Shown: positions 1-64,000 of the stretch, one piece after another
Numbering within the stretch: position 1 is the stretch's first letter
Layout of the letters: each line of letters opens with the position of its first letter
Source: an uncultured Pelagibacteraceae bacterium
GTDB taxonomy: Bacteria; Pseudomonadota; Alphaproteobacteria; Pelagibacterales; Pelagibacteraceae
Length of the DNA stretch: 64,000 nucleotides
Direction: 5' to 3'
NCBI GenBank assembly: GCA_902571375.1
Contig: CACGBP010000003.1
Location: forward strand, 62,001-126,000
Position numbers and translations under genes: made by a program
The notes under the pieces: generated by a model
What the model saw: only the letters and a program-made list of their open reading frames with translations
Database searches by the model: none
What the model was told of the DNA's origin: nothing

Positions 1-276
1 TAAAGAAAATATAAACGCAAAATAAGGTTTTGCTTTTGATCCAGCAGTGTCACTAATCATTTTCGATACGAATGTATAACTTAGTTCTGCTAAAAGTTGA
101 ATTTTATTAGGTAACATTGAATTTTTTTTCGAACCTAAATTAAAAATAATTAAAATTGCTAAGGAGCTCACAACCATAAACAAACTTGCGTTTGTAAACG
201 AGATATCAAAAGAACCTATTTTTATTTCTGGCCCAATTCTATAAACTTCGAATTGAGTCATTGGATTTGCTGCCAT
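1..276 (-). CDS. atpB: ATP synthase F0 subunit a, N-terminal part (cut by window edge)
   Basis: Translating the minus strand from the ATG at 274-276 gives 92 uninterrupted codons running off the window start. The N-terminus (MAANPMTQFEVYRIGP..., then a segment containing SFTNASLFMVV) matches the start of alphaproteobacterial F0 subunit a, including the first hydrophobic helix at about residues 28-47. The subunit forms the proton half-channels beside the c-ring in the inner membrane. The part carrying the essential arginine lies outside the window. The gene follows atpI with only 9 bases between them, the usual atpI-atpB order, so the two are probably co-transcribed. Confidence 0.9.
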   Translation of the reverse strand, partial: MAANPMTQFEVYRIGPEIKIGSFDISFTNASLFMVVSSLAILIIFNLGSKKNSMLPNKIQLLAELSYTFVSKMISDTAGSKAKPYFAFIFSL

Positions 277-285
277 AGTTTTTGT

Positions 286-561
286 TTATTTTTGCATGTT
301 CTTTGCAGATTTAATTACGTTAGTAATACCAGCAATTACCCCTACAAAAAAAAATATTAAAATTAACCAGGGTTTAGTACCAAAGGTCTTGTCTAAAATA
401 AACCCAATAATTGTCCCTACAGCTACTGCTGAAACTAATTCTGTACTGAGCTTGAAAGCAGTGCCAATTGGCGATGGATTGTGTTTTTTTGCTGATAAAT
501 CTCTTTTCAAAGCCTTTTTTTTTGCAATCTCTAAGCGAGTTTTGAATGGATCTTTAGACAT
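286..561 (-). CDS. atpI: ATP synthase accessory subunit I (AtpI/AtpZ family)
   Basis: This 91-residue protein has a basic N-terminal third and two membrane helices, at about residues 42-60 and 65-83. They are separated by a short turn with the family pattern GFILDKTFGTKPW. This is the layout of the small AtpI/AtpZ proteins encoded at the head of F0 operons, which assist c-ring assembly or ion handling and are not part of the catalytic core. Its place directly before atpB supports the call. It starts 13 bases after the stop codon of the SMC gene, so it could be expressed from that transcript. Confidence 0.85.
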   Translation of the reverse strand: MSKDPFKTRLEIAKKKALKRDLSAKKHNPSPIGTAFKLSTELVSAVAVGTIIGFILDKTFGTKPWLILIFFFVGVIAGITNVIKSAKNMQK

Positions 562-574
562 TATTTATCTTTGG

Positions 575-2971
575 TTAGGCAACCATGCTTTCTGCTTTCT
601 GTAAATCTACAGCAACTAATTGACTAATACCTTTCTCAGGCATTGTTACACCATAAAGTCTATTCATTTTAGACATTGTCAAAGCGTGGTGTGTAACAAT
701 TACAAACTTGGTATTTGTGATTTTTGTAAGTTCTTCTAATAAGTTACAAAATCTGGTTACATTTGCGTCATCCAGTGGTGCATCTACTTCATCTAGTACA
801 CAAATTGGTGAAGGGTTAGTTAAGAAGACTGCAAAAATTAATGATAGAGCAGTTAACGCTTGTTCACCTCCTGATAACAACGTGATGGACTGAAGACGTT
901 TACCTGGAGGACTTACTAGCATCTCTAAACCTGCCTCAAGAGGATCATCTGAGTCAACTAGTTCTAGTTTTGCACTCCCACCATTAAATAATTTTGTGTA
1001 AACTTCATTAAATTTTCTATTAACTTTTTCAAAAGCATCAACTAATCTTTCCCTCCCTTTTTGGTTAAGTTCATTTATACTTTCTTTTAATTTGACAATC
1101 GCTGTAACTAGGTCCGCACGATCTTGTTCCATTTTTTTTATTTCAGTTTCATATTTATTTGTTTCTTCATCAGCTTTTAAATTAACAGATCCTAATTTTT
1201 CCCGTTCTTGTTTTTTTTTGTCCAATAAATCCTCTTGATTTACTGCATCAGGAAGATCCTCTTTTCCAAATAGATTTGAATTTTCTAAAATATTTTCTTC
1301 TGTCAGACTAAGCTCGGAATTAATTCTATCAACTAAATCCATTTTTCTTTTTTTTAATCCTTCAATCGTAGCACCAGAACTTGCTTTTCGTTCTCTTATT
1401 TGAATTGACTGTTCCTGTATTTCATTCAACTTAGATCTTAAGTTTTCAATTTTTTCATCAGTAATATTAATAATAGATTCATTTTCAGTCTTTTCTTGTT
1501 CAGATATTCTTAATCCTTCAGAAATTTGACCTTTTTTTTCTGCTTGTAATTTTGGTTGATTATCTAATTTTTCTAGTTGTAGTTCTAATTTATTTTTTCT
1601 TTCACTAAGTTCTGTAATCATTTTCTCAGAGTTTGATAATAAATTTTTCCAGCTTTCAATTTCTTTGTGAATTACGTTTATTCTTTCGCTTCTTTTAACA
1701 GAGTCTTTCTTAATATTTTGATTTTTACTGTATGTATCAGCATATTCCTCAATAATTATTTTACAGCTATCTAGAACACTTAAGGCCTCTTCATTTTTCT
1801 GGGAATTAATAAGATCTTTTATTTTTTCAATCTCTAAATTTAATTTATTTTTTGCAGCATCTAAATCTTCATTTGATTGCTTTTCTGTTTCGTAATATTT
1901 TGAGTCTATTTCAATGAGATCATTTTTTTCTTCTTTAAGTCTCTTTTCATTAGAATTAGCATCAATAACGATTCCTTTTTCTCTACCGATGTCATCATCA
2001 AACGTTTGAAGAGATTTTTTAATATTTTCAATTTCATCTTGTATTCTAGTATTTTCTTCATCTAAACTTTGGAGTTCTAAATTTAGCCTTTGTATTTTTG
2101 ATAAATTTTCAATATTTTTTTCTCTTAAAGGAGTTACTTTATCTGTTTCAAATTTAATTGATTTTTCAATTTCATTTATTTGATTGTTAAAACCACTTAC
2201 TTCTCCTTCAGCTTCTGTATTAATCTCATTTTCAACTCTTATTTCTTTATCTATTTCCAACAATTTTAAATAGTATAAGCCAGCTTCAATTTTTTTTATT
2301 TCATCTGAAATATTCTTATATTTTGTTGCTTCTTCTGCTTGCTTCTGTAAATTTGCAAGTTGCTTTTCTTGTTGTCTTCTTAATTCATCCGCTCTTTTTA
2401 AATTATTTTCAGCTGCATTTAATCTTAATTCAGCTTCATGTCTTCTTACGTGCAAGCCAGATATTCCAGCTGCTTCTTCCAAAATTGCTCTTCTATCAGT
2501 TGGTTTTGCTGTGACTAAGGCACCTATACGGCCTTGGCTAATCATTGAAGGAGAATGCGCTCCCGTAGATAAGTCTGCAAAAAACATTTGTGCATCTCTT
2601 GCTCTTACTTCTTTGTCATTAATATAAAATTTTGAACCTTTATCTTTTTCAATTTTTCGTCTTACATTTACTTCATTAAGTTCTCTAAACTGAATGGGTC
2701 CTTCGTTATTTTGATTTTCAACTGTTACAGAAACTTCAGCAATATTTTTAGAGGGTTTATTTGAGGTCCCAGAAAATATTACATCTTCCATTCCAGATCC
2801 CCGCATACTTTTGGCAGAAGTTTCCCCCATTACCCATCTTAAAGATTCAACAATGTTTGATTTTCCACACCCATTCGGACCAACAATGCCTGTTAAACCA
2901 TCCTCAATTAAGAAGTTAGTTTTATCAGCAAAAGATTTAAACCCATTAAGTTGGATTTTTTTAAACTCCAT
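575..2971 (-). CDS. smc: SMC-like chromosome segregation ATPase, short and apparently hingeless
   Basis: The protein has 798 residues, where bacterial SMC usually has about 1150-1200. The N-terminal head is intact: LNGFKSFADKT and the Walker A GPNGCGKSN at residues 32-40. The C-terminal head carries the ABC signature LLSGGEQALTALSL and the Walker B CVLDEVDAPLDD, so an ATP-driven two-headed machine is expected. Residues about 165-625 are almost pure Lys/Glu/Asn-rich coiled coil. I find no globular hinge with conserved glycines in the middle; the best turn candidate is near residues 385-420. SMC organises and segregates chromosomes with ScpA and ScpB, neither of which is encoded here. The stop is 13 bases before atpI, and the gene follows the dsbA-like gene with 8 bases between. 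Loss of the hinge is inferred from length and pattern. Confidence 0.88.
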   Translation of the reverse strand: MEFKKIQLNGFKSFADKTNFLIEDGLTGIVGPNGCGKSNIVESLRWVMGETSAKSMRGSGMEDVIFSGTSNKPSKNIAEVSVTVENQNNEGPIQFRELNEVNVRRKIEKDKGSKFYINDKEVRARDAQMFFADLSTGAHSPSMISQGRIGALVTAKPTDRRAILEEAAGISGLHVRRHEAELRLNAAENNLKRADELRRQQEKQLANLQKQAEEATKYKNISDEIKKIEAGLYYLKLLEIDKEIRVENEINTEAEGEVSGFNNQINEIEKSIKFETDKVTPLREKNIENLSKIQRLNLELQSLDEENTRIQDEIENIKKSLQTFDDDIGREKGIVIDANSNEKRLKEEKNDLIEIDSKYYETEKQSNEDLDAAKNKLNLEIEKIKDLINSQKNEEALSVLDSCKIIIEEYADTYSKNQNIKKDSVKRSERINVIHKEIESWKNLLSNSEKMITELSERKNKLELQLEKLDNQPKLQAEKKGQISEGLRISEQEKTENESIINITDEKIENLRSKLNEIQEQSIQIRERKASSGATIEGLKKRKMDLVDRINSELSLTEENILENSNLFGKEDLPDAVNQEDLLDKKKQEREKLGSVNLKADEETNKYETEIKKMEQDRADLVTAIVKLKESINELNQKGRERLVDAFEKVNRKFNEVYTKLFNGGSAKLELVDSDDPLEAGLEMLVSPPGKRLQSITLLSGGEQALTALSLIFAVFLTNPSPICVLDEVDAPLDDANVTRFCNLLEELTKITNTKFVIVTHHALTMSKMNRLYGVTMPEKGISQLVAVDLQKAESMVA

Positions 2972-2979
2972 GAATTAAC

Positions 2980-3555
2980 TTATATCAGTTTTTCGAGAGT
3001 TTTTTTTAAATTTTTATAATTTAAGGATTTTTCAAACTTTTCATTATTAATAATTATCGTAGGAGTAGCATTTACTTTAAAATTTTTAGTTCCTTCGATT
3101 CGATCGTTTAAAACAAAATCTTCAATTTTCTTATTATTGATGCATTTTTCAAAATCTAATTCAAATCCTTCATCTTTTAAAAAATTCTTAAGATTATTAT
3201 TTACTTCCTCAATGGAATTTCCTTTTACCCAAGATTGCTGATTTGAGTATAAACTTTCTAGAATTTCTAAACTTTGATCTTGTTTACATTGAGCAATCTT
3301 TGAAGCATTAAAAGCTGCAATATCTAGTGGGAAATGTCTAAATTCTATTTTGGCTAATCCAGTATCAATATAATCTTTCTTAAGCAGTGGATATACATCC
3401 TTATGAAAATTTGCACAATGACTACAAGTTAGTGACTCATATGCAATGATTGTTATCCTAGCGTCATCATTACCTGAAACTATTCTTTTTGTTTCAGCAT
3501 TTAAGCTTGTTACTGATAAAAAAAATAGGCTGAAGACAAATAAAATTTTTTTCAT
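2980..3555 (-). CDS. DsbA-family periplasmic thiol-disulfide protein
   Basis: The 191-residue protein begins with a clear signal peptide (Lys-Lys, hydrophobic core, likely cleavage after LNA at residue 20). A thioredoxin-fold domain follows, with the active-site motif C44-S-H-C47 in the context ESLTCSHCANFH, and a cis-proline loop ATPTII near residue 165. This is the DsbA/Com1-like family, which introduces or shuffles disulfides in exported proteins. Its exact substrate range cannot be told from sequence. It overlaps the upstream DUF721 gene by 4 bases (start codon inside the preceding stop region), so translation is probably coupled. Confidence 0.88.
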   Translation of the reverse strand: MKKILFVFSLFFLSVTSLNAETKRIVSGNDDARITIIAYESLTCSHCANFHKDVYPLLKKDYIDTGLAKIEFRHFPLDIAAFNASKIAQCKQDQSLEILESLYSNQQSWVKGNSIEEVNNNLKNFLKDEGFELDFEKCINNKKIEDFVLNDRIEGTKNFKVNATPTIIINNEKFEKSLNYKNLKKTLEKLI

Positions 3556-4040
3556 TTTTCTTTAAACACCTTTGTTAATTCAAGTAGCGATTTTTTAATT
3601 TTGTCATTTTTAACACTATTAATTTTTTTATGGTATTTTTTATTTGTCACATCTTTTTCTGGATCTAATTTTTTGAAGGGCGTTTGTTTTTGATTGTCAA
3701 AACTTGTTAATTTAATTTTTTCAACTACAGTGTATCCAAAAAAAGTATTCATTTTGTCCATTATTTTTTTTTTAGAATATTCTAAATCAACTTCATGACC
3801 TCTTTTTACCATAATCAATAAAGTGCTGACTGCGAATTTATTAGAACTTTTAAAAGATTTTGGGTAGCAAACTTTAAAAAGATCATCACCAACAATATTC
3901 TTCCAATTATTTAGAGTTTCAGAATAAATATGGCCTCTTTTATTTATTACTCTTTTTATGTTTTTTGGCAAAGTGTCTTTAAAAGATCTTAAGCCTTGAA
4001 TGCTCCCAATTCTCTGCTTAGTATATTTTTTAAATTGCAT
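3552..4040 (-). CDS. DciA/DUF721-family protein
   Basis: The 162-residue basic protein has the DUF721 core: SETLNNWKNIVGDDLFKVCYP around residues 40-60, then a segment ending in VDLEYSKKKIMDKMNTFFGY. In many bacteria lacking DnaC or DnaI, members of this family (DciA) load or assist the replicative helicase DnaB. That role is a family-level inference here. In other alphaproteobacteria a DUF721 gene also lies back to back with mutY. Its start codon touches the mutY start codon with no base between (CATATG at 4038-4043). Confidence 0.8.
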   Translation of the reverse strand: MQFKKYTKQRIGSIQGLRSFKDTLPKNIKRVINKRGHIYSETLNNWKNIVGDDLFKVCYPKSFKSSNKFAVSTLLIMVKRGHEVDLEYSKKKIMDKMNTFFGYTVVEKIKLTSFDNQKQTPFKKLDPEKDVTNKKYHKKINSVKNDKIKKSLLELTKVFKEK

Positions 4041-5021
4041 ATGAAAGAAAAGATAATAACAAAAAAAATTCTTAAATGGTATGATTTAAATAAAAGATCA
4101 TTACCCTGGAGAAAAAAAGTTTCGTTTAATAGGAAACAATATTACACATTAATAAGCGAATTTATGTTACAACAAACTCAAGTAACGACAGTAATACCTT
4201 TTTTTAATAGATTCATAAAAAATTTACCTTCTATAAATTCTCTTGCAAAAGTAAGTGAGAAAAGATTAATTAAACTTTGGGAAGGCCTTGGATATTATTC
4301 AAGAGCAAGAAATCTAAAAAAAACTGCACAACTAATTATTAAAAATTTTGATGGAAAATTACCTAACGATCTTGAGGATTTATTAACTTTACCTGGTATA
4401 GGAAATTACACTGCAAATGCAATTTTGGCTATTGCATTTAACAAACCATATATTCCACTCGATGGAAATATAGAAAGAGTTTTAAAAAGATACCTGTATT
4501 TGAAAAAAGAAAAAGAAATTCAAAAAGATAATCTTATTCAAAAAAAAACTATATTTGGGACCACTTTAAGATCTAGTGATTATGCTCAAGCATTAATGGA
4601 GTTGGGAGCTTTAATATGTAAACCAAATAATCCAATATGTGATCAGTGTCCGATCAGAAATAATTGTAAATCTTTTAGAAAGAAAGATTTTACTTTAGCT
4701 AAAAACATAAAAAAAAATAAAGAAAAATATTTTATCCTTAAAGTTTACAAAAAAGATCAAAGATATCTATTAATTAAAAATACTAAATTCAATTTTTTAA
4801 AAAATTTATCTATATTTCCTATGAAAGAATTATCTAATCCTAAAAATTTCAATGAAAATCTAAATTTTAAGATGTCTAATATGAGCATGAATATAAAAAT
4901 TCAATTTTCAAAAGATAATCAAAAATTTTCATCAGCTTATTGGTTTGATAAAAAAAAAAAGGATAGCTATATGTTGCCTTCATTTACAAAAAAAGTTTTT
5001 CAATATTTAGAGAAAAATTAA
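4041..5021 (+). CDS. mutY: A/G-specific adenine DNA glycosylase
   Basis: MutY removes adenine mispaired with 8-oxoguanine. I start it at the ATG at 4041, giving 326 residues. The N-terminus (MKEKIITKKILKWYDLN, then RSLPWRK) aligns with other MutY proteins, while an upstream in-frame ATG at 3996 lies in the opposite gene. Visible parts are the catalytic glutamate E40 in SEFMLQQTQ, the helix-hairpin-helix LPGIGNYTA at about 117-125, the catalytic aspartate D141 in PLDGNIERV, and a complete 4Fe-4S loop with C193, C200, C203 and C209. The C-terminal 8-oxoG recognition region is short and divergent. The stop overlaps the next gene by one base (TAATG). Confidence 0.93.
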   Translation: MKEKIITKKILKWYDLNKRSLPWRKKVSFNRKQYYTLISEFMLQQTQVTTVIPFFNRFIKNLPSINSLAKVSEKRLIKLWEGLGYYSRARNLKKTAQLIIKNFDGKLPNDLEDLLTLPGIGNYTANAILAIAFNKPYIPLDGNIERVLKRYLYLKKEKEIQKDNLIQKKTIFGTTLRSSDYAQALMELGALICKPNNPICDQCPIRNNCKSFRKKDFTLAKNIKKNKEKYFILKVYKKDQRYLLIKNTKFNFLKNLSIFPMKELSNPKNFNENLNFKMSNMSMNIKIQFSKDNQKFSSAYWFDKKKKDSYMLPSFTKKVFQYLEKN

Positions 5022-6166
5022 TGAAAAAAGTAGCTATAATTGGTGCTGGTATTTCAGGGCTGTTCATTGCCAATCTATTTAAGAAAAACAAAAAGTATCA
5101 AATAACTATTTTTGAGAGAAATAACTCAATTAACTTAAAAGATGGATATGGCATTCAATTATCTGTTAACAGCATCAAACTTTTAAATAAAATTCAGTTT
5201 GATAAATTAGAAAATAACGAGAAATTTAATCCAGATAAAATTAATTTTTACTCAATTAAAAATTCTAATAAGATATGTGAGTTAAATATATCAGATTTTA
5301 ATATTGAAAATTGTAAATATACTACCCTTAAAAGATCATCACTTATTAATTTTTTGAAAAAAAATTTAGAAAAAGAAATAAAATTTGACCACACTATTTC
5401 AAAGATAGAACATCAAGATCAAATCGTTAAAATCACTTTTGAAAATAATGAAATTTATGAATTTGATTATCTAATCATTTCAGATGGAGTTTTTTCAAAG
5501 TGTAAAAATCTGTTATCAAAAAATCAAACTGAACCAAAATTTAATGATACTTTAGCTATTAGAGGAATAATACCAAGTTCTCTAAACATGGCTGATAAAA
5601 AAAACATCTCATTGTTTTTAGGTTCAAATTTTCACTATGTTATTTATCCAGTATCTCCTAATGGTGATTTAAACTTTATAGCTTTAATGAAATTTAAACT
5701 TTCAGAGGATGAGCAAAAAGATTACTCGTTATTTAATGATGATATTTTTATTAAAAATATTTTAGAAAAAGTTCCGCACATAAATAAGAAATTTTTTGAT
5801 AATATTGAGAATCTAAAGGTATTCCCAGTATTTGTGAGTCATGATTTTTTTAAAGTTAAAAAAAATAATATCCATTTAATAGGAGATGCTTTTTTTGCTT
5901 TTCCACCATCATTTGCTCAAGGTGCATCACAATCAATTGAAGGCGCATATGAATTATTTAAAAATATAGAAAATAATACTGAAAGTAATTTTTTTAGAAA
6001 AAGAGTTAATAAAACAAAAATGGTTAATAATCGCTCAAAATTCAATCAATTTGCATTTCATTTATCTAATCCTTTAACAACATTATTAAGAAATATTTTT
6101 TTGAAAAAATTAGTAAAAAACAAAAAGTTTTTAGAGGGTTATCTTGGTAAAATATATAAAAACTAA
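5021..6166 (+). CDS. FAD-dependent monooxygenase (UbiH/PHBH-like flavoprotein)
   Basis: The 381-residue protein has the group A flavin monooxygenase signature set: dinucleotide fold GAGISGLFIANLF at the N-terminus, a DG motif near residue 154 (IISDGVFSKCK), and the FAD ribityl-binding GDAFFAFPPSFAQGAS near residues 288-303. Such enzymes use NAD(P)H and oxygen to hydroxylate aromatic or quinone-like substrates. The substrate is not evident, and a ubiquinone-pathway hydroxylase is only one option. Translation is coupled to mutY by a one-base overlap. Its 3' end overlaps the convergent ccrM gene by 4 bases (CTAA). Confidence 0.78.
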   Translation: MKKVAIIGAGISGLFIANLFKKNKKYQITIFERNNSINLKDGYGIQLSVNSIKLLNKIQFDKLENNEKFNPDKINFYSIKNSNKICELNISDFNIENCKYTTLKRSSLINFLKKNLEKEIKFDHTISKIEHQDQIVKITFENNEIYEFDYLIISDGVFSKCKNLLSKNQTEPKFNDTLAIRGIIPSSLNMADKKNISLFLGSNFHYVIYPVSPNGDLNFIALMKFKLSEDEQKDYSLFNDDIFIKNILEKVPHINKKFFDNIENLKVFPVFVSHDFFKVKKNNIHLIGDAFFAFPPSFAQGASQSIEGAYELFKNIENNTESNFFRKRVNKTKMVNNRSKFNQFAFHLSNPLTTLLRNIFLKKLVKNKKFLEGYLGKIYKN

Positions 6167-7233
6167 TTATTAGAAATCAATCTTTGTCTTAAATGATCTA
6201 TAGGAACTGCATTTCCATTCAAGTTATAATGCCAATAGGTCCATCCATTACAGCTTTCAGCGCCTAAGATTGTGGCCGCTACTTTATGAATTGAGCCTTC
6301 AGTTTGAGCATGTTTAATACTGCCATCTGCCCTAATTTTTGCGCTAATTTCCTTTTTATTATCAAAAATAGTAGTTCCTGGTTTTATTATTCCTAATTCA
6401 ACCAAAGAACCAAAAGGTATTCTTGGTTTAGATCTACCATTTTGCAAAGTATCTAAATGATCATCCTCTATAGGTTTTGTTTTCTTTAGTCTTTGTTCAG
6501 CAGCTTTAAAATAGGTTTTTTCTTTTTCAATCCCGTAATAATTTCTACCCAATTTTTTTGCAACTGTTGCTGTTGTTCCTGATCCTAAAAAAGGATCTAA
6601 AATCAAGTCATTTTTATTTGAAGTCGCTAATAAAATTCTGTGAAGTAGTGCCTCTGGTTTTTGAGTAGAATGCACTTTTTTACCATTCTTTTTAAGTCTC
6701 TCTGAACCGTTACAAATTGGTAGTTCCCAGTTAGACCTCATTTGAAGATCATCATTTAAACATTTCAATGATTGATAGTTAAAAGTATATTTTGATTTTT
6801 CAGTTTTTGAAGCCCAAATCAAAGTTTCATGGGCATTCGTAAATCGTGTTCCTCTAAAATTTGGCATTGGGTTTTTTTTATTCCAAATTACATCATTCAA
6901 AATCCAAAAACCTAAGTTCTGAATAGCTGTCCCAACTCTAAAAATATTGTGATAGCTACCTATTACCCAGATAGCTCCATTTTTTTTTAGAATTCTCCTA
7001 CATTCAGTTAGCCATGAATAAGTAAATTCGTCATACTTTTTAAAATTTTCAAACTGATCCCATTTATCATTTACTGCACTAACTTTAGATCTATCCGGTC
7101 TTGTGAGTTCACTTTTTAACTGAAGGTTGTAGGGAGGGTCTGCAAAAATTAAGTCAAAAGTCTCATCAGGGATTTTTTTAAGCTCTTTTAGACTATCTCC
7201 ATTAACTAATTTGTTTTTTAAATTTAAATTCAT
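6163..7233 (-). CDS. ccrM: CcrM-type adenine DNA methyltransferase (GANTC)
   Basis: The 356-residue protein has the beta-class N6-adenine methyltransferase order: catalytic DPPYNL at 32-37 first and the SAM-binding DPFLGSGTT at 213-221 later. A C-terminal domain of about 90 residues (265-356, with ESCNGWTYWHY and PIDHLRQR) is typical of alphaproteobacterial CcrM and contacts DNA. CcrM methylates the adenine of GANTC and in Caulobacter-like bacteria is timed to the cell cycle. The specificity here is from family knowledge. A good promoter with GANTC sites lies immediately upstream (7248-7276). Confidence 0.93.
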   Translation of the reverse strand: MNLNLKNKLVNGDSLKELKKIPDETFDLIFADPPYNLQLKSELTRPDRSKVSAVNDKWDQFENFKKYDEFTYSWLTECRRILKKNGAIWVIGSYHNIFRVGTAIQNLGFWILNDVIWNKKNPMPNFRGTRFTNAHETLIWASKTEKSKYTFNYQSLKCLNDDLQMRSNWELPICNGSERLKKNGKKVHSTQKPEALLHRILLATSNKNDLILDPFLGSGTTATVAKKLGRNYYGIEKEKTYFKAAEQRLKKTKPIEDDHLDTLQNGRSKPRIPFGSLVELGIIKPGTTIFDNKKEISAKIRADGSIKHAQTEGSIHKVAATILGAESCNGWTYWHYNLNGNAVPIDHLRQRLISNN

Positions 7234-7247
7234 TTTTCTGAAGACAA

Positions 7248-7276
7248 ATTAGACTCCAAAAAGATTCTTGGGTCAA
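7248..7276 (-). promoter_or_regulatory. Predicted ccrM promoter with GANTC sites in its core
   Basis: On the minus strand a -35 TTGACC (7271-7276) is followed by exactly 17 bases and a -10 TCTAAT (7248-7253). This would place transcription start a few bases before the ATG at 7233. A GANTC site at 7252-7256 overlaps the -10, a second at 7263-7267 lies in the spacer, and a third at 7296-7300 lies 20 bases upstream of the -35. The elements are seen directly; their function is inferred. Confidence 0.6.
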
Positions 7277-7353
7277 CCTATGATTGAATTATTTGGATTC
7301 GATTTGTGCTGATCTTTTTTTCGACAACAAGATATTGTGTTTCTACGTGAAAC

Positions 7354-7914
7354 CTATCTTATCTTATTAATAGGTGAAAAAGTTTTTCTGTGATGGGAGG
7401 TTATTCCTAAATTTCTAATAGCTTTTAAATGTTGTTTAGTTCCGTAACCGTAGTTTTTATCCCAATTATATCCTTTAAATTTTTTTCCTAAGTTAGCTAT
7501 CATTTTATCACGTGTAACTTTTGCAATTATTGAAGCCGCTGATATAGAAGGTATTTTTTGATCGCCTTTTATTATAGATCTTATTTTATAAGAATTAACT
7601 TCTGGAACTTTATTTCCGTCTATTAAAACAATAGTTGGTTTTTTTTCAAGTTTCTGTATTGCTCTTTTCATTGCCAATAAGCTTGCTTGTAAAATATTAA
7701 TTTTTTCTATTTCTTTGACAGATGCTTTTCCAACAGCCCAAGTAGAATTTTTTTTTATATATTTTGATAAAATTTCTCTTTTTGATTTATTTAAACTTTT
7801 TGAGTCTTTTAATAATTTCTTTTTAATTGATTTGTTTAAAATAACTGCAGCAGCATAAACCGGACCTATTAAACTACCTCTTCCAACTTCATCAACTCCA
7901 GCAATTATTCTCAT
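7354..7914 (-). CDS. rnhB: Ribonuclease HII
   Basis: RNase HII cleaves RNA in RNA-DNA hybrids and starts removal of single ribonucleotides from DNA. The 186-residue protein has the DEVGRG active-site motif at residues 8-13 (GVDEVGRGSLIGPV). Further conserved acids follow: the aspartate in IVLIDGNKVP and the one in SIIAKVTRDKM. The C-terminal GYNWDKNYGYGTKQH is the usual family ending region. Length is normal for a compact RNase HII. It overlaps the upstream uracil-DNA glycosylase gene by 4 bases, forming a DNA-repair pair. Confidence 0.95.
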   Translation of the reverse strand: MRIIAGVDEVGRGSLIGPVYAAAVILNKSIKKKLLKDSKSLNKSKREILSKYIKKNSTWAVGKASVKEIEKINILQASLLAMKRAIQKLEKKPTIVLIDGNKVPEVNSYKIRSIIKGDQKIPSISAASIIAKVTRDKMIANLGKKFKGYNWDKNYGYGTKQHLKAIRNLGITSHHRKTFSPINKIR

Positions 7915-8633
7915 TTAATTGTGATATTTAAATCTTTAATTTTTTGTCTTATTTTTTTCAAATCTTCCCAAGAAAATTTTTTATTTTCAGGAAATCTAAT
8001 TAAATATGAAGGACTAAAAGTAATCATAATAGGGTAGGTTTTATTTTTTAAAATTATCTCATTCCATTTTCCTCTTTCATTTGTGATTTTATCATTTAAT
8101 CCTGTAACTGCTTCCATAGCTGTACTTCCCATTAGAATTATGATTTTTGGATCAATGATAGAAATGTGCTCTTTTAAAAAAATTGAATAACGTTTAATTT
8201 CTTGTGTTGTTGGCTTTCTGTCATCTGGAGGGCGAAAATTTACTGAATACGTTGAGTAAATTTTTTTCTTATTTATATCAATAGCCATTAACATTTTGTT
8301 TAATAGGTTTCCAGTTTCACCCTGAAATGTTAAGCCTGATAAATCTTCTGCTTCACCAGGAGATTCACCTATTAACATAACCGGACTATTTATATCTCCA
8401 TCACCAAGGATAAAGTTTTTAGAGCTTTCTTTTAAATTACAATTTTGAATTGAATTAATTCTATCTTTAAGTTCTAATAATTTTTCCGATTTATTTTGAT
8501 TATTATTTTCAATAATTTTTTCAGCTAATTTAAATCTATTGATTGGTTTACTGCTAAAAATGAAGTCTGGTTCAATAGTTTGTATTAATTTTTGAACATT
8601 TTTGGCATTTTGATTTAAAGTCTTTTTAGTCAT
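7911..8633 (-). CDS. Family 4-type uracil-DNA glycosylase (Fe-S ligands mostly missing)
   Basis: The 240-residue protein has the family 4 (UdgA-like) motif 1, LIGESPGEAEDLSGLTFQG, a central NFRPPDDRKPT segment, and a late MITFSPSYLIR that stands where the family has HPS or HPA. It should excise uracil from DNA. Classical family members hold a 4Fe-4S cluster with four cysteines. Here only the first position (IQNCNLK) keeps a cysteine; the aligned later positions are Phe (VNFRPP) and Tyr (KRYSIF), so the cluster is probably absent. The N-terminal 50 residues are poorly conserved. The start lies 11 bases from the divergent TPR gene. Confidence 0.82.
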   Translation of the reverse strand: MTKKTLNQNAKNVQKLIQTIEPDFIFSSKPINRFKLAEKIIENNNQNKSEKLLELKDRINSIQNCNLKESSKNFILGDGDINSPVMLIGESPGEAEDLSGLTFQGETGNLLNKMLMAIDINKKKIYSTYSVNFRPPDDRKPTTQEIKRYSIFLKEHISIIDPKIIILMGSTAMEAVTGLNDKITNERGKWNEIILKNKTYPIMITFSPSYLIRFPENKKFSWEDLKKIRQKIKDLNITIK

Positions 8634-8644
8634 ACAGTACGAAT

Positions 8645-10327
8645 ATGTTTTTTAAAAAAATAAGTTTAATTCTATTAATTTACTTATCCTATCAAACCCA
8701 ATCGCTTTCTAAAAGCACTAGTTTAAATGAGATTGATGCTAAAAATTTATCTAACTATTTTTCTGGTATTGTAGCATACGAAAATAAAGCAAATAATATT
8801 GCTTTAGAATTTTTTAATTCTTCAAAAAAATTATTAAATACACACGATCCTTATTTAAAAAGATATGTAAATTCTTTAGTTTTAGAGGGTAAAGTCTCAC
8901 AAGCAATTAACATAGTTAAAAAAAATATAAAAAATGAAAATTCAAATTTTTTTGATGCTCATTTGTTATTGATTTTAGATAGTTTAAAGAAGAATGATTT
9001 AGACAAAGCATACAACTATTTAAATAAAATTAAAAGCTTACCAGAAAAGGATAGATTTAATGTAGCAATTTTAGAAAGTTTGCAGCAGTATTTGTATGTA
9101 TTTAAAGAAAAGAAAATTTTAAATAATAAAAAAAGTTTCGGAAAATTATCTTTAATTTATGAAACTTTTCAGAGATGCTATTTAGAAGACCAAAAAACTA
9201 GCGTATATTTTTCCAATTTAATTAATGACCTTGAGGTAGATTATTCAAGATATGTCTTTTTTTATTTAAGTTATTTAATTGATGCTGATCAAATAAGTGA
9301 AGCAAAAAAAATAGTAAATGATATTGAATATATTAATGCAACACTATTACTGACTCAGGCTAAAAACTGGTTTGAAAATGAAAATATTAAAAAATTTAAA
9401 GAGGTATTTTCTTGTAAAAATCATAATGATTTGATTAGTGAGTTTCTTTTTTTAATTTCTAATCTCTATTCTTCACAAGATGATTTTGAAAATTCAAACT
9501 TTTATTTAAATCTTTCATATTTCTTAAATCCAAAGTTTGTATTTAATTTATCTTTAGTGGTTGAAAACCAATATTTGAATGAAGAATACAAAAAAGCCAA
9601 AAAAATTTTAAAAAATTTTAAAAAAGATGATAAATTCTATTATTGGTATCGTGTTAAAAAGGAAGCTAAAATTATTGAACGTCAAGTAAATAAAAAAGAG
9701 TCACTGAAATATATCTCAAGAGAGTTTAGTAAAATTGATCAGCCAAATAATAAAATAATATTTGATGTTGCAAATTTTTATAAAAATTCAAAGCAGTATG
9801 AAAAAGCAATAGAATATTATTCTATGGTGATAGATTCATTAAATGATGAGGATATTAAATCAGACTTACTTTATAGAAGAGGTGGCAGTTACGAAAGAAT
9901 GGGTGAATATAGAAAAGCTGATAAAGACTTAATTGAGTCTTTAAGAATAAATCCAGATGATGCTTATGTTTTAAATTATTTGGCTTATTCATGGTTAGAA
10001 AGAAATTATAAAATTGATGAAGCTATAATTATGCTTGAAGATGCTTATGCCTTAAAAAGTAATGATCCTTACATTATCGACTCGATAGGGTGGGCATATT
10101 ATCTAGTGGAAGACTTTGTTAAAGCAGAAAAATTTTTGAAAAGAGCAGTAGAGTTGATGCCAGATGATCCAATTGTGAATGATCATTATGGAGATATTTT
10201 GTGGAAATTAAATAGAAAAATTCAGGCAAGATATTTTTGGGCCAATGCACTAGAGATGGAAGATGTAGAGAAAGAAATGTTAGAAATAATTAACAAAAAA
10301 TTGATAGAAGGTCTTAAAAATTCTTAA
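8645..10327 (+). CDS. Exported tetratricopeptide-repeat protein
   Basis: The 560-residue protein starts with a signal peptide (MFFKKISLILLIYLSY..., cleavage probably near residue 22). Most of it is helical repeat. The clearest TPR units are in the C-terminal third (about residues 385-530), for example YEKAIEYYSMVI, YRKADKDLIESLRINPDDAYVLNYLAYSW and VKAEKFLKRAVELMPDD. Such proteins act as scaffolds in the periplasm or at the outer membrane; no specific partner can be named. A TPR gene directly before ispE is a recurrent alphaproteobacterial arrangement. Only 2 bases separate its stop from ispE, so they form an operon. Confidence 0.8.
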   Translation: MFFKKISLILLIYLSYQTQSLSKSTSLNEIDAKNLSNYFSGIVAYENKANNIALEFFNSSKKLLNTHDPYLKRYVNSLVLEGKVSQAINIVKKNIKNENSNFFDAHLLLILDSLKKNDLDKAYNYLNKIKSLPEKDRFNVAILESLQQYLYVFKEKKILNNKKSFGKLSLIYETFQRCYLEDQKTSVYFSNLINDLEVDYSRYVFFYLSYLIDADQISEAKKIVNDIEYINATLLLTQAKNWFENENIKKFKEVFSCKNHNDLISEFLFLISNLYSSQDDFENSNFYLNLSYFLNPKFVFNLSLVVENQYLNEEYKKAKKILKNFKKDDKFYYWYRVKKEAKIIERQVNKKESLKYISREFSKIDQPNNKIIFDVANFYKNSKQYEKAIEYYSMVIDSLNDEDIKSDLLYRRGGSYERMGEYRKADKDLIESLRINPDDAYVLNYLAYSWLERNYKIDEAIIMLEDAYALKSNDPYIIDSIGWAYYLVEDFVKAEKFLKRAVELMPDDPIVNDHYGDILWKLNRKIQARYFWANALEMEDVEKEMLEIINKKLIEGLKNS

Positions 10328-10329
10328 AA

Positions 10330-11175
10330 ATGTTTTTCCACAAGATAAAATCTCATGCAAAAATAAATCTTACATTGAATATTACAGGTAAAGATTCCTT
10401 ATTACATAAAATTGAAAGCATTATAATGTTTACAGCATTACATGATGAAATTTTTATTAAAATGATAAAATCTGATAATCATAATATTTCATTTTTTGGA
10501 AAGTTTTCGTCAGGAATAAATACCAACAATACCGTTACTAAATTATTGAATATATTAAAAAATAAAGAATTACTTAAAGATAAAAAATTTAGAATAAAAA
10601 TTAACAAAAGGATTCCTGCTAAAGCAGGATTAGGTGGTGGTTCTATGAATGCTGCTAATATTTTAAAATATTTGATAAAAAAAAAAATTGTTAAAGTTAG
10701 TAAAAAAGAAATTAAAGAAATTTGTAAATTAATTGGCTCAGATGTAATTCTTGGTCTTAACTCAATCAATTCTATTTTAACATCCAAAAATAAGGTAAAA
10801 TATTTTAAGAATACTCAAAAGTTTAATGTTCTAATTATTAGACCTAACTTTGGTTGCAATACAAAGAAAATATATTCATACGTAAATAAATTTAATAAGC
10901 CAAAATTGAATAAACCAAATAAAAAGATGTTTGAAACAGAATTCTTGATTAAAAATAATAATTTTCTCGAATCTTTTGCCTTTTCCAAATACCCAAAGTT
11001 GAAAATACTCAAAATTTATCTAGAAAAAGAATTGAGGCCAACTTTTGCAAGAATGACAGGATCTGGCTCCGCCATTGTTGCATATTTTAAATCAAAAAAG
11101 AAATGCGAAAATGCAAAAAAAAAATTTATTAAGAAATATAAAAATTTCTGGTGTATAGCTTCAAAAACTATATAA
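10330..11175 (+). CDS. ispE: 4-diphosphocytidyl-2-C-methyl-D-erythritol kinase
   Basis: IspE phosphorylates CDP-methylerythritol in the non-mevalonate isoprenoid pathway. The 281-residue protein shows the GHMP-kinase pattern: N-terminal SHAKINLTLNITGKD with the conserved lysine-asparagine, the ATP-binding loop PAKAGLGGGSMNAA near residues 96-109, an SDVILGL aspartate region (residues about 136-142), and the C-terminal MTGSGSAIVAYF. It lies 2 bases after the TPR gene and is followed by tRNA-Gln on the same strand. Confidence 0.94.
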   Translation: MFFHKIKSHAKINLTLNITGKDSLLHKIESIIMFTALHDEIFIKMIKSDNHNISFFGKFSSGINTNNTVTKLLNILKNKELLKDKKFRIKINKRIPAKAGLGGGSMNAANILKYLIKKKIVKVSKKEIKEICKLIGSDVILGLNSINSILTSKNKVKYFKNTQKFNVLIIRPNFGCNTKKIYSYVNKFNKPKLNKPNKKMFETEFLIKNNNFLESFAFSKYPKLKILKIYLEKELRPTFARMTGSGSAIVAYFKSKKKCENAKKKFIKKYKNFWCIASKTI

Positions 11176-11191
11176 ATTTTATTTTTTGTGC

Positions 11192-11197
11192 TATACG
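11192..11197 (+). promoter_or_regulatory. Possible extended -10 promoter for tRNA-Gln and cca
   Basis: TATACG is preceded by TGC, giving an extended -10 (TGnTATA). It ends 10 bases before the mature tRNA start, and no convincing -35 is present, as is common for extended -10 promoters. Transcription through tRNA-Gln would continue into cca. This is a motif-level prediction only. Confidence 0.4.
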
Positions 11198-11207
11198 AAT
11201 TAAATAT

Positions 11208-11281
11208 TGGGGCGTAGCCAAGCGGTAAGGCACGGGTTTTTGGTACCTGCATCCTAGGTTCGAATCCTAGCGCCCCAGCCA
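11208..11281 (+). tRNA. tRNA-Gln(TTG)
   Basis: The 74-base cloverleaf has acceptor stem TGGGGCG/CGCCCCA and a D-arm with AAGCGGTAAGG. The anticodon stem-loop is CGGGT-TTTTGGT-ACCTG with anticodon TTG, and the T-loop is the canonical TTCGAAT. The discriminator is G and the 3' CCA is encoded (11279-11281). The U1-A72 start is characteristic of tRNA-Gln. The gene ends only 3 bases before the cca start codon. Confidence 0.96.
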
Positions 11282-11284
11282 ATT

Positions 11285-12559
11285 ATGAAAAATTTTTTAG
11301 ATAATATTTTTTCTAGATCAAATAATTTAGACCATATAAGTAGAGAAATAAAAAATCTGACTTCAACAACACCTTCACATCGAATTTTTGAAGCAATAAA
11401 TTCTTACAGTGCTGAAAGTGAAATTAGATACGTTGGAGGATGTATAAGAAAAATAATAAATAATGAAAGAGTTGACGATATAGATTTAGCAACAAATTTA
11501 GAACCAAAGCAAGTTTGTGATGCGCTTAGCAGAAAAGATATTAAATATTATGAGACAGGGGCTGAACATGGAACAATAACTGCAATTATTGATGAGTATT
11601 TGTTTGAAATAACTTCTTTGAGAAAGGATATCCAAACAGATGGCAGACATGCGAAAGTTGAGTTTTCTAAAAATTGGAAGGAAGATGCATCAAGAAGAGA
11701 CTTTACAATAAATTCAATTTATTCCGATAAAGACGGTAATTTATTTGATCCTTATAATGGAAAAAAAGATTTAGAAAATGGTTATATTAATTTCATTGGT
11801 AACACAGATGCGAGAATTAAAGAGGATTACCTAAGAATTCTTAGATATTTAAGATTTTTTGTAAATTATTCAAAACAACCACATAATCCAGAAACAATTA
11901 GAAAATTAAAAATTAATATTGGGGGAATTTCAAAGTTATCTAAAGAAAGATTGCTTGATGAACTAAGAAAAATTGTGAGCTTGACTACATTAGAAAAGAT
12001 TTCAAAAGATAGATTAATTCTAGATTTAATTTCAGTAATTTTTCCAGAGTTAAAGAATATAAAGATTTTCTCTAAATTGAATGAAAATCAAAAAGTTTTT
12101 CTAGTTGATACAGATTTTATTTTTTTGATATCATTGATGATTGTAGATGGAACAGATAATGTAGATTATTTTTTATATAAATTTAATATTTCTAAAAAAA
12201 ATCAAAAGAGAATAAGAATTATTGATGAATTTTTCAAAGAAAATAAAAATAAAAATACTTTTTCTGAAAAAAATATGAATAAAGTTTTTTATTACAATGG
12301 AAGACAAGCAGTTGTTGATATATTGCAATTTCGAATAATCACTGCAAAAAAATTTGATAAAAAATTGATTGAACTAATTGAATTTTATAAAGACAAAATA
12401 TCTCCCATCATGCCAGTAGGAGCTAACGTATTAATGACAAAATATAAAATTCCAGAGGGTAAACAATTAGGTTTAAAACTGAAAATCATTGAGGAGGAGT
12501 GGGTGAATAACGACTTTAAAATATCAGATGAGCAAATTGAGCAGATCGTTAATAATTAA
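11285..12559 (+). CDS. cca: CCA tRNA nucleotidyltransferase
   Basis: The 424-residue protein belongs to the class II nucleotidyltransferase / poly(A) polymerase family. It has the glycine and catalytic aspartate motif YVGGCIRKI...DDIDLAT at about residues 50-72, followed by the flexible-loop region and the conserved EDYLRILRYLRFF near residues 180-192. It adds or repairs the 3' CCA of tRNAs. There is no HD domain, as in alphaproteobacterial enzymes of this length. The ATG is 3 bases after the CCA of tRNA-Gln, so its mRNA probably arises by processing of a tRNA-cca transcript. Its stop shares TTAA with the convergent greA. Confidence 0.93.
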   Translation: MKNFLDNIFSRSNNLDHISREIKNLTSTTPSHRIFEAINSYSAESEIRYVGGCIRKIINNERVDDIDLATNLEPKQVCDALSRKDIKYYETGAEHGTITAIIDEYLFEITSLRKDIQTDGRHAKVEFSKNWKEDASRRDFTINSIYSDKDGNLFDPYNGKKDLENGYINFIGNTDARIKEDYLRILRYLRFFVNYSKQPHNPETIRKLKINIGGISKLSKERLLDELRKIVSLTTLEKISKDRLILDLISVIFPELKNIKIFSKLNENQKVFLVDTDFIFLISLMIVDGTDNVDYFLYKFNISKKNQKRIRIIDEFFKENKNKNTFSEKNMNKVFYYNGRQAVVDILQFRIITAKKFDKKLIELIEFYKDKISPIMPVGANVLMTKYKIPEGKQLGLKLKIIEEEWVNNDFKISDEQIEQIVNN

Positions 12560-13032
12560 ATATATTTTACGTCTTTAATTTCAAAATTTTTCACTCCAGC
12601 AGGCGTATTAATTTCTACTAAATCATTTTTATTTTTTCCAATTAACCCTTTGCCTATTGGTGATTGAAAAAAAATTAATTTTTGTTTTAAATCAGCTTCG
12701 TCTTTTCCAACAATTTTGTAACTAATTTTTTCCCCATTATCTAAATTTTCTAAAAAAACTGTTGATCCAAAGATTACTTTACCGTCATTGTTTATTTTTG
12801 TGACGTCAATTACATTTGCTCTTGCAATGATATCATTAATTTCATTTATACGTCCTTCATTATGAGACTGTTCTTCTTTAGCTGCATGATACTCAGCATT
12901 TTCTTTTAAATCTCCATGAGATCTTGCTTCTGCTATCGCTGCAACTATTTCAGGTCTTTTTTTTTCTTTCAAAAAAACTAATTCATCTTTTAGTTTGTTA
13001 ATTCCATTTAAAGTAATCGGTTCTTTGTCCAT
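12556..13032 (-). CDS. greA: Transcription elongation factor GreA
   Basis: GreA rescues backtracked RNA polymerase by stimulating transcript cleavage. The 158-residue length is standard. The N-terminal coiled coil contains the conserved ITLNGINKLKDEL, the acidic-tip region RSHGDLKENAEYHAAKEEQ (residues about 38-56), and GRINEINDIIARA. The C-terminal FKBP-like domain contains SPIGKGLIGKNKNDLVEI. It is followed after one base by hemF on the same strand in the upstream direction, so greA is the last gene of the trmL-hemF-greA unit. Confidence 0.96.
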   Translation of the reverse strand: MDKEPITLNGINKLKDELVFLKEKKRPEIVAAIAEARSHGDLKENAEYHAAKEEQSHNEGRINEINDIIARANVIDVTKINNDGKVIFGSTVFLENLDNGEKISYKIVGKDEADLKQKLIFFQSPIGKGLIGKNKNDLVEINTPAGVKNFEIKDVKYI

Positions 13033-13033
13033 A

Positions 13034-13861
13034 TTATTTCCATTTAGCTAAAGGCGGCAATGACATTAAAATTCCATCAACATTACCACCAGTTTGTAAT
13101 CCAAATTTTGTTCCACGATCATATAACAAATTAAACTCAGCATATCTTCCTCTTTTAATAAATTGTATTTCCTTGTCTTTGACAGTCCATTTCTTTTTAA
13201 TTTTTTTTTTTATTATTTTTTTAAAAATAAATTGAAATGTAATACCAACATCTCTAACAAATTTAAAATCTTTATAAAAATTATCTTTTTTGTAATCAAA
13301 AAAGATGCCTCCTATTCCTCTTGGTTCTTTTCTATGAGGTAAATAAAAATATTCATCACACCATTTTTTATATTTTGAATAATAAGTTTTGTTATGTCTG
13401 TTACACATGTTTCTTAGTATTTTGTGGAATTCTTTTTTTTCTATCTCATCTTTTTTTGAGGGTGTTACATCCATCCCTCCACCAAACCAATCTTGCGTAG
13501 TACAAATATATCTAGTATTGAAATGCATAGCTGGAATCAGAGGATTTTTCATATGCATAACTACTGAAATTCCAGAAGCCCAAAAATTAGGATTTTTTTT
13601 AGCTCCCAGAATATTTTTTTGAAATCTTTTAGGGAATTTGCCGTATACTTTAGAGAAGTTTACTCCCACCTTGTCAAAAACATTTCCATTTTTTAATATT
13701 CTATATTCACCTCCACCTTCATCTTTCTTTTTATTTCTTTTCCAAGTAGTTGATTTAAATTCAATCTTACTATTTTCTAGCTCGATTATACTTTCACAAA
13801 ATGCATTTTGTAATGTCTTAAACCAGTAGCTTGCCAAATTTTTTTTAGTATCTAAATCCAT
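13034..13861 (-). CDS. hemF: Oxygen-dependent coproporphyrinogen III oxidase
   Basis: HemF converts coproporphyrinogen III to protoporphyrinogen IX with oxygen, a late step of heme synthesis needed for the cytochromes encoded nearby. The 275-residue protein shows the family core: GGGEYRILKNGNVFDKVGVN, the segment MHFNTRYICTTQDWFGGGMD, HRKEPRGIGGIFFDY, and YAEFNLLYDRGTKFGLQTGG. All are conserved in HemF. It is separated from trmL and greA by only one or two bases, which points to one transcript. Confidence 0.95.
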   Translation of the reverse strand: MDLDTKKNLASYWFKTLQNAFCESIIELENSKIEFKSTTWKRNKKKDEGGGEYRILKNGNVFDKVGVNFSKVYGKFPKRFQKNILGAKKNPNFWASGISVVMHMKNPLIPAMHFNTRYICTTQDWFGGGMDVTPSKKDEIEKKEFHKILRNMCNRHNKTYYSKYKKWCDEYFYLPHRKEPRGIGGIFFDYKKDNFYKDFKFVRDVGITFQFIFKKIIKKKIKKKWTVKDKEIQFIKRGRYAEFNLLYDRGTKFGLQTGGNVDGILMSLPPLAKWK

Positions 13862-13862
13862 T

Positions 13863-14336
13863 TTATATTAATTCCAATTGTTTTAAACTTTCTGCAAGTA
13901 TAATACCAACAGATGTGGCGAGATTAAGAGAACGCATATTATTTTTCATAGGTATTTTTAATCTGTGTTTGATTATTTTGTGAACACTTTCGGGAACACC
14001 AGCGCTCTCTCTACCAAATAAGATTGTATCATTTTTTTCAAATTTAAAATTTGTGTAAGACATAGATGCTTTAGTTGTCATTAATATAATTCTTTGATTT
14101 TTTTTGTATTCAAAAAAATCATCTAAAGATTGAAAAAATTTAATTTCTTTCTCATTTATATAATCCATAACGACTCGTTTGAACCTTTTATCGCTCAATA
14201 AAAATCCACAGGGCTCTATAATCTCTAATTTTGCTCCCAAACAAGAGCAAGTTCTAATTATTGCAGCAGTATTTTGAGGAATATCTGGTTCAAATAATGC
14301 AATTTTGGGCCCTTGATCTGTTGAATTCTGTGTCAT
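13863..14336 (-). CDS. trmL: tRNA (cytidine/uridine-34 2'-O) methyltransferase
   Basis: The 157-residue SPOUT-fold protein has the TrmL pattern: ALFEPDIPQNTAAIIRTC at the N-terminus, LEIIEPCGF, then LFGRESAGVPE at about residues 108-118, and the C-terminal knot MRSLNLATSVGIILAE. TrmL methylates the wobble ribose of certain leucine tRNAs. It is the first gene of a minus-strand unit with hemF and greA. A 92-base AT-rich divergent spacer (14337-14428) separates it from petA and must hold both promoters; I could not pick either with confidence. Confidence 0.93.
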   Translation of the reverse strand: MTQNSTDQGPKIALFEPDIPQNTAAIIRTCSCLGAKLEIIEPCGFLLSDKRFKRVVMDYINEKEIKFFQSLDDFFEYKKNQRIILMTTKASMSYTNFKFEKNDTILFGRESAGVPESVHKIIKHRLKIPMKNNMRSLNLATSVGIILAESLKQLELI

Positions 14337-14428
14337 TCTTTCAGTAGTAAATTTAGTATTTTATATTATATGAAATCGTATATTTAAGTAGATAAAATCT
14401 ATTTTGAGTATATTTAATTAGCTAATTT

Positions 14429-14938
14429 ATGACAGATAAAAAAACTAATAGAAGAGACTTCTTATTTACTGCAACATATGCCGTAGGGGCAGTAGGAGTT
14501 GGAGCAACCATTTGGCCTATGATTGACCAGATGAATCCAGACGCATCAGTTAAGGCACTTGCGAGCACAGAGGTAGATGTTAGTGCTGTTAATCCAGGGA
14601 AAACAATAACAGTTTTGTGGAGAGGTAAACCAGTTTTTATTAGAAGAAGAACTCAAGATGAAATAGCCGAAGCTAGAGCAGTAAAATTGGAGGAATTAAA
14701 ACACCCTGAGACCGATGAAGATAGAGCTAAAAATCCAGAGTGGTTAGTGATGTTAGGAGTGTGCACTCATCTTGGCTGTGTTCCATTAGATCAAAAAGGT
14801 GATTACAATGGTTGGTTTTGTCCATGTCATGGATCACATTACGATATATCGGGAAGGATTAGAAAAGGTCCTGCGCCAACAAATATGGAAATTCCAAAAT
14901 ATGAATTTGTTAATACTAACACAATTAAAATTGGATAA
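14429..14938 (+). CDS. petA: Cytochrome bc1 Rieske iron-sulfur subunit
   Basis: The 169-residue protein has a twin-arginine motif (NRRDFLF at residues 7-13) before an uncleaved membrane anchor, as expected for Tat-exported Rieske proteins. The 2Fe-2S ligands are all present: C112-T-H114-L-G-C117 and C131-P-C133-H134-G-S. It carries electrons from ubiquinol to cytochrome c1 in the bc1 complex. petB follows 6 bases later. Confidence 0.97.
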
Positions 14939-14944
14939 ATAATT

Positions 14945-16201
14945 ATGAGTGATCACGAATATACTCCGAAATCAAAAGTTGGAAAATGGTTCAACGATCG
15001 TTTACCATTACTGACACTTGCAAATCACTTAACAGATTATCCAACACCCAAAAACCTTAATTACTGGTGGACTTTCGGTGGAATTTTAACTTTTTGTTTG
15101 ATTACACAGATTGTGACAGGTTTGGTATTAGCAATGCATTACATTGCTCATGCAGACATGGCTTTCGATAGTGTTGAACACATAATGCGTGACGTCAATT
15201 ATGGATGGTTAATTAGATACATTCATGCAAATGGTGCTTCAATGTTTTTTTTAGCAGTTTATATTCACATATTTAGGTCTTTGTTCTATGGTTCGTATAA
15301 GGCTCCAAGAGAAATAATTTGGATTATAGGTATTATTATTTATCTTTTAATGATGGCAGCAGCATTTATGGGTTATGTTCTTCCTTGGGGACAAATGAGT
15401 TTCTGGGGCGCAACAGTAATTACAAATTTATTTAGTGCAATTCCTTTAGTAGGCGAGGGTATTGTTACTTGGTTATGGGGTGGTTATTCAGTTGATAATC
15501 CAACATTGACAAGATTTTTTACACTTCATTATCTAATACCATTTTTAATTTTAGGTTTGGTTGTATTACATATTTGGGCCTTACATGTTCCAGGAAATAA
15601 TAATCCAGTAGGTATTGATGTAAAAAAACCATCAAAAGATACGGTGCCTTTTCATCCATATATTGTAATTAAAGATGGTTTCGCTTTGCTAATGTTTATG
15701 ATTGTTTTTGCCTTCTTTGTTTTTTATACGCCAAATATACTAGGTCATGCAGATAATTATATTGAAGCAGATCCATTGGTGACACCTGCGCATATTGTTC
15801 CTGAGTGGTACTTGTTACCTTTTTATGCAATTTTAAGATCAGTGCCTGACAAGCTTTTAGGAGTAGTTGCGATGCTTTCTGCTATATTTATTTTGGCAGC
15901 GCTTCCATGGTTGGATACTTCAAAAATTAGATCAGCAGTATTTAGACCTTTATATAGACAATTTTACTGGATACTTGTTGCCGATGTTTTAATTTTAGGC
16001 TACGTAGGAGCGATGCCAGCTGAGGGTCTTTACTTGCTAATAGCAAGAGTAGCTACCGCGTATTATTTTTTACACTTCTTAGTAATATTACCAGTTTTAG
16101 GTTTTAAAGAAAAAACTTTACCTATACCCTTAAGTATTACCGAGCCCGTTTTGGGAGGTTCCCCAAATTTAGCCACAGCAAAAAAAAGAGAGTTTAAATA
16201 G
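14945..16201 (+). CDS. petB: Cytochrome b of the bc1 complex
   Basis: The 418-residue membrane protein has the features of cytochrome b: heme-ligating histidines in helices B and D (LAMHYIAH...[11 protein letters not shown] and HYLIPF...[10 protein letters not shown]), the glycine-rich [18 protein letters not shown], and the quinol-oxidation motif PEWY in [13 protein letters not shown]. It forms the Qo and Qi sites in the inner membrane. It is encoded between petA and petC and is of full length. Confidence 0.97.
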
Positions 16202-16209
16202 ATAAAATA

Positions 16210-16989
16210 GTGAAAAATTTTTTTAGAAAATTATCCTTAATAATACTATTTTTTGGATTTCTATCTAATTCTTTTGCTGCAGAAAAAGTGGAGTATTTAA
16301 AAACTGATTGGAGTTTCAAAGGTCTTTTTGGCAAGTTTGATAGAGCTGCACTTCAACGAGGATATCAAGTATATACAGAGGTGTGTTCGTCTTGCCATTC
16401 AATGAAATATTTAAGTTATAGAAATTTAGCAGAAAAAGGTGGACCAGAATTTACCGAAGATCAAGCAAAAGCGATTGCCGCATCTTTTGAGGTCAAAGAT
16501 GGACCAAATGAGGACGGCGAAATGTTTACAAGACCAGGCAAATTATCAGATAAATTTGTTATGCCTTATGAAAATGTCAAAGCTGCTCAAGCTGCAAATG
16601 GCGGAGCATATCCACCTGATATGTCAGTTTTAGTTAAAGCAAGAGGAGGAGGTGTAGATTATATATATTCTCTTCTTCAGGGATATGAAGAACCACCTGC
16701 AGGAATTACTTTAGATGATGGAGTCTATTATAATAAGTATATGTATGGTAATAAGATTAAGATGGCCAATCAATTGTCAGATGGCTTAGTTGAGTATGCT
16801 GATGGAACCAATGCATCTGTTGAACAGATGTCCAAAGATGTAACAACATTTTTAATGTGGGCAGCAGAGCCTCATTTAGAGTCTAGACATCGAATGGGGT
16901 TCAAAGCAATTGTATATCTGATTATTCTTACAATTTTAGTTTATTTTAGTATGAAAAGAATTTGGTCACGTGTTGAAACGGAAGTTTAA
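16210..16989 (+). CDS. petC: Cytochrome c1 of the bc1 complex
   Basis: The 259-residue protein starts with GTG at 16210 and has a signal peptide ending near SFAA (residue 24). The heme c motif is C59-S-S-C62-H63, followed by SMKYLSYRNLAE. Later come a methionine ligand region (PDMSVLVKARGGG, then MANQLSDG) and a C-terminal membrane anchor (about 235-252). The final 24 bases overlap the convergent ychF gene on the opposite strand, so the two 3' ends are mutually antisense. Confidence 0.96.
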   Translation: MKNFFRKLSLIILFFGFLSNSFAAEKVEYLKTDWSFKGLFGKFDRAALQRGYQVYTEVCSSCHSMKYLSYRNLAEKGGPEFTEDQAKAIAASFEVKDGPNEDGEMFTRPGKLSDKFVMPYENVKAAQAANGGAYPPDMSVLVKARGGGVDYIYSLLQGYEEPPAGITLDDGVYYNKYMYGNKIKMANQLSDGLVEYADGTNASVEQMSKDVTTFLMWAAEPHLESRHRMGFKAIVYLIILTILVYFSMKRIWSRVETEV

Positions 16990-18039
16990 AACATCTCCAT
17001 CTTTTACAATATAATCTTTTCCTTCCAGTCTCATTTTGCCATTGGTTTTAGAATTTACCCATCCATTACTTGAAATGAAATCATCATAAGACACTGTTTC
17101 AGCTCTGATAAAACCTTTTTCAAAATCAGTGTGAATTTCGCCAGCTGCTTTAGGGGCTGTACAATTTTTTTGAATAGTCCATGCCCTTGTTTCTTCAGGT
17201 CCAGAAGTAAAGAAGGTATCTAGTTCAAGGATTTTATAACCTTTTTGAATTAGTAAATCTAATCCTGTTTCCTTTAATCCAATCATTTTCATATAATTTT
17301 TTTTTTCACTAGTATCTAGCTCATTAATTTGATTTTCTATATCTGCAGAGACAATTAGAGTGTTTTCTAATCCATACTTATTTATAAACATATTTGTATA
17401 ATTATTTCCATTTTGAACACTTTTCTCATCCACATTACAAACATAAATTTTAGGTTTTAAAGATAATAATCCACTCTGATTCAATAATTTTTTACTAAAC
17501 TCAGTTTTTAGAACAGAAATATCTTTATCATTATTTATACAATCTAATGCCATTTCAAGAATTTTTAATTGTTCCTCTTCAACATTCTTTTTATTACTTT
17601 TTTCAAGTCTCTTATGTATAGATTCAAGATCTGCAAGCATCATTTCAGTCTCGATAATTTCTAAATCTCTAATTGGGTCAACATTTGGATTTACATTTTG
17701 AATATCATCTGAGTCAAAACATCTTATCATATGAATAATCGAGTCAACTTCTCTTATATGTGAAAGAAATTTATTTCCTAAACCTTCGCCTTTAGAGGCA
17801 CCTTTTACTAAACCAGCTATATCAACAAACGAAATCGTTGTATTAATTATTTTTTTAGATTTCGAAACTTTTGCTAAATTGTTGAGTCGGGCGTCAGGAA
17901 CAGGCACAACACCAATATTTGGATCAATTGTACAAAATGGAAAGTTGGCTGCTTGAGCTTTATTTGAATTAGTTAAAGCATTAAATAAAGTAGATTTACC
18001 TACGTTAGGTAGTCCAACTATTCCACATTTAAAACTCAT
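16966..18039 (-). CDS. ychF: Redox/ribosome-associated GTPase YchF (OLA1 family)
   Basis: The 357-residue P-loop NTPase begins with the Obg-type G1 motif GLPNVGKSTLFNALT at residues 8-22, then G3 (FVDIAGLVKGASKGEGLGNKFL), and ends with a TGS-like domain (FTSGPEETRAWTI...GFIRAETVSYDDF...EGKDYIVKDGDVLNFRF). YchF binds ATP as well as GTP and associates with ribosomes; its exact function is unsettled. It shares one base with the pth stop-start junction at 18039, a common ychF-pth pairing. Confidence 0.96.
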   Translation of the reverse strand: MSFKCGIVGLPNVGKSTLFNALTNSNKAQAANFPFCTIDPNIGVVPVPDARLNNLAKVSKSKKIINTTISFVDIAGLVKGASKGEGLGNKFLSHIREVDSIIHMIRCFDSDDIQNVNPNVDPIRDLEIIETEMMLADLESIHKRLEKSNKKNVEEEQLKILEMALDCINNDKDISVLKTEFSKKLLNQSGLLSLKPKIYVCNVDEKSVQNGNNYTNMFINKYGLENTLIVSADIENQINELDTSEKKNYMKMIGLKETGLDLLIQKGYKILELDTFFTSGPEETRAWTIQKNCTAPKAAGEIHTDFEKGFIRAETVSYDDFISSNGWVNSKTNGKMRLEGKDYIVKDGDVLNFRFNT

Positions 18040-18599
18040 TATTGATTATTTATAGTGCTAGAAAACAAATCTAATTTTTTTTCAATAAGAATAGATATTG
18101 AATTTGTTATATTTTTTGAAATTTTTTCAATTCCAACAATTTCATCCTCATCGAAGTTTTGTAAAACATAATCAGCAACCTCAATATTATTTTTTGGTTT
18201 TCCAATCCCAACTCTTACTCTAGAATAATCCTTACCAATAAATTTATCAATTGAAGCAATTCCATTGTGGCCAGCATTTGAGCCACTAAATTTAGTTTTT
18301 ATTTTTCCAAATTCTACGTCAAGATCGTCATGAAAAACAATTACATCTTCTACATTAATTTTAAAATATTCAATCACTTCTCTTATACAAATTCCAGAAT
18401 TATTCATGAAAGTTAAAGGTTTGATAGCATAAACCTTTTCATTTCCAATATTTCCAGTTGTTAATAATCCTTTAAATTTTGGTTTTTGTTTTGAAAGTCC
18501 AAATTTTTTATTAATTGAGTCTATAATCTTAAAACCAACATTATGTCGATTGTTTTCACTATCAGGAGTTGGATTACCTAATCCTACAAATAAAAGCAT
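18039..18599 (-). CDS. pth: Peptidyl-tRNA hydrolase
   Basis: Pth recycles tRNAs from prematurely released peptidyl-tRNA. The 186-residue protein has GLGNPTPDSENNRHNVGF with the conserved Asn and catalytic His (His19), the FHDDLDVEFGKIK aspartate loop, and GSNAGHNGIASI with the second conserved asparagine. All key residues are present. It lies between rplY and ychF, and the rplY-pth-ychF series is common in proteobacteria. Confidence 0.96.
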   Translation of the reverse strand: MLLFVGLGNPTPDSENNRHNVGFKIIDSINKKFGLSKQKPKFKGLLTTGNIGNEKVYAIKPLTFMNNSGICIREVIEYFKINVEDVIVFHDDLDVEFGKIKTKFSGSNAGHNGIASIDKFIGKDYSRVRVGIGKPKNNIEVADYVLQNFDEDEIVGIEKISKNITNSISILIEKKLDLFSSTINNQ

Positions 18600-18632
18600 A
18601 AATTGATTGATTAAATTTTCAATATTGATTAA

Positions 18633-19379
18633 TTATTTTTTTTCTTCAGATGGTTTTTTCTCAGCAGCTTTTTTATCATCTCCATCTTTTTTATCACCTT
18701 TAGCTCCTTCTGCTGTCGGTTTATCACCGTCAGCAGCTGCCTCTGCCGTTCCTTCTGCACCCTCTGCACCCTCTGCTCCTTCTGCTCCTTCAGCTTCAGC
18801 AGGTTTTTCAGGTTCTTTCATAACAGTTGGAGCTGCTAAAGTTGCAATTACAAAATCTCTTCCTTGAATAGTTGGAGTTACTTCTGGGTCAAGTTTAATA
18901 GATGAAATTTTGAAACTTTCTCCTATATCTACGCCGTCAAGATCTATAGTAAGATTTGAAGGAATTTTTTCACTAGGACATTTTAATTCAACTTTTCTTC
19001 TAACAATATTCAATACACCACCTCTCTTTAATCCTGGAGATGTCTCATGATTTATGAAATTAACAGGAACTTCAATTTTGATTTTTACCCCAGGCAAAAC
19101 TCTTAAAAAGTCTACATGAGTGGGTTCGTCACTTATGATGTGATATTTGACTTCTCTTGGCAAAACATTTTGAGCCTTACCATCAACATTTAAAGTAATA
19201 ATGTTTGATAGAAAATTTTCTTTTTCAATTAAAGTTTTAAGTAATTTTTTTGAGATAGAAATTTTTTGATTGTCACCTTTGCCACCATATATGATAGCAG
19301 GAACATTTCCATTACTTCTAATAGCATTTAGTTGTCCCTTAGTTTTGTTATCTCTGATGTTTGCTTCTAATGAATTCAT
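18633..19379 (-). CDS. rplY: Ribosomal protein bL25 (Ctc form) with long acidic/lysine tail
   Basis: Residues 1-90 form the 5S rRNA-binding L25 domain (LRSNG-like segment IRSNGNVPAIIYGG near residues 20-33). Residues about 90-190 form the beta-rich TL5/Ctc domain (EVPVNFINHETSPGLKRGG, KCPSEKIPSNLTIDLDG). The last 60 residues are low complexity: tandem Glu-Gly-Ala units followed by Lys/Asp-rich stretches. The 248-residue length fits the two-domain form plus tail. The tail is encoded by 9-base tandem repeats (18750-18791) and may vary between strains. Confidence 0.95.
   Translation of the reverse strand: MNSLEANIRDNKTKGQLNAIRSNGNVPAIIYGGKGDNQKISISKKLLKTLIEKENFLSNIITLNVDGKAQNVLPREVKYHIISDEPTHVDFLRVLPGVKIKIEVPVNFINHETSPGLKRGGVLNIVRRKVELKCPSEKIPSNLTIDLDGVDIGESFKISSIKLDPEVTPTIQGRDFVIATLAAPTVMKEPEKPAEAEGAEGAEGAEGAEGTAEAAADGDKPTAEGAKGDKKDGDDKKAAEKKPSEEKK
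18750..18791 (-). repeat. Tandem 9-bp repeat coding Glu-Gly-Ala units in rplY
   Basis: Four full in-frame 9-base units (each GAA/GAG-GGA/GGT-GCA on the minus strand) plus a partial fifth lie in the rplY tail. Units differ only at synonymous positions. A perfect 3-codon period makes length change without frameshift likely. Confidence 0.85.
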
Positions 19380-19422
19380 AAAACAGAGTTTTTTAACCCA
19401 TGTTGATAAATAATCAAGGTAA

Positions 19423-20358
19423 TTATTTGAATAAATCTGAAACTGAAGTTGAGTTGGAAATTCTTTTTATTGCCTCTCCCATAAGGCCAGAAATAGGTAA
19501 AACTTCAATATTTTTTACATTTTTAGTTTTTGCACCATTATCGATTGTATCTGTAATTACTAAATTTTTGATCACTGAATTTTTAATTTTTTTAACAGCA
19601 TCTCCACTTAATACTCCATGGGTAATATAAACATAAACCTCTTTTGCTCCTCTTTCTTTTAAAGCCTTAGCTGCATTAACTATTGTCCCACCAGAATCAA
19701 TTATATCATCTACAATAATACAAGTTTGATCTTTCACATCTCCTATAACATTCATTACTTTTGATTGGCCAGGTTTCGGTCTTCTTTTATCAACAATAGC
19801 TAGACCTACGCCAAGAAGTTTTCCAAGAGCCCTTGCTCTTTCGGTTCCTCCTACATCAGGTGCTACACAAACAATTTTTTTACTTTTAATTTTTTTTCTT
19901 GCATGTCTTGCAAATATTGGTGTTGCGAAAAGGTTATCAACTGGGATATCAAAAAATCCCTGTATTTGCCCCGCATGTAAATCAACTGTCACAACTCTAT
20001 CAGCTCCAGCTTTTGTAATTAAATTTGATACAAGTTTCGCAGATATAGAAGTTCTTGGCACGATTTTTCTATCTTGTCTAGCATAACCAAAGTATGGAAT
20101 TACAGCTGTAATATTCTTAGCAGATGATCTTTTAAGAGCATCAATACACAATAACAATTCCATTAAATTATCATTAGCTGGTGATGAAATTGATTGAACA
20201 ATAAAAATACTATTTCCTCTTATATTTTCATTTATTTCTACATAAATTTCCCCATCAGCAAATTTTCTTATACTTGAGTTTACAAGTTTGGTTTTTAAAT
20301 ATTTAGCAATATTTTTACTAAGAATTTTGTTGCTATTTCCAGTTAGAAGTTTCATCAA
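19423..20358 (-). CDS. prs: Ribose-phosphate pyrophosphokinase
   Basis: Prs makes PRPP from ribose 5-phosphate and ATP for nucleotide, His and Trp synthesis. The 311-residue protein has the class I pattern: FADGEIYVEINENIRG, the catalytic flexible-loop region YFGYARQDRKIVPRTSISAK, the divalent-cation histidine in VDLHAGQIQGFF, and the PRPP-binding motif CIIVDDIIDSGGTIVNAA near residues 211-228. Full length. It precedes rplY by 43 bases on the same strand, a known prs-rplY-pth-ychF neighbourhood. Confidence 0.97.
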   Translation of the reverse strand: MMKLLTGNSNKILSKNIAKYLKTKLVNSSIRKFADGEIYVEINENIRGNSIFIVQSISSPANDNLMELLLCIDALKRSSAKNITAVIPYFGYARQDRKIVPRTSISAKLVSNLITKAGADRVVTVDLHAGQIQGFFDIPVDNLFATPIFARHARKKIKSKKIVCVAPDVGGTERARALGKLLGVGLAIVDKRRPKPGQSKVMNVIGDVKDQTCIIVDDIIDSGGTIVNAAKALKERGAKEVYVYITHGVLSGDAVKKIKNSVIKNLVITDTIDNGAKTKNVKNIEVLPISGLMGEAIKRISNSTSVSDLFK

Positions 20359-20363
20359 AAAAG

Positions 20364-21125
20364 TTAATTAATCATAATTATTGAAATATTTCTACCATAA
20401 TCATCATGTTTTAATCTCAAAGATCGCCTTGCACTAAAAAAATTATTTTTTTTATCAAAAGTATCGATATTAATGGTGTCGATGTTTTTGATTTTAATTG
20501 ATTTAAGTTGGGATTTAACAAAATTGGATAAATCAAAATAAATTGTATTTTTTTTCTTTTTGAAAAAAAATTTGTTTTTCTTGTTTTTCTTAATAAATTT
20601 TCTTTGAAAATCTTCTCTCACGATATAGTTTTTCTGTTTAATACAAGGACCAATTGCAACTGTTATATCATTTTTTTTGCAACCTTTTTTGACCATAAAT
20701 ATTATCACTCTTTTAATTATTTCTTTAAACGCACCTTTCCAACCAGCATGGATTGCAGCAATCATATTTTTCTTTTTATCATATATCAACAAAGGCACAC
20801 AATCTGCAGTCAGTACTGCAATGGGTAGTTTTTTTTGATTAGTAATTATTGCATCAGCTATAACTCTTTTTTTTTTTATTTTAAAATGTTGGTTGATAAA
20901 TACAAATTTGTTACTATGTATTTGATTAACTAAAAAAATTTTTCTTGCATTTTTATTGATCTTATTTCTTACAATTTCTAGGTTTTGTTTAACTTTGTTT
21001 TTTTTATCTTTTGATCCAGGTCCACAATTTAAACTTTTATAGATACCACTTGATTTACCACCACTTCTGTTAAAAAAACTATGACTTATTTTTTTAAATT
21101 TCGATAATTTTTTAGAAAAAAACAA
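20364..21125 (-). CDS. pgeF: PgeF/YfiH-family purine-nucleoside phosphorylase-like protein
   Basis: The 253-residue, very lysine-rich protein has the metal-site motifs of the YfiH/PgeF (DUF152) family: NQIHSN (His), PIAVLTADCVPLLIYD (Cys), and AAIHAGWKGAFKEIIKR (His). Family members have been called laccase-like, peptidoglycan-editing factor, and adenosine/inosine phosphorylase; which activity holds here is unknown. It is one base from midA upstream and 5 bases from prs downstream, so it is part of one long minus-strand run. Confidence 0.88.
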   Translation of the reverse strand: MFFSKKLSKFKKISHSFFNRSGGKSSGIYKSLNCGPGSKDKKNKVKQNLEIVRNKINKNARKIFLVNQIHSNKFVFINQHFKIKKKRVIADAIITNQKKLPIAVLTADCVPLLIYDKKKNMIAAIHAGWKGAFKEIIKRVIIFMVKKGCKKNDITVAIGPCIKQKNYIVREDFQRKFIKKNKKNKFFFKKKKNTIYFDLSNFVKSQLKSIKIKNIDTINIDTFDKKNNFFSARRSLRLKHDDYGRNISIIMIN

Positions 21126-22172
21126 TTAAAACCCTAAATTAAATTTATTTTTTTTATTCTTTATTAACATTACTTTAAATGAACTTCCCATTTGTTGGTC
21201 GTCAATAAGTCTTTCAAGTCTATAATAAATATTTGCCTTTTCTGAAAAGTTTAAATTTTTAGAAATTATTTCTGCTCTTTCTTTTATTCCCAGTTTTAAC
21301 AAAAATTTTTTTTGCGAAGTTAAATTACTTTCTAAATTACCTATTTGTTTTATAAATTTTTTAAACAAATTAAAATTTATGTTATGTGTAATGTCTGTAT
21401 TTCCAATATCCTCTAGAATATTGGCAAATTTATGTTTTGAAACACCTTTTAGAGTATTTCTCATTTTTTTATTGTTATTTCCATAGTCAATTACCAGCAA
21501 ACCGCCACTATTTTTTTTAATTATTTTAGATATCTCTTTTAAGTAATTTAACCCAAGCTCAGAATATTCAATAAAATTTTGATTTTTCGATATTGTAAGA
21601 TTAATTTTTTTTTCTAAGTTTTTTATATTTATCTTTTTTTCAAAGAAAAAAGGTTTTTGATTGTTTTCAAATTTCACATATTTTTCAAACCATAAATCTT
21701 TTTTTTTTATAAATTGTTTTATTGCCATAGCATCAAAAAATTCGTTAGCTAAGAATAAACTTGGAAAATTTTCTATTTTATTAATTTGACCAATCCAAGT
21801 AATTTTATTTTTTTTTAATTTTTTTTTTTGAATTTTAATTAATGATGGGCTTTTTTCATGAATTATAAAATTACATGAGCTAAAAAAATAAGGAAAGTTT
21901 TGTAAAGTTTCAATGATATCTTTCATCATTTCACCATTACCCGCACCCAGTTCGATCAAATTAAATTTTTTTGGACACCCTAAACTTTGCCAAAAGGCTA
22001 TCGTCCAAACAGAAATCATTTCAGAGAAAAGTCTTGATATGTTTGGCGCAGTAATAAAATCACCCGAATTTCCAAAAGGGTTTTTTTTCATATAATAACC
22101 AGATTTTTTATCGTAAAGACTGTGATTTATAAATTCGTCTAATGATAAACTAAGATTCTTTTTTAATTTCAT
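21126..22172 (-). CDS. MidA/NDUFAF7-family SAM-dependent methyltransferase
   Basis: The 348-residue protein opens with the family pattern SLDEFINHSLYDKKSGYYMKKN and NSGDFITAPNISRLFSEM. A Rossmann SAM-binding motif follows at about residues 73-81 (LIELGAGNGEMM), with a conserved LFLANEFFDAMAIKQF. The mitochondrial homologue NDUFAF7 methylates an arginine of a complex I subunit; a similar role in NDH-1 assembly is plausible here but not shown. The start overlaps lgt by 23 bases, and lgt-midA-pgeF is a frequent alphaproteobacterial gene string. Confidence 0.88.
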   Translation of the reverse strand: MKLKKNLSLSLDEFINHSLYDKKSGYYMKKNPFGNSGDFITAPNISRLFSEMISVWTIAFWQSLGCPKKFNLIELGAGNGEMMKDIIETLQNFPYFFSSCNFIIHEKSPSLIKIQKKKLKKNKITWIGQINKIENFPSLFLANEFFDAMAIKQFIKKKDLWFEKYVKFENNQKPFFFEKKINIKNLEKKINLTISKNQNFIEYSELGLNYLKEISKIIKKNSGGLLVIDYGNNNKKMRNTLKGVSKHKFANILEDIGNTDITHNINFNLFKKFIKQIGNLESNLTSQKKFLLKLGIKERAEIISKNLNFSEKANIYYRLERLIDDQQMGSSFKVMLIKNKKNKFNLGF

Positions 22173-22932
22173 GTTTCGTTATTAATAGATAGGTTCCAAT
22201 TAACAAAAATATAAAACTAACAACCTGACCCATTGTTAGATTTAAGAATATGTAACCCAATTGTTCATCCGGCACTCTAACAAATTCAATTATAAATCTA
22301 AAAAACGAGTAAAAAATCAAAAATAAACCAGAGATCAAACCTGGTATTTTCATAAATCCTTTTTTTCTAAAATAAATCAAAATTATGAATAATATTAGCC
22401 CTTCAAAGATTGCCTCATACAATTGTGATGGGTGTCTATACAGATTATCAATTTGAATAAATTTCACTGCCCATGGAAGATTTGTTTCTATTCCATATAA
22501 TTCAGAATTTATAAAATTTGCTATTCTTCCAAAAAATATTCCAATAGGAGCTACCATAGATACAACATCTAAGTAGATAAATGGGTTTTGATAATTTTTT
22601 TTAGCAAATAGAACACTCACAGCTATAATTCCAATTAAGCCACCATGAAATGACATACCACCCTGCCAAATTTTGAAAATATCAATTAAATTATCTAAAT
22701 AGTAATTTGGATTGTATAAAAGTACGTACCCAAGTCGACCCCCAATGATTATACCTATGATTAAATAGGTAATGTAATCATCAAATTTTTCTTTTAATAG
22801 AGGATCATTTATAAAAATTCTTTTGCTTAAAATCCATCCAAGCAAAATTCCAATGATATAAGCCAATGAATACCATCTAATTTCTACAGAAAAGATTTGA
22901 ATTGCTACTGGGTCAAAATTATTAATGAACAT
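22150..22932 (-). CDS. lgt: Prolipoprotein diacylglyceryl transferase
   Basis: Lgt attaches diacylglycerol to the lipobox cysteine of prolipoproteins in the inner membrane. The 260-residue polytopic protein (about seven hydrophobic helices) has the conserved GGRLGYVLLYN, SFHGGLIG with the essential histidine, and the signature GRIANFINSELYGIET near residues 135-150. A likely client in this window is the BamD lipoprotein (62739). It is the first gene of the minus-strand run; the 44-base spacer to ubiK must hold its promoter. Confidence 0.96.
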   Translation of the reverse strand: MFINNFDPVAIQIFSVEIRWYSLAYIIGILLGWILSKRIFINDPLLKEKFDDYITYLIIGIIIGGRLGYVLLYNPNYYLDNLIDIFKIWQGGMSFHGGLIGIIAVSVLFAKKNYQNPFIYLDVVSMVAPIGIFFGRIANFINSELYGIETNLPWAVKFIQIDNLYRHPSQLYEAIFEGLILFIILIYFRKKGFMKIPGLISGLFLIFYSFFRFIIEFVRVPDEQLGYIFLNLTMGQVVSFIFLLIGTYLLITKHEIKKES

Positions 22933-22976
22933 CTTTAATTATAGTTATAAACTATATTTAACTTTATATTAAAGAT

Positions 22977-23225
22977 ATGAAAAATTCAAAGTTTGTTATT
23001 AATAAGTTGACTCAGTTGTTCGAGAAAGGATTAGTGTCATCAAAAGATTTAACTAATGAGATAATTACTATTTTAAAATCAAAAAGAGATGAAATTGTTT
23101 TTAGAATGAAGTTAACAAGCAAGGATGAGTTTGATGTTTTGTCGAAAAGAGTTGAAAATTTAGAAAAAATAATTAGCCGATCTAAGCAAACAAAAAAAAA
23201 AACTAAACAGGCAAAAAAATCTTAA
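22977..23225 (+). CDS. UbiK-like accessory factor (BMFP domain)
   Basis: The 82-residue protein is almost all helix: a short N-terminal amphipathic part (VINKLTQLFEKGL), then a coiled coil with the pattern VLSKRVENLEKIISR, and a lysine-rich tail. This is the membrane-fusogenic BMFP/YqiC family. In enterobacteria UbiK helps organise the aerobic ubiquinone-biosynthesis complex. Length and layout match, but short coiled-coil proteins are easy to misassign. The last 23 bases overlap the 3' end of the convergent sensor kinase gene. Confidence 0.7.
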   Translation: MKNSKFVINKLTQLFEKGLVSSKDLTNEIITILKSKRDEIVFRMKLTSKDEFDVLSKRVENLEKIISRSKQTKKKTKQAKKS

Positions 23226-24522
23226 CGCAAAGACCATTCATATAAGATTTTTCTAATTTTATATTTCCACCGTGAGATCTAATTATATCCGATGCGATTG
23301 AAAGCCCTAGGCCAACACTCGATTTTGAGTCAGCTCTGCCTTTGTCTATTTTATAAAATGGTTTGAAAACATTATCATATTCCTTTTCATCTATTCCTGG
23401 ACCATTATCCTCAATTTTAATAAATAAATTATTTGAGCTTTTTATCAGTTCAACATTAACTTTTTCACCATATTTTATCCCGTTATCAATCAGATTATTG
23501 ATACATCTTTTTATTAAATTTTTTTTTCCATTAATAAAAATATTAGAACTAAGATTTAAAGAAATATTTTTATTATCATATTTATTTATTGTTTCTTTTA
23601 CTAAATTACTAAGATCAAATTTTTCATTTTTTTCCAAATATGATGAGCTTGTAAATTGAAGATATTCATTTAGCATCTTTTCCATTTCAATTATATCATC
23701 AGATAATTTTTGAGATATTTCCTTGTCTTTTATGAAAGCAATTTGTAACTTCATTCTTGTTAGTGGAGTTCTTAAATCATGACTTATTCCTGATAACATT
23801 TCAGATCTTTGGTTTAAATGTCTCAAAATTCTTTTTCTCATTCTATCAAATTCATAACCAGCCTGTCTTATCTCTGCAGCACCTGATGGTTTAAATTCTT
23901 CAATTTCCTCTCCCCTTCCAAACTTTTCTGCTACTTTTGCAAGATTAGTTATTGGTCTAGTTTGATTTTTTAGAAACATAAGAGAGATTAAAATTACTAT
24001 TATAGCAGGAACAGTAATCCATAATGCAAATATTCTTGCAGATGAGCTAGTCACTCTATCTTTAGGTACCAAAAATTTAAAGTATCCATTTTGATTTTTA
24101 ATTCTTAAATCTATAAGTTCTTTATAATTTGTAGTACTGAACCAATAATCTTGAGATCCAAATTTAGATTTTAGCTCTCTTCTAAGAGTTCTGTCCATTG
24201 GACTGAACCATCTTTCATCATATTTATATTCAAAATTTTCTTCCTCAAAAAATTCAATATTTAAATCTTGGTATACAGAAAAAAGATCTGTAATTTCATT
24301 TTTATCATAGACATCATCATTATATATTTCAATATAAGTATTAATTTCATTAATGAGAGCTTTAGTCATTCCTTTATTTGTTTTAATCCAGAGACTGTCA
24401 AAAAAAACGATTGTAATTATTAATTGTAAAAGAATGACTGGGGCAGCAACAATTAATAGCGCTCTATAAAATAATCTTTTCGGTAAAATATTTTTTACAA
24501 ATTTATTCAATCCATAAAACAT
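23203..24522 (-). CDS. EnvZ-like sensor histidine kinase
   Basis: The 439-residue membrane sensor has two transmembrane helices (about 18-38 and 168-188) around a roughly 130-residue periplasmic domain, then HAMP (TRPITNLAKVAEKFGRGEE). The phosphoacceptor motif is SGISHDLRTPLTRMK, and the ATPase boxes are N (CINNLIDNGIKYG), G1 (IEDNGPGID) and G2 (VGLGLSIASDIIRSHGG). Its start overlaps the response-regulator gene by 20 bases, so they are partners. EnvZ/OmpR pairs sense osmotic or envelope state; the signal here is unknown. SAR11 genomes keep very few two-component systems, so the pair is probably important. Confidence 0.92.
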   Translation of the reverse strand: MFYGLNKFVKNILPKRLFYRALLIVAAPVILLQLIITIVFFDSLWIKTNKGMTKALINEINTYIEIYNDDVYDKNEITDLFSVYQDLNIEFFEEENFEYKYDERWFSPMDRTLRRELKSKFGSQDYWFSTTNYKELIDLRIKNQNGYFKFLVPKDRVTSSSARIFALWITVPAIIVILISLMFLKNQTRPITNLAKVAEKFGRGEEIEEFKPSGAAEIRQAGYEFDRMRKRILRHLNQRSEMLSGISHDLRTPLTRMKLQIAFIKDKEISQKLSDDIIEMEKMLNEYLQFTSSSYLEKNEKFDLSNLVKETINKYDNKNISLNLSSNIFINGKKNLIKRCINNLIDNGIKYGEKVNVELIKSSNNLFIKIEDNGPGIDEKEYDNVFKPFYKIDKGRADSKSSVGLGLSIASDIIRSHGGNIKLEKSYMNGLCVKIFLPV

Positions 24523-25180
24523 AACCAGAACCTCTTATTGTTTGTAAAAATTTTGGATTTTTTGGACTTAATTCAATTTTTTTTCTTAATCTTGTAATTA
24601 TAACATCAATTGATCTTTCTTTATCAAGATCAATTAATAAACCAATATCTTCTCTTGAAAAAATTTTTCCTGGATTATTTATCATTTTTTCAAGAATAAT
24701 TTTTTCTGTATTATTTATTTTGTATTCAGTATTTTTTTTAAATATTAATTGTTTATTCAAATCAATTTTTACACTTTCAAATTCTACAATTCTTTTTTGA
24801 TTATTTTTTTTTGTTTTGTCTAAAATATTTTGAATCCTTAAAATTAACTCCCTAGGTTCAAAGGGTTTTGGCAAATAGTCATCCGCACCAATTTCTAATC
24901 CTTCTACTCTTTCAATAGCCTCACCTTTTGCAGTTAATAAGATTACTGGTGTATGTAATTTGTTTTTATTTTCTTTTATAAAATCTAAACCACTTTTTCC
25001 AGGCATCATAATGTCCAAAATAATTAAATCAAAGTTAATGAGTTTAATCTTTTGATCAGCATTCTCAGCTGTATCTGCAGTCGTCACAAGGTAATTATTC
25101 TCATTTAAATATTTTTTAACTAATGATCTGATACCTTCATCATCATCAACAACCAGAATATGTGCTACAAAATCATCCAT
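24503..25180 (-). CDS. OmpR-family response regulator
   Basis: The 225-residue protein has a receiver domain with acidic pocket D12-D14, phosphoacceptor D56 in LIILDIMMPGKSGLDF, and the conserved lysine in DDYLPKPFEPREL. A C-terminal winged-helix DNA-binding domain follows (SREDIGLLIDLDKERSIDVIITRLRKKIE...IRGSGYVL). It is the partner of the downstream histidine kinase and is itself coupled to the upstream MarR gene by an 8-base overlap. All three would be produced from one transcript. Confidence 0.93.
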   Translation of the reverse strand: MDDFVAHILVVDDDEGIRSLVKKYLNENNYLVTTADTAENADQKIKLINFDLIILDIMMPGKSGLDFIKENKNKLHTPVILLTAKGEAIERVEGLEIGADDYLPKPFEPRELILRIQNILDKTKKNNQKRIVEFESVKIDLNKQLIFKKNTEYKINNTEKIILEKMINNPGKIFSREDIGLLIDLDKERSIDVIITRLRKKIELSPKNPKFLQTIRGSGYVLWIE

Positions 25181-25610
25181 TTATAATTTTTTTTAACACG
25201 TTTTCAAAATTTATTACTTCTTCAGAACTTGAGTTTAGTAATGCATTATAGATTCTTTTTTTTTGAACCTCAAAAATTTCATTAAATATCTTTTTTCCTT
25301 TTTCATTTAAAAATAAATGTTTCACTCTAGTATCTTGATCATCTTTTTTAAAATTGATAAGTTCTAGTTTAATAAGATCTTTTAACACTCTGTTAAGACT
25401 TTGTTTTGTAATTTTTAGTTTTTTTAATAACTCAGAAATTGAAATACCCTCATACATAGACAATAAATGGATAACTTTTTGATGTGCTAATCCTATTGAA
25501 TATTTATCAAGAATAGTTTTAGAGTCTGAAAATGTCTCTCTGTAACCAATAAATAATTTTTCAATTAAATCTTTTAATTGATCATCCTTGAGATATAAAA
25601 GTTCTTTCAT
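25173..25610 (-). CDS. MarR-family transcriptional regulator
   Basis: The 145-residue protein has the winged helix-turn-helix of MarR proteins: ISISELLKKLKITKQSLNRVLKDLIKLELINFKKDDQDTRVKHL over about residues 55-98, flanked by dimerisation helices. The ligand and targets are unknown. It heads an operon with the OmpR/EnvZ-type pair (8-base and 20-base overlaps). It is divergent from ilvE across a 74-base spacer, so autoregulation or control of ilvE is possible. Confidence 0.88.
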   Translation of the reverse strand: MKELLYLKDDQLKDLIEKLFIGYRETFSDSKTILDKYSIGLAHQKVIHLLSMYEGISISELLKKLKITKQSLNRVLKDLIKLELINFKKDDQDTRVKHLFLNEKGKKIFNEIFEVQKKRIYNALLNSSSEEVINFENVLKKIING

Positions 25611-25625
25611 TATTGGTAAGTTATA

Positions 25626-25654
25626 TTGACATATTATAGATACAAAGATATTTT
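25626..25654 (+). promoter_or_regulatory. Predicted ilvE promoter
   Basis: A consensus -35 TTGACA (25626-25631) is followed by 17 bases and TATTTT (25649-25654). This would start transcription about 25 bases before the ilvE ATG at 25685. The same spacer must also carry the divergent marR promoter. Confidence 0.5.
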
Positions 25655-25684
25655 TCAGTAAGAATTTATTTTAAATTTCAATAC

Positions 25685-26566
25685 ATGATACCTTACGATA
25701 AAAGATCAGGCAAAATATGGTACAATGGCGAATTAGTTGATTGGTCAGATGTTAAAGTCCATGTTTTGAGCCATGGTTTACATTATGCTAGTTGTGTTTT
25801 TGAGGGCGAAAGAGTTTATGATGGAAGTATCTTCAAGCTAGAGGAGCACACCTCGAGATTATTTCACTCTGCAAGAAGAATGGGTTTTGAAATTCCTTAT
25901 AGTGAAGATGAGATAAATTTAGCAAGTAAAAAAATTATAGCTACTCAAAAAGTTGAAAATGGATATGTGAGGCCAGTTGCATGGAGAGGAAGTGAGATGA
26001 TGGCAATCTCTGCTCAACAAACAAAAATTCATGTAGCCATAGCAACATGGGAATGGGGTTCTTATTTCGATCCTAAGCTGAAAGTTGAGGGAATAAAATT
26101 AAATATTTCAAGTTGGAGAAGACCTGCACCAAATACAATTCCTTGGGACACAAAAGCTTCAGGACTTTATATGATTTGTACACTTTCAAAACATGAAGCA
26201 GAAAAACAAGGTTATACAGACTCATTAATGCTTGATCATGAAGGAAATGTTGCAGAGGCGACTGGGGCTAATATTTTTTTTAAAGATAAAAATGGTGATT
26301 TACATACACCTGTGCCAGATTCATTTTTAGACGGCATAACAAGAAGAACAGTAATTGAAATAGCCAAATCTAAAAATATTAAAGTTCATGAAAGAAAAAT
26401 TGATCCCAAAGAACTATCAAATTTTGTAGGATGTTTTTTAACAGGAACTGCCGCAGAAGTAACGCCAGTTTCCTGTATTTCAAACTATCAGTTCAAAGTA
26501 TGTAAAACAATTATTGATTTAAATGAGAGTTATCAAGCTTTGGTAAAAAAGAAAAAAGCCGCTTAA
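25685..26566 (+). CDS. ilvE: Branched-chain amino acid aminotransferase
   Basis: IlvE catalyses the last step of Val, Leu and Ile synthesis. The 293-residue fold-type IV PLP enzyme has the N-terminal IWYNGELVDWSDVKVHVLSHGLHYASCVFEGERVY and the catalytic lysine in PWDTKASGLY near residue 157. The cofactor-binding EGNVAEATGANIFF (about 187-200) and the late LTGTAAEVTPV are also present. Full length. The stop shares the palindrome TTAA (26563-26566) with convergent pgsA. Confidence 0.95.
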   Translation: MIPYDKRSGKIWYNGELVDWSDVKVHVLSHGLHYASCVFEGERVYDGSIFKLEEHTSRLFHSARRMGFEIPYSEDEINLASKKIIATQKVENGYVRPVAWRGSEMMAISAQQTKIHVAIATWEWGSYFDPKLKVEGIKLNISSWRRPAPNTIPWDTKASGLYMICTLSKHEAEKQGYTDSLMLDHEGNVAEATGANIFFKDKNGDLHTPVPDSFLDGITRRTVIEIAKSKNIKVHERKIDPKELSNFVGCFLTGTAAEVTPVSCISNYQFKVCKTIIDLNESYQALVKKKKAA

Positions 26567-27147
26567 TCTTTACTGTCTTCTGAAATAGCATGATCAATTC
26601 CTTTTCTCATGTACTCATAACCTGTAAAAAGTGTTAAGGCTGCAGAAAGCCATAATAATATAATCCCGATTGTTTGAGCATTATAATCTTGAAAATTTAT
26701 AATTTTATTTCCAGTATCTCCTGATAGTAAAAGAGCAATTGATATCATTTGTAAAACAGTTTTTAATTTTGCAAGATTTGAGACTGGAAGCTTAATTTTT
26801 CCTTTTGCTAAAAATTCTCTTAAACCAGAAATCAATATTTCCCTAGTAAGAATAATAATTGCTGCAATGACTTCATAGTTTCTAATTGTTCCATCCATTA
26901 CTAAAAGGATAAGCGCCGTTGCCACAATAATTTTATCAGCTATTGGATCTAAGAGTTCGCCAAGCTTAGACTCCTCACCAAGTAGTCTGGCCAACATACC
27001 ATCTAAAAAATCTGTGAATGAAGCAACGATAAACAAAATAAGAGCAGTTAAATCTCCATAAAAACCTGGAAGGTAAAACGCCAAAACAAAAAAAGGGACA
27101 ATTAAAATTCGACCAATAGTTAAAATATTTGGTATTTTTTTAAGCAT
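26563..27147 (-). CDS. pgsA: CDP-diacylglycerol-glycerol-3-phosphate 3-phosphatidyltransferase
   Basis: PgsA makes phosphatidylglycerol phosphate, the precursor of PG and cardiolipin. I use the ATG at 27147 (MLKKIPNILTIGRIL), giving 194 residues; an in-frame ATG at 27204 would add a non-conserved leader lying inside uvrC. The CDP-alcohol phosphotransferase motif is complete: DGMLARLLGEESKLGELLDP plus the final IADK aspartate (D-G-x2-A-R-x8-G-x3-D-x3-D). It has about four to five membrane helices. It follows uvrC by 7 bases. Confidence 0.94.
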   Translation of the reverse strand: MLKKIPNILTIGRILIVPFFVLAFYLPGFYGDLTALILFIVASFTDFLDGMLARLLGEESKLGELLDPIADKIIVATALILLVMDGTIRNYEVIAAIIILTREILISGLREFLAKGKIKLPVSNLAKLKTVLQMISIALLLSGDTGNKIINFQDYNAQTIGIILLWLSAALTLFTGYEYMRKGIDHAISEDSKD

Positions 27148-27154
27148 AAATATT

Positions 27155-28990
27155 CTATTCGTGAAAGAAGTTATATATCTTTTTTGCAACTTTTTCTTCA
27201 ACACCTTCTACTGATTTTATTTCATCCAGACTAGCAGATTCAACCGCTCTTGCTGAACCAAAATGATTTAATAAGGCTCTTTTTCTTATAGATCCAATCC
27301 CCTCAATTTGATCAAGTAAAGACTTACTAATTCCTCTTTTTCTTTTAGCTCGATGAGCACTAATTGCAAATCTATGAGATTCATCTCTTATTCTTTGAAG
27401 AAAGAATAAAGTAGGGTCGTTCTTCAAAAACTTGAAATCTTTACCATTATGAAAAAAAGTTTCATTTCCACTATTTCTTAGCTTACCCTTTGCAATAGCC
27501 ACTATTGGTAGATCATGGAGCCCTAGCTCATTTAGGGTCTCTCTTGCAGCAGAATATTGACCTTTTCCCCCATCAATTAGAATTAAATCGGGAAACGTAA
27601 GGTAATTATCTTTTTCCTGGATAGCTCTTTTAAACCTTCTATTTAATACTTCTCGCATCATGCCATAGTCATCTTGTTCATTCTTTTGAAGCTTAATGTT
27701 AAATTTTCTATATCTTTTTTTTATAAACCCCTCATCACCATAGGAGATTAGCGCTCCAACACTATTAGTTCCCTGGATATGGCTATTATCATAAACCTCT
27801 ATTAAATTAATATTTGTTTCTAGATTAAATTTACTTGAAACTGCATCAAATAGTTCTCTATTATTTTGGCTTTCATAAAGCTTTCTATTCAAACTATCTT
27901 TTGCATTTTTAATTGCTTGATTAACCACTTTTAATTTTGATCCTTTTTTTGCAATTGAAATATTTATTTGTTTTTCTTCTTTTTGAGAAAGAGTTTTTTC
28001 AATCAAAATTTTTTCTTTAATTTCTTCAGATAATATTATTGATGAAGGAACACTTTTATTCTCATAAAATTGAGAAACAAAAGAGTTTAATATATCACTT
28101 AGTTTTTCATCGGGATCGTGTTTTGGAAAAAAAGCTTGATTACCCCAATTTTGTTTAGATCGATAAAAGAAAACTTGAATACAAGTTTTACCAGACTCTT
28201 TATAACCTGCAATTACATCAGCCTCAATTAAATTTGCTTCATTAATTCTTTGAGATGATTGAATTATGTTTAAAGATTTTATTCTATCTCTTAAAATGAC
28301 TGCCTTTTCAAAATCTAAATCGTCACTAGCCTTTTCCATTTGATCAGAAAGACTTTTTTGGATTTTTCGTGACTTTCCAGAAACAAATTCAATTGAGTCT
28401 TCAACTGTTTTTTTATACTCACTCTCTTTTATATATCCAACGCATGGTCCAGAGCATCTTTTGATTTGATATAAAATACAAGGACGCTGTCTGTTTTTAA
28501 ACACGGTGTCATCACAAACTCTTAAGTGAAAAATTTTCTGTATCATTTTGATTGTCCAATTGGCAGAACCTGCTGAAGCAAATGGACCAAAGTAAAAACC
28601 TTCTTTTGTTTTTTTTCCTCTGTGTCTTTTTATTTGAGGCCACTTATCTTTATTACCAATAAAAATAAACGGAAAAGATTTATCATCTCGTAATAGAATA
28701 TTGAATTTTGGTTTATGTTTTTTGATTAAATTAGCTTCAAGAAGTAAAGCTTCACTTTCATTTGAAGTTGTTGTTATTTCTAATTTTCTTGTTTGAGATA
28801 ACATTCGCTCTGTTCTAATAATATGGTTTTTTTCTGCGATGTAGCTTTTAAGTCTATTAGGTAAATTTTTTGCTTTACCTACATAAAGAATGTCTCCCTT
28901 TTCATTTAACATCCTATAAACGCCAGGTAGTTTAGGAATTAGAGTGAGTTCTTTTTTAATTACTTCTTTGCCAATTTCAGAGCTTATCAT
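27155..28990 (-). CDS. uvrC: Excinuclease ABC subunit C
   Basis: UvrC makes both incisions in nucleotide-excision repair after UvrB loads. From the ATG at 28990 it has 611 residues; an alternative start at 29020 would add ten residues. Domains in order: GIY-YIG nuclease ([20 protein letters not shown]), Cys-rich region ([29 protein letters not shown]), UVR motif ([20 protein letters not shown]), RNase H-like endonuclease ([20 protein letters not shown]), and a C-terminal double helix-hairpin-helix ([21 protein letters not shown]). The 5' end overlaps folB by 14 bases. uvrB lies three genes upstream. Confidence 0.95.
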
Positions 28991-29402
28991 GACTTCTTTT
29001 TTTGGTAATTTGAATACCAACTGATGAACATTCTTTTAAAATTTCCATTTTTTCAATTTTTAACATTATTTTACCAATTCTTTTATCTTTAAATAATTCA
29101 TCAAAAACAGCCTCAGCTAAAGTTTCTAAGAAATTATAATGTTTCTTTTTAATTAGTTTTTTTATTAATTTAACAATAGTTGCGTAATTTACTATTGATC
29201 TAAGATCTTTATCATTTGAAGGTTTTTTATCCTGATAATCAATTTCCAAACTAAATTTTACTTTTTGTGCTTTTTCTTTTTCAAAATCATAATATCCAAG
29301 TTTTAAATCTAAAATAAGATCATTAATTAGAATTTTTTTCTCGTAATTAAATAAGCTTTTATTTTTATCTATTTTTACAACTTTAAGATTATTTTTTTTC
29401 AT
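28977..29402 (-). CDS. folB: Dihydroneopterin aldolase family protein
   Basis: The 141-residue protein has the FolB fold signature: [48 protein letters not shown], and [17 protein letters not shown] with the conserved Glu near residue 90. A late PxxxxxVGIxI-like segment (CSSVGIQI) ends the fold. It should act in the folate branch from dihydroneopterin. It overlaps the downstream uvrC and the upstream folM-like reductase (4 bases), suggesting a small pterin operon inserted in DNA-repair genes. Confidence 0.85.
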
Positions 29403-30135
29403 TCTTTGCCTTTAATTATATCCGGCGTCTGCCAGTTTAAGCTTTGACCACTATCTATTGCTAAAACCTGACCTGTAATAGAGCTGTTTTTTATAAAAAA
29501 GTCAACTGCATTACAAATCTCGTCAACATCGACTTGTTGTTTGAGTGGTGTAGCTAAATATTGATTTTTGAAATGTTTTTCAGATTGCCTTTTATTTTTG
29601 ATTGTTGGTCCTGGAGCTATTCCATTAACTCTTATGTTGGGTGAAAGGCTCATCGCACTCGTTTTAGTTAAAGTATAAAGACCAGTTTTACTTAATGTGT
29701 ATGAAAAAAAATACGGAGTAAGCTTAAATACTCTTTGATCAATTATATTGATAATATTGTTATTTTTGCCTCTGACATTTTTTGAAAACTCTTTTGATAA
29801 AAGAGCAGGGGCTTTAAGATTTGTAGAAATATGTTTTTCCCAGCTACTAGAGCTAAAATTTTCTAATTTATCATTCTCAAACAATGAGGCGTTGTTTATT
29901 AAACAGTCAAAAAATTTCATCTTTGATTTTGAGAACTTAACTATTTTATGAATATCTCTTTCTTTACTCAAATCACCTTTTACCAAATGAACTATTGTTC
30001 CAAATTTTTGTAATGTTTTTTTTAATCTTTCTGCTTTAGATTTTGATTGATTGTAATGAATGGCAATTTCTTTATTTGGACCTGATAATTTTTCAGCAAT
30101 CGCTGCACCTATTCTTGTAGCTCCACCGGTGATTA

Positions 30136-30154
<19 letters not shown>
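29399..30154 (-). CDS. FolM/PTR1-like pteridine reductase (SDR family)
   Basis: The 251-residue short-chain dehydrogenase has the cofactor motif [12 protein letters not shown] with the arginine typical of pteridine reductases, and NNAS at the NNAG position. The usual catalytic serine is replaced by Asp in NIIDQRVFK, 13 residues before the tyrosine of SYTLSK. That D-x12-Y-x3-K spacing is the one in Leishmania PTR1 and E. coli FolM, which reduce dihydropterins and dihydrofolate. It overlaps folB by 4 bases, which supports a folate or pterin role. It may supply or back up dihydrofolate reductase. The 5' end overlaps uvrB by 19 bases. Confidence 0.8.
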
Positions 30155-33534
<3,380 letters not shown>

Positions 33535-34479
33535 TTAGTGAGATAAAAACTTTTCAGCTTCTAGTGCAGCCATACATCCCATTCCAGCAGCAGTTACGGC
33601 CTGTCTAAAAGTTTTATCTTTGACATCACCTGCTGCATAAACACCTGGAATATTTGTTTCTGTTGAATCAGCTTTTGTAATTAGATAACCCTCTTTATCC
33701 ATGTCTAATTGATTTTTAAATAATTGTGTAGCTGGGTCATGACCAATTGCAATGAACAATCCATCTAGTTTAAGTTCATTAATTTTGTTTGTTTTAACAT
33801 TTTTTACTTTAATTCCTTTAACATTTTTAGGCTCTTTATCACCAACAACATCTTCAACAACTGTATCCCAAATAATTTCAATTTTTTTATTTTCCATTAA
33901 TTTTTTTTGCAGCATTTTTTCAGCTCTCAAACTATCTCTTCTATGAATTAATTTTACTTTTGATGCAAATTTCGTAAGAAACATAGCTTCCTCAACAGCA
34001 GCATTACCTCCACCTACAACTGCAACTTCTTTATCTTTAAAAAAGAAACCATCACAAGTCGCACACGCAGAAACCCCAAAGCCTCTGAATTCTTGTTCTG
34101 ATTTGAGATTTAACCATCTAGCTTGAGCACCTGTTGAAATTATAATACTATCAGCAGTATATTTTTGACCACTATCACCTATTGCTTCGAAAGGTTTTGA
34201 TTTTAAATTGACAGATGAAATATGATCTTCAATCATTTCCGTTCCAACTGCTTTTGCTTGATCTTTCATTTGATCCATAAGCCATGGGCCTTGAATTACA
34301 TCTGCAAATCCTGGATAATTTTCAACATCCGTAGTAGTAGTTAGTTGTCCACCTGGTGCAGAACCATAAACTAATATTGGATTAAGCATTGCTCTTGCAG
34401 CATAAACAGCAGCTGTATATCCAGCAGGACCGGATCCAATTATTAACACTTTTGTGTGTTTAGTTGGATTTTGACTCAT
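33535..34479 (-). CDS. trxB: Thioredoxin reductase
   Basis: TrxB uses NADPH and FAD to reduce thioredoxin. The 314-residue protein has the FAD motif IIGSGPAGYTAAVYAARA (14-31), the redox-active C139-A-T-C142 in GVSACATCDGFF, the NADPH motif VVGGGNAAVEEAMFL, and the C-terminal FAD contact GVYAAGDVKDKTFRQAVTAAGMG. Normal length. Its start lies 21 bases from the divergent ELM1-like gene. Confidence 0.97.
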   Translation of the reverse strand: MSQNPTKHTKVLIIGSGPAGYTAAVYAARAMLNPILVYGSAPGGQLTTTTDVENYPGFADVIQGPWLMDQMKDQAKAVGTEMIEDHISSVNLKSKPFEAIGDSGQKYTADSIIISTGAQARWLNLKSEQEFRGFGVSACATCDGFFFKDKEVAVVGGGNAAVEEAMFLTKFASKVKLIHRRDSLRAEKMLQKKLMENKKIEIIWDTVVEDVVGDKEPKNVKGIKVKNVKTNKINELKLDGLFIAIGHDPATQLFKNQLDMDKEGYLITKADSTETNIPGVYAAGDVKDKTFRQAVTAAGMGCMAALEAEKFLSH

Positions 34480-34500
34480 ATGAAAGCTATATAGTAATTA

Positions 34501-35451
34501 ATGTCGAAATTAAAAGGTATATTATTGACTGAGGGAATGCATGGCATGATTAGTCAAGTCGAAGGACTTGCTAAGGCGCTGGATCTGAAATTTATACACG
34601 AGAAAATTGAACTAAATAATTTTTGGAAATTAGTTCCTCCAAAATTAACTCCAATTCAGAAATTCGTGTTTAAAAATGAATTAAACAAGGATTTTGATGT
34701 TGTAATTTCTTGTGGAAGAAAAAGTGTAATTCCATCTATTTATCTCAAAAAGAAGTATAAAAAAAAAATAGTGAATATTCATATTCAGGATCCCAAAGTA
34801 TCAATAAAAAATTTTGACTTTATAGTTGTCCCGGATCACGACAACTTAAGAGGAGAAAATGTTTTAATCAGCAAAGGTGCTATACATTATCTAACAAACA
34901 GAGAGTTAGAAGAAAATACAGATTATTTAAAACCTAAGGTTAATAAAGAAAAAATAGTTTCATTAATTATTGGAGGCCCTAATAAATATTACGACTATGA
35001 TGAAAAAATTATAAACAGTATATTCAATAAGATTAAACAAAATTTTCTTAGTAAAGGATTTCAACTAATTTTAATTCCTTCTATGAGAACTCCAAAAAAG
35101 ATAATTCATTTAGCTAAAGATTACTTTGATAACAATCAAATAATAGTAAATGATGTCGATAAAAAAGCTTATCTTTCATCATTAAATTTAGCAGATTATA
35201 TTATTGTAACTTGTGACTCAACTTCAATGATTTCAGAAGCTGCTATGACTGGTAAACCAATTTATATAGCGCAAATGCCCCCAATAAAAAAAAATGAAAG
35301 GTTTAAGAAATTTTTTGAAACATTCAAGTCTTTAAATATTGTTAAGGAATTAGGAGACACCATAGAAAATTGGAATTATGAAAAACTTAATGAAACTGAT
35401 AAAATATCAGGTTATATAAAAGATAAATTAAAAAATTATGACTTTTCTTAA
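34501..35451 (+). CDS. ELM1-family protein (DUF1022)
   Basis: The 316-residue protein matches the ELM1/DUF1022 layout: an N-terminal GxxxQ-like segment (LTEGMHGMISQVEGLAKAL), FDVVISCGRKSVIPSIYLKK, VNIHIQDPKVSIKNFDFIVVPDHD, and the C-terminal donor-site-like YIIVTCDSTSMISEAAMTGKPIYIAQM. The fold resembles GT-B glycosyltransferases. Plant ELM1 functions in mitochondrial fission, but the bacterial role is not known. It overlaps the following oxygenase-like gene by 14 bases, so the two are probably translationally coupled. Confidence 0.82.
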   Translation: MSKLKGILLTEGMHGMISQVEGLAKALDLKFIHEKIELNNFWKLVPPKLTPIQKFVFKNELNKDFDVVISCGRKSVIPSIYLKKKYKKKIVNIHIQDPKVSIKNFDFIVVPDHDNLRGENVLISKGAIHYLTNRELEENTDYLKPKVNKEKIVSLIIGGPNKYYDYDEKIINSIFNKIKQNFLSKGFQLILIPSMRTPKKIIHLAKDYFDNNQIIVNDVDKKAYLSSLNLADYIIVTCDSTSMISEAAMTGKPIYIAQMPPIKKNERFKKFFETFKSLNIVKELGDTIENWNYEKLNETDKISGYIKDKLKNYDFS

Positions 35452-36100
35452 TTCCATTTTACATCAATCAAAAAAACATGAGATTCCTTTTGATCATTGG
35501 GAATACAACAATGCATTGAGTGAAGAAGCAATTCAAGAAATAGTTGGGGCAGATGTCCCAGATGTGAGTAGACACAATCTTTCTTATGATGGCACAAGAG
35601 CTATTGATGGAGGGGCAGCTGAATTTAGAGAAGGAATTTCATCTGGAGGTAAGGCAATTAAATTTAGATGTTTTATTACGAAAGAAAATGCATCAGAGTT
35701 TCCTAATCTTGTAAAATTTATTAATGAACTGCAAGCTAAAGAAACTTATCAAGTAATTTCAAAAATGATTAAAAAAGATTTATCAAATTCATACGTTAGA
35801 GTTGAGGTAATTTGTGATAGAGAAGGATTTTGGCTTAAACCTCATTGTGATATTAAGGAAAAATTAATGTCAGGACTTATTTTTATAAATAATGAAAGTG
35901 AGTCTGAAGATTTAGGAACAGACTTTTATAATGAAAAAATGGAGAAAGTAAAAACTGTTCCTTTTAAACATAACTATGGCTATTTATTTACAAGTGGCCC
36001 AAATACGTGGCACGGGATGGAAAAAAAAAATATTGTAAAAGAAAGAAGATGTATTCAAGTAAATTACGTAACTTTTAAGACCGATTGGAAAGTAAAGTAG
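35438..36100 (+). CDS. 2-oxoglutarate/Fe(II) oxygenase-like protein
   Basis: The 220-residue protein has the double-stranded beta-helix ligand pattern H-x-D...H...R: LKPHCDIKEKLMSG gives His and Asp, NTWHGMEKK gives the distal His, and KERRCIQVNYV gives an arginine that could bind 2-oxoglutarate. Residues before about 130 are less conserved. The substrate is not evident; such enzymes hydroxylate small molecules, proteins or sugars. It is coupled to the upstream ELM1-like gene by a 14-base overlap, which hints at a shared surface-glycan or envelope substrate, but this is inference. Confidence 0.65.
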   Translation: MTFLNSILHQSKKHEIPFDHWEYNNALSEEAIQEIVGADVPDVSRHNLSYDGTRAIDGGAAEFREGISSGGKAIKFRCFITKENASEFPNLVKFINELQAKETYQVISKMIKKDLSNSYVRVEVICDREGFWLKPHCDIKEKLMSGLIFINNESESEDLGTDFYNEKMEKVKTVPFKHNYGYLFTSGPNTWHGMEKKNIVKERRCIQVNYVTFKTDWKVK

Positions 36101-36108
36101 TTATTTTA

Positions 36109-36354
36109 CTAGACAAGATTGGAATATAAACCAATAATTACTAATACACCCAACATAAAACAAATACCAGTCACCGCTTTTAATTGATCTTTATTAGATT
36201 CGTCATCAATATTCCAAAAATCATGAGTATTGATATTTAAAATATCAGTTTTATTTAATTTTTTATCACTTGGAAAATTAATTACTGATGCATTAAATAA
36301 ATTTTGTTTTTTTTCTAAGGATGTTTCTATGTATTTATGAATCTCTGAGCTCAT
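36109..36354 (-). CDS. Small membrane-anchored protein of unknown function
   Basis: This 81-codon ORF encodes a hydrophilic, charged N-terminal 55 residues followed by one C-terminal hydrophobic helix (about residues 59-78, AVTGICFMLGVLVIIGLY). I do not recognise a family. It lies alone on the minus strand between the 2OG-oxygenase-like gene (stops 8 bases apart, convergent) and carB, and no longer ORF competes with it. Codon use is like its neighbours. It could be a tail-anchored protein. Confidence 0.5.
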   Translation of the reverse strand: MSSEIHKYIETSLEKKQNLFNASVINFPSDKKLNKTDILNINTHDFWNIDDESNKDQLKAVTGICFMLGVLVIIGLYSNLV

Positions 36355-36494
36355 ATAAATAATTTTGATCTTCTATAATTTTCAAATTTATAACAACAAA
36401 TTTACTAATCATTTTGGGTTTTTAAAAAAAAACTTATTGTTAAACTTCAACCAGGGAGAGAAGATTTTTTTCAACTTTAAATTGTAAAATTATA
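36355..36494. other. Non-coding spacer between carB and a small ORF
   Basis: This 140-base AT-rich spacer holds no convincing gene. It contains one small GC-richer island (about 36448-36466) with a 4-base CTTC/GAAG arm followed by T residues on the plus strand. That is too weak to call a terminator. The promoter of the small minus-strand ORF is expected here. Confidence 0.4.
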
Positions 36495-39400
36495 CTATTT
36501 TAATTCTTGTAAAGACCTGACCTCTAGTTTTTTTACTTTTAGAGATTTTATACCTTCAATACATGCAAGTGCTGTTGACATATTTGTGCAGTAAGGAACT
36601 TTATTTTTAAGTGTTGCCCTTCTTAGAGCTATAGCATCATGTAGTCTGTGTTCGCTATTTCCACCTCCAGTATTTATTACCAGAGCAATTTTTTTTGAGT
36701 CTAAAACATCTACTATATGAGGTGAGCCAGTACTTACTTTATTAATAATCTTACATTTCATCCCATGTTTTCGAATATATTCAGCAGTCCCTCTGGTCGC
36801 ACACAGTTTAAATTTTAGTTTTAGAAGTTCTTTTGCTAAATCTATACCTTCATCTTTATGGGAGTCTTTAAGGGATATAAATGCCAATCCATGAATTGGT
36901 AAAGAATTAGATGCTGCAATTTGACTTTTAGCAAAAGCCATTCCAAAATTTTTATCGAATCCCATGACTTCTCCAGTCGATTTCATTTCAGGACCTAAAA
37001 GTAGATCGCTATTAGGAAATTTATTAAAAGGAAATACTGCTTCTTTAACTGCATACATACCTTTAGATTTGTCTTTTAAATTAAATTTAGATAATTTTTC
37101 ACCTGCCATCACTCTTGATGCAATTTTAGCCAAAGGTAGGCCTTTTGCTTTTGATACAAAAGGAACTGTCCGACTAGCTCTAGGATTCACTTCGATTACA
37201 TAAATTTCGTCTTTCTTAATTGCAAATTGGATATTCATGAAACCTTTGACATTTAATGCTAATGCTAGTTTTTTAGTTTGATTTTCTATTTCTTTGATAA
37301 GAAATGGTTTGATAGATATAGGGGGTAGGCTACATGCTGAGTCTCCCGAATGAATACCAGCTTCTTCTATGTGTTGCATAATACCAGCGACGTGAACCTG
37401 TTTTCCATCTGATATAGCATCTACATCTACTTCCATTGCGTGATCTATAAACTTATCTATCAAAATTGGGTTTTCCTCTGCAGCTTTAAATGCTTCTTCA
37501 ACAAAATTTTTGAGTTGATTTTTTTCATGAACAATCTCCATAGCTCTTCCACCCAGAACATAAGAAGGTCTTACCATTAAAGGTAAGCCAATTTTATCAG
37601 CAATTTTAATTGCTTGATTAAATGTTTTCGCAATTCCACTATCCGCTTGTTTTAATTTTAATTTATCTAATAAATTTCTAAATCTATCTCTATCCTCTGC
37701 TAGATCAATTGAAGAATATTGTGTTCCTAAGATTGGAAGTTTGTTATCATGTAAAAATTTCGCAAGTTTAATTGGCGTTTGACCACCAAACTGAGCAATC
37801 ACACCAATTAAATTACCTTTTTCTTGCTCTTTTTTAATAATATTAAAAACATATTCCTCTTTTAATGGCTCAAAGTATAATCGATCACTTGTATCATAAT
37901 CTGTTGAAACAGTTTCTGGGTTACAATTAATCATAATCGTTTCAAAACCTGCTTCTTTTAATGAAAAACTAGCCTGACAACAGCAATAATCAAACTCAAT
38001 TCCTTGACCTATTCTATTGGGTCCTCCTCCAAGAATAATTATTTTTTTCTTGCTTGATGGATCAGCTTCACATTCAGAATTAATTGAAAAATTTCTTTGA
38101 TATGTTGAATACATATAAGGAGTAAAAGATTTGAATTCAGCTGCACATGTGTCTACTTTTTTATACACTGGCAAAATTTTAAGTGCTGATCTTTTTCTTC
38201 TAACAATTTCTTCAGAGGTTTTTGTTAATTCTGATAGTTTTTTATCTGAAAATCCTATTGATTTTATCCTATTAAATTCAGCAAAATCTTTAGGTAGACC
38301 CTTCTTTTTTATATTTATTTCACAATCAACTATTTCTTTAATTTGCCCTAAGAACCAAGGATCAATTTTTGATAATTTATAAATTTTACTTAAGTTTATT
38401 TTTTTTCTGATTGCTTCAGCAACAAGTAATATTTTATTTGGAATAGTTTCTTTAAGTTTTTTTTCGATTTGTCTTTTATTTAAATCAAAAATACTATCCA
38501 AACCTGAAAAACCCGTTTCAAGAGATACCAACGCTTTTTGAAGAGACTCCTTAAAGTTTCTTCCAATTGCCATCGCCTCACCAACAGACTTCATAGATGT
38601 TCCTAAAGTTGCTGGAGATGTTGAAAATTTTTCAAATGTAAATCTTGGAATTTTGGTTACAACATAATCTATACTTGGTTCAAATGATGCTGGAGTAACT
38701 TTTGTTATTTCATTTTTTAGTTCATCAAGAGTATAACCAATTGCTAATTTTGCTGCCACTTTTGCAATAGGAAATCCTGTTGCTTTTGATGCAAGTGCTG
38801 ATGATCTTGATACACGTGGATTCATTTCAATAACAACCATTCGACCATTTTTAGGATTAATCGCAAACTGGACATTAGATCCTCCAGTTTCAACTCCAAT
38901 TTTTCTTAAACAAGCAATGGATGCATTTCTCATTATCTGGTACTCTTTATCAGTCAATGTAAGAGCAGGGGCAATTGTAACCGAGTCTCCAGTATGAATT
39001 CCCATCGGATCTATATTTTCAATTGAGCAAATAATAATACAATTGTCTTTCTTATCTCTTACTACTTCCATTTCAAATTCTTTCCATCCCTCCAAACATT
39101 CCTCAACAAGAACTTGGCTTACAGGAGACTCGTGAAGTCCATTTTTAACAATTTTAAAATAATCTTTTCTAGTTTTGGCTATCCCTCCACCAAGTCCACC
39201 TAATGTAAATGCAGGTCTAATGATTGCTGGTAATCCAATTTTTTTTAATATTTTTGATGCTTGATTATTATTATTAACGATTTCAGATTTTGGTAAATCT
39301 AAACCAATATCAATCATGTTTTTTCTAAATTTTTTTCTATCTTCTGCATTAGAGATTGCATTTGAATTCGCTCCTATTAATTCAATTTTGTATTTTCTTA

Positions 39401-39722
39401 AAATTCCTTTTTTTTCTGCCTCCATTGCAATGTTAAGTGCAGTTTGTCCACCCATTGTTGGTAGTATTGCATCTGGTTTTTCCTTCTTAAGAATTTTTTC
39501 CAATACATCTAGCGTAATTGGTTCAATATAAGTTTTATCTGCAACACCTGGATCAGTCATAATTGTTGCAGGATTTGAGTTTATTAATACAACTTTGTAA
39601 CCCTCATCTTTTAGAGCTTTGCATGCTTGTGTTCCTGAATAATCAAATTCACAAGCTTGTCCTATAATAATTGGACCAGCTCCTACAACTAATATTTTTT
39701 TAATATCTTTTCTTTTTGGCAT
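36495..39722 (-). CDS. carB: Carbamoyl-phosphate synthase large subunit
   Basis: CarB makes carbamoyl phosphate from ammonia (supplied by CarA), bicarbonate and two ATP, for pyrimidines and arginine. The 1075-residue length is standard. Two homologous ATP-grasp halves are visible: the first with [18 protein letters not shown] and the second with [18 protein letters not shown] near residue 560. Each is followed by a metal-binding [16 protein letters not shown] or [18 protein letters not shown]-terminal allosteric MGS-like domain follows ([15 protein letters not shown]). Its start overlaps the carA stop region by 23 bases. Confidence 0.98.
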
Positions 39723-40896
39723 TTTTTTTCATGTTGTTAATAAATTCTTGAAATAAATAAACACTATCTTGAGGTCCAGGATTAGATTCAGGATGATATT
39801 GAACTGAAAATATTGGTTTACCTTTTAGTCTTATACCTTCAATGCTATTGTCAAATAAAGATTTATGTGTGACTTCAATATTTTTTGGTAATGTTTCTTT
39901 AACCACTTCAAATCCATGGTTTTGACTTGTTATTTCGACATTATCATGTATCAAATTTTTAACTGGATGGTTAGCTCCTCTATGACCAAGTTTCATTTTT
40001 TTTGTTTTACCTCCCAATGTTAACGCTAAAATTTGATGACCTAAACAAATACCGAATATTGGTAAATTTTTTTTAATCAGATCTTTAATAATTTTGATAG
40101 CATATTTACCTGTTGCAGCTGGATCCCCAGGACCATTTGACAAAAATATTCCGTTGGGTTTTAAATTTAAAATTTTTTGGGCGTTAGTTTTACAAGAAAC
40201 GACAGTAACTTTACAATTAAAGTCAGAGAAATATCTTAATATATTTTTTTTAATTCCATAATCAATAGCAACAACATGAAATGATTTTTTATCATTTTTT
40301 CTATAACCAAATTCCTTTTTCCAGGTTTTAAAACCTTTCCAAACATAATTTCTTTGAGTTGAAACCACTTTTGCAAGATCTAGATTTTTTAATCCACTCC
40401 ATTTGATAGTGGAGTTAATTAACTTGTTGATGCTAAATTTTCCATTTTTTGAATAGCAAATTGTGCCTTTAGGAGCACCTTTGTCTCTTATAAAGTTTGT
40501 AAGACTTCTTGTGTCTAAACCAGTAATTCCTACAATTTTATTTTTTTTAAGCCATGCATCTAAATGTAAAAACGATCTGTAGTTCGAAGGTGAAGTTATT
40601 TCGGAGTTTAATATCACTCCTCTAGCCCATATTTTATCAGATTCATGATCCTCTTTGTTGGTACCAACATTTCCAATATGAGGAAAAGTAAAGTTTATAA
40701 TTTGACCTGCATATGATGGATCAGATATGATTTCTTGGTATCCTGTTAAAGATGTATTAAAACAAACCTCCCCTGTAGCCTCTCCTTTGTATCCAATTCC
40801 TATACCTTTAAAAATCTTTTTGTTTTCAAGAACTAAAACACCTGTGTTGATTTGAGAGATTTTTTTTGAGTTAGTTTTTTTTGGTTTTTTGATCAA
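39700..40896 (-). CDS. carA: Carbamoyl-phosphate synthase small subunit
   Basis: CarA hydrolyses glutamine and channels ammonia to CarB. The 398-residue protein has the N-terminal swivelling domain ([24 protein letters not shown]) and a class I glutamine amidotransferase domain. The nucleophilic cysteine is in [15 protein letters not shown], and the His-Glu pair is in [11 protein letters not shown]. It overlaps carB by 23 bases, and a good promoter lies just upstream (40918-40946). Confidence 0.97.
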
Positions 40897-40917
40897 TTAC
40901 AACTCATAAGTTAAAGG

Positions 40918-40946
40918 TTAATACAATAAATGGTTTATTATCGCAA
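40918..40946 (-). promoter_or_regulatory. Predicted carAB promoter
   Basis: On the minus strand TTGCGA (40941-40946), exactly 17 bases, then TATTAA (40918-40923) form a good sigma-70-type promoter ending about 20 bases before the carA start at 40896. It is seen as a motif only. The spacer 40897-41022 also has to contain the divergent yqeY promoter. Confidence 0.5.
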
Positions 40947-41022
40947 CAGAGATGTATTATAAAATTGTAAAAAAACAATTTTTCTTTTGAAGAATTTTTT
41001 CTTTACAGTAGATTAAAAAATT

Positions 41023-41484
41023 ATGTCTTTAAGAGAAAGAATCGAAACTGAATATAAAAACGCTTTAAAATCCAAAGATAAAACCAAAATATCAACTTAT
41101 AGGTTAATTTTATCATCTATTAAAGATTTAGATATTTCTAATAGATCTGGCCCAGATAAAAAAGAAACAGATGATGAAGATATAAAAAAATTATTTAAAA
41201 AGATGGTTAAACAAAGAGCCGAATCAATTGAGATTTATAAAAAAAATAATCGTTCAGACCTTTTAGAGATAGAGCAAAATGAATATGATATAATTAGCAA
41301 TTATTTACCCAAACAACTTAGCGAAGAAGATACAAAAAAAATATGTGAGGAAACTATATCTAAGCTAGGTGCTTCATCAATTAAGGATATGGGTAAGGTA
41401 ATGGGCGAGTTGAAAAAAAATTATGCAGATGAGTTAGATTTTGCAAAAGCTGGAGCTCTATTAAAACAATTATTAAATAAATAA
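41023..41484 (+). CDS. GatB/YqeY-domain protein
   Basis: The 153-residue helical protein matches stand-alone YqeY: SLRERIETEYKNALKSKDKTKISTYRLILSSIKDLDI, then KKMVKQRAESIEIYKKNNRSDLLEIEQNEYDIISNYLPKQLSEE, and a C-terminal GKVMGELKKNYADELDFAKAG. The domain resembles the tRNA-binding tail of GatB, but its own role is unclear. The stop overlaps the dnaG start by one base. yqeY-dnaG-rpoD is a conserved alphaproteobacterial order. Confidence 0.9.
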   Translation: MSLRERIETEYKNALKSKDKTKISTYRLILSSIKDLDISNRSGPDKKETDDEDIKKLFKKMVKQRAESIEIYKKNNRSDLLEIEQNEYDIISNYLPKQLSEEDTKKICEETISKLGASSIKDMGKVMGELKKNYADELDFAKAGALLKQLLNK

Positions 41485-43259
41485 TGAAATATCCAAAAGA
41501 ATATCTTGATGAAATTAAATTAAGGTTAAAAGTTTCAACAGTTGTTTCAAAAGTAGTAAGTTTGAAAAAACGAGGTAAAGAGTATGTAGGTCTTTCGCCA
41601 TTTAAAAATGAGAAGACACCTTCATTTACGGTTAATGATGAAAAAGAGTTTTACCATTGTTTTGCAACAGCCGAACATGGAAATATCTTTGATTTTGTAA
41701 TGAAAACACAAAATCTTAGATTTGGTGAGACAGTAAAACATTTAGCTAATCTAGCTGGAATGCAACCCTATATTTTTTCAAAACAAGATGAAGAAAGAGA
41801 AAAAAAATGGGAAACTTATAGTTCGATTTTTAGTCAGTACGTTGATTTTTATCATGAGGAACTTTTAAAGAATGAGTCATACGATTTTGTAAGAAAATAT
41901 TTAAAAGATAGATCTATTAATAAAGATCAAGTGAAAAAATTTAAAATTGGCTATGTTCAAAAAAGTCCAAATTTTTTTGAAAAATTAAAAAATAATTTTA
42001 AAATTGAAGATATATTAGAAACAGGATTATTTTATTTAGATGAGAAAAAGAAAATTTATATCGAGAGATTTAGAAGTCGTTTAATTTTTCCAATAAATAA
42101 CATTTCAGGAAAACCAATAGCTTTAGGTGGAAGAATAATTGAAAAAAGTGATTTTCTTGCAAAATATATTAATTCTCCTGAAACATCTTTTTTCAAAAAA
42201 GGTTCTAACTTATATAATTTAGACTCAGCAAGAAAATTATCAAATAAGTTAGAGAACATTTTTTTAGTCGAAGGATATATGGATGTTGTCGGCTTGAGCA
42301 CAAATGGAATAGAAAATTCTGTAGCAAACTTAGGCACTGCTTTAACTGAAAGACAGATAAACACATTAAATCAGTTTTATGACGATATAATAATATGTTT
42401 TGACGGGGATGAAAGTGGATATAAGGCTGCATTAAGAGCAGCAGAAAACTCTATAAAAGATTTAAAACCTGAGAAACAAATTTCTTTTTTATTTTTACCA
42501 GATAAAGAAGATCCAGATACTTTTGTTAATAAAAATGGTAAAAATTATTTTATCGAATATTCAAAACAAAATAAAATTTCAATACATCAGTTTATATTTA
42601 GCCACTATAAAAAACATACATCCAATGATCCATCATCTATGGCTATTTTTGATAAAAAACTAAGGTCTGTTGCTAACACAATCAAAGACAACTATATAAA
42701 AAAATATGTTTTAGAATATTTTTTAGAAAAAATCTCCGATCTTTCTCCACATACTAGTCAAAGTAAAAAAAACTTTTACATTAAAAAAACTAAATCTTTA
42801 GAATCAACAAAAAAATATTTTAACGAAAGTAAATCTTTGACGGGAGTTGAGTTAAAAGAGTTCTCTTTGATTTATTTAGTTATAAATAACTTGGATTTAA
42901 TTAAAGAAAATATCTATTTGGTTGAAAACATTAAGTTGTTCACAGATGTTAACAAACAAATTTTTGAAAAAATATTATCCAAACTAAAATCAGGAGAAAA
43001 TTTTTTGATTGACCAATTAGATATTGACTCTCAATTAATAGATAAAATAATTAAGTTTGCACCTATTAAACACATCTTGAAAAACAAATCTAAAAATGAC
43101 AATGAGATTATTGAAATTTTAGATGATATTGGTAGAGACTTAAATAATTATGATTTAGAATTTAGGATTCAGGAATTAGAATCGAAGTTTTCAAGAGATT
43201 TAAGTGAGGCGACATTTAATGAGCTAAAAGAGCTAAAAAAAAAGCAAAATATCAATTAA
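41484..43259 (+). CDS. dnaG: DNA primase with degenerate zinc-binding domain
   Basis: DnaG makes RNA primers for replication. The 591-residue protein has an N-terminal CHC2-type domain aligning well (YVGLSPFKNEKTPSF...FYHCFATAEHGN), but the four zinc ligands read S38, K41, C59, T62, so only one remains. The catalytic TOPRIM core is normal: RSRLIFPINNISGKPIALGGR, the glutamate in VEGYMDVVGL, and the aspartates of ICFDGDESGYKAALRA. The C-terminal helicase-interaction region is divergent. It is coupled to yqeY by a one-base overlap and followed by rpoD after 66 bases. Confidence 0.94.
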   Translation: MKYPKEYLDEIKLRLKVSTVVSKVVSLKKRGKEYVGLSPFKNEKTPSFTVNDEKEFYHCFATAEHGNIFDFVMKTQNLRFGETVKHLANLAGMQPYIFSKQDEEREKKWETYSSIFSQYVDFYHEELLKNESYDFVRKYLKDRSINKDQVKKFKIGYVQKSPNFFEKLKNNFKIEDILETGLFYLDEKKKIYIERFRSRLIFPINNISGKPIALGGRIIEKSDFLAKYINSPETSFFKKGSNLYNLDSARKLSNKLENIFLVEGYMDVVGLSTNGIENSVANLGTALTERQINTLNQFYDDIIICFDGDESGYKAALRAAENSIKDLKPEKQISFLFLPDKEDPDTFVNKNGKNYFIEYSKQNKISIHQFIFSHYKKHTSNDPSSMAIFDKKLRSVANTIKDNYIKKYVLEYFLEKISDLSPHTSQSKKNFYIKKTKSLESTKKYFNESKSLTGVELKEFSLIYLVINNLDLIKENIYLVENIKLFTDVNKQIFEKILSKLKSGENFLIDQLDIDSQLIDKIIKFAPIKHILKNKSKNDNEIIEILDDIGRDLNNYDLEFRIQELESKFSRDLSEATFNELKELKKKQNIN

Positions 43260-43325
43260 TCTCTATAAATTAGTAATGGATTTTTATATATTTGACATTA
43301 TATAAGAGTCTTCAAATTTATTAGT

Positions 43326-45152
43326 GTGGAAAGAATAATTACAAAATCATTTGCAAGATTGATGGGTCGAGGGACCCATAGAGGCTTCATAACTTACGAA
43401 GAATTAAGTAAATCTCTTGGAAAAAGAAATCTTTCTGATGAAAATTTAGCTCAAGCGTTCATACATATTTTAAATGAAAATGTTACTTTAGTAGAAAAAA
43501 AATCTGATTTTAAAGTTCTACGAAAAAAAGAAAATTCCTCTAAAGAAGAAGGTAAAACGATAGAAAAAAGTGATGACCCTATAAGAATGTATTTAAGAGA
43601 AATGGGTGGAGTAGAGTTACTTTCTAGGGAGGGTGAGATTGCTATTGCCAAAAGAATTGAAGCTGGAAAAGATGTGATGTTAATTGCATTATCTCAAAGC
43701 CCAATAACTGCTCAACAGTTTTATGAATGGAATGAAAAGTTACAAAAAGATGAAATTTTAGTCAGAGAAATAATAGATATAGATACAAATTATATGGAGG
43801 ATGAGACTACGGGACCAAGTGCCAAACAGAAAAATGCTGGTGAGACTGATGGAGATGATAATGCTAGTGAAGATGGTGATGAAGATTTTAATCCAACTTT
43901 GGCAGCGATGGAGTCAGAGATTAAACCTAAAGTTTTAAAAACAATTAACACTCTGACAAAAGAATACACAAAACTTATAAAGTACCAAAATGAAAAATTA
44001 ATGTGTATCTTAAATTCGCAAGTATTTTCTCCAGCAAAAGAAAAAAATTATGAAAAGATTGTAAATGATGTTTTGGAAAATATAAAATCCTTACAGCTAT
44101 CACCGTCCGTATTAGAAGAATTAGTTCAAAAACATTATGTTGAAAACAAAAAGATTATATCACTCGAGGGTAACCTTTTAAGATTAGCAATGAATCAAAA
44201 TATACCTAGAAATGAGTTTATTAAATTTTATATTGGTAATGAAATAAACCCAAATCTGAAAAAATTTTTAGACACAAATTCATCATGGAAACAGTTCTTT
44301 GCAAAAAACAAAGATCAATTTAAAAGTATCAGGGAAAATTTAATTGAAATTAGTCACAAACTTGGAATATCTGTCACTGACTTTAAAAAAATTGTAAGCA
44401 GAATTCAAAAAGGAGAAAAGGAATCTAGAATTGCTAAAAAAGAGATGGTTGAGGCAAATTTAAGACTAGTTATTTCGATAGCAAAAAAATACACTAATAG
44501 GGGTCTTCAATTTTTGGATTTAATTCAAGAGGGTAATATTGGCTTAATGAAGGCTGTAGACAAATTTGAATATAGAAGAGGTTATAAATTTTCAACATAT
44601 GCAACTTGGTGGATTAGACAAGCGATAACAAGATCAATTGCAGATCAAGCGAGAACAATAAGAATCCCAGTCCATATGATTGAAACTATTAATAAAATCG
44701 TGAGAACTCAAAGATTAATTTTAAGCGAATTCGGTAGAGAAGCAACACCTGAAGAATTAGCAAAAAAATTAAGAATGCCATTAGACAAAGTTCGAAAAGT
44801 ATTAAAGATATCTAAAGAACCGGTTTCTTTGGAAAAACCAGTTGGAGATGAAGAGGATAGTAGTTTGGGTGATTTTATTGAGGACACAAAAGCATTGGCT
44901 CCCCTTGAGCAAGCAATAAAATCAAATTTAGGTGAAGCAACAACAAAAATACTGTCAACTCTTACACCACGTGAAGAAAGAGTTTTAAGAATGAGATTTG
45001 GTGTCGGTATGAATACTGATCATACTTTAGAAGAAGTGGGTTTACAGTTTTCGGTTACAAGAGAAAGAATTAGACAAATCGAAGCTAAAGCTTTGAGAAA
45101 ATTAAAACATCCTAGCAGATCAAAACAACTTAAAAGTTTCTTAGAGAGTTAA
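43326..45152 (+). CDS. rpoD: Primary sigma factor RpoD (sigma-70)
   Basis: The 608-residue protein starts with GTG at 43326. Region 1.1 is a small helical domain ([20 protein letters not shown]). Region 1.2 is [34 protein letters not shown]. The core 2.1-2.4 contains [34 protein letters not shown] and [27 protein letters not shown]. Region 4.2 ends [31 protein letters not shown]. An acidic insert lies at about residues 155-195. It should direct most transcription. One GANTC site (43306-43310) lies 16 bases upstream. Confidence 0.97.
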
Positions 45153-45160
45153 TTTTTAAA

Positions 45161-45235
45161 GGGCCGTTAGCTCAATAGTAGAGTACTGCATTGACATTGC
45201 AGGGGTAGTTGGAGCGTAACCAACACGGCCCACCA
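45161..45235 (+). tRNA. tRNA-Val(GAC) with atypical T-loop and D-loop
   Basis: The acceptor stem GGGCCGT/ACGGCCC is perfect. The anticodon arm CTGCA-TTGACAT-TGCAG has anticodon GAC, and discriminator A and the encoded CCA (45233-45235) are present. The T-stem GTTGG/CCAAC is intact, but its loop reads AGCGTAA instead of the TTCRANN form. The 7-base D-loop AATAGTA lacks the usual GG pair. The gene begins 8 bases after the rpoD stop, so it is probably cut from the rpoD transcript. Confidence 0.88.
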
Positions 45236-45255
45236 AAGTATTTTTTTATCTTTAA

Positions 45256-45282
45256 TTGATAACTTCTTTAAAATGTTATAAC
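45256..45282 (+). promoter_or_regulatory. Possible tRNA-Met promoter (extended -10)
   Basis: TATAAC (45277-45282) is preceded by TGT, an extended -10, with a TTGATA (45256-45261) 15 bases further upstream. Transcription would begin about 7 bases before the tRNA-Met 5' end. This is motif-level support only. Confidence 0.4.
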
Positions 45283-45296
45283 ACTCTAATAATTCA

Positions 45297-45373
45297 GGGC
45301 CTGTAGCTCAGTTGGTTAGAGCAGTACACTCATAATGTATTGGTCCCAGGTTCGAGTCCTGGCGGGCCCACCA
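45297..45373 (+). tRNA. tRNA-Met(CAT), elongator type
   Basis: A canonical cloverleaf: acceptor GGGCCTG/CGGGCCC, D-arm GCTCAGTTGGTTAGAGC, anticodon arm GTACA-CTCATAA-TGTAT with anticodon CAT, T-loop TTCGAGT, and encoded CCA at 45371-45373. The fully paired first acceptor base pair (G-C) and the anticodon stem without three G-C pairs indicate the elongator rather than the initiator tRNA. Its normal D- and T-loops contrast with the tRNA-Val just upstream. Confidence 0.94.
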
Positions 45374-45385
45374 ACATAAATAAAT

Positions 45386-45973
45386 TTAATTATTAGAAAA
45401 TTTTTTTAATGTTTCAAAAAGAACATTAATGTCACCATTATTAGTATCTAGAATTGATTTAAACTCTTCTTTTTGTGTTCTAGCTAAACTAAGTCCTTCT
45501 ATGATTAAATCTCTTATTAGAGGGTTTTCTTGATTTTTTGTATATATTCTCCAATCAATTTTGACCTCTGGTCTTTCAGAAGTGCCTTTAAGTATACTAT
45601 TCACAATCGTATAATTTTTATTCAAAGCTTCTTTCCCAATTACATCTATTTCTGGGTTTGTGTATTCTGCCAATCTACTCGAAAAACTTTTTAAAAAATA
45701 TTGTTCAAAAAGTTTAGAGTATTTTTCTTTCATATCATTATTCAATTCTTTTCTTTTTGATCCTAAAGTATAAAAACCTATTCCTTTAATATCTACTGTC
45801 TCTTTAGCTATAATTTTTAATTTTTCAATTTTTTCCTCTTTACTTAAATTTTCACCTAAGATTTTTGAAGCTCTATTGACTGTTGATTGAACAAAAATAT
45901 CTGGCTCTATTGTGAAAGCATTGTTTAAGCTTAAAAAATATATTAAAACTATAAAAAAAATTTTTTTTATCAT
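45386..45973 (-). CDS. MlaC-like phospholipid-binding periplasmic protein
   Basis: The 195-residue protein has a signal peptide (cleavage near NNAF-T, residue 20) and the MlaC/Ttg2D layout. A helical N-terminal part ends in VDIKGIGFYTLGSKRKELNNDMKEKYSKLFEQYFLKSFSSRL, followed by a beta-sheet with YTIVNSIL, VKIDWRIYTKNQENPLIRDLIIEGLSLARTQKEEF. In E. coli MlaC shuttles phospholipid between MlaA and the MlaFEDB complex. It is directly downstream of mlaA (24-base gap); no mlaDEF gene lies in this window. Confidence 0.85.
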   Translation of the reverse strand: MIKKIFFIVLIYFLSLNNAFTIEPDIFVQSTVNRASKILGENLSKEEKIEKLKIIAKETVDIKGIGFYTLGSKRKELNNDMKEKYSKLFEQYFLKSFSSRLAEYTNPEIDVIGKEALNKNYTIVNSILKGTSERPEVKIDWRIYTKNQENPLIRDLIIEGLSLARTQKEEFKSILDTNNGDINVLFETLKKFSNN

Positions 45974-45997
45974 TACATCAATTTATTTGTTTGAATT

Positions 45998-46783
45998 CTA
46001 ATTATCTACTTCTTCCCAATCACTATCATTTTGAGTATTGGTAATTTTTTTAGTATTAAGAATTTTTTGTTGTCTATCTTGTAAGTATAAACTTTTGACT
46101 GAAGCATAAAAATCTAAAGAATTTTTTTCTAAGTTTTCGATTGCATCATAATTTTTGGCTCTAAAATCTATACCTTGAGTTGCCCTAGAATAATAATAGT
46201 CAGAGTCTTCAAAATAATGGTTATTATTGATTACAGTCGCAGAATACCATGGATCTCCACCAACAAAATTTACTAAACTTCCAGCCGTATCTCTAACGGT
46301 ACTTGGACCAAGAACTGGTAAAACAATATAACATCCAGGACCTACCCCTGCTTTAGCAAGAGATTGTCCGTAATCTTCTTTTTCATACTCAGAAAATCCC
46401 ATGTGATCAGCGGCATCAAATAAACCCAATATTCCAAATGTAGTATTGATTAAAAATCTTCCAGTATTAACCCCAGCTGTTTTGAAGTCCCCTTGAAGTA
46501 TATTATTTGGAATTGTTACAAGGTTCGATAGATTGTCAAGTGAATTGCTTACGCCACTTTTAATTGGTGATGGCAAAGATTTATAAATGCCTGAGATGGG
46601 TTTGAATAAAACTTTATCTAATCCTTGATTAAGAGCAAATACACCTCTGTTAAACTTTTCAGAACAATCTTTTATTTCTGAAGGTTCATTTTTTTTCAAT
46701 AAAAGCTCACCATCTGTTCCAGCACTTACATTTAGAGTTAGCGCAAGAGTTGTAATTACGATTATTGCAAATTTCTTTATCAT
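45998..46783 (-). CDS. mlaA: MlaA (VacJ)-family outer-membrane phospholipid protein
   Basis: The 261-residue protein has the MlaA core: FNRGVFALNQGLDKVLFKPISGIYKSLPSPIKSGVSNSLDNLSNLVTIPNNILQG, then TTFGILGLFDAADHMGFSEYEKEDYGQSLAKAGVGPGCYIVLPVLGPSTVRD. MlaA removes surface-exposed phospholipids from the outer membrane. E. coli MlaA is a lipoprotein, but here the signal peptide ends NVSAGTD with no lipobox cysteine, so the protein is probably not lipidated. It forms a two-gene unit with the mlaC-like gene. Confidence 0.9.
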   Translation of the reverse strand: MIKKFAIIVITTLALTLNVSAGTDGELLLKKNEPSEIKDCSEKFNRGVFALNQGLDKVLFKPISGIYKSLPSPIKSGVSNSLDNLSNLVTIPNNILQGDFKTAGVNTGRFLINTTFGILGLFDAADHMGFSEYEKEDYGQSLAKAGVGPGCYIVLPVLGPSTVRDTAGSLVNFVGGDPWYSATVINNNHYFEDSDYYYSRATQGIDFRAKNYDAIENLEKNSLDFYASVKSLYLQDRQQKILNTKKITNTQNDSDWEEVDN

Positions 46784-46835
46784 TGTTGTTCTTATATTAT
46801 ATAAAAAACTAAAGTAAATTAAGTATTTATAAAAA

Positions 46836-47579
46836 ATGAGCTTAAAAATAGGCCTAAATTTGTTGAAATATTACTCCATCAATTTTGATTTAACCAAAAG
46901 AAGTAAAAAAGAAATTAAATTCATAATTATTCATTATACGGGAATGAAAAAAGAGCCTTATGCAATCAAAAGATTATGTGATCCAAAAACAAAAGTAAGT
47001 TCACATTACTTTATCAGAAATAATGGCAAAATACTAAATCTTGTTCCAGATCTTTATAAAGCTTGGCATGCAGGTATCTCATATTGGAAGAATTACCGTT
47101 CATTAAATCAATATTCTATAGGCATTGAAATTAATAACCCAGGGCATGACAACACATATAAAAAATTTTCTCCTAAACAAATCAATTCATTAATAAAACT
47201 TCTCAGATATCTTATAAAAAAATACAAGATTAATAAGAACAATGTTTTAGGGCATTCAGATATATCGCCTGATCGTAAAAAGGATCCTGGTGAAAAATTT
47301 CCATGGAAAAAATTAGCAAATCAGAATTTATGTAAATGGCATAAATTGAATGAAAGAAAAATTATGAAATTTCGAAATTCTAGGTTAAATAATTTTGAAA
47401 AAGAGTCATTTTTTAAAAATTTAAGATTTATTGGATATATGAAATTTTCAAAAAAAGATCCAAAGAGACTAGAGAAAAGTCTTATCAGTGCCTTTCAAAG
47501 AAGATTTAGACAAGATTTAATAAATGGAAAAATTGATAAAGAGTGTCTTTTAATAAGTGAAAATCTGCTAAAATCTTAA
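46836..47579 (+). CDS. AmpD/AmiD-like N-acetylmuramoyl-L-alanine amidase
   Basis: The 247-residue protein has an Amidase_2 domain with zinc ligands in FIIIHYTGM (His), VLGHSDISPDRKKDPG (His and Asp), and the conserved SSHYFIRNNGKILNLVPD and YSIGIEINNPG. A C-terminal helical segment (EKSLISAFQRRFRQ) looks like a peptidoglycan-binding domain. It should cut the lactyl-amide bond between muramic acid and the stem peptide. I see no signal peptide, so a cytoplasmic AmpD-like recycling role is likelier than an outer-membrane AmiD role. rnpB follows 42 bases later. Confidence 0.87.
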   Translation: MSLKIGLNLLKYYSINFDLTKRSKKEIKFIIIHYTGMKKEPYAIKRLCDPKTKVSSHYFIRNNGKILNLVPDLYKAWHAGISYWKNYRSLNQYSIGIEINNPGHDNTYKKFSPKQINSLIKLLRYLIKKYKINKNNVLGHSDISPDRKKDPGEKFPWKKLANQNLCKWHKLNERKIMKFRNSRLNNFEKESFFKNLRFIGYMKFSKKDPKRLEKSLISAFQRRFRQDLINGKIDKECLLISENLLKS

Positions 47580-47588
47580 ATATTGATC

Positions 47589-47616
47589 TTGAAATATAAA
47601 AATTAAATTGTAAATT
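47589..47616 (+). promoter_or_regulatory. Possible rnpB promoter
   Basis: TTGAAA (47589-47594), 16 bases, then TAAATT (47611-47616) would place the start near 47623, the inferred 5' end of RNase P RNA. The -10 is weak, so confidence is modest. Confidence 0.4.
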
Positions 47617-47621
47617 GTAAA

Positions 47622-47977
47622 AGCCAGATGAACGACTTATCGCTTTAAAAATTTAAAGAGGAAAGTCCGGACTCTACAAGGATACAGTGCCAGATAATAC
47701 CTGGCGGGGGCAACCCTAGGGATAGTGCCACAGAAAATAAACCGCCATAACATGGCAAGGGTGAAAAGGTGTGGTAAGAGCGCACCGGTTCTATTGGTAA
47801 CAATGAACGCTGGAAAACCCCACTGGGAGCAAGACTAAGTAGAGATGACATTGTTTAAAAAACTAAAAGCCATCCTTGGCTAGTCATCAGGGTTAGTTGC
47901 TTGAGCTTAAGAGTGATCTTAAGCCTAGATAAATGATAAGTTTTAATGACAGAACCCGGCTTATAGTTCATCTGGCT
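47622..47977 (+). ncRNA. rnpB: RNase P RNA (bacterial class A)
   Basis: The RNA component of RNase P, which matures tRNA 5' ends. The 5' strand of helix P1 (AGCCAGATGAAC, 47622-47633) pairs with GTTCATCTGGCT at 47966-47977, which fixes both ends. Conserved region I is GAGGAAAGTCCGGACTC (near 47658-47674), and conserved region V is ACAGAACCCGGCTTATAG (near 47949-47966), together forming P4. Internal landmarks such as GGTAAGAGCGCACCGG are also present. Length is about 356 bases. No clear intrinsic terminator follows. Confidence 0.96.
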
Positions 47978-48068
47978 AAATCTCCCCCTAAATTAGATTG
48001 GCTTAAATGTTCACGTTTTGATTCACTTTTTAGCTTAAATTTATTACCTAAAGCAAAAACAGTATGTA

Positions 48069-48097
48069 TTGACTCTATTATTAAAAACCCATAATAT
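48069..48097 (+). promoter_or_regulatory. Predicted mraZ-ftsZ promoter with overlapping GANTC site
   Basis: TTGACT (48069-48074), exactly 17 bases, then TAATAT (48092-48097) form a strong sigma-70-type promoter with a start near 48104. A GANTC site (GACTC, 48071-48075) overlaps the -35, and another (48020-48024) lies 45 bases further upstream. This would drive mraZ, ftsZ and probably the whole wall cluster. Motifs are seen directly; methylation control is inferred. Confidence 0.65.
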
Positions 48098-48111
48098 CCC
48101 ATGTATTCCCA
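48088..48111 (-). promoter_or_regulatory. MraZ operator: three TGGG boxes spaced 10 bp
   Basis: On the minus strand TGGGA, TGGGA and TGGGT occur with 5-base spacers, so CCCA appears on the plus strand at 48088, 48098 and 48108, exactly 10 bases apart. This is the TGGGN-N5 repeat bound by MraZ in E. coli. The boxes cover the predicted -10 and start site 31 bases before mraZ, which implies autorepression. Confidence 0.8.
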
Positions 48112-48141
48112 AATATAAGGGAATAAAGGAATTTATGGTTT

Positions 48142-48597
48142 ATGTTTTTATCAACCTACGAAAACAAATTAGACAAAAAAGGAAGGGTGTCAGTGCCTGC
48201 AAGTTTTAGATCTTATTTATCTAACTTAGGATACAATGGAATAATTTGTTATCCATCCTTTAATAACCAATCAATAGAAGCATGGCCACAAGATAGAATT
48301 GAAAAAATTTCAAACACAATAGACTCGTTGAGTCCTTTTGAGGAAAAAAGAGATTTTTTTGCAACGTCAATATTATCTGAAAGTATAAATTTACAATTTG
48401 ATAGTGAAGGAAGAGTTTTACTTACTCAAAAATTATTAAAACATGCAAAAATAAAAAGCAACATGTTGTTTGTTGGTCAGGGAAAAACTTTCCAGATATG
48501 GGAACCAACAATATTTGAAAAATTTAAGACTAATGCCAGAAAAAAAGCAAACATAAATCGAGCGAGTCTTAAATGGGAGCATCAATTAAATAAATAA
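48142..48597 (+). CDS. mraZ: Transcriptional regulator MraZ
   Basis: The 151-residue AbrB-like protein has the two tandem MraZ half-sites: [23 protein letters not shown] at residues 4-26 and the degenerate second copy [23 protein letters not shown] around 77-99, then [13 protein letters not shown]. MraZ binds TGGG repeats in its own promoter and represses the division cluster. Such boxes are present immediately upstream (48088-48111). ftsZ follows 14 bases after its stop. Confidence 0.95.
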
Positions 48598-48611
48598 CGG
48601 GGGATAAAAAA

Positions 48612-50078
48612 ATGACAATTAATTTTAAAGCACCAGAGATTAAAGAGTTACAGCCAAGACTTTTAGTAATGGGAATCGGCGGAGCAGGTGGAAATGCAAT
48701 AAATGAAATGATTGATAACGGTATGCAAGGAGTAGAATTTATTGCTGTAAATACTGATGCTCAAGATTTAAAGCATAGTAAAGCAAAATCAAAAATCCAA
48801 ATTGGATTGAATTTAACTAAAGGATTGGGAGCAGGTGCAAAACTTGACATTGGTCAAGCTGCTGCTGATGAGTCTTTAAATGATATAGTTAACATTTTGC
48901 AAGGTGCAAACATGGTTTTTATTGCAGCTGGTATGGGTGGTGGAACTGGCACAGGTGCTGCACATGTAATAGCTAGAGCTGCGAAAGAATTAAATATACT
49001 TACAGTAGGTGTTGTTACACTTCCTTTTTTATATGAAGGTCCATCAAGAATGAGAAGAGCACAACAAGGGCTTGAAGAACTAAGAAGGCACGTTGATACA
49101 ATCATAGTCATTCCTAATCAAAACTTATTTAAAATAGCAAATGAGCAAACTACATTTGAAGAGTCTTTTAACCTTTCGAATAATGTTTTGATGCATGGAG
49201 TACAAAGTATAACTGATTTAATGGTTAGACCAGGATTGATTAACCTTGATTTTGCAGATGTTGAATCTGTTATGGCTTCAATGGGTAAAGCTATGATGGG
49301 AACTGGAGAAGCAGAAGGTGAGGGAAGAGCAATGAAGGCTGCTGAGATGGCAATTAGTAATCAATTAATAGATGATTATACATTAAAAGGAGCAAAAGGA
49401 TTACTAGTTAATATAACTGGTGGAAAAGATTTAAAACTTTTTGAAGTTGATGAAGCAGTAAACAAGGTAAGAGCCGAGGTGGATCCTGAAGCAGAATTGA
49501 TAATTGGTGCCATTACTGACCCCGAGCTTGATGGCAAGATGAGAGTTTCTATTGTTGCTACATCTTTAGACGGACAACAACCTGAAACTAAATCAGTTAT
49601 TAATATGGTTCATCGTATACAAAACCGTAATCCAGGATACTCTGATTTTACCTCTAATAATGGAACAGCTGCATTTAGTTTTTCTAACACAAGCTCGAAT
49701 CCTATTTCCCATGGAGCAAATGCTCTTAAACTTGAAAATGAGATAGTTTCAGAAAACATTGATAAAAATGAATCTGTGGATAATGTCAATCAACAATATC
49801 ACGAAGAGTTATTAAAAAATCAAGAAATTGAAAATATTCTTGGAGATGAGTTTGATCAAAATGAAACTTCATTTTCACAGGAAGCTATTGAAACAACAGA
49901 GCCAGAACAGAATATTTCAAATGATTTAAAAGAATTTGGTGTAGATACAAATGAACCAGATTTATTTAATTCAGAAAATCAGTCATCTAATACAGAAGAC
50001 TTACTTGGGGAAAATGATGATGACAGTGATGAAGATGATCTTGAAATTCCCGCATTTTTAAGAAGACAAAAAAATTAA
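48612..50078 (+). CDS. ftsZ: Cell division protein FtsZ
   Basis: FtsZ polymerises at midcell and recruits the divisome. The 488-residue protein has the GTP-binding [13 protein letters not shown], the tubulin signature [13 protein letters not shown] near residues 103-115, and the T7-loop [12 protein letters not shown] long acidic, disordered linker (about 320-470) precedes the conserved C-terminal tail [13 protein letters not shown], which normally binds FtsA and other anchors. A GGGGG ribosome-binding site lies at 48599-48603. In most bacteria ftsZ is at the far end of the cluster after ftsA; here it is second, right after mraZ. Confidence 0.97.
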
Positions 50079-50096
50079 TGGTCTTCAAAAAAATAA

Positions 50097-51107
50097 ATGG
50101 AAGCCACCATGGTATCGGATGCTCCAAAACATTATCCGGTGCTGCTTAATGAAATAATTAGCATTATTACCCCTCAACATGGTGGCACATTTATAGATTG
50201 TACTTTTGGTCAAGGTGGATACACAAAAAAGATTTTAAGCTATAAAGATACAAAAGTTATAGCTTTAGATAGAGACCTTAAAACCAAAAAAAATGCAGAA
50301 AATATTCTCAATAAATTTCAAGATAGATTCGTATTTAAAAATAAAAAGTTCAGTCAATTAAAAGATCTTAAAATTAAAAATGAAAATATCAAAGGTATTA
50401 TTTTCGATCTTGGATATTCATACACTCAAATAAAGGACTTATCAAAGGGATTGTCATTTGACTCGACTGGAGAATTAAATATGCAAATGGGAATAAATAG
50501 TTTTTCAGCAAATGATGTAATTAATAAATTAGATTATGAAGAATTAGAAAAAATTTTTAAGTTTTTTGGTGAGGAAAGAGAGTCTAAAAAAATTGCATTA
50601 AATATTGTAAAAGAGAGAAAATTTAAAAATATAGATACACAAACTTTAGTTCAAATAATTGAAAAAACAAAAAAAAAGAAAAACTTCAAAGTACATGCAG
50701 CTACAAAAACTTTTCAAGCAATTAGAATTTTTGTAAATAATGAGATTACTGAACTAATCTACGGCTTAATTTCTGCTTTAAAAGTTTTAAAAAAGGATGG
50801 TGTTTTAGCAGTTGTTACATTTCATTCATTAGAGGATAAAATTGTCAAATATTTCTTTAGAAGCTTATCTGAGAAAAAAAGTGTTTCAAGATATCTCCCA
50901 AAAATTAATCAACCAGAACCATTATTAGAAATGCTTGAAAAAAAACCCTTAACACCATCTCCAAAAGAATTAAAAGAAAATATTTCCTCAAGATCAGCAA
51001 AACTAAGATATGCAGTTAAAAAAAAAAATTTTTTTGATTTTGAAACTGACATTCTGAAGAAATTTGATTATTTAATTGAAATTGAGAACTTTGGTAAAAA
51101 ATTATGA
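50097..51107 (+). CDS. rsmH: 16S rRNA (cytosine-1402 N4) methyltransferase
   Basis: RsmH (MraW) methylates C1402 of 16S rRNA. The 336-residue protein has [13 protein letters not shown] near the N-terminus, the SAM-binding [19 protein letters not shown], the family-specific [42 protein letters not shown], and [16 protein letters not shown]. An ATG at 50109 ([13 protein letters not shown]) is an equally good start; no ribosome-binding site decides between them. It overlaps the ftsL-like gene by 4 bases. Confidence 0.95.
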
Positions 51108-51409
51108 AAAAATTTTTCACAATTTTTCTAATTTTATCTTTAATAATGTTTACAGCTATAATTAAAAATTCTTCAAAAACAATTGAGGATGAAACTTTTT
51201 TAATAGAAGAAAATATAAGAGGGCTAAAAAAAGATTTGGAAAGAACCAAATTAGAGTATGACTATCTCAGTTCTGCAGAAAAATTACTAGAGTATCAAAT
51301 TCTATATTTTGATGATGAGTTGGTGAAGAAAAATATCGAAGAAATAAAAATAATTCACAAAAATTTAGATAATCTTGAAATAAAACCTTTCAAAATAAGT
51401 AATGAATAA
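51104..51409 (+). CDS. FtsL-like divisome protein
   Basis: The 101-residue bitopic protein has one N-terminal membrane helix (about residues 4-20) and then a charged coiled coil ([26 protein letters not shown]) ending without a further domain. FtsL is poorly conserved, so the call rests on this layout and on the position between rsmH and ftsI. FtsL bridges FtsQ/FtsB and FtsW/FtsI. It overlaps both neighbours (4 and 8 bases). Confidence 0.72.
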
Positions 51410-53090
51410 AAAAGAGTTTAAAATTATTTTAGAAGATAATCACAGTAATTTTTTTTATAAAAAAAATAAATCAAATTTAAAAATAACATTTAATAGGGTA
51501 GCATTTATTTTCTTTATTTTTTTCCTTATTTCATTGATTTACTCAATCCATTTATTGCATTTAGGATCAAGAAAGTCGAAATTAACAAATAACTTTGATA
51601 TTGTTGAACCTATTAGCAAGTTATATAGAGCAGATATAGTAGATGTTGACGGAAATTACATTGGAAAAACAATTAATTCGATTGATATAGGTATAAGTCC
51701 ATCAAAAATAATAGATCAAAAAAAATTGATACTTAATCTAAAGTATATTTTTCCTGACAAAGATTATGATGTAATTAAAAAAAGAATTAAAGCAGGCAAG
51801 TTCTTTTATTTTGAAAAAAAAATTTCTGAGGAGAATTACGAAAAACTTATGTTGCTTGGAGATAAATCGATTGAACCTAGAGATAATCTAATAAGATTGT
51901 ATCCACAAAAAAATTTATTTAGTCATATTATAGGTCAAATTGATAACGAAAATAATGGTATATCAGGTTTAGAAAAATCTTTGGATGAAAAACTAAAAAA
52001 AACTTTAACTCCAATTAAATTAACAGTTGATAAAGATATTCAATATTTGATTAGAGAGGAGTTGATTAAATTTAATAAAATATTTAACTCAAAAGGGAGT
52101 GGTGCGATTTTAATGAATGTTAATAATGGGGAAATATTATCATTAGTATCATTGCCTGATTTTGATCCCAATAAAAGAAAAAATATTTCTGATGTTAATT
52201 TTATTAATAGAGTAACAAAAGGAGTTTATGAGTTTGGCTCTGTGTTTAAAACTTTTACTCTTGCGGCAGCGTTAGAAGAAAAAATAATAGAACCCAAAAC
52301 ACATTTTAGAGATTTGCCTAAATCAATTATATGTGCTGGATTCACAATTAAAGAGTATGACAATAAAATTCCCTCAGATTTAACAGCAGAACAAATTATT
52401 ATACGTTCGGGAAATATAGGTTCAGTGAGAATTGGACAAAAGATAGGTCAAGAAAAATTTAAATCTTTCCTATCAAAGATAGGTGTTCTTGATGAAATCA
52501 ATTTTGATATTAAAGAGGTAGGAAAGCCCTTAAAATTTAATTGGGGCAAATGTCCATTAGCTACAGCATCTTTTGGTCATGGAATTACCACAACACTTTT
52601 GCAATTAGCTAAAGCATACTCAATTGTTGTAAATGGTGGATATAAAGTTCATCCTACTTTAATCAAATTAGAAAATGTAAATAAAAAAGAAAAAATTTTA
52701 GACCAATACGTATCAAAAAATATTTTACCTATTTTAAGAAAAATAGTTACTGATAAAGAGGGGACTGCTTCACTAGCAAATGTCTCTGGCTATGAAGTTG
52801 GAGGAAAAACAGGAACAGCTCAAAAAAGTATAGCAGGAGTATATTCAAAAAAAAAAATAAATACTTTCATTTCAGTATTTCCAACATCTAAACCAAAGTT
52901 TCTTTTAGGTATAATGTTGGATGAGCCAAAAATTAGTAAAGATTATATTTATCATTATAGAGATGGGTCTAATATTAAGTATAAGGGGACCCCGTTTAAT
53001 ACTGCTGGCTGGACAACAGTTGAGATAACAGGTCAAGTTATTGAAAAAATTGGGCCTATTTTAGCCACAAAATACAGTGAGATTAAATAA
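51402..53090 (+). CDS. ftsI: Septal peptidoglycan transpeptidase FtsI (PBP3)
   Basis: The 562-residue class B penicillin-binding protein has a membrane helix at about 31-51, a PBP dimerisation domain (GISPSKIID, SHIIGQIDNENNGISGLEKSLDE), and a transpeptidase domain. The domain has the active-site serine motif in EFGSVFKTFTLAA (S-V-F-K), the second motif S-G-N in IIIRSGNIGS, and the third K-T-G in GGKTGTAQKS. It crosslinks septal peptidoglycan together with FtsW. murEF follows after 3 bases. Confidence 0.96.
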   Translation: MNKKEFKIILEDNHSNFFYKKNKSNLKITFNRVAFIFFIFFLISLIYSIHLLHLGSRKSKLTNNFDIVEPISKLYRADIVDVDGNYIGKTINSIDIGISPSKIIDQKKLILNLKYIFPDKDYDVIKKRIKAGKFFYFEKKISEENYEKLMLLGDKSIEPRDNLIRLYPQKNLFSHIIGQIDNENNGISGLEKSLDEKLKKTLTPIKLTVDKDIQYLIREELIKFNKIFNSKGSGAILMNVNNGEILSLVSLPDFDPNKRKNISDVNFINRVTKGVYEFGSVFKTFTLAAALEEKIIEPKTHFRDLPKSIICAGFTIKEYDNKIPSDLTAEQIIIRSGNIGSVRIGQKIGQEKFKSFLSKIGVLDEINFDIKEVGKPLKFNWGKCPLATASFGHGITTTLLQLAKAYSIVVNGGYKVHPTLIKLENVNKKEKILDQYVSKNILPILRKIVTDKEGTASLANVSGYEVGGKTGTAQKSIAGVYSKKKINTFISVFPTSKPKFLLGIMLDEPKISKDYIYHYRDGSNIKYKGTPFNTAGWTTVEITGQVIEKIGPILATKYSEIK

Positions 53091-53093
53091 CAG

Positions 53094-55934
53094 ATGTTAC
53101 TTAAAGATTATATTCCAAATGTTAAAAAAGAATTAAAAAATATTTTTTTTTCAGGTATTGCTTTTGAAAGTTCAAAAGTTAAAAAAAATGATATTTTTTT
53201 TGCAATTAAAGGCAATAATTTTGATGGTAATAAATACATCAATGAAGCAATTAAAAAAGGTGCTGTAGCAATTATCTCAGAAAAAAAAATAAACTTAAAA
53301 AAAAAAATTCTATATATAAATACACACAATCCCAGAAAATTATTAGCAGAAGTTTCATTTAAGATTTATAATAAAATTCCAAAAAATTTAATTGCTATTA
53401 CAGGCACTAATGGAAAATCCTCAGTCGCAGATTTTTATTATCAACTTTTAAAGTTAAATCATAAAAAAATTGCCTCGATAGGGACTTTAGGTGTTAAATC
53501 AAAACATTTTAATCTAAGCTTATCAAATACAACAATTGACCCATTAAAACTAGGTCAAATATTAACTAAACTCAAAAATAAAAAGATTGAAAATGTTATT
53601 ATGGAGGCTTCAAGCCATGGTCTTAAACAAAATAGATTAGATGGTTTAAAATTTAATATAGGTATATTCACAAATTTATCTCAAGATCATCTTGATTATC
53701 ATAAAAATTTGAAAAATTATTTACAAGCAAAACTCTATTTATTTAAAAATCTAATAAAAAATAATGGCAATATAATAACAGATGAAAATATTCCTGAATT
53801 TCAAAAGATTAAAAGAATAGCAATAAATAAAAAATTGAATTTAAATTTTATAAATCATAAAAAGAATAATTTTCAAATTTTATCTCACGACTTTCAAGGA
53901 GAATCACAAATACTTAAAATAAGATATGACAATTCAATAAGATTAGTAAAGCTAAATCTGATTGGAAAAATTCAACTAAAAAACTTGTTAATGGCAATTA
54001 TTGCTGCAAAAAAAAGCAAACTTAAACTAAAAAAAATTTTTGAAAGTATTCCAAAAATAAAACCTGTTGAAGGAAGATTTCAAAAAATAGGGAAAATTAA
54101 AAATGGTTCTATGGTAATACTTGATTATGCTCATACACCGGAGGCTTTAAAAACATGTCTTTTAAATTTAAGAGAGCAATTTCCTTTTAAAAAAATTTCT
54201 TTATTGTTTGGGTGTGGTGGAAATAGAGATCAAAATAAAAGAGCAAAAATGGGAAAAATTGCAAATGATTATTCAGATAAAATTTATCTGACTGATGATA
54301 ACCCAAGATTTGAAGATCCAGAAAAGATAAGAAGAGATATTAAAAAAGCAATTTTTAGAAAAAATATGATTGAAATATCCAATAGAAAAAATGCTATAAA
54401 GGTAGGAATTGAAGATTTAAATACAGGTGATATTTTATTGGTAGCTGGTAAGGGACATGAGAAAACACAAGACACTGGACATCGAAAAGTTTTTTTTTCA
54501 GATAAAAAAATTATTTTAGAATCAATTAAAGTTAAGAATTTCAATTTAACAAATAATTTAAAATTAAATTTAGTTAAAGAAGTTTCAGGGTTTAAGAATA
54601 AATTAAAATTTACTAATTTAAAAAAAGCAAAAATTAATTCTAAAGAAGTTAAAAAAAATGATATTTTTTTTGCAATTAAAGGAAAAAAAAATGATGGAAA
54701 TAAATTTGTTCAAGAGGCGTTAAAAAGAAAAGCCTCAATAGCTGTTGTAAACAAAATCCAAAAAAATCTTGGTTTAGGAAAACAAATAAAAGTCAAAAAC
54801 TCTTTAAAATGTTTGACCCAAATTTCAAATAATTATAGAAAAAATATCGATACAAAAATAATTGCGATTACTGGAAGTTGTGGAAAAACTACACTTAAAG
54901 AATTGTTAGGTAATTCATTAAAAAAAATTTCAAGAGTTAGTATTTCTCCAAAATCTTATAATAATAAATATGGCGTACCATTGAGTCTTTTTAATTTAAA
55001 TAAAAATGATGATTATGGAGTCTTAGAAATAGGAATGGATAAAAAGGGAGAGATAGATTATCTATCAAATATTATAAAACCAGATGTTAGCGTCATCACT
55101 AATATAAATTATGCACATATCAAAAATTTTAAGAATATAAAACAGATTGCTTTAGCCAAATCAGAAATTATCTATAATACTAGGTCTAGTGGCTATGTAA
55201 TTTTAAATGCAGATGATAATTTTTTTAAACTACATAATACAATCGCCAAAAAAAAGAAACTAAAAGTAATTTCTTTTGGTATTAAAAATAATAAAGCTAA
55301 CATTAAATTCATCAATATCAAAAAAGTCAGAAGAAATTTTATAATAAGTATTAAATTAAATAATTTAAAAAAAATGTTTATAATTTCTAATAATTATACA
55401 AATAACATTTATAATATCTTAGCAAGTGTAGCGGTGATGAGTATTTATATTAATATTGCTAAATTAAGTAAAAATATTTTTTTTAACTTTAAGATACCTA
55501 ATGGGAGAGGCAATCTTTCAAAAATTAAAATAAATGGTAAAAAAATTAATTTAATTGATGAAAGTTATAACTCCAACCCTTTATCATTACAAAATGCAAT
55601 ACTTAATTATGATAAATTAGATACTAAAGCATCAAAAAAATATCTATTACTTGGTGATATGCTAGAACTTGGAAAACATTCAAAAAAACTTCATCAATCT
55701 ATAGCACCAATAATAAATAAAACCAAACTAAGCAAAGTCTTCATAAAAGGAAAAAAAGCTTCATTTATATATGATGGGCTTGCGAAATCGAAAAAAGGTA
55801 AAGTATTAAGAAATAAATATGAAATTATTAATTTGATCAAAAATGATTTAAATAATAATGATTATTTGATGTTAAAAGCCTCAAATGCGACAGGTTTTAA
55901 TCAGATAGTTAATGAAATCAAAGGATTAAATTAA
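53094..55934 (+). CDS. MurE-MurF fusion: bifunctional UDP-MurNAc peptide ligase
   Basis: One uninterrupted 946-codon reading frame contains two complete Mur ligases. Residues about 1-480 are MurE: N-terminal UDP-binding domain, ATP loop AITGTNGKSSVADFYY (TGTNGKS at 103-109), the ASSHGLKQNRLDG segment, and the DDNPRFEDP motif expected for meso-diaminopimelate specificity. Residues about 490-946 are MurF: its own N-terminal domain, ATP loop AITGSCGKTTLKELLG near 592, YNNKYGVPLSLF, VLEIGMDKKGEI and DESYNSNPLSL. It would add meso-DAP and then D-Ala-D-Ala. In most alphaproteobacteria these are two genes. mraY begins at the next base. Confidence 0.95.
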   Translation: MLLKDYIPNVKKELKNIFFSGIAFESSKVKKNDIFFAIKGNNFDGNKYINEAIKKGAVAIISEKKINLKKKILYINTHNPRKLLAEVSFKIYNKIPKNLIAITGTNGKSSVADFYYQLLKLNHKKIASIGTLGVKSKHFNLSLSNTTIDPLKLGQILTKLKNKKIENVIMEASSHGLKQNRLDGLKFNIGIFTNLSQDHLDYHKNLKNYLQAKLYLFKNLIKNNGNIITDENIPEFQKIKRIAINKKLNLNFINHKKNNFQILSHDFQGESQILKIRYDNSIRLVKLNLIGKIQLKNLLMAIIAAKKSKLKLKKIFESIPKIKPVEGRFQKIGKIKNGSMVILDYAHTPEALKTCLLNLREQFPFKKISLLFGCGGNRDQNKRAKMGKIANDYSDKIYLTDDNPRFEDPEKIRRDIKKAIFRKNMIEISNRKNAIKVGIEDLNTGDILLVAGKGHEKTQDTGHRKVFFSDKKIILESIKVKNFNLTNNLKLNLVKEVSGFKNKLKFTNLKKAKINSKEVKKNDIFFAIKGKKNDGNKFVQEALKRKASIAVVNKIQKNLGLGKQIKVKNSLKCLTQISNNYRKNIDTKIIAITGSCGKTTLKELLGNSLKKISRVSISPKSYNNKYGVPLSLFNLNKNDDYGVLEIGMDKKGEIDYLSNIIKPDVSVITNINYAHIKNFKNIKQIALAKSEIIYNTRSSGYVILNADDNFFKLHNTIAKKKKLKVISFGIKNNKANIKFINIKKVRRNFIISIKLNNLKKMFIISNNYTNNIYNILASVAVMSIYINIAKLSKNIFFNFKIPNGRGNLSKIKINGKKINLIDESYNSNPLSLQNAILNYDKLDTKASKKYLLLGDMLELGKHSKKLHQSIAPIINKTKLSKVFIKGKKASFIYDGLAKSKKGKVLRNKYEIINLIKNDLNNNDYLMLKASNATGFNQIVNEIKGLN
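53176..53212 (+). repeat. 37-bp exact in-frame repeat, copy 1 (MurE half)
   Basis: This stretch, encoding KVKKNDIFFAIKG, is identical over 37 bases to 54646-54682 in the MurF half. The copies are 1470 bases apart (490 codons), in the same frame, at the equivalent position of the two N-terminal domains. Confidence 0.9.
54646..54682 (+). repeat. 37-bp exact in-frame repeat, copy 2 (MurF half)
   Basis: Second copy of the repeat at 53176-53212, encoding EVKKNDIFFAIKG in the MurF N-terminal domain. Flanking codons diverge quickly, although the surrounding protein stays alike (DGNK follows in both). Confidence 0.9.
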
Positions 55935-57020
55935 ATGCTTTATCAATTTTTATTAAACTTTGTTGATACTTTTGGGTTCTTAAATGTCTTTAAATATTTA
56001 ACTTTTCGTACTGGTTTATCTTTTTTTACGTCTTTAGTGATAGTCCTTTTTATTGGTGCTCCTTTTATAAAGTTTTTTTCTAATCAAAAAATTTTAAGCC
56101 CCATTAGAGATGATGGGCCAGCTGATCATATTGTTAAAAAAATTGGTACACCGACTATGGGAGGTGTAATCATTTTATTTGGTCTTCTAATTTCTGTATT
56201 ATGTTGGGGAGATTTATCAAATGTTAATATTTTATTTTGCTTATACATAGCAATATCATTTGGTTTACTGGGAGCTTTTGATGACTATAAAAAAATTAAA
56301 TATAATAATTCTTCAGGTATTTCATCAAAATTTAAGATAATAATGCAAATCATTATTACAATTATTGGAGTAAGTTTATTTATCAAATTTGTAGATTATC
56401 AAGATATCAATAATTTGTATTTTCCATTCTTTAAAAATTTAATAATTAATCTTGGTTGGTTCTTCATCCCGTTTGCCGTATTTGTAATTGTAGGATCCTC
56501 AAATGCAGTTAATCTTACAGATGGTCTCGATGGTTTGGCAACAGTGCCAGTAATTTTGGTAGCTGCATGCTTTGCATTTATAAGTTATGTAACTGGAAAT
56601 GTTTTATTTTCTAACTATCTTCAAATTCCATATATTGAGGGGACTGGAGAAATTTCAATTTTTTGTGGAGCAATTATAGGATCTTGTTTAGGTTTTTTAT
56701 GGTTTAATGCTCCTCCAGCTAAAATTTTTATGGGAGATACTGGCTCTTTATCGTTGGGAGGGTCTTTAGGTGCAGTAGGTATAATTACTAAGCATGAAAT
56801 TGTATTAGCTATTATAGGAGGTCTTTTTGTACTTGAGGCAGTATCTGTGATGGTTCAAGTAATTTCTTATAAACTTACAGGTAAAAGAATCTTTAAAATG
56901 GCTCCAATACATCATCATTTTGAAAAGAAGGGTTGGCCTGAATCAACAGTAGTAATTAGATTTTGGATCATATCAATCATTCTTGCAATGATTGGATTAG
57001 CTACATTAAAATTAAGATAA
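55935..57020 (+). CDS. mraY: Phospho-N-acetylmuramoyl-pentapeptide transferase
   Basis: MraY makes lipid I from UDP-MurNAc-pentapeptide on the cytoplasmic face. The 361-residue protein has about ten membrane helices and the motifs KKIGTPTMGGVIILFG, LLGAFDDYKKIKYN (aspartate pair), NLTDGLDGLATVP, GFLWFNAPPAKIFMGDTGSL and IHHHFEKKGWPESTVVIRFW. It begins at the base following the murEF stop codon. MurG, which uses lipid I, is not found in this cluster. Confidence 0.97.
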   Translation: MLYQFLLNFVDTFGFLNVFKYLTFRTGLSFFTSLVIVLFIGAPFIKFFSNQKILSPIRDDGPADHIVKKIGTPTMGGVIILFGLLISVLCWGDLSNVNILFCLYIAISFGLLGAFDDYKKIKYNNSSGISSKFKIIMQIIITIIGVSLFIKFVDYQDINNLYFPFFKNLIINLGWFFIPFAVFVIVGSSNAVNLTDGLDGLATVPVILVAACFAFISYVTGNVLFSNYLQIPYIEGTGEISIFCGAIIGSCLGFLWFNAPPAKIFMGDTGSLSLGGSLGAVGIITKHEIVLAIIGGLFVLEAVSVMVQVISYKLTGKRIFKMAPIHHHFEKKGWPESTVVIRFWIISIILAMIGLATLKLR

Positions 57021-57030
57021 GGAAAATAAT

Positions 57031-58320
57031 TTGAATTTTTTTTCAAATAAAAAGATTTTAATTTATGGTTTAGGAAAAAGTGGTTTATCGACTTATAAAT
57101 TTTTAAAAAACGAAAATAATATTTATTTATATGATGATTATTATTCAAAAATAAAAAATAAAAATATAAGAAAAAAAATTATCAATTTTAGAAAAATTAC
57201 AAATATTAAATTTGATAGAATAATATTAAGCCCGGGTATAGATATCAATAAATGTAAGTTGTCTAAGTTTTTAAAAAAAAATCTAAAATTAATTTATTCA
57301 GACTTAGATGTTTTTTATAATTTTTATAAAAATGATTGCATAACTATTACTGGTACAAACGGAAAGTCCACTACTTGCCAACTTTTATTTGAAGTTTTAT
57401 CAAAACAAAAATTTGATGTTAAACTTATTGGAAACATAGGAATACCAGTTTTATCAATTAAAAATGTTAAAAAAAAAACATTATTTATTATTGAAGCATC
57501 TTCATATCAGTTAGAATACAGTAGGATTTTTAAGTCAAAGTATGCAGTGATTTTAAATTTATCACCAGATCATTTAGAAAGACATTTGACTTTAAATAAA
57601 TATATTGATGCAAAGTTTAAGCTATTAAAGAATCAATCTAAAGGTAATTTTGCTTTTTTAAATAAAAATGATTTGTTAACTCAAAGAAAACTTAGATTTA
57701 AGAAATTTAAATCAAAAATAATTCAAGTCCAGACGAAAGAAGATTTCACTAATTTTAAAAACATCAGGAATGATTATTTTTTGACTGAAACAAACAAAGA
57801 AAATCTATTTTTTGTTTTGGAAATTTTAAAAAAATGGAAAATAAATAAAAATTTACTTTTTAAAGCAATTGAAAATTTTAAAGGTCTTAAATATAGACAA
57901 CAAACTATTTATAAAAAAAATAATTTAACAATTATAAATGATTCAAAATCCACAAGTTTTGCATCATCAATAAGTGCTTTAAAAGTAAATCCTAACATTT
58001 TTTGGTTGCTTGGTGGTCAACATAAAAGAAATGATAAATTTAATCTATCTAAAAGATATTTTAAAAACATACGGGCATTTATTTATGGTCGTGATGTAAA
58101 GTTTTTTAACAAAGAACTCAAAGGAAAAATAAGATACGAAAATTTTATAAATTTAAATCATGCTTTAAAAAAAATTTTTATGATTTTAAAAAAAAATAAA
58201 AATAAACCCTACACTATCTTATTTAGCCCTTGCGCAGCATCATTTGATAGTTTTAATAATTTTGAAGAAAGAGGTTTTTATTTTGATAAGTTGATAAATA
58301 GATACTTATATGAAAAATAA
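57031..58320 (+). CDS. murD: UDP-MurNAc-L-Ala:D-Glu ligase
   Basis: MurD adds D-glutamate. The 429-residue protein starts with TTG at 57031, preceded by an AAGGAAA ribosome-binding site. It has the dinucleotide-like ILIYGLGKSGLSTYKFL, the ATP loop TITGTNGKSTTCQLLF, EASSYQLEYS, LNLSPDHLERH and NDSKSTSFASSISAL. The C-terminal domain contains LFSPCAASFDSFNNFEERG. All Mur-ligase motifs are present, although the sequence is very lysine/asparagine-rich. It overlaps ftsW by 11 bases. Confidence 0.95.
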   Translation: MNFFSNKKILIYGLGKSGLSTYKFLKNENNIYLYDDYYSKIKNKNIRKKIINFRKITNIKFDRIILSPGIDINKCKLSKFLKKNLKLIYSDLDVFYNFYKNDCITITGTNGKSTTCQLLFEVLSKQKFDVKLIGNIGIPVLSIKNVKKKTLFIIEASSYQLEYSRIFKSKYAVILNLSPDHLERHLTLNKYIDAKFKLLKNQSKGNFAFLNKNDLLTQRKLRFKKFKSKIIQVQTKEDFTNFKNIRNDYFLTETNKENLFFVLEILKKWKINKNLLFKAIENFKGLKYRQQTIYKKNNLTIINDSKSTSFASSISALKVNPNIFWLLGGQHKRNDKFNLSKRYFKNIRAFIYGRDVKFFNKELKGKIRYENFINLNHALKKIFMILKKNKNKPYTILFSPCAASFDSFNNFEERGFYFDKLINRYLYEK

Positions 58321-59434
58321 AAAAATCATCTACAGTCTTTATTACGAATGGTGGAAGAATATTGATAAGTTTATCTTTTCTTTGATAATCTTGTTATTTT
58401 TTATAGGGTTATTTTTTTCTTTAGTATCTACTTCATTGATAGTTTCAGACAAACTTAACACTAATGATTATTTATTTTTTTTTAAACACTTATTTTTTAT
58501 AATTTTAGGTTTCTTAATAATTTTTCTTCTTTCTTTAATTGACCGAGATAAACTTTTTAATTTTTCAATATTTATTTTTTTATTTTCTTTGATTTTTTTA
58601 TTTTTAGTCCCACTTATTGGTATAGAAGTAAAAGGTTCAAAAAGATGGATAGACTTTTATTTTTTACCAAGATTTCAACCTATAGAATTAGTTAAGCCTT
58701 TTTTAATTATTTCAATAAGTTTAATCTTAAGTAACGAAAAATATAAAAATATTTATTTGAAATATTCATTTTCTTTTTTCCTAACACTAATAGTTGCTTT
58801 ATTATTGATATTACAACCTGATATTGGACAAACTCTCTTAGTCTTTTTTATTTGGTCAATTCTTATATTCACCTCAGGAATTAATGTTATTTTTTTAATA
58901 ATATTTTTTTTGTTTATAGTTTTCACACTCTCTTATTTGATTTTTTTTGTATCTGAGTTTGAATATATTAAAAATAGAATATTTTCTTTTTTTAATTCAG
59001 AAACCGGAACACATAATGCTCAATCAGAAAAAGCAATTGAGTCTATTAGTAGTGGCGGATATTTTGGAAAGGGAATAGGAGAAGGGACCTTAAAAAATCG
59101 AGTACCAGAAGCTCATACAGATTATATCATATCTGTAATTTCAGAAGAGTTTGGTATTATTGCTATTATATTAATTCTGTTATTATTTTTAACATTAGCT
59201 TATTCCGTGTTTAAAAAAATTAACTTTGAAAATGAGGAAAGAACAAAATTAGCTTTAGTAGGATGTGCAAGTCTAATTTTAATACAAGCAATGATACACA
59301 TAGGAGTTAACATTAGGTTGTTGCCAACGACAGGAATGACACTTCCTTTTATAAGTTATGGAGGTTCGTCAATTATAAGTATATCTATTATATCAGGGAT
59401 AATATTAAATTTAACTAAAAGAAAGTTTATTTAG
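58310..59434 (+). CDS. ftsW: Septal peptidoglycan polymerase FtsW
   Basis: The 374-residue SEDS-family protein has about ten membrane helices and the conserved extracellular motif GKGIGEGTLKNRVPEAHTDYIISVISEEFG, preceded by LQPDIGQTLLVF, and near the end LPTTGMTLPFISYGGSS. It polymerises septal glycan with FtsI. Its start overlaps murD by 11 bases. The next gene is ddl after 6 bases; the usual murG-murC-murB are not here. Confidence 0.96.
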   Translation: MKNKKIIYSLYYEWWKNIDKFIFSLIILLFFIGLFFSLVSTSLIVSDKLNTNDYLFFFKHLFFIILGFLIIFLLSLIDRDKLFNFSIFIFLFSLIFLFLVPLIGIEVKGSKRWIDFYFLPRFQPIELVKPFLIISISLILSNEKYKNIYLKYSFSFFLTLIVALLLILQPDIGQTLLVFFIWSILIFTSGINVIFLIIFFLFIVFTLSYLIFFVSEFEYIKNRIFSFFNSETGTHNAQSEKAIESISSGGYFGKGIGEGTLKNRVPEAHTDYIISVISEEFGIIAIILILLLFLTLAYSVFKKINFENEERTKLALVGCASLILIQAMIHIGVNIRLLPTTGMTLPFISYGGSSIISISIISGIILNLTKRKFI

Positions 59435-59440
59435 ATATTC

Positions 59441-60343
59441 ATGAGAAAAAAAGTTTTAATTCTTTATGGAGGTACATCAAAAGAAAGAGCTATAAGTTTA
59501 GAGACTGGTAAACAAGTTGCGAAAGAACTGAAGAAAAAATACTCAATAAAATTATGTGAGCCAAAAAATCTAGATTTATTAATAAAGTCTTTTAAACCTG
59601 ATATAATTTTTAATGGATTACATGGTCAATTCGGTGAAGATGGATACATCCAGACAATATTAGAAACTTATAAAATTCCGTATACTCATTCAGGACCTTT
59701 GGCTTCACTTTTAGCTATGAATAAGGAAATATCAAAAAAAATTTTTTTGAAAAATAAAATACTTACACCTAAATATCTAAAATATGATTTTACAAAAAAA
59801 ATTGATAAAAAATTAATCAAAAGAAAATTAAAATTTCCAGTTGTAGTCAAGCCAAAAAATGAAGGCTCAAGTGTAAACGTTTTCATTTGTAGCGAAAAAA
59901 ACATTTCTAAAAATTTAGTAAAGTTAAAACATTATAAAGAAATATTAATTGAGGAATTTATAGGAGGTAGAGAGATACAAGTAGCCATTATGGGAAAGAG
60001 AAAGCTAGGTGCTATTGAATTGAAGCCGAAAAGAAAATTTTATGATTATAAAGCTAAGTATGAAAAAAAAGCAGGAACTGATCACATAATCCCAGTGGAA
60101 CTCCCAAAATCAAAAATGAATGATATTTTAAACATTGCTATGCTTGCACATAACTTAATTGGATGTAGAGGCATAACGAGATCAGATTTTAAATATTACA
60201 AAGGTAAGTTTTATTTACTTGAGATAAATACTCAACCAGGGATGACAAAACTTTCATTAGTACCTGAAATAGCTAATTATAATAATATAACATTTGTAAA
60301 GTTATTAGACTGGATGTTGAATGATGCATCAATTAATAGATAA
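59441..60343 (+). CDS. ddl: D-alanine-D-alanine ligase
   Basis: Ddl makes the D-Ala-D-Ala dipeptide used by the MurF half of murEF. The 300-residue ATP-grasp protein has ILYGGTSKERAISLETG, FNGLHGQFGEDGYIQTILE, VVKPKNEGSSVNVF, LIEEFIGGREIQVAIMG, TRSDFKYYKGKFYLLEINTQPGMT and the terminal MTKLSLVPEIA. Length and active-site motifs are normal. The 3' end overlaps ftsQ by 23 bases. Confidence 0.96.
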   Translation: MRKKVLILYGGTSKERAISLETGKQVAKELKKKYSIKLCEPKNLDLLIKSFKPDIIFNGLHGQFGEDGYIQTILETYKIPYTHSGPLASLLAMNKEISKKIFLKNKILTPKYLKYDFTKKIDKKLIKRKLKFPVVVKPKNEGSSVNVFICSEKNISKNLVKLKHYKEILIEEFIGGREIQVAIMGKRKLGAIELKPKRKFYDYKAKYEKKAGTDHIIPVELPKSKMNDILNIAMLAHNLIGCRGITRSDFKYYKGKFYLLEINTQPGMTKLSLVPEIANYNNITFVKLLDWMLNDASINR

Positions 60344-61007
60344 AAGAAAATATTTACTTTATTTATTTATTTTACTTTTATTATCAACAATCAATAGTCA
60401 ATCATTAATTAATTTAAAATTTTTTAAAATAAAAGATATTGAAATTTTAGAGGATAAATCAAACGTTAATAATTCTGTGAAAGAAATTATTGAGGATAAT
60501 TTATCAATTTTTAAAGACCAAAATATTTTTTTATTAGATGAAAAACTAATAGCAAAAAAAATTTCTGATAATAGTTGGATTTCAAATTTTTCAATTCAAA
60601 AAAAATATCCTTCAAAATTAATAGTAAATTTGAGAAAAACAGAGCCTATAGCAAAAATTATATTTGATAATGAAATTTTTTATATTGGATCAAATTTCAA
60701 GTTAATTAAATCTAAAATTCAATTTAATAATTTACCAAATATTTTTGGTAAACCTAAAATTGATCAATTTAAAAATCTAATCACTAACCTTAATTTATCC
60801 TCAATAAGTTATGAAGATATTTCAGATATTTATTATTTAAAATCTGGGAGGTGGAATTTAAAAATTCAGAATGACGTCATTATAAAGTTACCAAGAGATA
60901 ATATTCTTGAGTCTTTAAATTTAGTAAAAAAAATATTAGATAATGAAAGTATTAAAAGTAAAAATACTATTGATTTGACTGTAAAAAATCAAATAATAGT
61001 AGATTAA
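60321..61007 (+). CDS. ftsQ: Cell division protein FtsQ
   Basis: The 228-residue bitopic protein has a short basic N-terminus, one membrane helix (about residues 11-27), a POTRA domain (FFKIKDIEILEDKSNVNNSVKEIIEDN), and the FtsQ beta-domain (SWISNFSIQKKYPSKLIVNLRKTEPIAKI). FtsQ recruits the FtsL/FtsB/FtsW/FtsI module. Two adjacent ATG codons (60321 and 60324) are possible starts. It overlaps ddl by 23 bases and the next gene by one base. Confidence 0.88.
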   Translation: MMHQLIDKRKYLLYLFILLLLSTINSQSLINLKFFKIKDIEILEDKSNVNNSVKEIIEDNLSIFKDQNIFLLDEKLIAKKISDNSWISNFSIQKKYPSKLIVNLRKTEPIAKIIFDNEIFYIGSNFKLIKSKIQFNNLPNIFGKPKIDQFKNLITNLNLSSISYEDISDIYYLKSGRWNLKIQNDVIIKLPRDNILESLNLVKKILDNESIKSKNTIDLTVKNQIIVD

Positions 61008-61708
61008 TGACAAATCAAGATTTATTTAGAAGTTTTTTTTCAGTATCAAATAAAGAAATATCCATTTATGTCAAAAATATTAACTGTGATGAAATAGTTT
61101 TTTTTAAAAAAGAAAAAATTGATGACAATCAGAGTCATCTTTATAATGATTTTCTACAGAATTTTTTTCTAGAAAAAATAGAGGAAATAGAAGAACAGAT
61201 TAAATTATTTGTTGATAATATTTCATTAATAATTGAAAGTGAAAATATAGTTTCAATTCGATTTTCTCTAAAACAAAAAATTGAAAATAAAGTTATTTCC
61301 TTGAAAGAGTTAAAAAGCTTATTGTTAGTTGGTCAAGAGGAAATACTTAAATACAACCAAAATCTTTTACTAATTCATTTTCTAGTAGATTTAATTAATA
61401 TTGATGGAAGAATAGTTGAAACTATTGAGAATCAATTTGTAAAAAAATTTATGAGTATAGAATTAAGATTTATTTGCATTAATCAAAATACTGTTGATGA
61501 ATTCAAAAATTTATTTAAAAAAAAACAAATTTATTTAGAAAAAATTTTTTCTGCTGAATATTTAAAAGATTTTATGAAAAATAATGAAAATATAATTAAT
61601 TCAATAGATAAAGTAGAAAGTGGTATTAACAAATTAGAAGTCAGTTTAGTTCCAAAAAAGTCTATTAAAAAAGGTTTTTTCGAGACATTTTTTGATTATT
61701 TCAGTTAA
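61007..61708 (+). CDS. Reduced FtsA-like protein (1C/SHS2 domain plus amphipathic tail)
   Basis: This 233-residue protein occupies the position of ftsA between ftsQ and lpxC. FtsA is normally about 400-420 residues of actin fold. Residues about 100-185 (VISLKELKSLLLVGQEEIL, then LIHFLVDLINIDGRIVETI) follow the pattern of FtsA domain 1C, with its 'I..eDv..vl..a' helix and 'idg..gi.dP' strand. The last residues, KKGFFETFFDYFS, form an amphipathic helix like the FtsA membrane anchor. I see none of the actin-fold nucleotide motifs (no DxGT phosphate loop, no adenosine GG motif), and about half the protein is missing. The identification is by position and pattern, not close similarity. It may be a non-ATPase FtsZ anchor. 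Confidence 0.6.
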   Translation: MTNQDLFRSFFSVSNKEISIYVKNINCDEIVFFKKEKIDDNQSHLYNDFLQNFFLEKIEEIEEQIKLFVDNISLIIESENIVSIRFSLKQKIENKVISLKELKSLLLVGQEEILKYNQNLLLIHFLVDLINIDGRIVETIENQFVKKFMSIELRFICINQNTVDEFKNLFKKKQIYLEKIFSAEYLKDFMKNNENIINSIDKVESGINKLEVSLVPKKSIKKGFFETFFDYFS

Positions 61709-61772
61709 TATTGTATTTTATTGTAATATTACTTGTTTTCTAAATTTTACAATTTAAGCATAACTTGCCGTT

Positions 61773-62693
61773 GTGCATAATTTAAGTCAAAAAACTGTAA
61801 AATCAGACATAAGCTTTAGCGGAATTGGTCTACATACAGGAAATGCTGTAGATTTAATAATAAAACCCGCGCAACCAAATAATGGAATTATTTTTAAAAG
61901 AACAGACCTAAAAGAGAATAATATTATAATCCCAGGAGTTTTTAATGTTTCAAGTGCAAGTTTTTGCACTACGATTTCAAATGATTTTGGTGTCAGTGTT
62001 TCGACAATTGAGCACTTAATGGGAGCATTGTTTATATTGGGCGTAGATAATGCTGTGATTGAAATTAACAATAATGAAGTTCCAATTCTCGATGGTTCAG
62101 CAAAAGTGTTTGTAGAAAAAATAACTAAAACTGGTTTAGAAGTAAGTAATCAACCAATAAGAATAATCAAAATTAATAAGAGAATTGATTATGTGGATGG
62201 TTCAAAATCTATTTGCTTAGAGCCAAATAATATTAATTTTGAAATTGATTTTAGTTTAGAGTATTCAAATTCAGTTATAGGAAATCAAAGCAATCACATA
62301 AATGTTTATGAAGATGATCTTTCAGACATTCTAAGCTCTAGAACTTTTTGTTTATACGAGGATATTGAAAAATTAAAAACTCTTGGCTTAGCTAGAGGTG
62401 GAAGTTTAGACAACGCAATAGTGGTTAAAGAAAAAGAAGTTCTTAACAAAGATGGTTTAAGAAATAAAAAAGAATTTGTAAATCACAAAATTTTAGACTG
62501 CATAGGGGATATTTATTTATCAGGATACAAAATGGTAGGTAAAATCAAGTGCACTCATGGTGGTCATAAATTAACAAATCAACTTTTGAGAAAAGTTTTT
62601 AGTGATAAAAATAATTATTCAATCATTGAAATTAAAGAAAAAAGCCTTCCCAGCACTCTTGTAAACAGAGGTTATTTAAAATCTATTGCATAA
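61773..62693 (+). CDS. lpxC: UDP-3-O-acyl-N-acetylglucosamine deacetylase
   Basis: LpxC commits UDP-GlcNAc derivatives to lipid A. The 306-residue protein starts with GTG at 61773. It has FSGIGLHTGNAVDLIIKPA, the zinc histidine in VSTIEHLMGALFI, ILDGSAKVFVE, RTFCLYEDIEKLKTLGLARGGSLDNAIV, and the second zinc site NHKILDCIGDIYLSG, followed by the catalytic HGGHKLTNQL. All ligands are present. It implies that a lipid A outer membrane is made. A 64-base spacer separates it from the FtsA-like gene. Confidence 0.97.
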   Translation: MHNLSQKTVKSDISFSGIGLHTGNAVDLIIKPAQPNNGIIFKRTDLKENNIIIPGVFNVSSASFCTTISNDFGVSVSTIEHLMGALFILGVDNAVIEINNNEVPILDGSAKVFVEKITKTGLEVSNQPIRIIKINKRIDYVDGSKSICLEPNNINFEIDFSLEYSNSVIGNQSNHINVYEDDLSDILSSRTFCLYEDIEKLKTLGLARGGSLDNAIVVKEKEVLNKDGLRNKKEFVNHKILDCIGDIYLSGYKMVGKIKCTHGGHKLTNQLLRKVFSDKNNYSIIEIKEKSLPSTLVNRGYLKSIA

Positions 62694-62738
62694 TTTTTTT
62701 AAGTAATTTAAAGATATTTATTACTTAGGTGAATTAGT

Positions 62739-63578
62739 ATGATATCAAAATTTTCTTTTGTATTTTTTTTTATAATATTTCTAGCGTCATGTTCTCAAAA
62801 AAAAGATGAAATTTCTTTAATAAAAGAAGTTGATCAACAAGCAGAATTAATTGCTACATACACTGAAGCAATGGAAAATTTAAAAAAGAATGATACTTAC
62901 TTTGCAGCCAATAAATTTTTGGAAGCTGAGTTATTATTTCCTCAATCTGATTGGGCACCAAAATCAGCTCTAATGGCAGCTTACTCTTATTATCTTCAAG
63001 ACTATTATTCGAAAAGTATTTTTCATTTAGAAAGATTTATTTCAACTTACCCAAAAGATAAAAGAATGCCATATGCTTATTATTTATTGGCAATGTGTTA
63101 TTATGAAAATATTGAGGATGAAAAAAGAGATTTATTGCCCTTGTTAGAATCAAAAAATTTGTTTGAACAAATTATATCAAAATATCCTAAAACTGATTTT
63201 GCATTAGATGCAAAATTTAAAATAGGTTTAATTAATGAAACAGTAGCTTCAAAAGAAATTTATATAGGAAGGCATTATGTAAAAAAAGAAAAATGGATTG
63301 CAGCAATAAACAGATTTAGAAATATTGTAGAAAATTATGACACAACTATTTATGTTGAAGAAGCATTACATAGATTAGTAGAGATATACTATAGAATTGG
63401 ATTAACAAATGAGTCTGCAAAATATGCTAAACTTTTAGGTTATAATTATGGTTCTAGTGAATGGTATAAGCAGTCATATGCGATTTTTAATAAAGAGTAT
63501 GCTAATATTGAAAAAAAACAAACAGTTTCAAAAGAAAAAAAAGGTATTATTAAAAGATTTAAAAAACTTTTTGAGTAA
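62739..63578 (+). CDS. bamD: Outer-membrane assembly lipoprotein BamD
   Basis: BamD, with BamA, inserts beta-barrel proteins. The 279-residue protein has a lipoprotein signal with lipobox LASC (Cys18) and then TPR-like repeats: TYTEAMENLKKNDTYFAANKFLEAELLFPQSDWAPKSALMAAYSYYLQDYYSKSIFHLERFI, LFEQIISKYPKTDFALDA and EKWIAAINRFRNIVENY. This is the BamD/ComL arrangement. In alphaproteobacteria the order lpxC-bamD-recN-ligA is common; recN is missing here and ligA follows after 2 bases. Confidence 0.95.
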   Translation: MISKFSFVFFFIIFLASCSQKKDEISLIKEVDQQAELIATYTEAMENLKKNDTYFAANKFLEAELLFPQSDWAPKSALMAAYSYYLQDYYSKSIFHLERFISTYPKDKRMPYAYYLLAMCYYENIEDEKRDLLPLLESKNLFEQIISKYPKTDFALDAKFKIGLINETVASKEIYIGRHYVKKEKWIAAINRFRNIVENYDTTIYVEEALHRLVEIYYRIGLTNESAKYAKLLGYNYGSSEWYKQSYAIFNKEYANIEKKQTVSKEKKGIIKRFKKLFE

Positions 63579-63580
63579 TA

Positions 63581-64000
63581 ATGAATGATGATCAAATTAA
63601 AAATGAATATTCCAAAAAGATAAAACTATTTAAAAAATATAACAAATATTATTACGATAGAAGTAATCCAATAGTTTCAGATCAAGAGTTTGATATTTTA
63701 AAAAATCAAATTATCGAATTAGAAAAGAAGCATTCTTTTTTAAAAAGTGATAATTCACCAACTAAAAGTGTCGGATTTAAACCATCTAAAATTTTTAAAA
63801 AGGTAAGTCATAAATCTCCTATGCTTTCTTTGAGTAATGCTTTTACTAAAGAGGATTTATTAAATTTTGAAAAAAAGATACTAAATTTTCTTAATAAAAA
63901 AGATTTTGAAATAGAATATTCTGCTGAACCAAAGATTGATGGGATTTCTGCATCATTAATCTACATTGATGGAAAGTTTGAGACTGGTTTATCAAGAGGA
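63581..64000 (+). CDS. ligA: NAD-dependent DNA ligase, N-terminal part (cut by window edge)
   Basis: The frame starting at ATG 63581 stays open to the window end (140 codons). It has the Ia domain pattern NKYYYDRSNPIVSDQEFD, which binds NMN, then SPMLSLSNAFTKEDLLNF, and the adenylation motif AEPKIDGISASLIY with nucleophile K118 (KxDG). LigA seals Okazaki fragments and repair nicks. The remainder of the gene lies outside the window. It starts 2 bases after bamD. Confidence 0.95.
   Translation, partial: MNDDQIKNEYSKKIKLFKKYNKYYYDRSNPIVSDQEFDILKNQIIELEKKHSFLKSDNSPTKSVGFKPSKIFKKVSHKSPMLSLSNAFTKEDLLNFEKKILNFLNKKDFEIEYSAEPKIDGISASLIYIDGKFETGLSRG

Follow-up and report, generated by a model that had tools for sequence, protein, structure and literature searches.

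A predicted domain-1-only FtsA: conserved deletion of the putative ATPase half in many SAR11 bacteria

What stands at the ftsA position of a SAR11 division cluster when the protein encoded there shows no ATPase half? The question is raised by an open reading frame (ORF) in the stretch of DNA analysed here (the window), 64,000 nucleotides of a contig from an uncultured Pelagibacteraceae bacterium. The ORF (61007..61708, + strand, as are all window features located below) has an ATG start and encodes 233 aa, with the stop codon included in these coordinates. The end of ftsQ (60321..61007; PF08478 and PF03799 above cut-off) overlaps its start by one base and lpxC (61773..62693; PF03331) lies downstream, so that the order of ftsQ, ORF and lpxC gives the division-cluster position expected for FtsA. 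An earlier note had proposed that the ORF encodes a minimal FtsA, lacking the ATPase half, that had escaped annotation. Profile, synteny and fold evidence now agree on the former, and the latter is borne out as far as family models go, no Pfam or NCBIfam model naming the window protein.

The surroundings of the ORF have features of their own. The ftsZ gene (48612..50078), with a conserved 13-residue tail at 50037-50075, lies about 11 kb upstream and is directly flanked by mraZ and mraW (rsmH) (48142-51409). At the ftsL position lies a 101-aa ORF (51104-51409) for which Pfam gave nothing significant, and a single ORF of 946 aa (53094-55934) resembles, when read by eye, a MurE-MurF fusion. Further on, ftsW ends 6 bases ahead of the ddl start (59434-59441), with no murG, murC or murB between them (names assigned by eye and position). 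These three genes gave tblastn matches at E 1e-10 in 48/50, 49/50 and 50/50 long lpxC loci, respectively, and in the relatives examined they occupy the interval from ftsW to ddl; none was found in the window or in the remainder of its 153-kb contig (genome 86% complete), and they may have been either lost or relocated. At one related locus (L078, 8562-9237), two ORFs (112 and 110 aa) stand in place of a single ftsQ ahead of the short ftsA.

Searched alone, the window protein has no family match: against Pfam it gave one sub-threshold row only (CEP15-like, E 0.22) and no PF02491 match, and against NCBIfam no row, including none for the ftsA equivalog TIGR01174 (cut-off 175.85 bits). The link to FtsA is provided by relatives at the same locus. 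A profile built from 13 long SAR11 FtsA sequences matches the window protein as two collinear pieces of the 385-position model, 4-190 (E 8.6e-21) and 340-384 (E 4.4e-6), and a two-piece collinear match was also obtained in 15 of the 16 other short-form genomes, the remaining one (G051) giving one piece. Comparison of a short-form profile with that of the long SAR11 FtsA returned a probability of 100 and an E-value of 2.2e-47 over columns 1-188. Against the PDB, the long-form profile matched solved FtsA (1e4f, E 7.5e-15), and the short-form profile ranked FtsA 7q6d first (E 0.0014, aligned to residues 53-188 of the solved FtsA), followed by 7q6g (E 0.0039), 7q6f (E 0.034) and then a non-FtsA row (E 0.32). 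Among individual short forms, L055 exceeds the PF02491 cut-off (26.7 vs 25.4 bits, residues 93-158), and L107 falls below cut-off both with PF02491 (22.9 bits) and with TIGR01174 (E 7.4e-10, 38.4 bits, 45-185 of 371).

Structure prediction points the same way. The AlphaFold2 model of the window protein (42 sequences; pLDDT 83.6, pTM 0.78) shows the strands and helix of subdomain 1A together with subdomain 1C and the final 1A helix; a tail helix is modelled with low confidence. Foldseek rows 1-19 were all FtsA (E 5.3e-11 to 1.3e-7), with PilM and GspL next. The 1C (SHS2) fold is indicated jointly by the predicted fold, the FtsA structural matches and the alignment of the short-form profile to solved FtsA. 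By fold alone the lead of FtsA is modest (VIA-align Z 11.7-13.9 vs 10.9 for GspL, 10.5 for PilM and about 9.7 for sugar kinases). For the HTCC9565 long form the prediction is a complete FtsA (pLDDT 82.5; Z 27.4-31.1 to FtsA), and predicted secondary structure places strands and helices over its residues 195-324, between the same two helices that in the short form follow directly, connecting helix 183-187 leading straight into the last 1A helix at 196-204. Overall, profiles and predicted models indicate that the window ORF almost certainly descends from FtsA.

The retained parts can be placed along the ORF. The N-terminal strands of subdomain 1A (residues 7-37, 61025..61117; DSSP of the predicted model) are followed by a 1A helix with the invariant Glu62 (residues 40-65, 61124..61201; model and alignment) and by subdomain 1C, the SHS2 insert, whose approximate limits (residues ~78-157, 61238..61477) come from alignment to solved FtsA and from the PF02491 match of L055. 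A second 1A part extends up to the connecting helix (residues ~158-187, 61478..61567; profile comparison and model), and the junction where domain 2 is absent (residues ~188-195, 61568..61591; two-piece profile match and alignment) leads to the last 1A helix (residues 196-204, 61592..61618; DSSP), equivalent to long-form helix 329-341. The protein ends in a putative membrane-targeting sequence, the amphipathic helix GFFETFFDYFS (residues 223-233, 61673..61705; model and alignment). The earlier description of the protein as 1C plus a helix was thus right about both of these parts and incomplete in one respect; since 1A is retained beside 1C (strands 7-37, helices 40-65 and 196-204), "domain 1 only" is more exact.

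For the C-terminal helix the case is made from sequence. It ranks among the best-conserved parts of the short form, Phe225, Glu226, Phe229 and Phe232 being conserved in at least 96% of 49 short forms, and a helix is predicted at 224-232, with low model confidence. Its hydrophobic moment of 0.47 was reached in 120 of 10000 shuffles, and a larger one, 0.67, occurs in another stretch of the window protein (from residue 134). Four other positions (57, 68, 174, 206) are conserved among short forms and not among long ones; the window protein deviates at 57.

What is missing is equally well delimited. Long and short forms align over domain 1 and the tail, the short form lacking one central block of about 150 profile positions, domain 2 (2A and 2B). 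This is where the profile match jumps from 190 to 340, and where all 49 short forms have 1-3 residues in the alignment against 137 in the long form L035. With 2A and 2B all missing, the short form has no phosphate-2 or adenosine motif, these regions falling within the missing block, and it lacks the known FtsZ-tail site as well as the longitudinal interface of 2A-2B. The remaining phosphate-1 position has eroded as well: Asp or Glu occupies it in 2/49 short forms vs 26/26 long forms, and the Asp-x-Gly motif is absent from the 1A strands of the window protein. The absence of both the nucleotide site and 2A/2B, as the earlier note had it, is therefore upheld. Descent from FtsA without these parts argues for a new FtsA variant that would have arisen by domain loss, and not for a new family.

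The short form is widespread in SAR11. Loci were anchored on lpxC (the 80 best SAR11 lpxC relatives), which makes their choice independent of the form of ftsA. A complete ORF at the ftsA place was found in 58 of the 80, 41 short (223-237 aa) and 17 long (368-388 aa), with none intermediate; the other 22, where the contig breaks off within the ORF or before reaching it, were left out here. For one locus (L036) a later start codon at the conserved position was taken, giving 236 instead of 244 aa. The ftsQ gene lies upstream in 41/41 short and 16/17 long loci, the contig ending there in the remaining one. A protein search of 147 family genomes gave matches in 63, with frames mostly of ~220-245 or ~370-430 aa alongside fragments and a few chance rows; in two of these genomes (G026 and G074) the C-terminal piece was matched again past a gap. 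In a survey of the order, 343/397 genomes matched, and the best 150 rows comprised 126 frames of 220-250 aa, 14 of at least 360 aa, 10 below 220 aa and none of 250-360 aa, proportions that do not amount to a frequency, since these rows are the best-scoring part of the results of a query rich in short forms. Beyond the order, 160 of 172 sampled Alphaproteobacteria (at least 90% complete, the window genome apart) matched PF02491, and no other short FtsA occurred among the best 150 of these 160 rows, in which all frames were at least 340 aa; the shortest, of 340 aa, sits at a contig start. As judged from these sequences and the predicted models, a natural, conserved deletion of the FtsA ATPase half is present in many SAR11 bacteria.

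A complete FtsA encoded elsewhere would change this reading. Run on 29 genomes, the long-FtsA profile matched neither a second FtsA nor a stand-alone domain 2 in any of the 17 with the short form, among them five single-contig genomes (G003, G017, G035, G063 and G078), and no full-length FtsA was found in the window genome (86% complete). The earlier suspicion that no complete ftsA exists elsewhere is thus supported for these genomes. In two of the 17 (G088 and G143) the short form was seen only at a contig end, and G109 gave no FtsA match in the same search. Several candidates were set aside. The sole PF14450 match in the window genome, a 344-aa ORF, reads by eye as MreB; weak second matches in frames of 372-396 aa occurred in five genomes, and the three examined read by eye as the tRNA thiolase MnmA; and a fragment in G069 that consists of domain 2 alone owes its form to the end of its contig at base 9085.

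Sequence also bears on the order of events. With the ftsA equivalog TIGR01174, the FtsA of another genus (L029) scores 230.6 bits, three long forms of the window genus score 72.5, 100.5 and 103.0, the short form L107 scores 38.4 and the window protein gives no score. The nucleotide motifs of the SAR11 long forms, read by eye, look worn. Together with the phosphate-1 counts, the falling scores and worn motifs suggest, at the level of sequence, that a weakening of the ATPase half preceded its loss. Two trees, both of a quick kind, bear on the number of losses. A housekeeping tree of lpxC, ddl and bamD (76 rows, 50 short and 26 long) requires 3 changes of form and weakly rejects a single short-form clade (p-AU 0.0305). 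In the ftsA domain-1 tree (75 rows, the frameshifted L188 excluded) the 49 short forms make up a single clade (SH-aLRT 96), and the window row stands on a very long branch. We lean towards a single origin of the short form, possibly followed by gene exchange.

How the short form could work depends on the contacts left to it. PMC8998562 places the FtsZ-binding region of FtsA in 2B and describes FtsA oligomers as forming via 1A-1C and 2A-2B contacts. PMC7613929 locates FtsN binding in the cleft between 1A and 1C, with most of it on 1C, and attributes the lateral interface of the FtsA double filament to 1C contacts. With the known FtsZ-tail site in the missing 2B, direct tethering would need a new contact or another partner. 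The anchor peptide of FtsZ is intact in the window, as the earlier note had observed, and the tail EIPAFLRRQ plus two residues ends FtsZ in 28/28 genomes, the 17 short-form genomes and others alike; of the 29 genomes searched, G101 alone gave no FtsZ match. In 23 of the 29, searched with models of known families, SepF and ZipA were each found in 0/23 and FtsE above its curated cut-off in 0/23, with below-cut-off ABC ATPase matches in all 23; in a control the FtsE model exceeded its cut-off in 7/14. SPOR matches occurred in 10/23 genomes (9 above cut-off), and the one locus examined, the window-genome match L199, has mltB-like and dacA-like neighbours and, judged by eye, resembles a lipoprotein of the RlpA type, so that no convincing FtsN, the known 1C partner, was found in this search. 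Since SepF, ZipA, FtsE above cut-off and a convincing FtsN were not found, cell division in SAR11 may be reduced or divergent to an unusual degree.

Our preferred explanation, which we consider probable, is that the ORF is the SAR11 FtsA after loss of the whole of domain 2, now acting as an ATP-independent membrane adaptor. The deletion would strip the faces known to serve ATP, FtsZ and the longitudinal filament, and leave the membrane helix and the partner-facing side. The remaining protein comprises 1A, 1C, a flexible linker and the amphipathic helix at the C terminus. From the absence of the nucleotide site and the 2A/2B faces we infer that the short FtsA would neither bind ATP nor polymerise into a longitudinal actin-like filament; most likely it would be a small adaptor located at the division site on the inner membrane, its 1A-1C surfaces serving divisome partners and perhaps also 1C-1C pairing.

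Two readings that deny it this function fare poorly. That what lies at the ftsA position is no FtsA at all, and either an unrelated protein or an actin-like one of the GspL/PilM type, might be suspected from the lack of a family match for the window protein alone and from the place of GspL and PilM directly behind FtsA in the fold search. It is countered by the intermediate same-locus sequences, the profile E-value of 2.2e-47 to long FtsA, the two-piece collinear match and the FtsA entries that head the PDB sequence matches, and we regard it as barely credible. A decaying relic, a late stage of FtsA loss with little function left, is slightly less far-fetched and still very improbable. Evolution is fast, the 41 short forms sharing only 22-32% identity with the window protein; the nucleotide motifs look worn by eye even in long forms; and breaks occur, with in-frame stops in 3 of the best 150 order-survey rows and, in the single-contig genome G078 (L018, ~1363-2052), a short ftsA whose frame has a single break, close to a homopolymer run in the N-terminal part, which may be either a sequencing error or real. 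However, short ftsA is under purifying selection: its dN/dS in nine close short-form pairs is 0.087-0.215, comparable to that of ftsQ in the same pairs (0.081-0.242; long ftsA, 0.119-0.151 in three pairs). Its lengths at the named loci are moreover confined to 223-237 aa, and the C-terminal helix is among its best-conserved parts, both of which count against a relic.

Within the adaptor explanation, direct FtsZ tethering and a recruiter-only role are nearly even in likelihood. In a direct tether working without ATP, the view of the earlier note, to which we give just short of an even chance, the FtsZ tail would be held on a new site of domain 1, for example the 1A face exposed by the loss of 2A, with the amphipathic helix as anchor. 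This would fit the unchanged EIPAFLRRQ tail in genomes of short and long forms and the failure of the SepF, ZipA and FtsE models to find an anchor above cut-off in the 23 genomes, and the positions conserved specifically in short forms (57, 68, 174 and 206) could mark the new surface, although the window protein differs at 57. On the other hand, the known site in 2B is gone (PMC8998562), other proteins that bind the FtsZ tail could equally well keep it unchanged, and the anchor searches covered known families in 23 genomes. Alternatively, the 1A-1C module would act at the membrane as a recruiter or regulator only, without FtsZ contact, and another protein would tether FtsZ, a reading scarcely less plausible. 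It accords with the retention of the FtsN-facing and lateral-contact parts and the loss of the FtsZ-facing part. In addition, the title of Corbin et al. 2004 states that late septation proteins interact with a subdomain of FtsA in a manner independent of the Z-ring; the subdomain is reportedly 1C. Against the recruiter stands that neither an FtsN-like partner nor an alternative tether was found in the genomes searched. Some other role for the adaptor is unlikely.

The boldest form of the adaptor explanation, which we advance tentatively and hold somewhat below even, is that in a large part of SAR11, a group that PMC10906006 counts among Earth's most abundant bacteria, FtsA is a half-actin, an ATP-independent tether that grips the FtsZ tail via a new site on domain 1. 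If so, the ATPase and actin-filament half of FtsA would be dispensable in living, free-growing bacteria. Current models of division-ring activation give a prominent place to polymerisation by FtsA and to its use of nucleotide (PMC7613929, PMC5508204 and PMC11323482). We found no report of a truncated SAR11 FtsA in the open PMC literature, as far as its accessible extracts go, and those of PMC2877005, PMC7203096, PMC5557255, PMC11994032, PMC10580974, PMC10906006 and PMC9275681 do not report a truncated FtsA. The conserved deletion of the actin half, the retention of the FtsZ tail and the failure to find any of three known FtsZ-tail or anchor families in place of that half make two questions testable, namely what the actin half of FtsA is for and how SAR11 attaches FtsZ to the membrane, with long-form sister species as natural controls.

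Among known systems, the nearest is FtsA itself (TIGR01174; PF14450 and PF02491; Thermotoga maritima 1e4f, E. coli 7q6d), with which the short SAR11 form has in common the locus beside ftsQ, subdomains 1A and 1C and the C-terminal amphipathic helix, and from which it differs in lacking 2A/2B and the phosphate-1 Asp. The long SAR11 FtsA (HTCC9565, 368 aa, L035) occupies the same locus and aligns with the short form end to end over domain 1 and the tail; unlike the short form it retains domain 2, although it is about 40 residues shorter overall than the 410-aa form of another genus and scores far below the NCBI ftsA cut-off (72.5 vs 175.85 bits). The cytoplasmic domain of GspL/EpsL (type II secretion) and PilM (type IV pilus) are actin-like folds that come next after FtsA in the fold ranking, with no synteny or sequence link to the short FtsA seen. 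SepF and ZipA are membrane anchors of FtsZ that use no nucleotide, and their folds are unrelated to that of FtsA; if the short FtsA tethers FtsZ without ATP, they would work like it.
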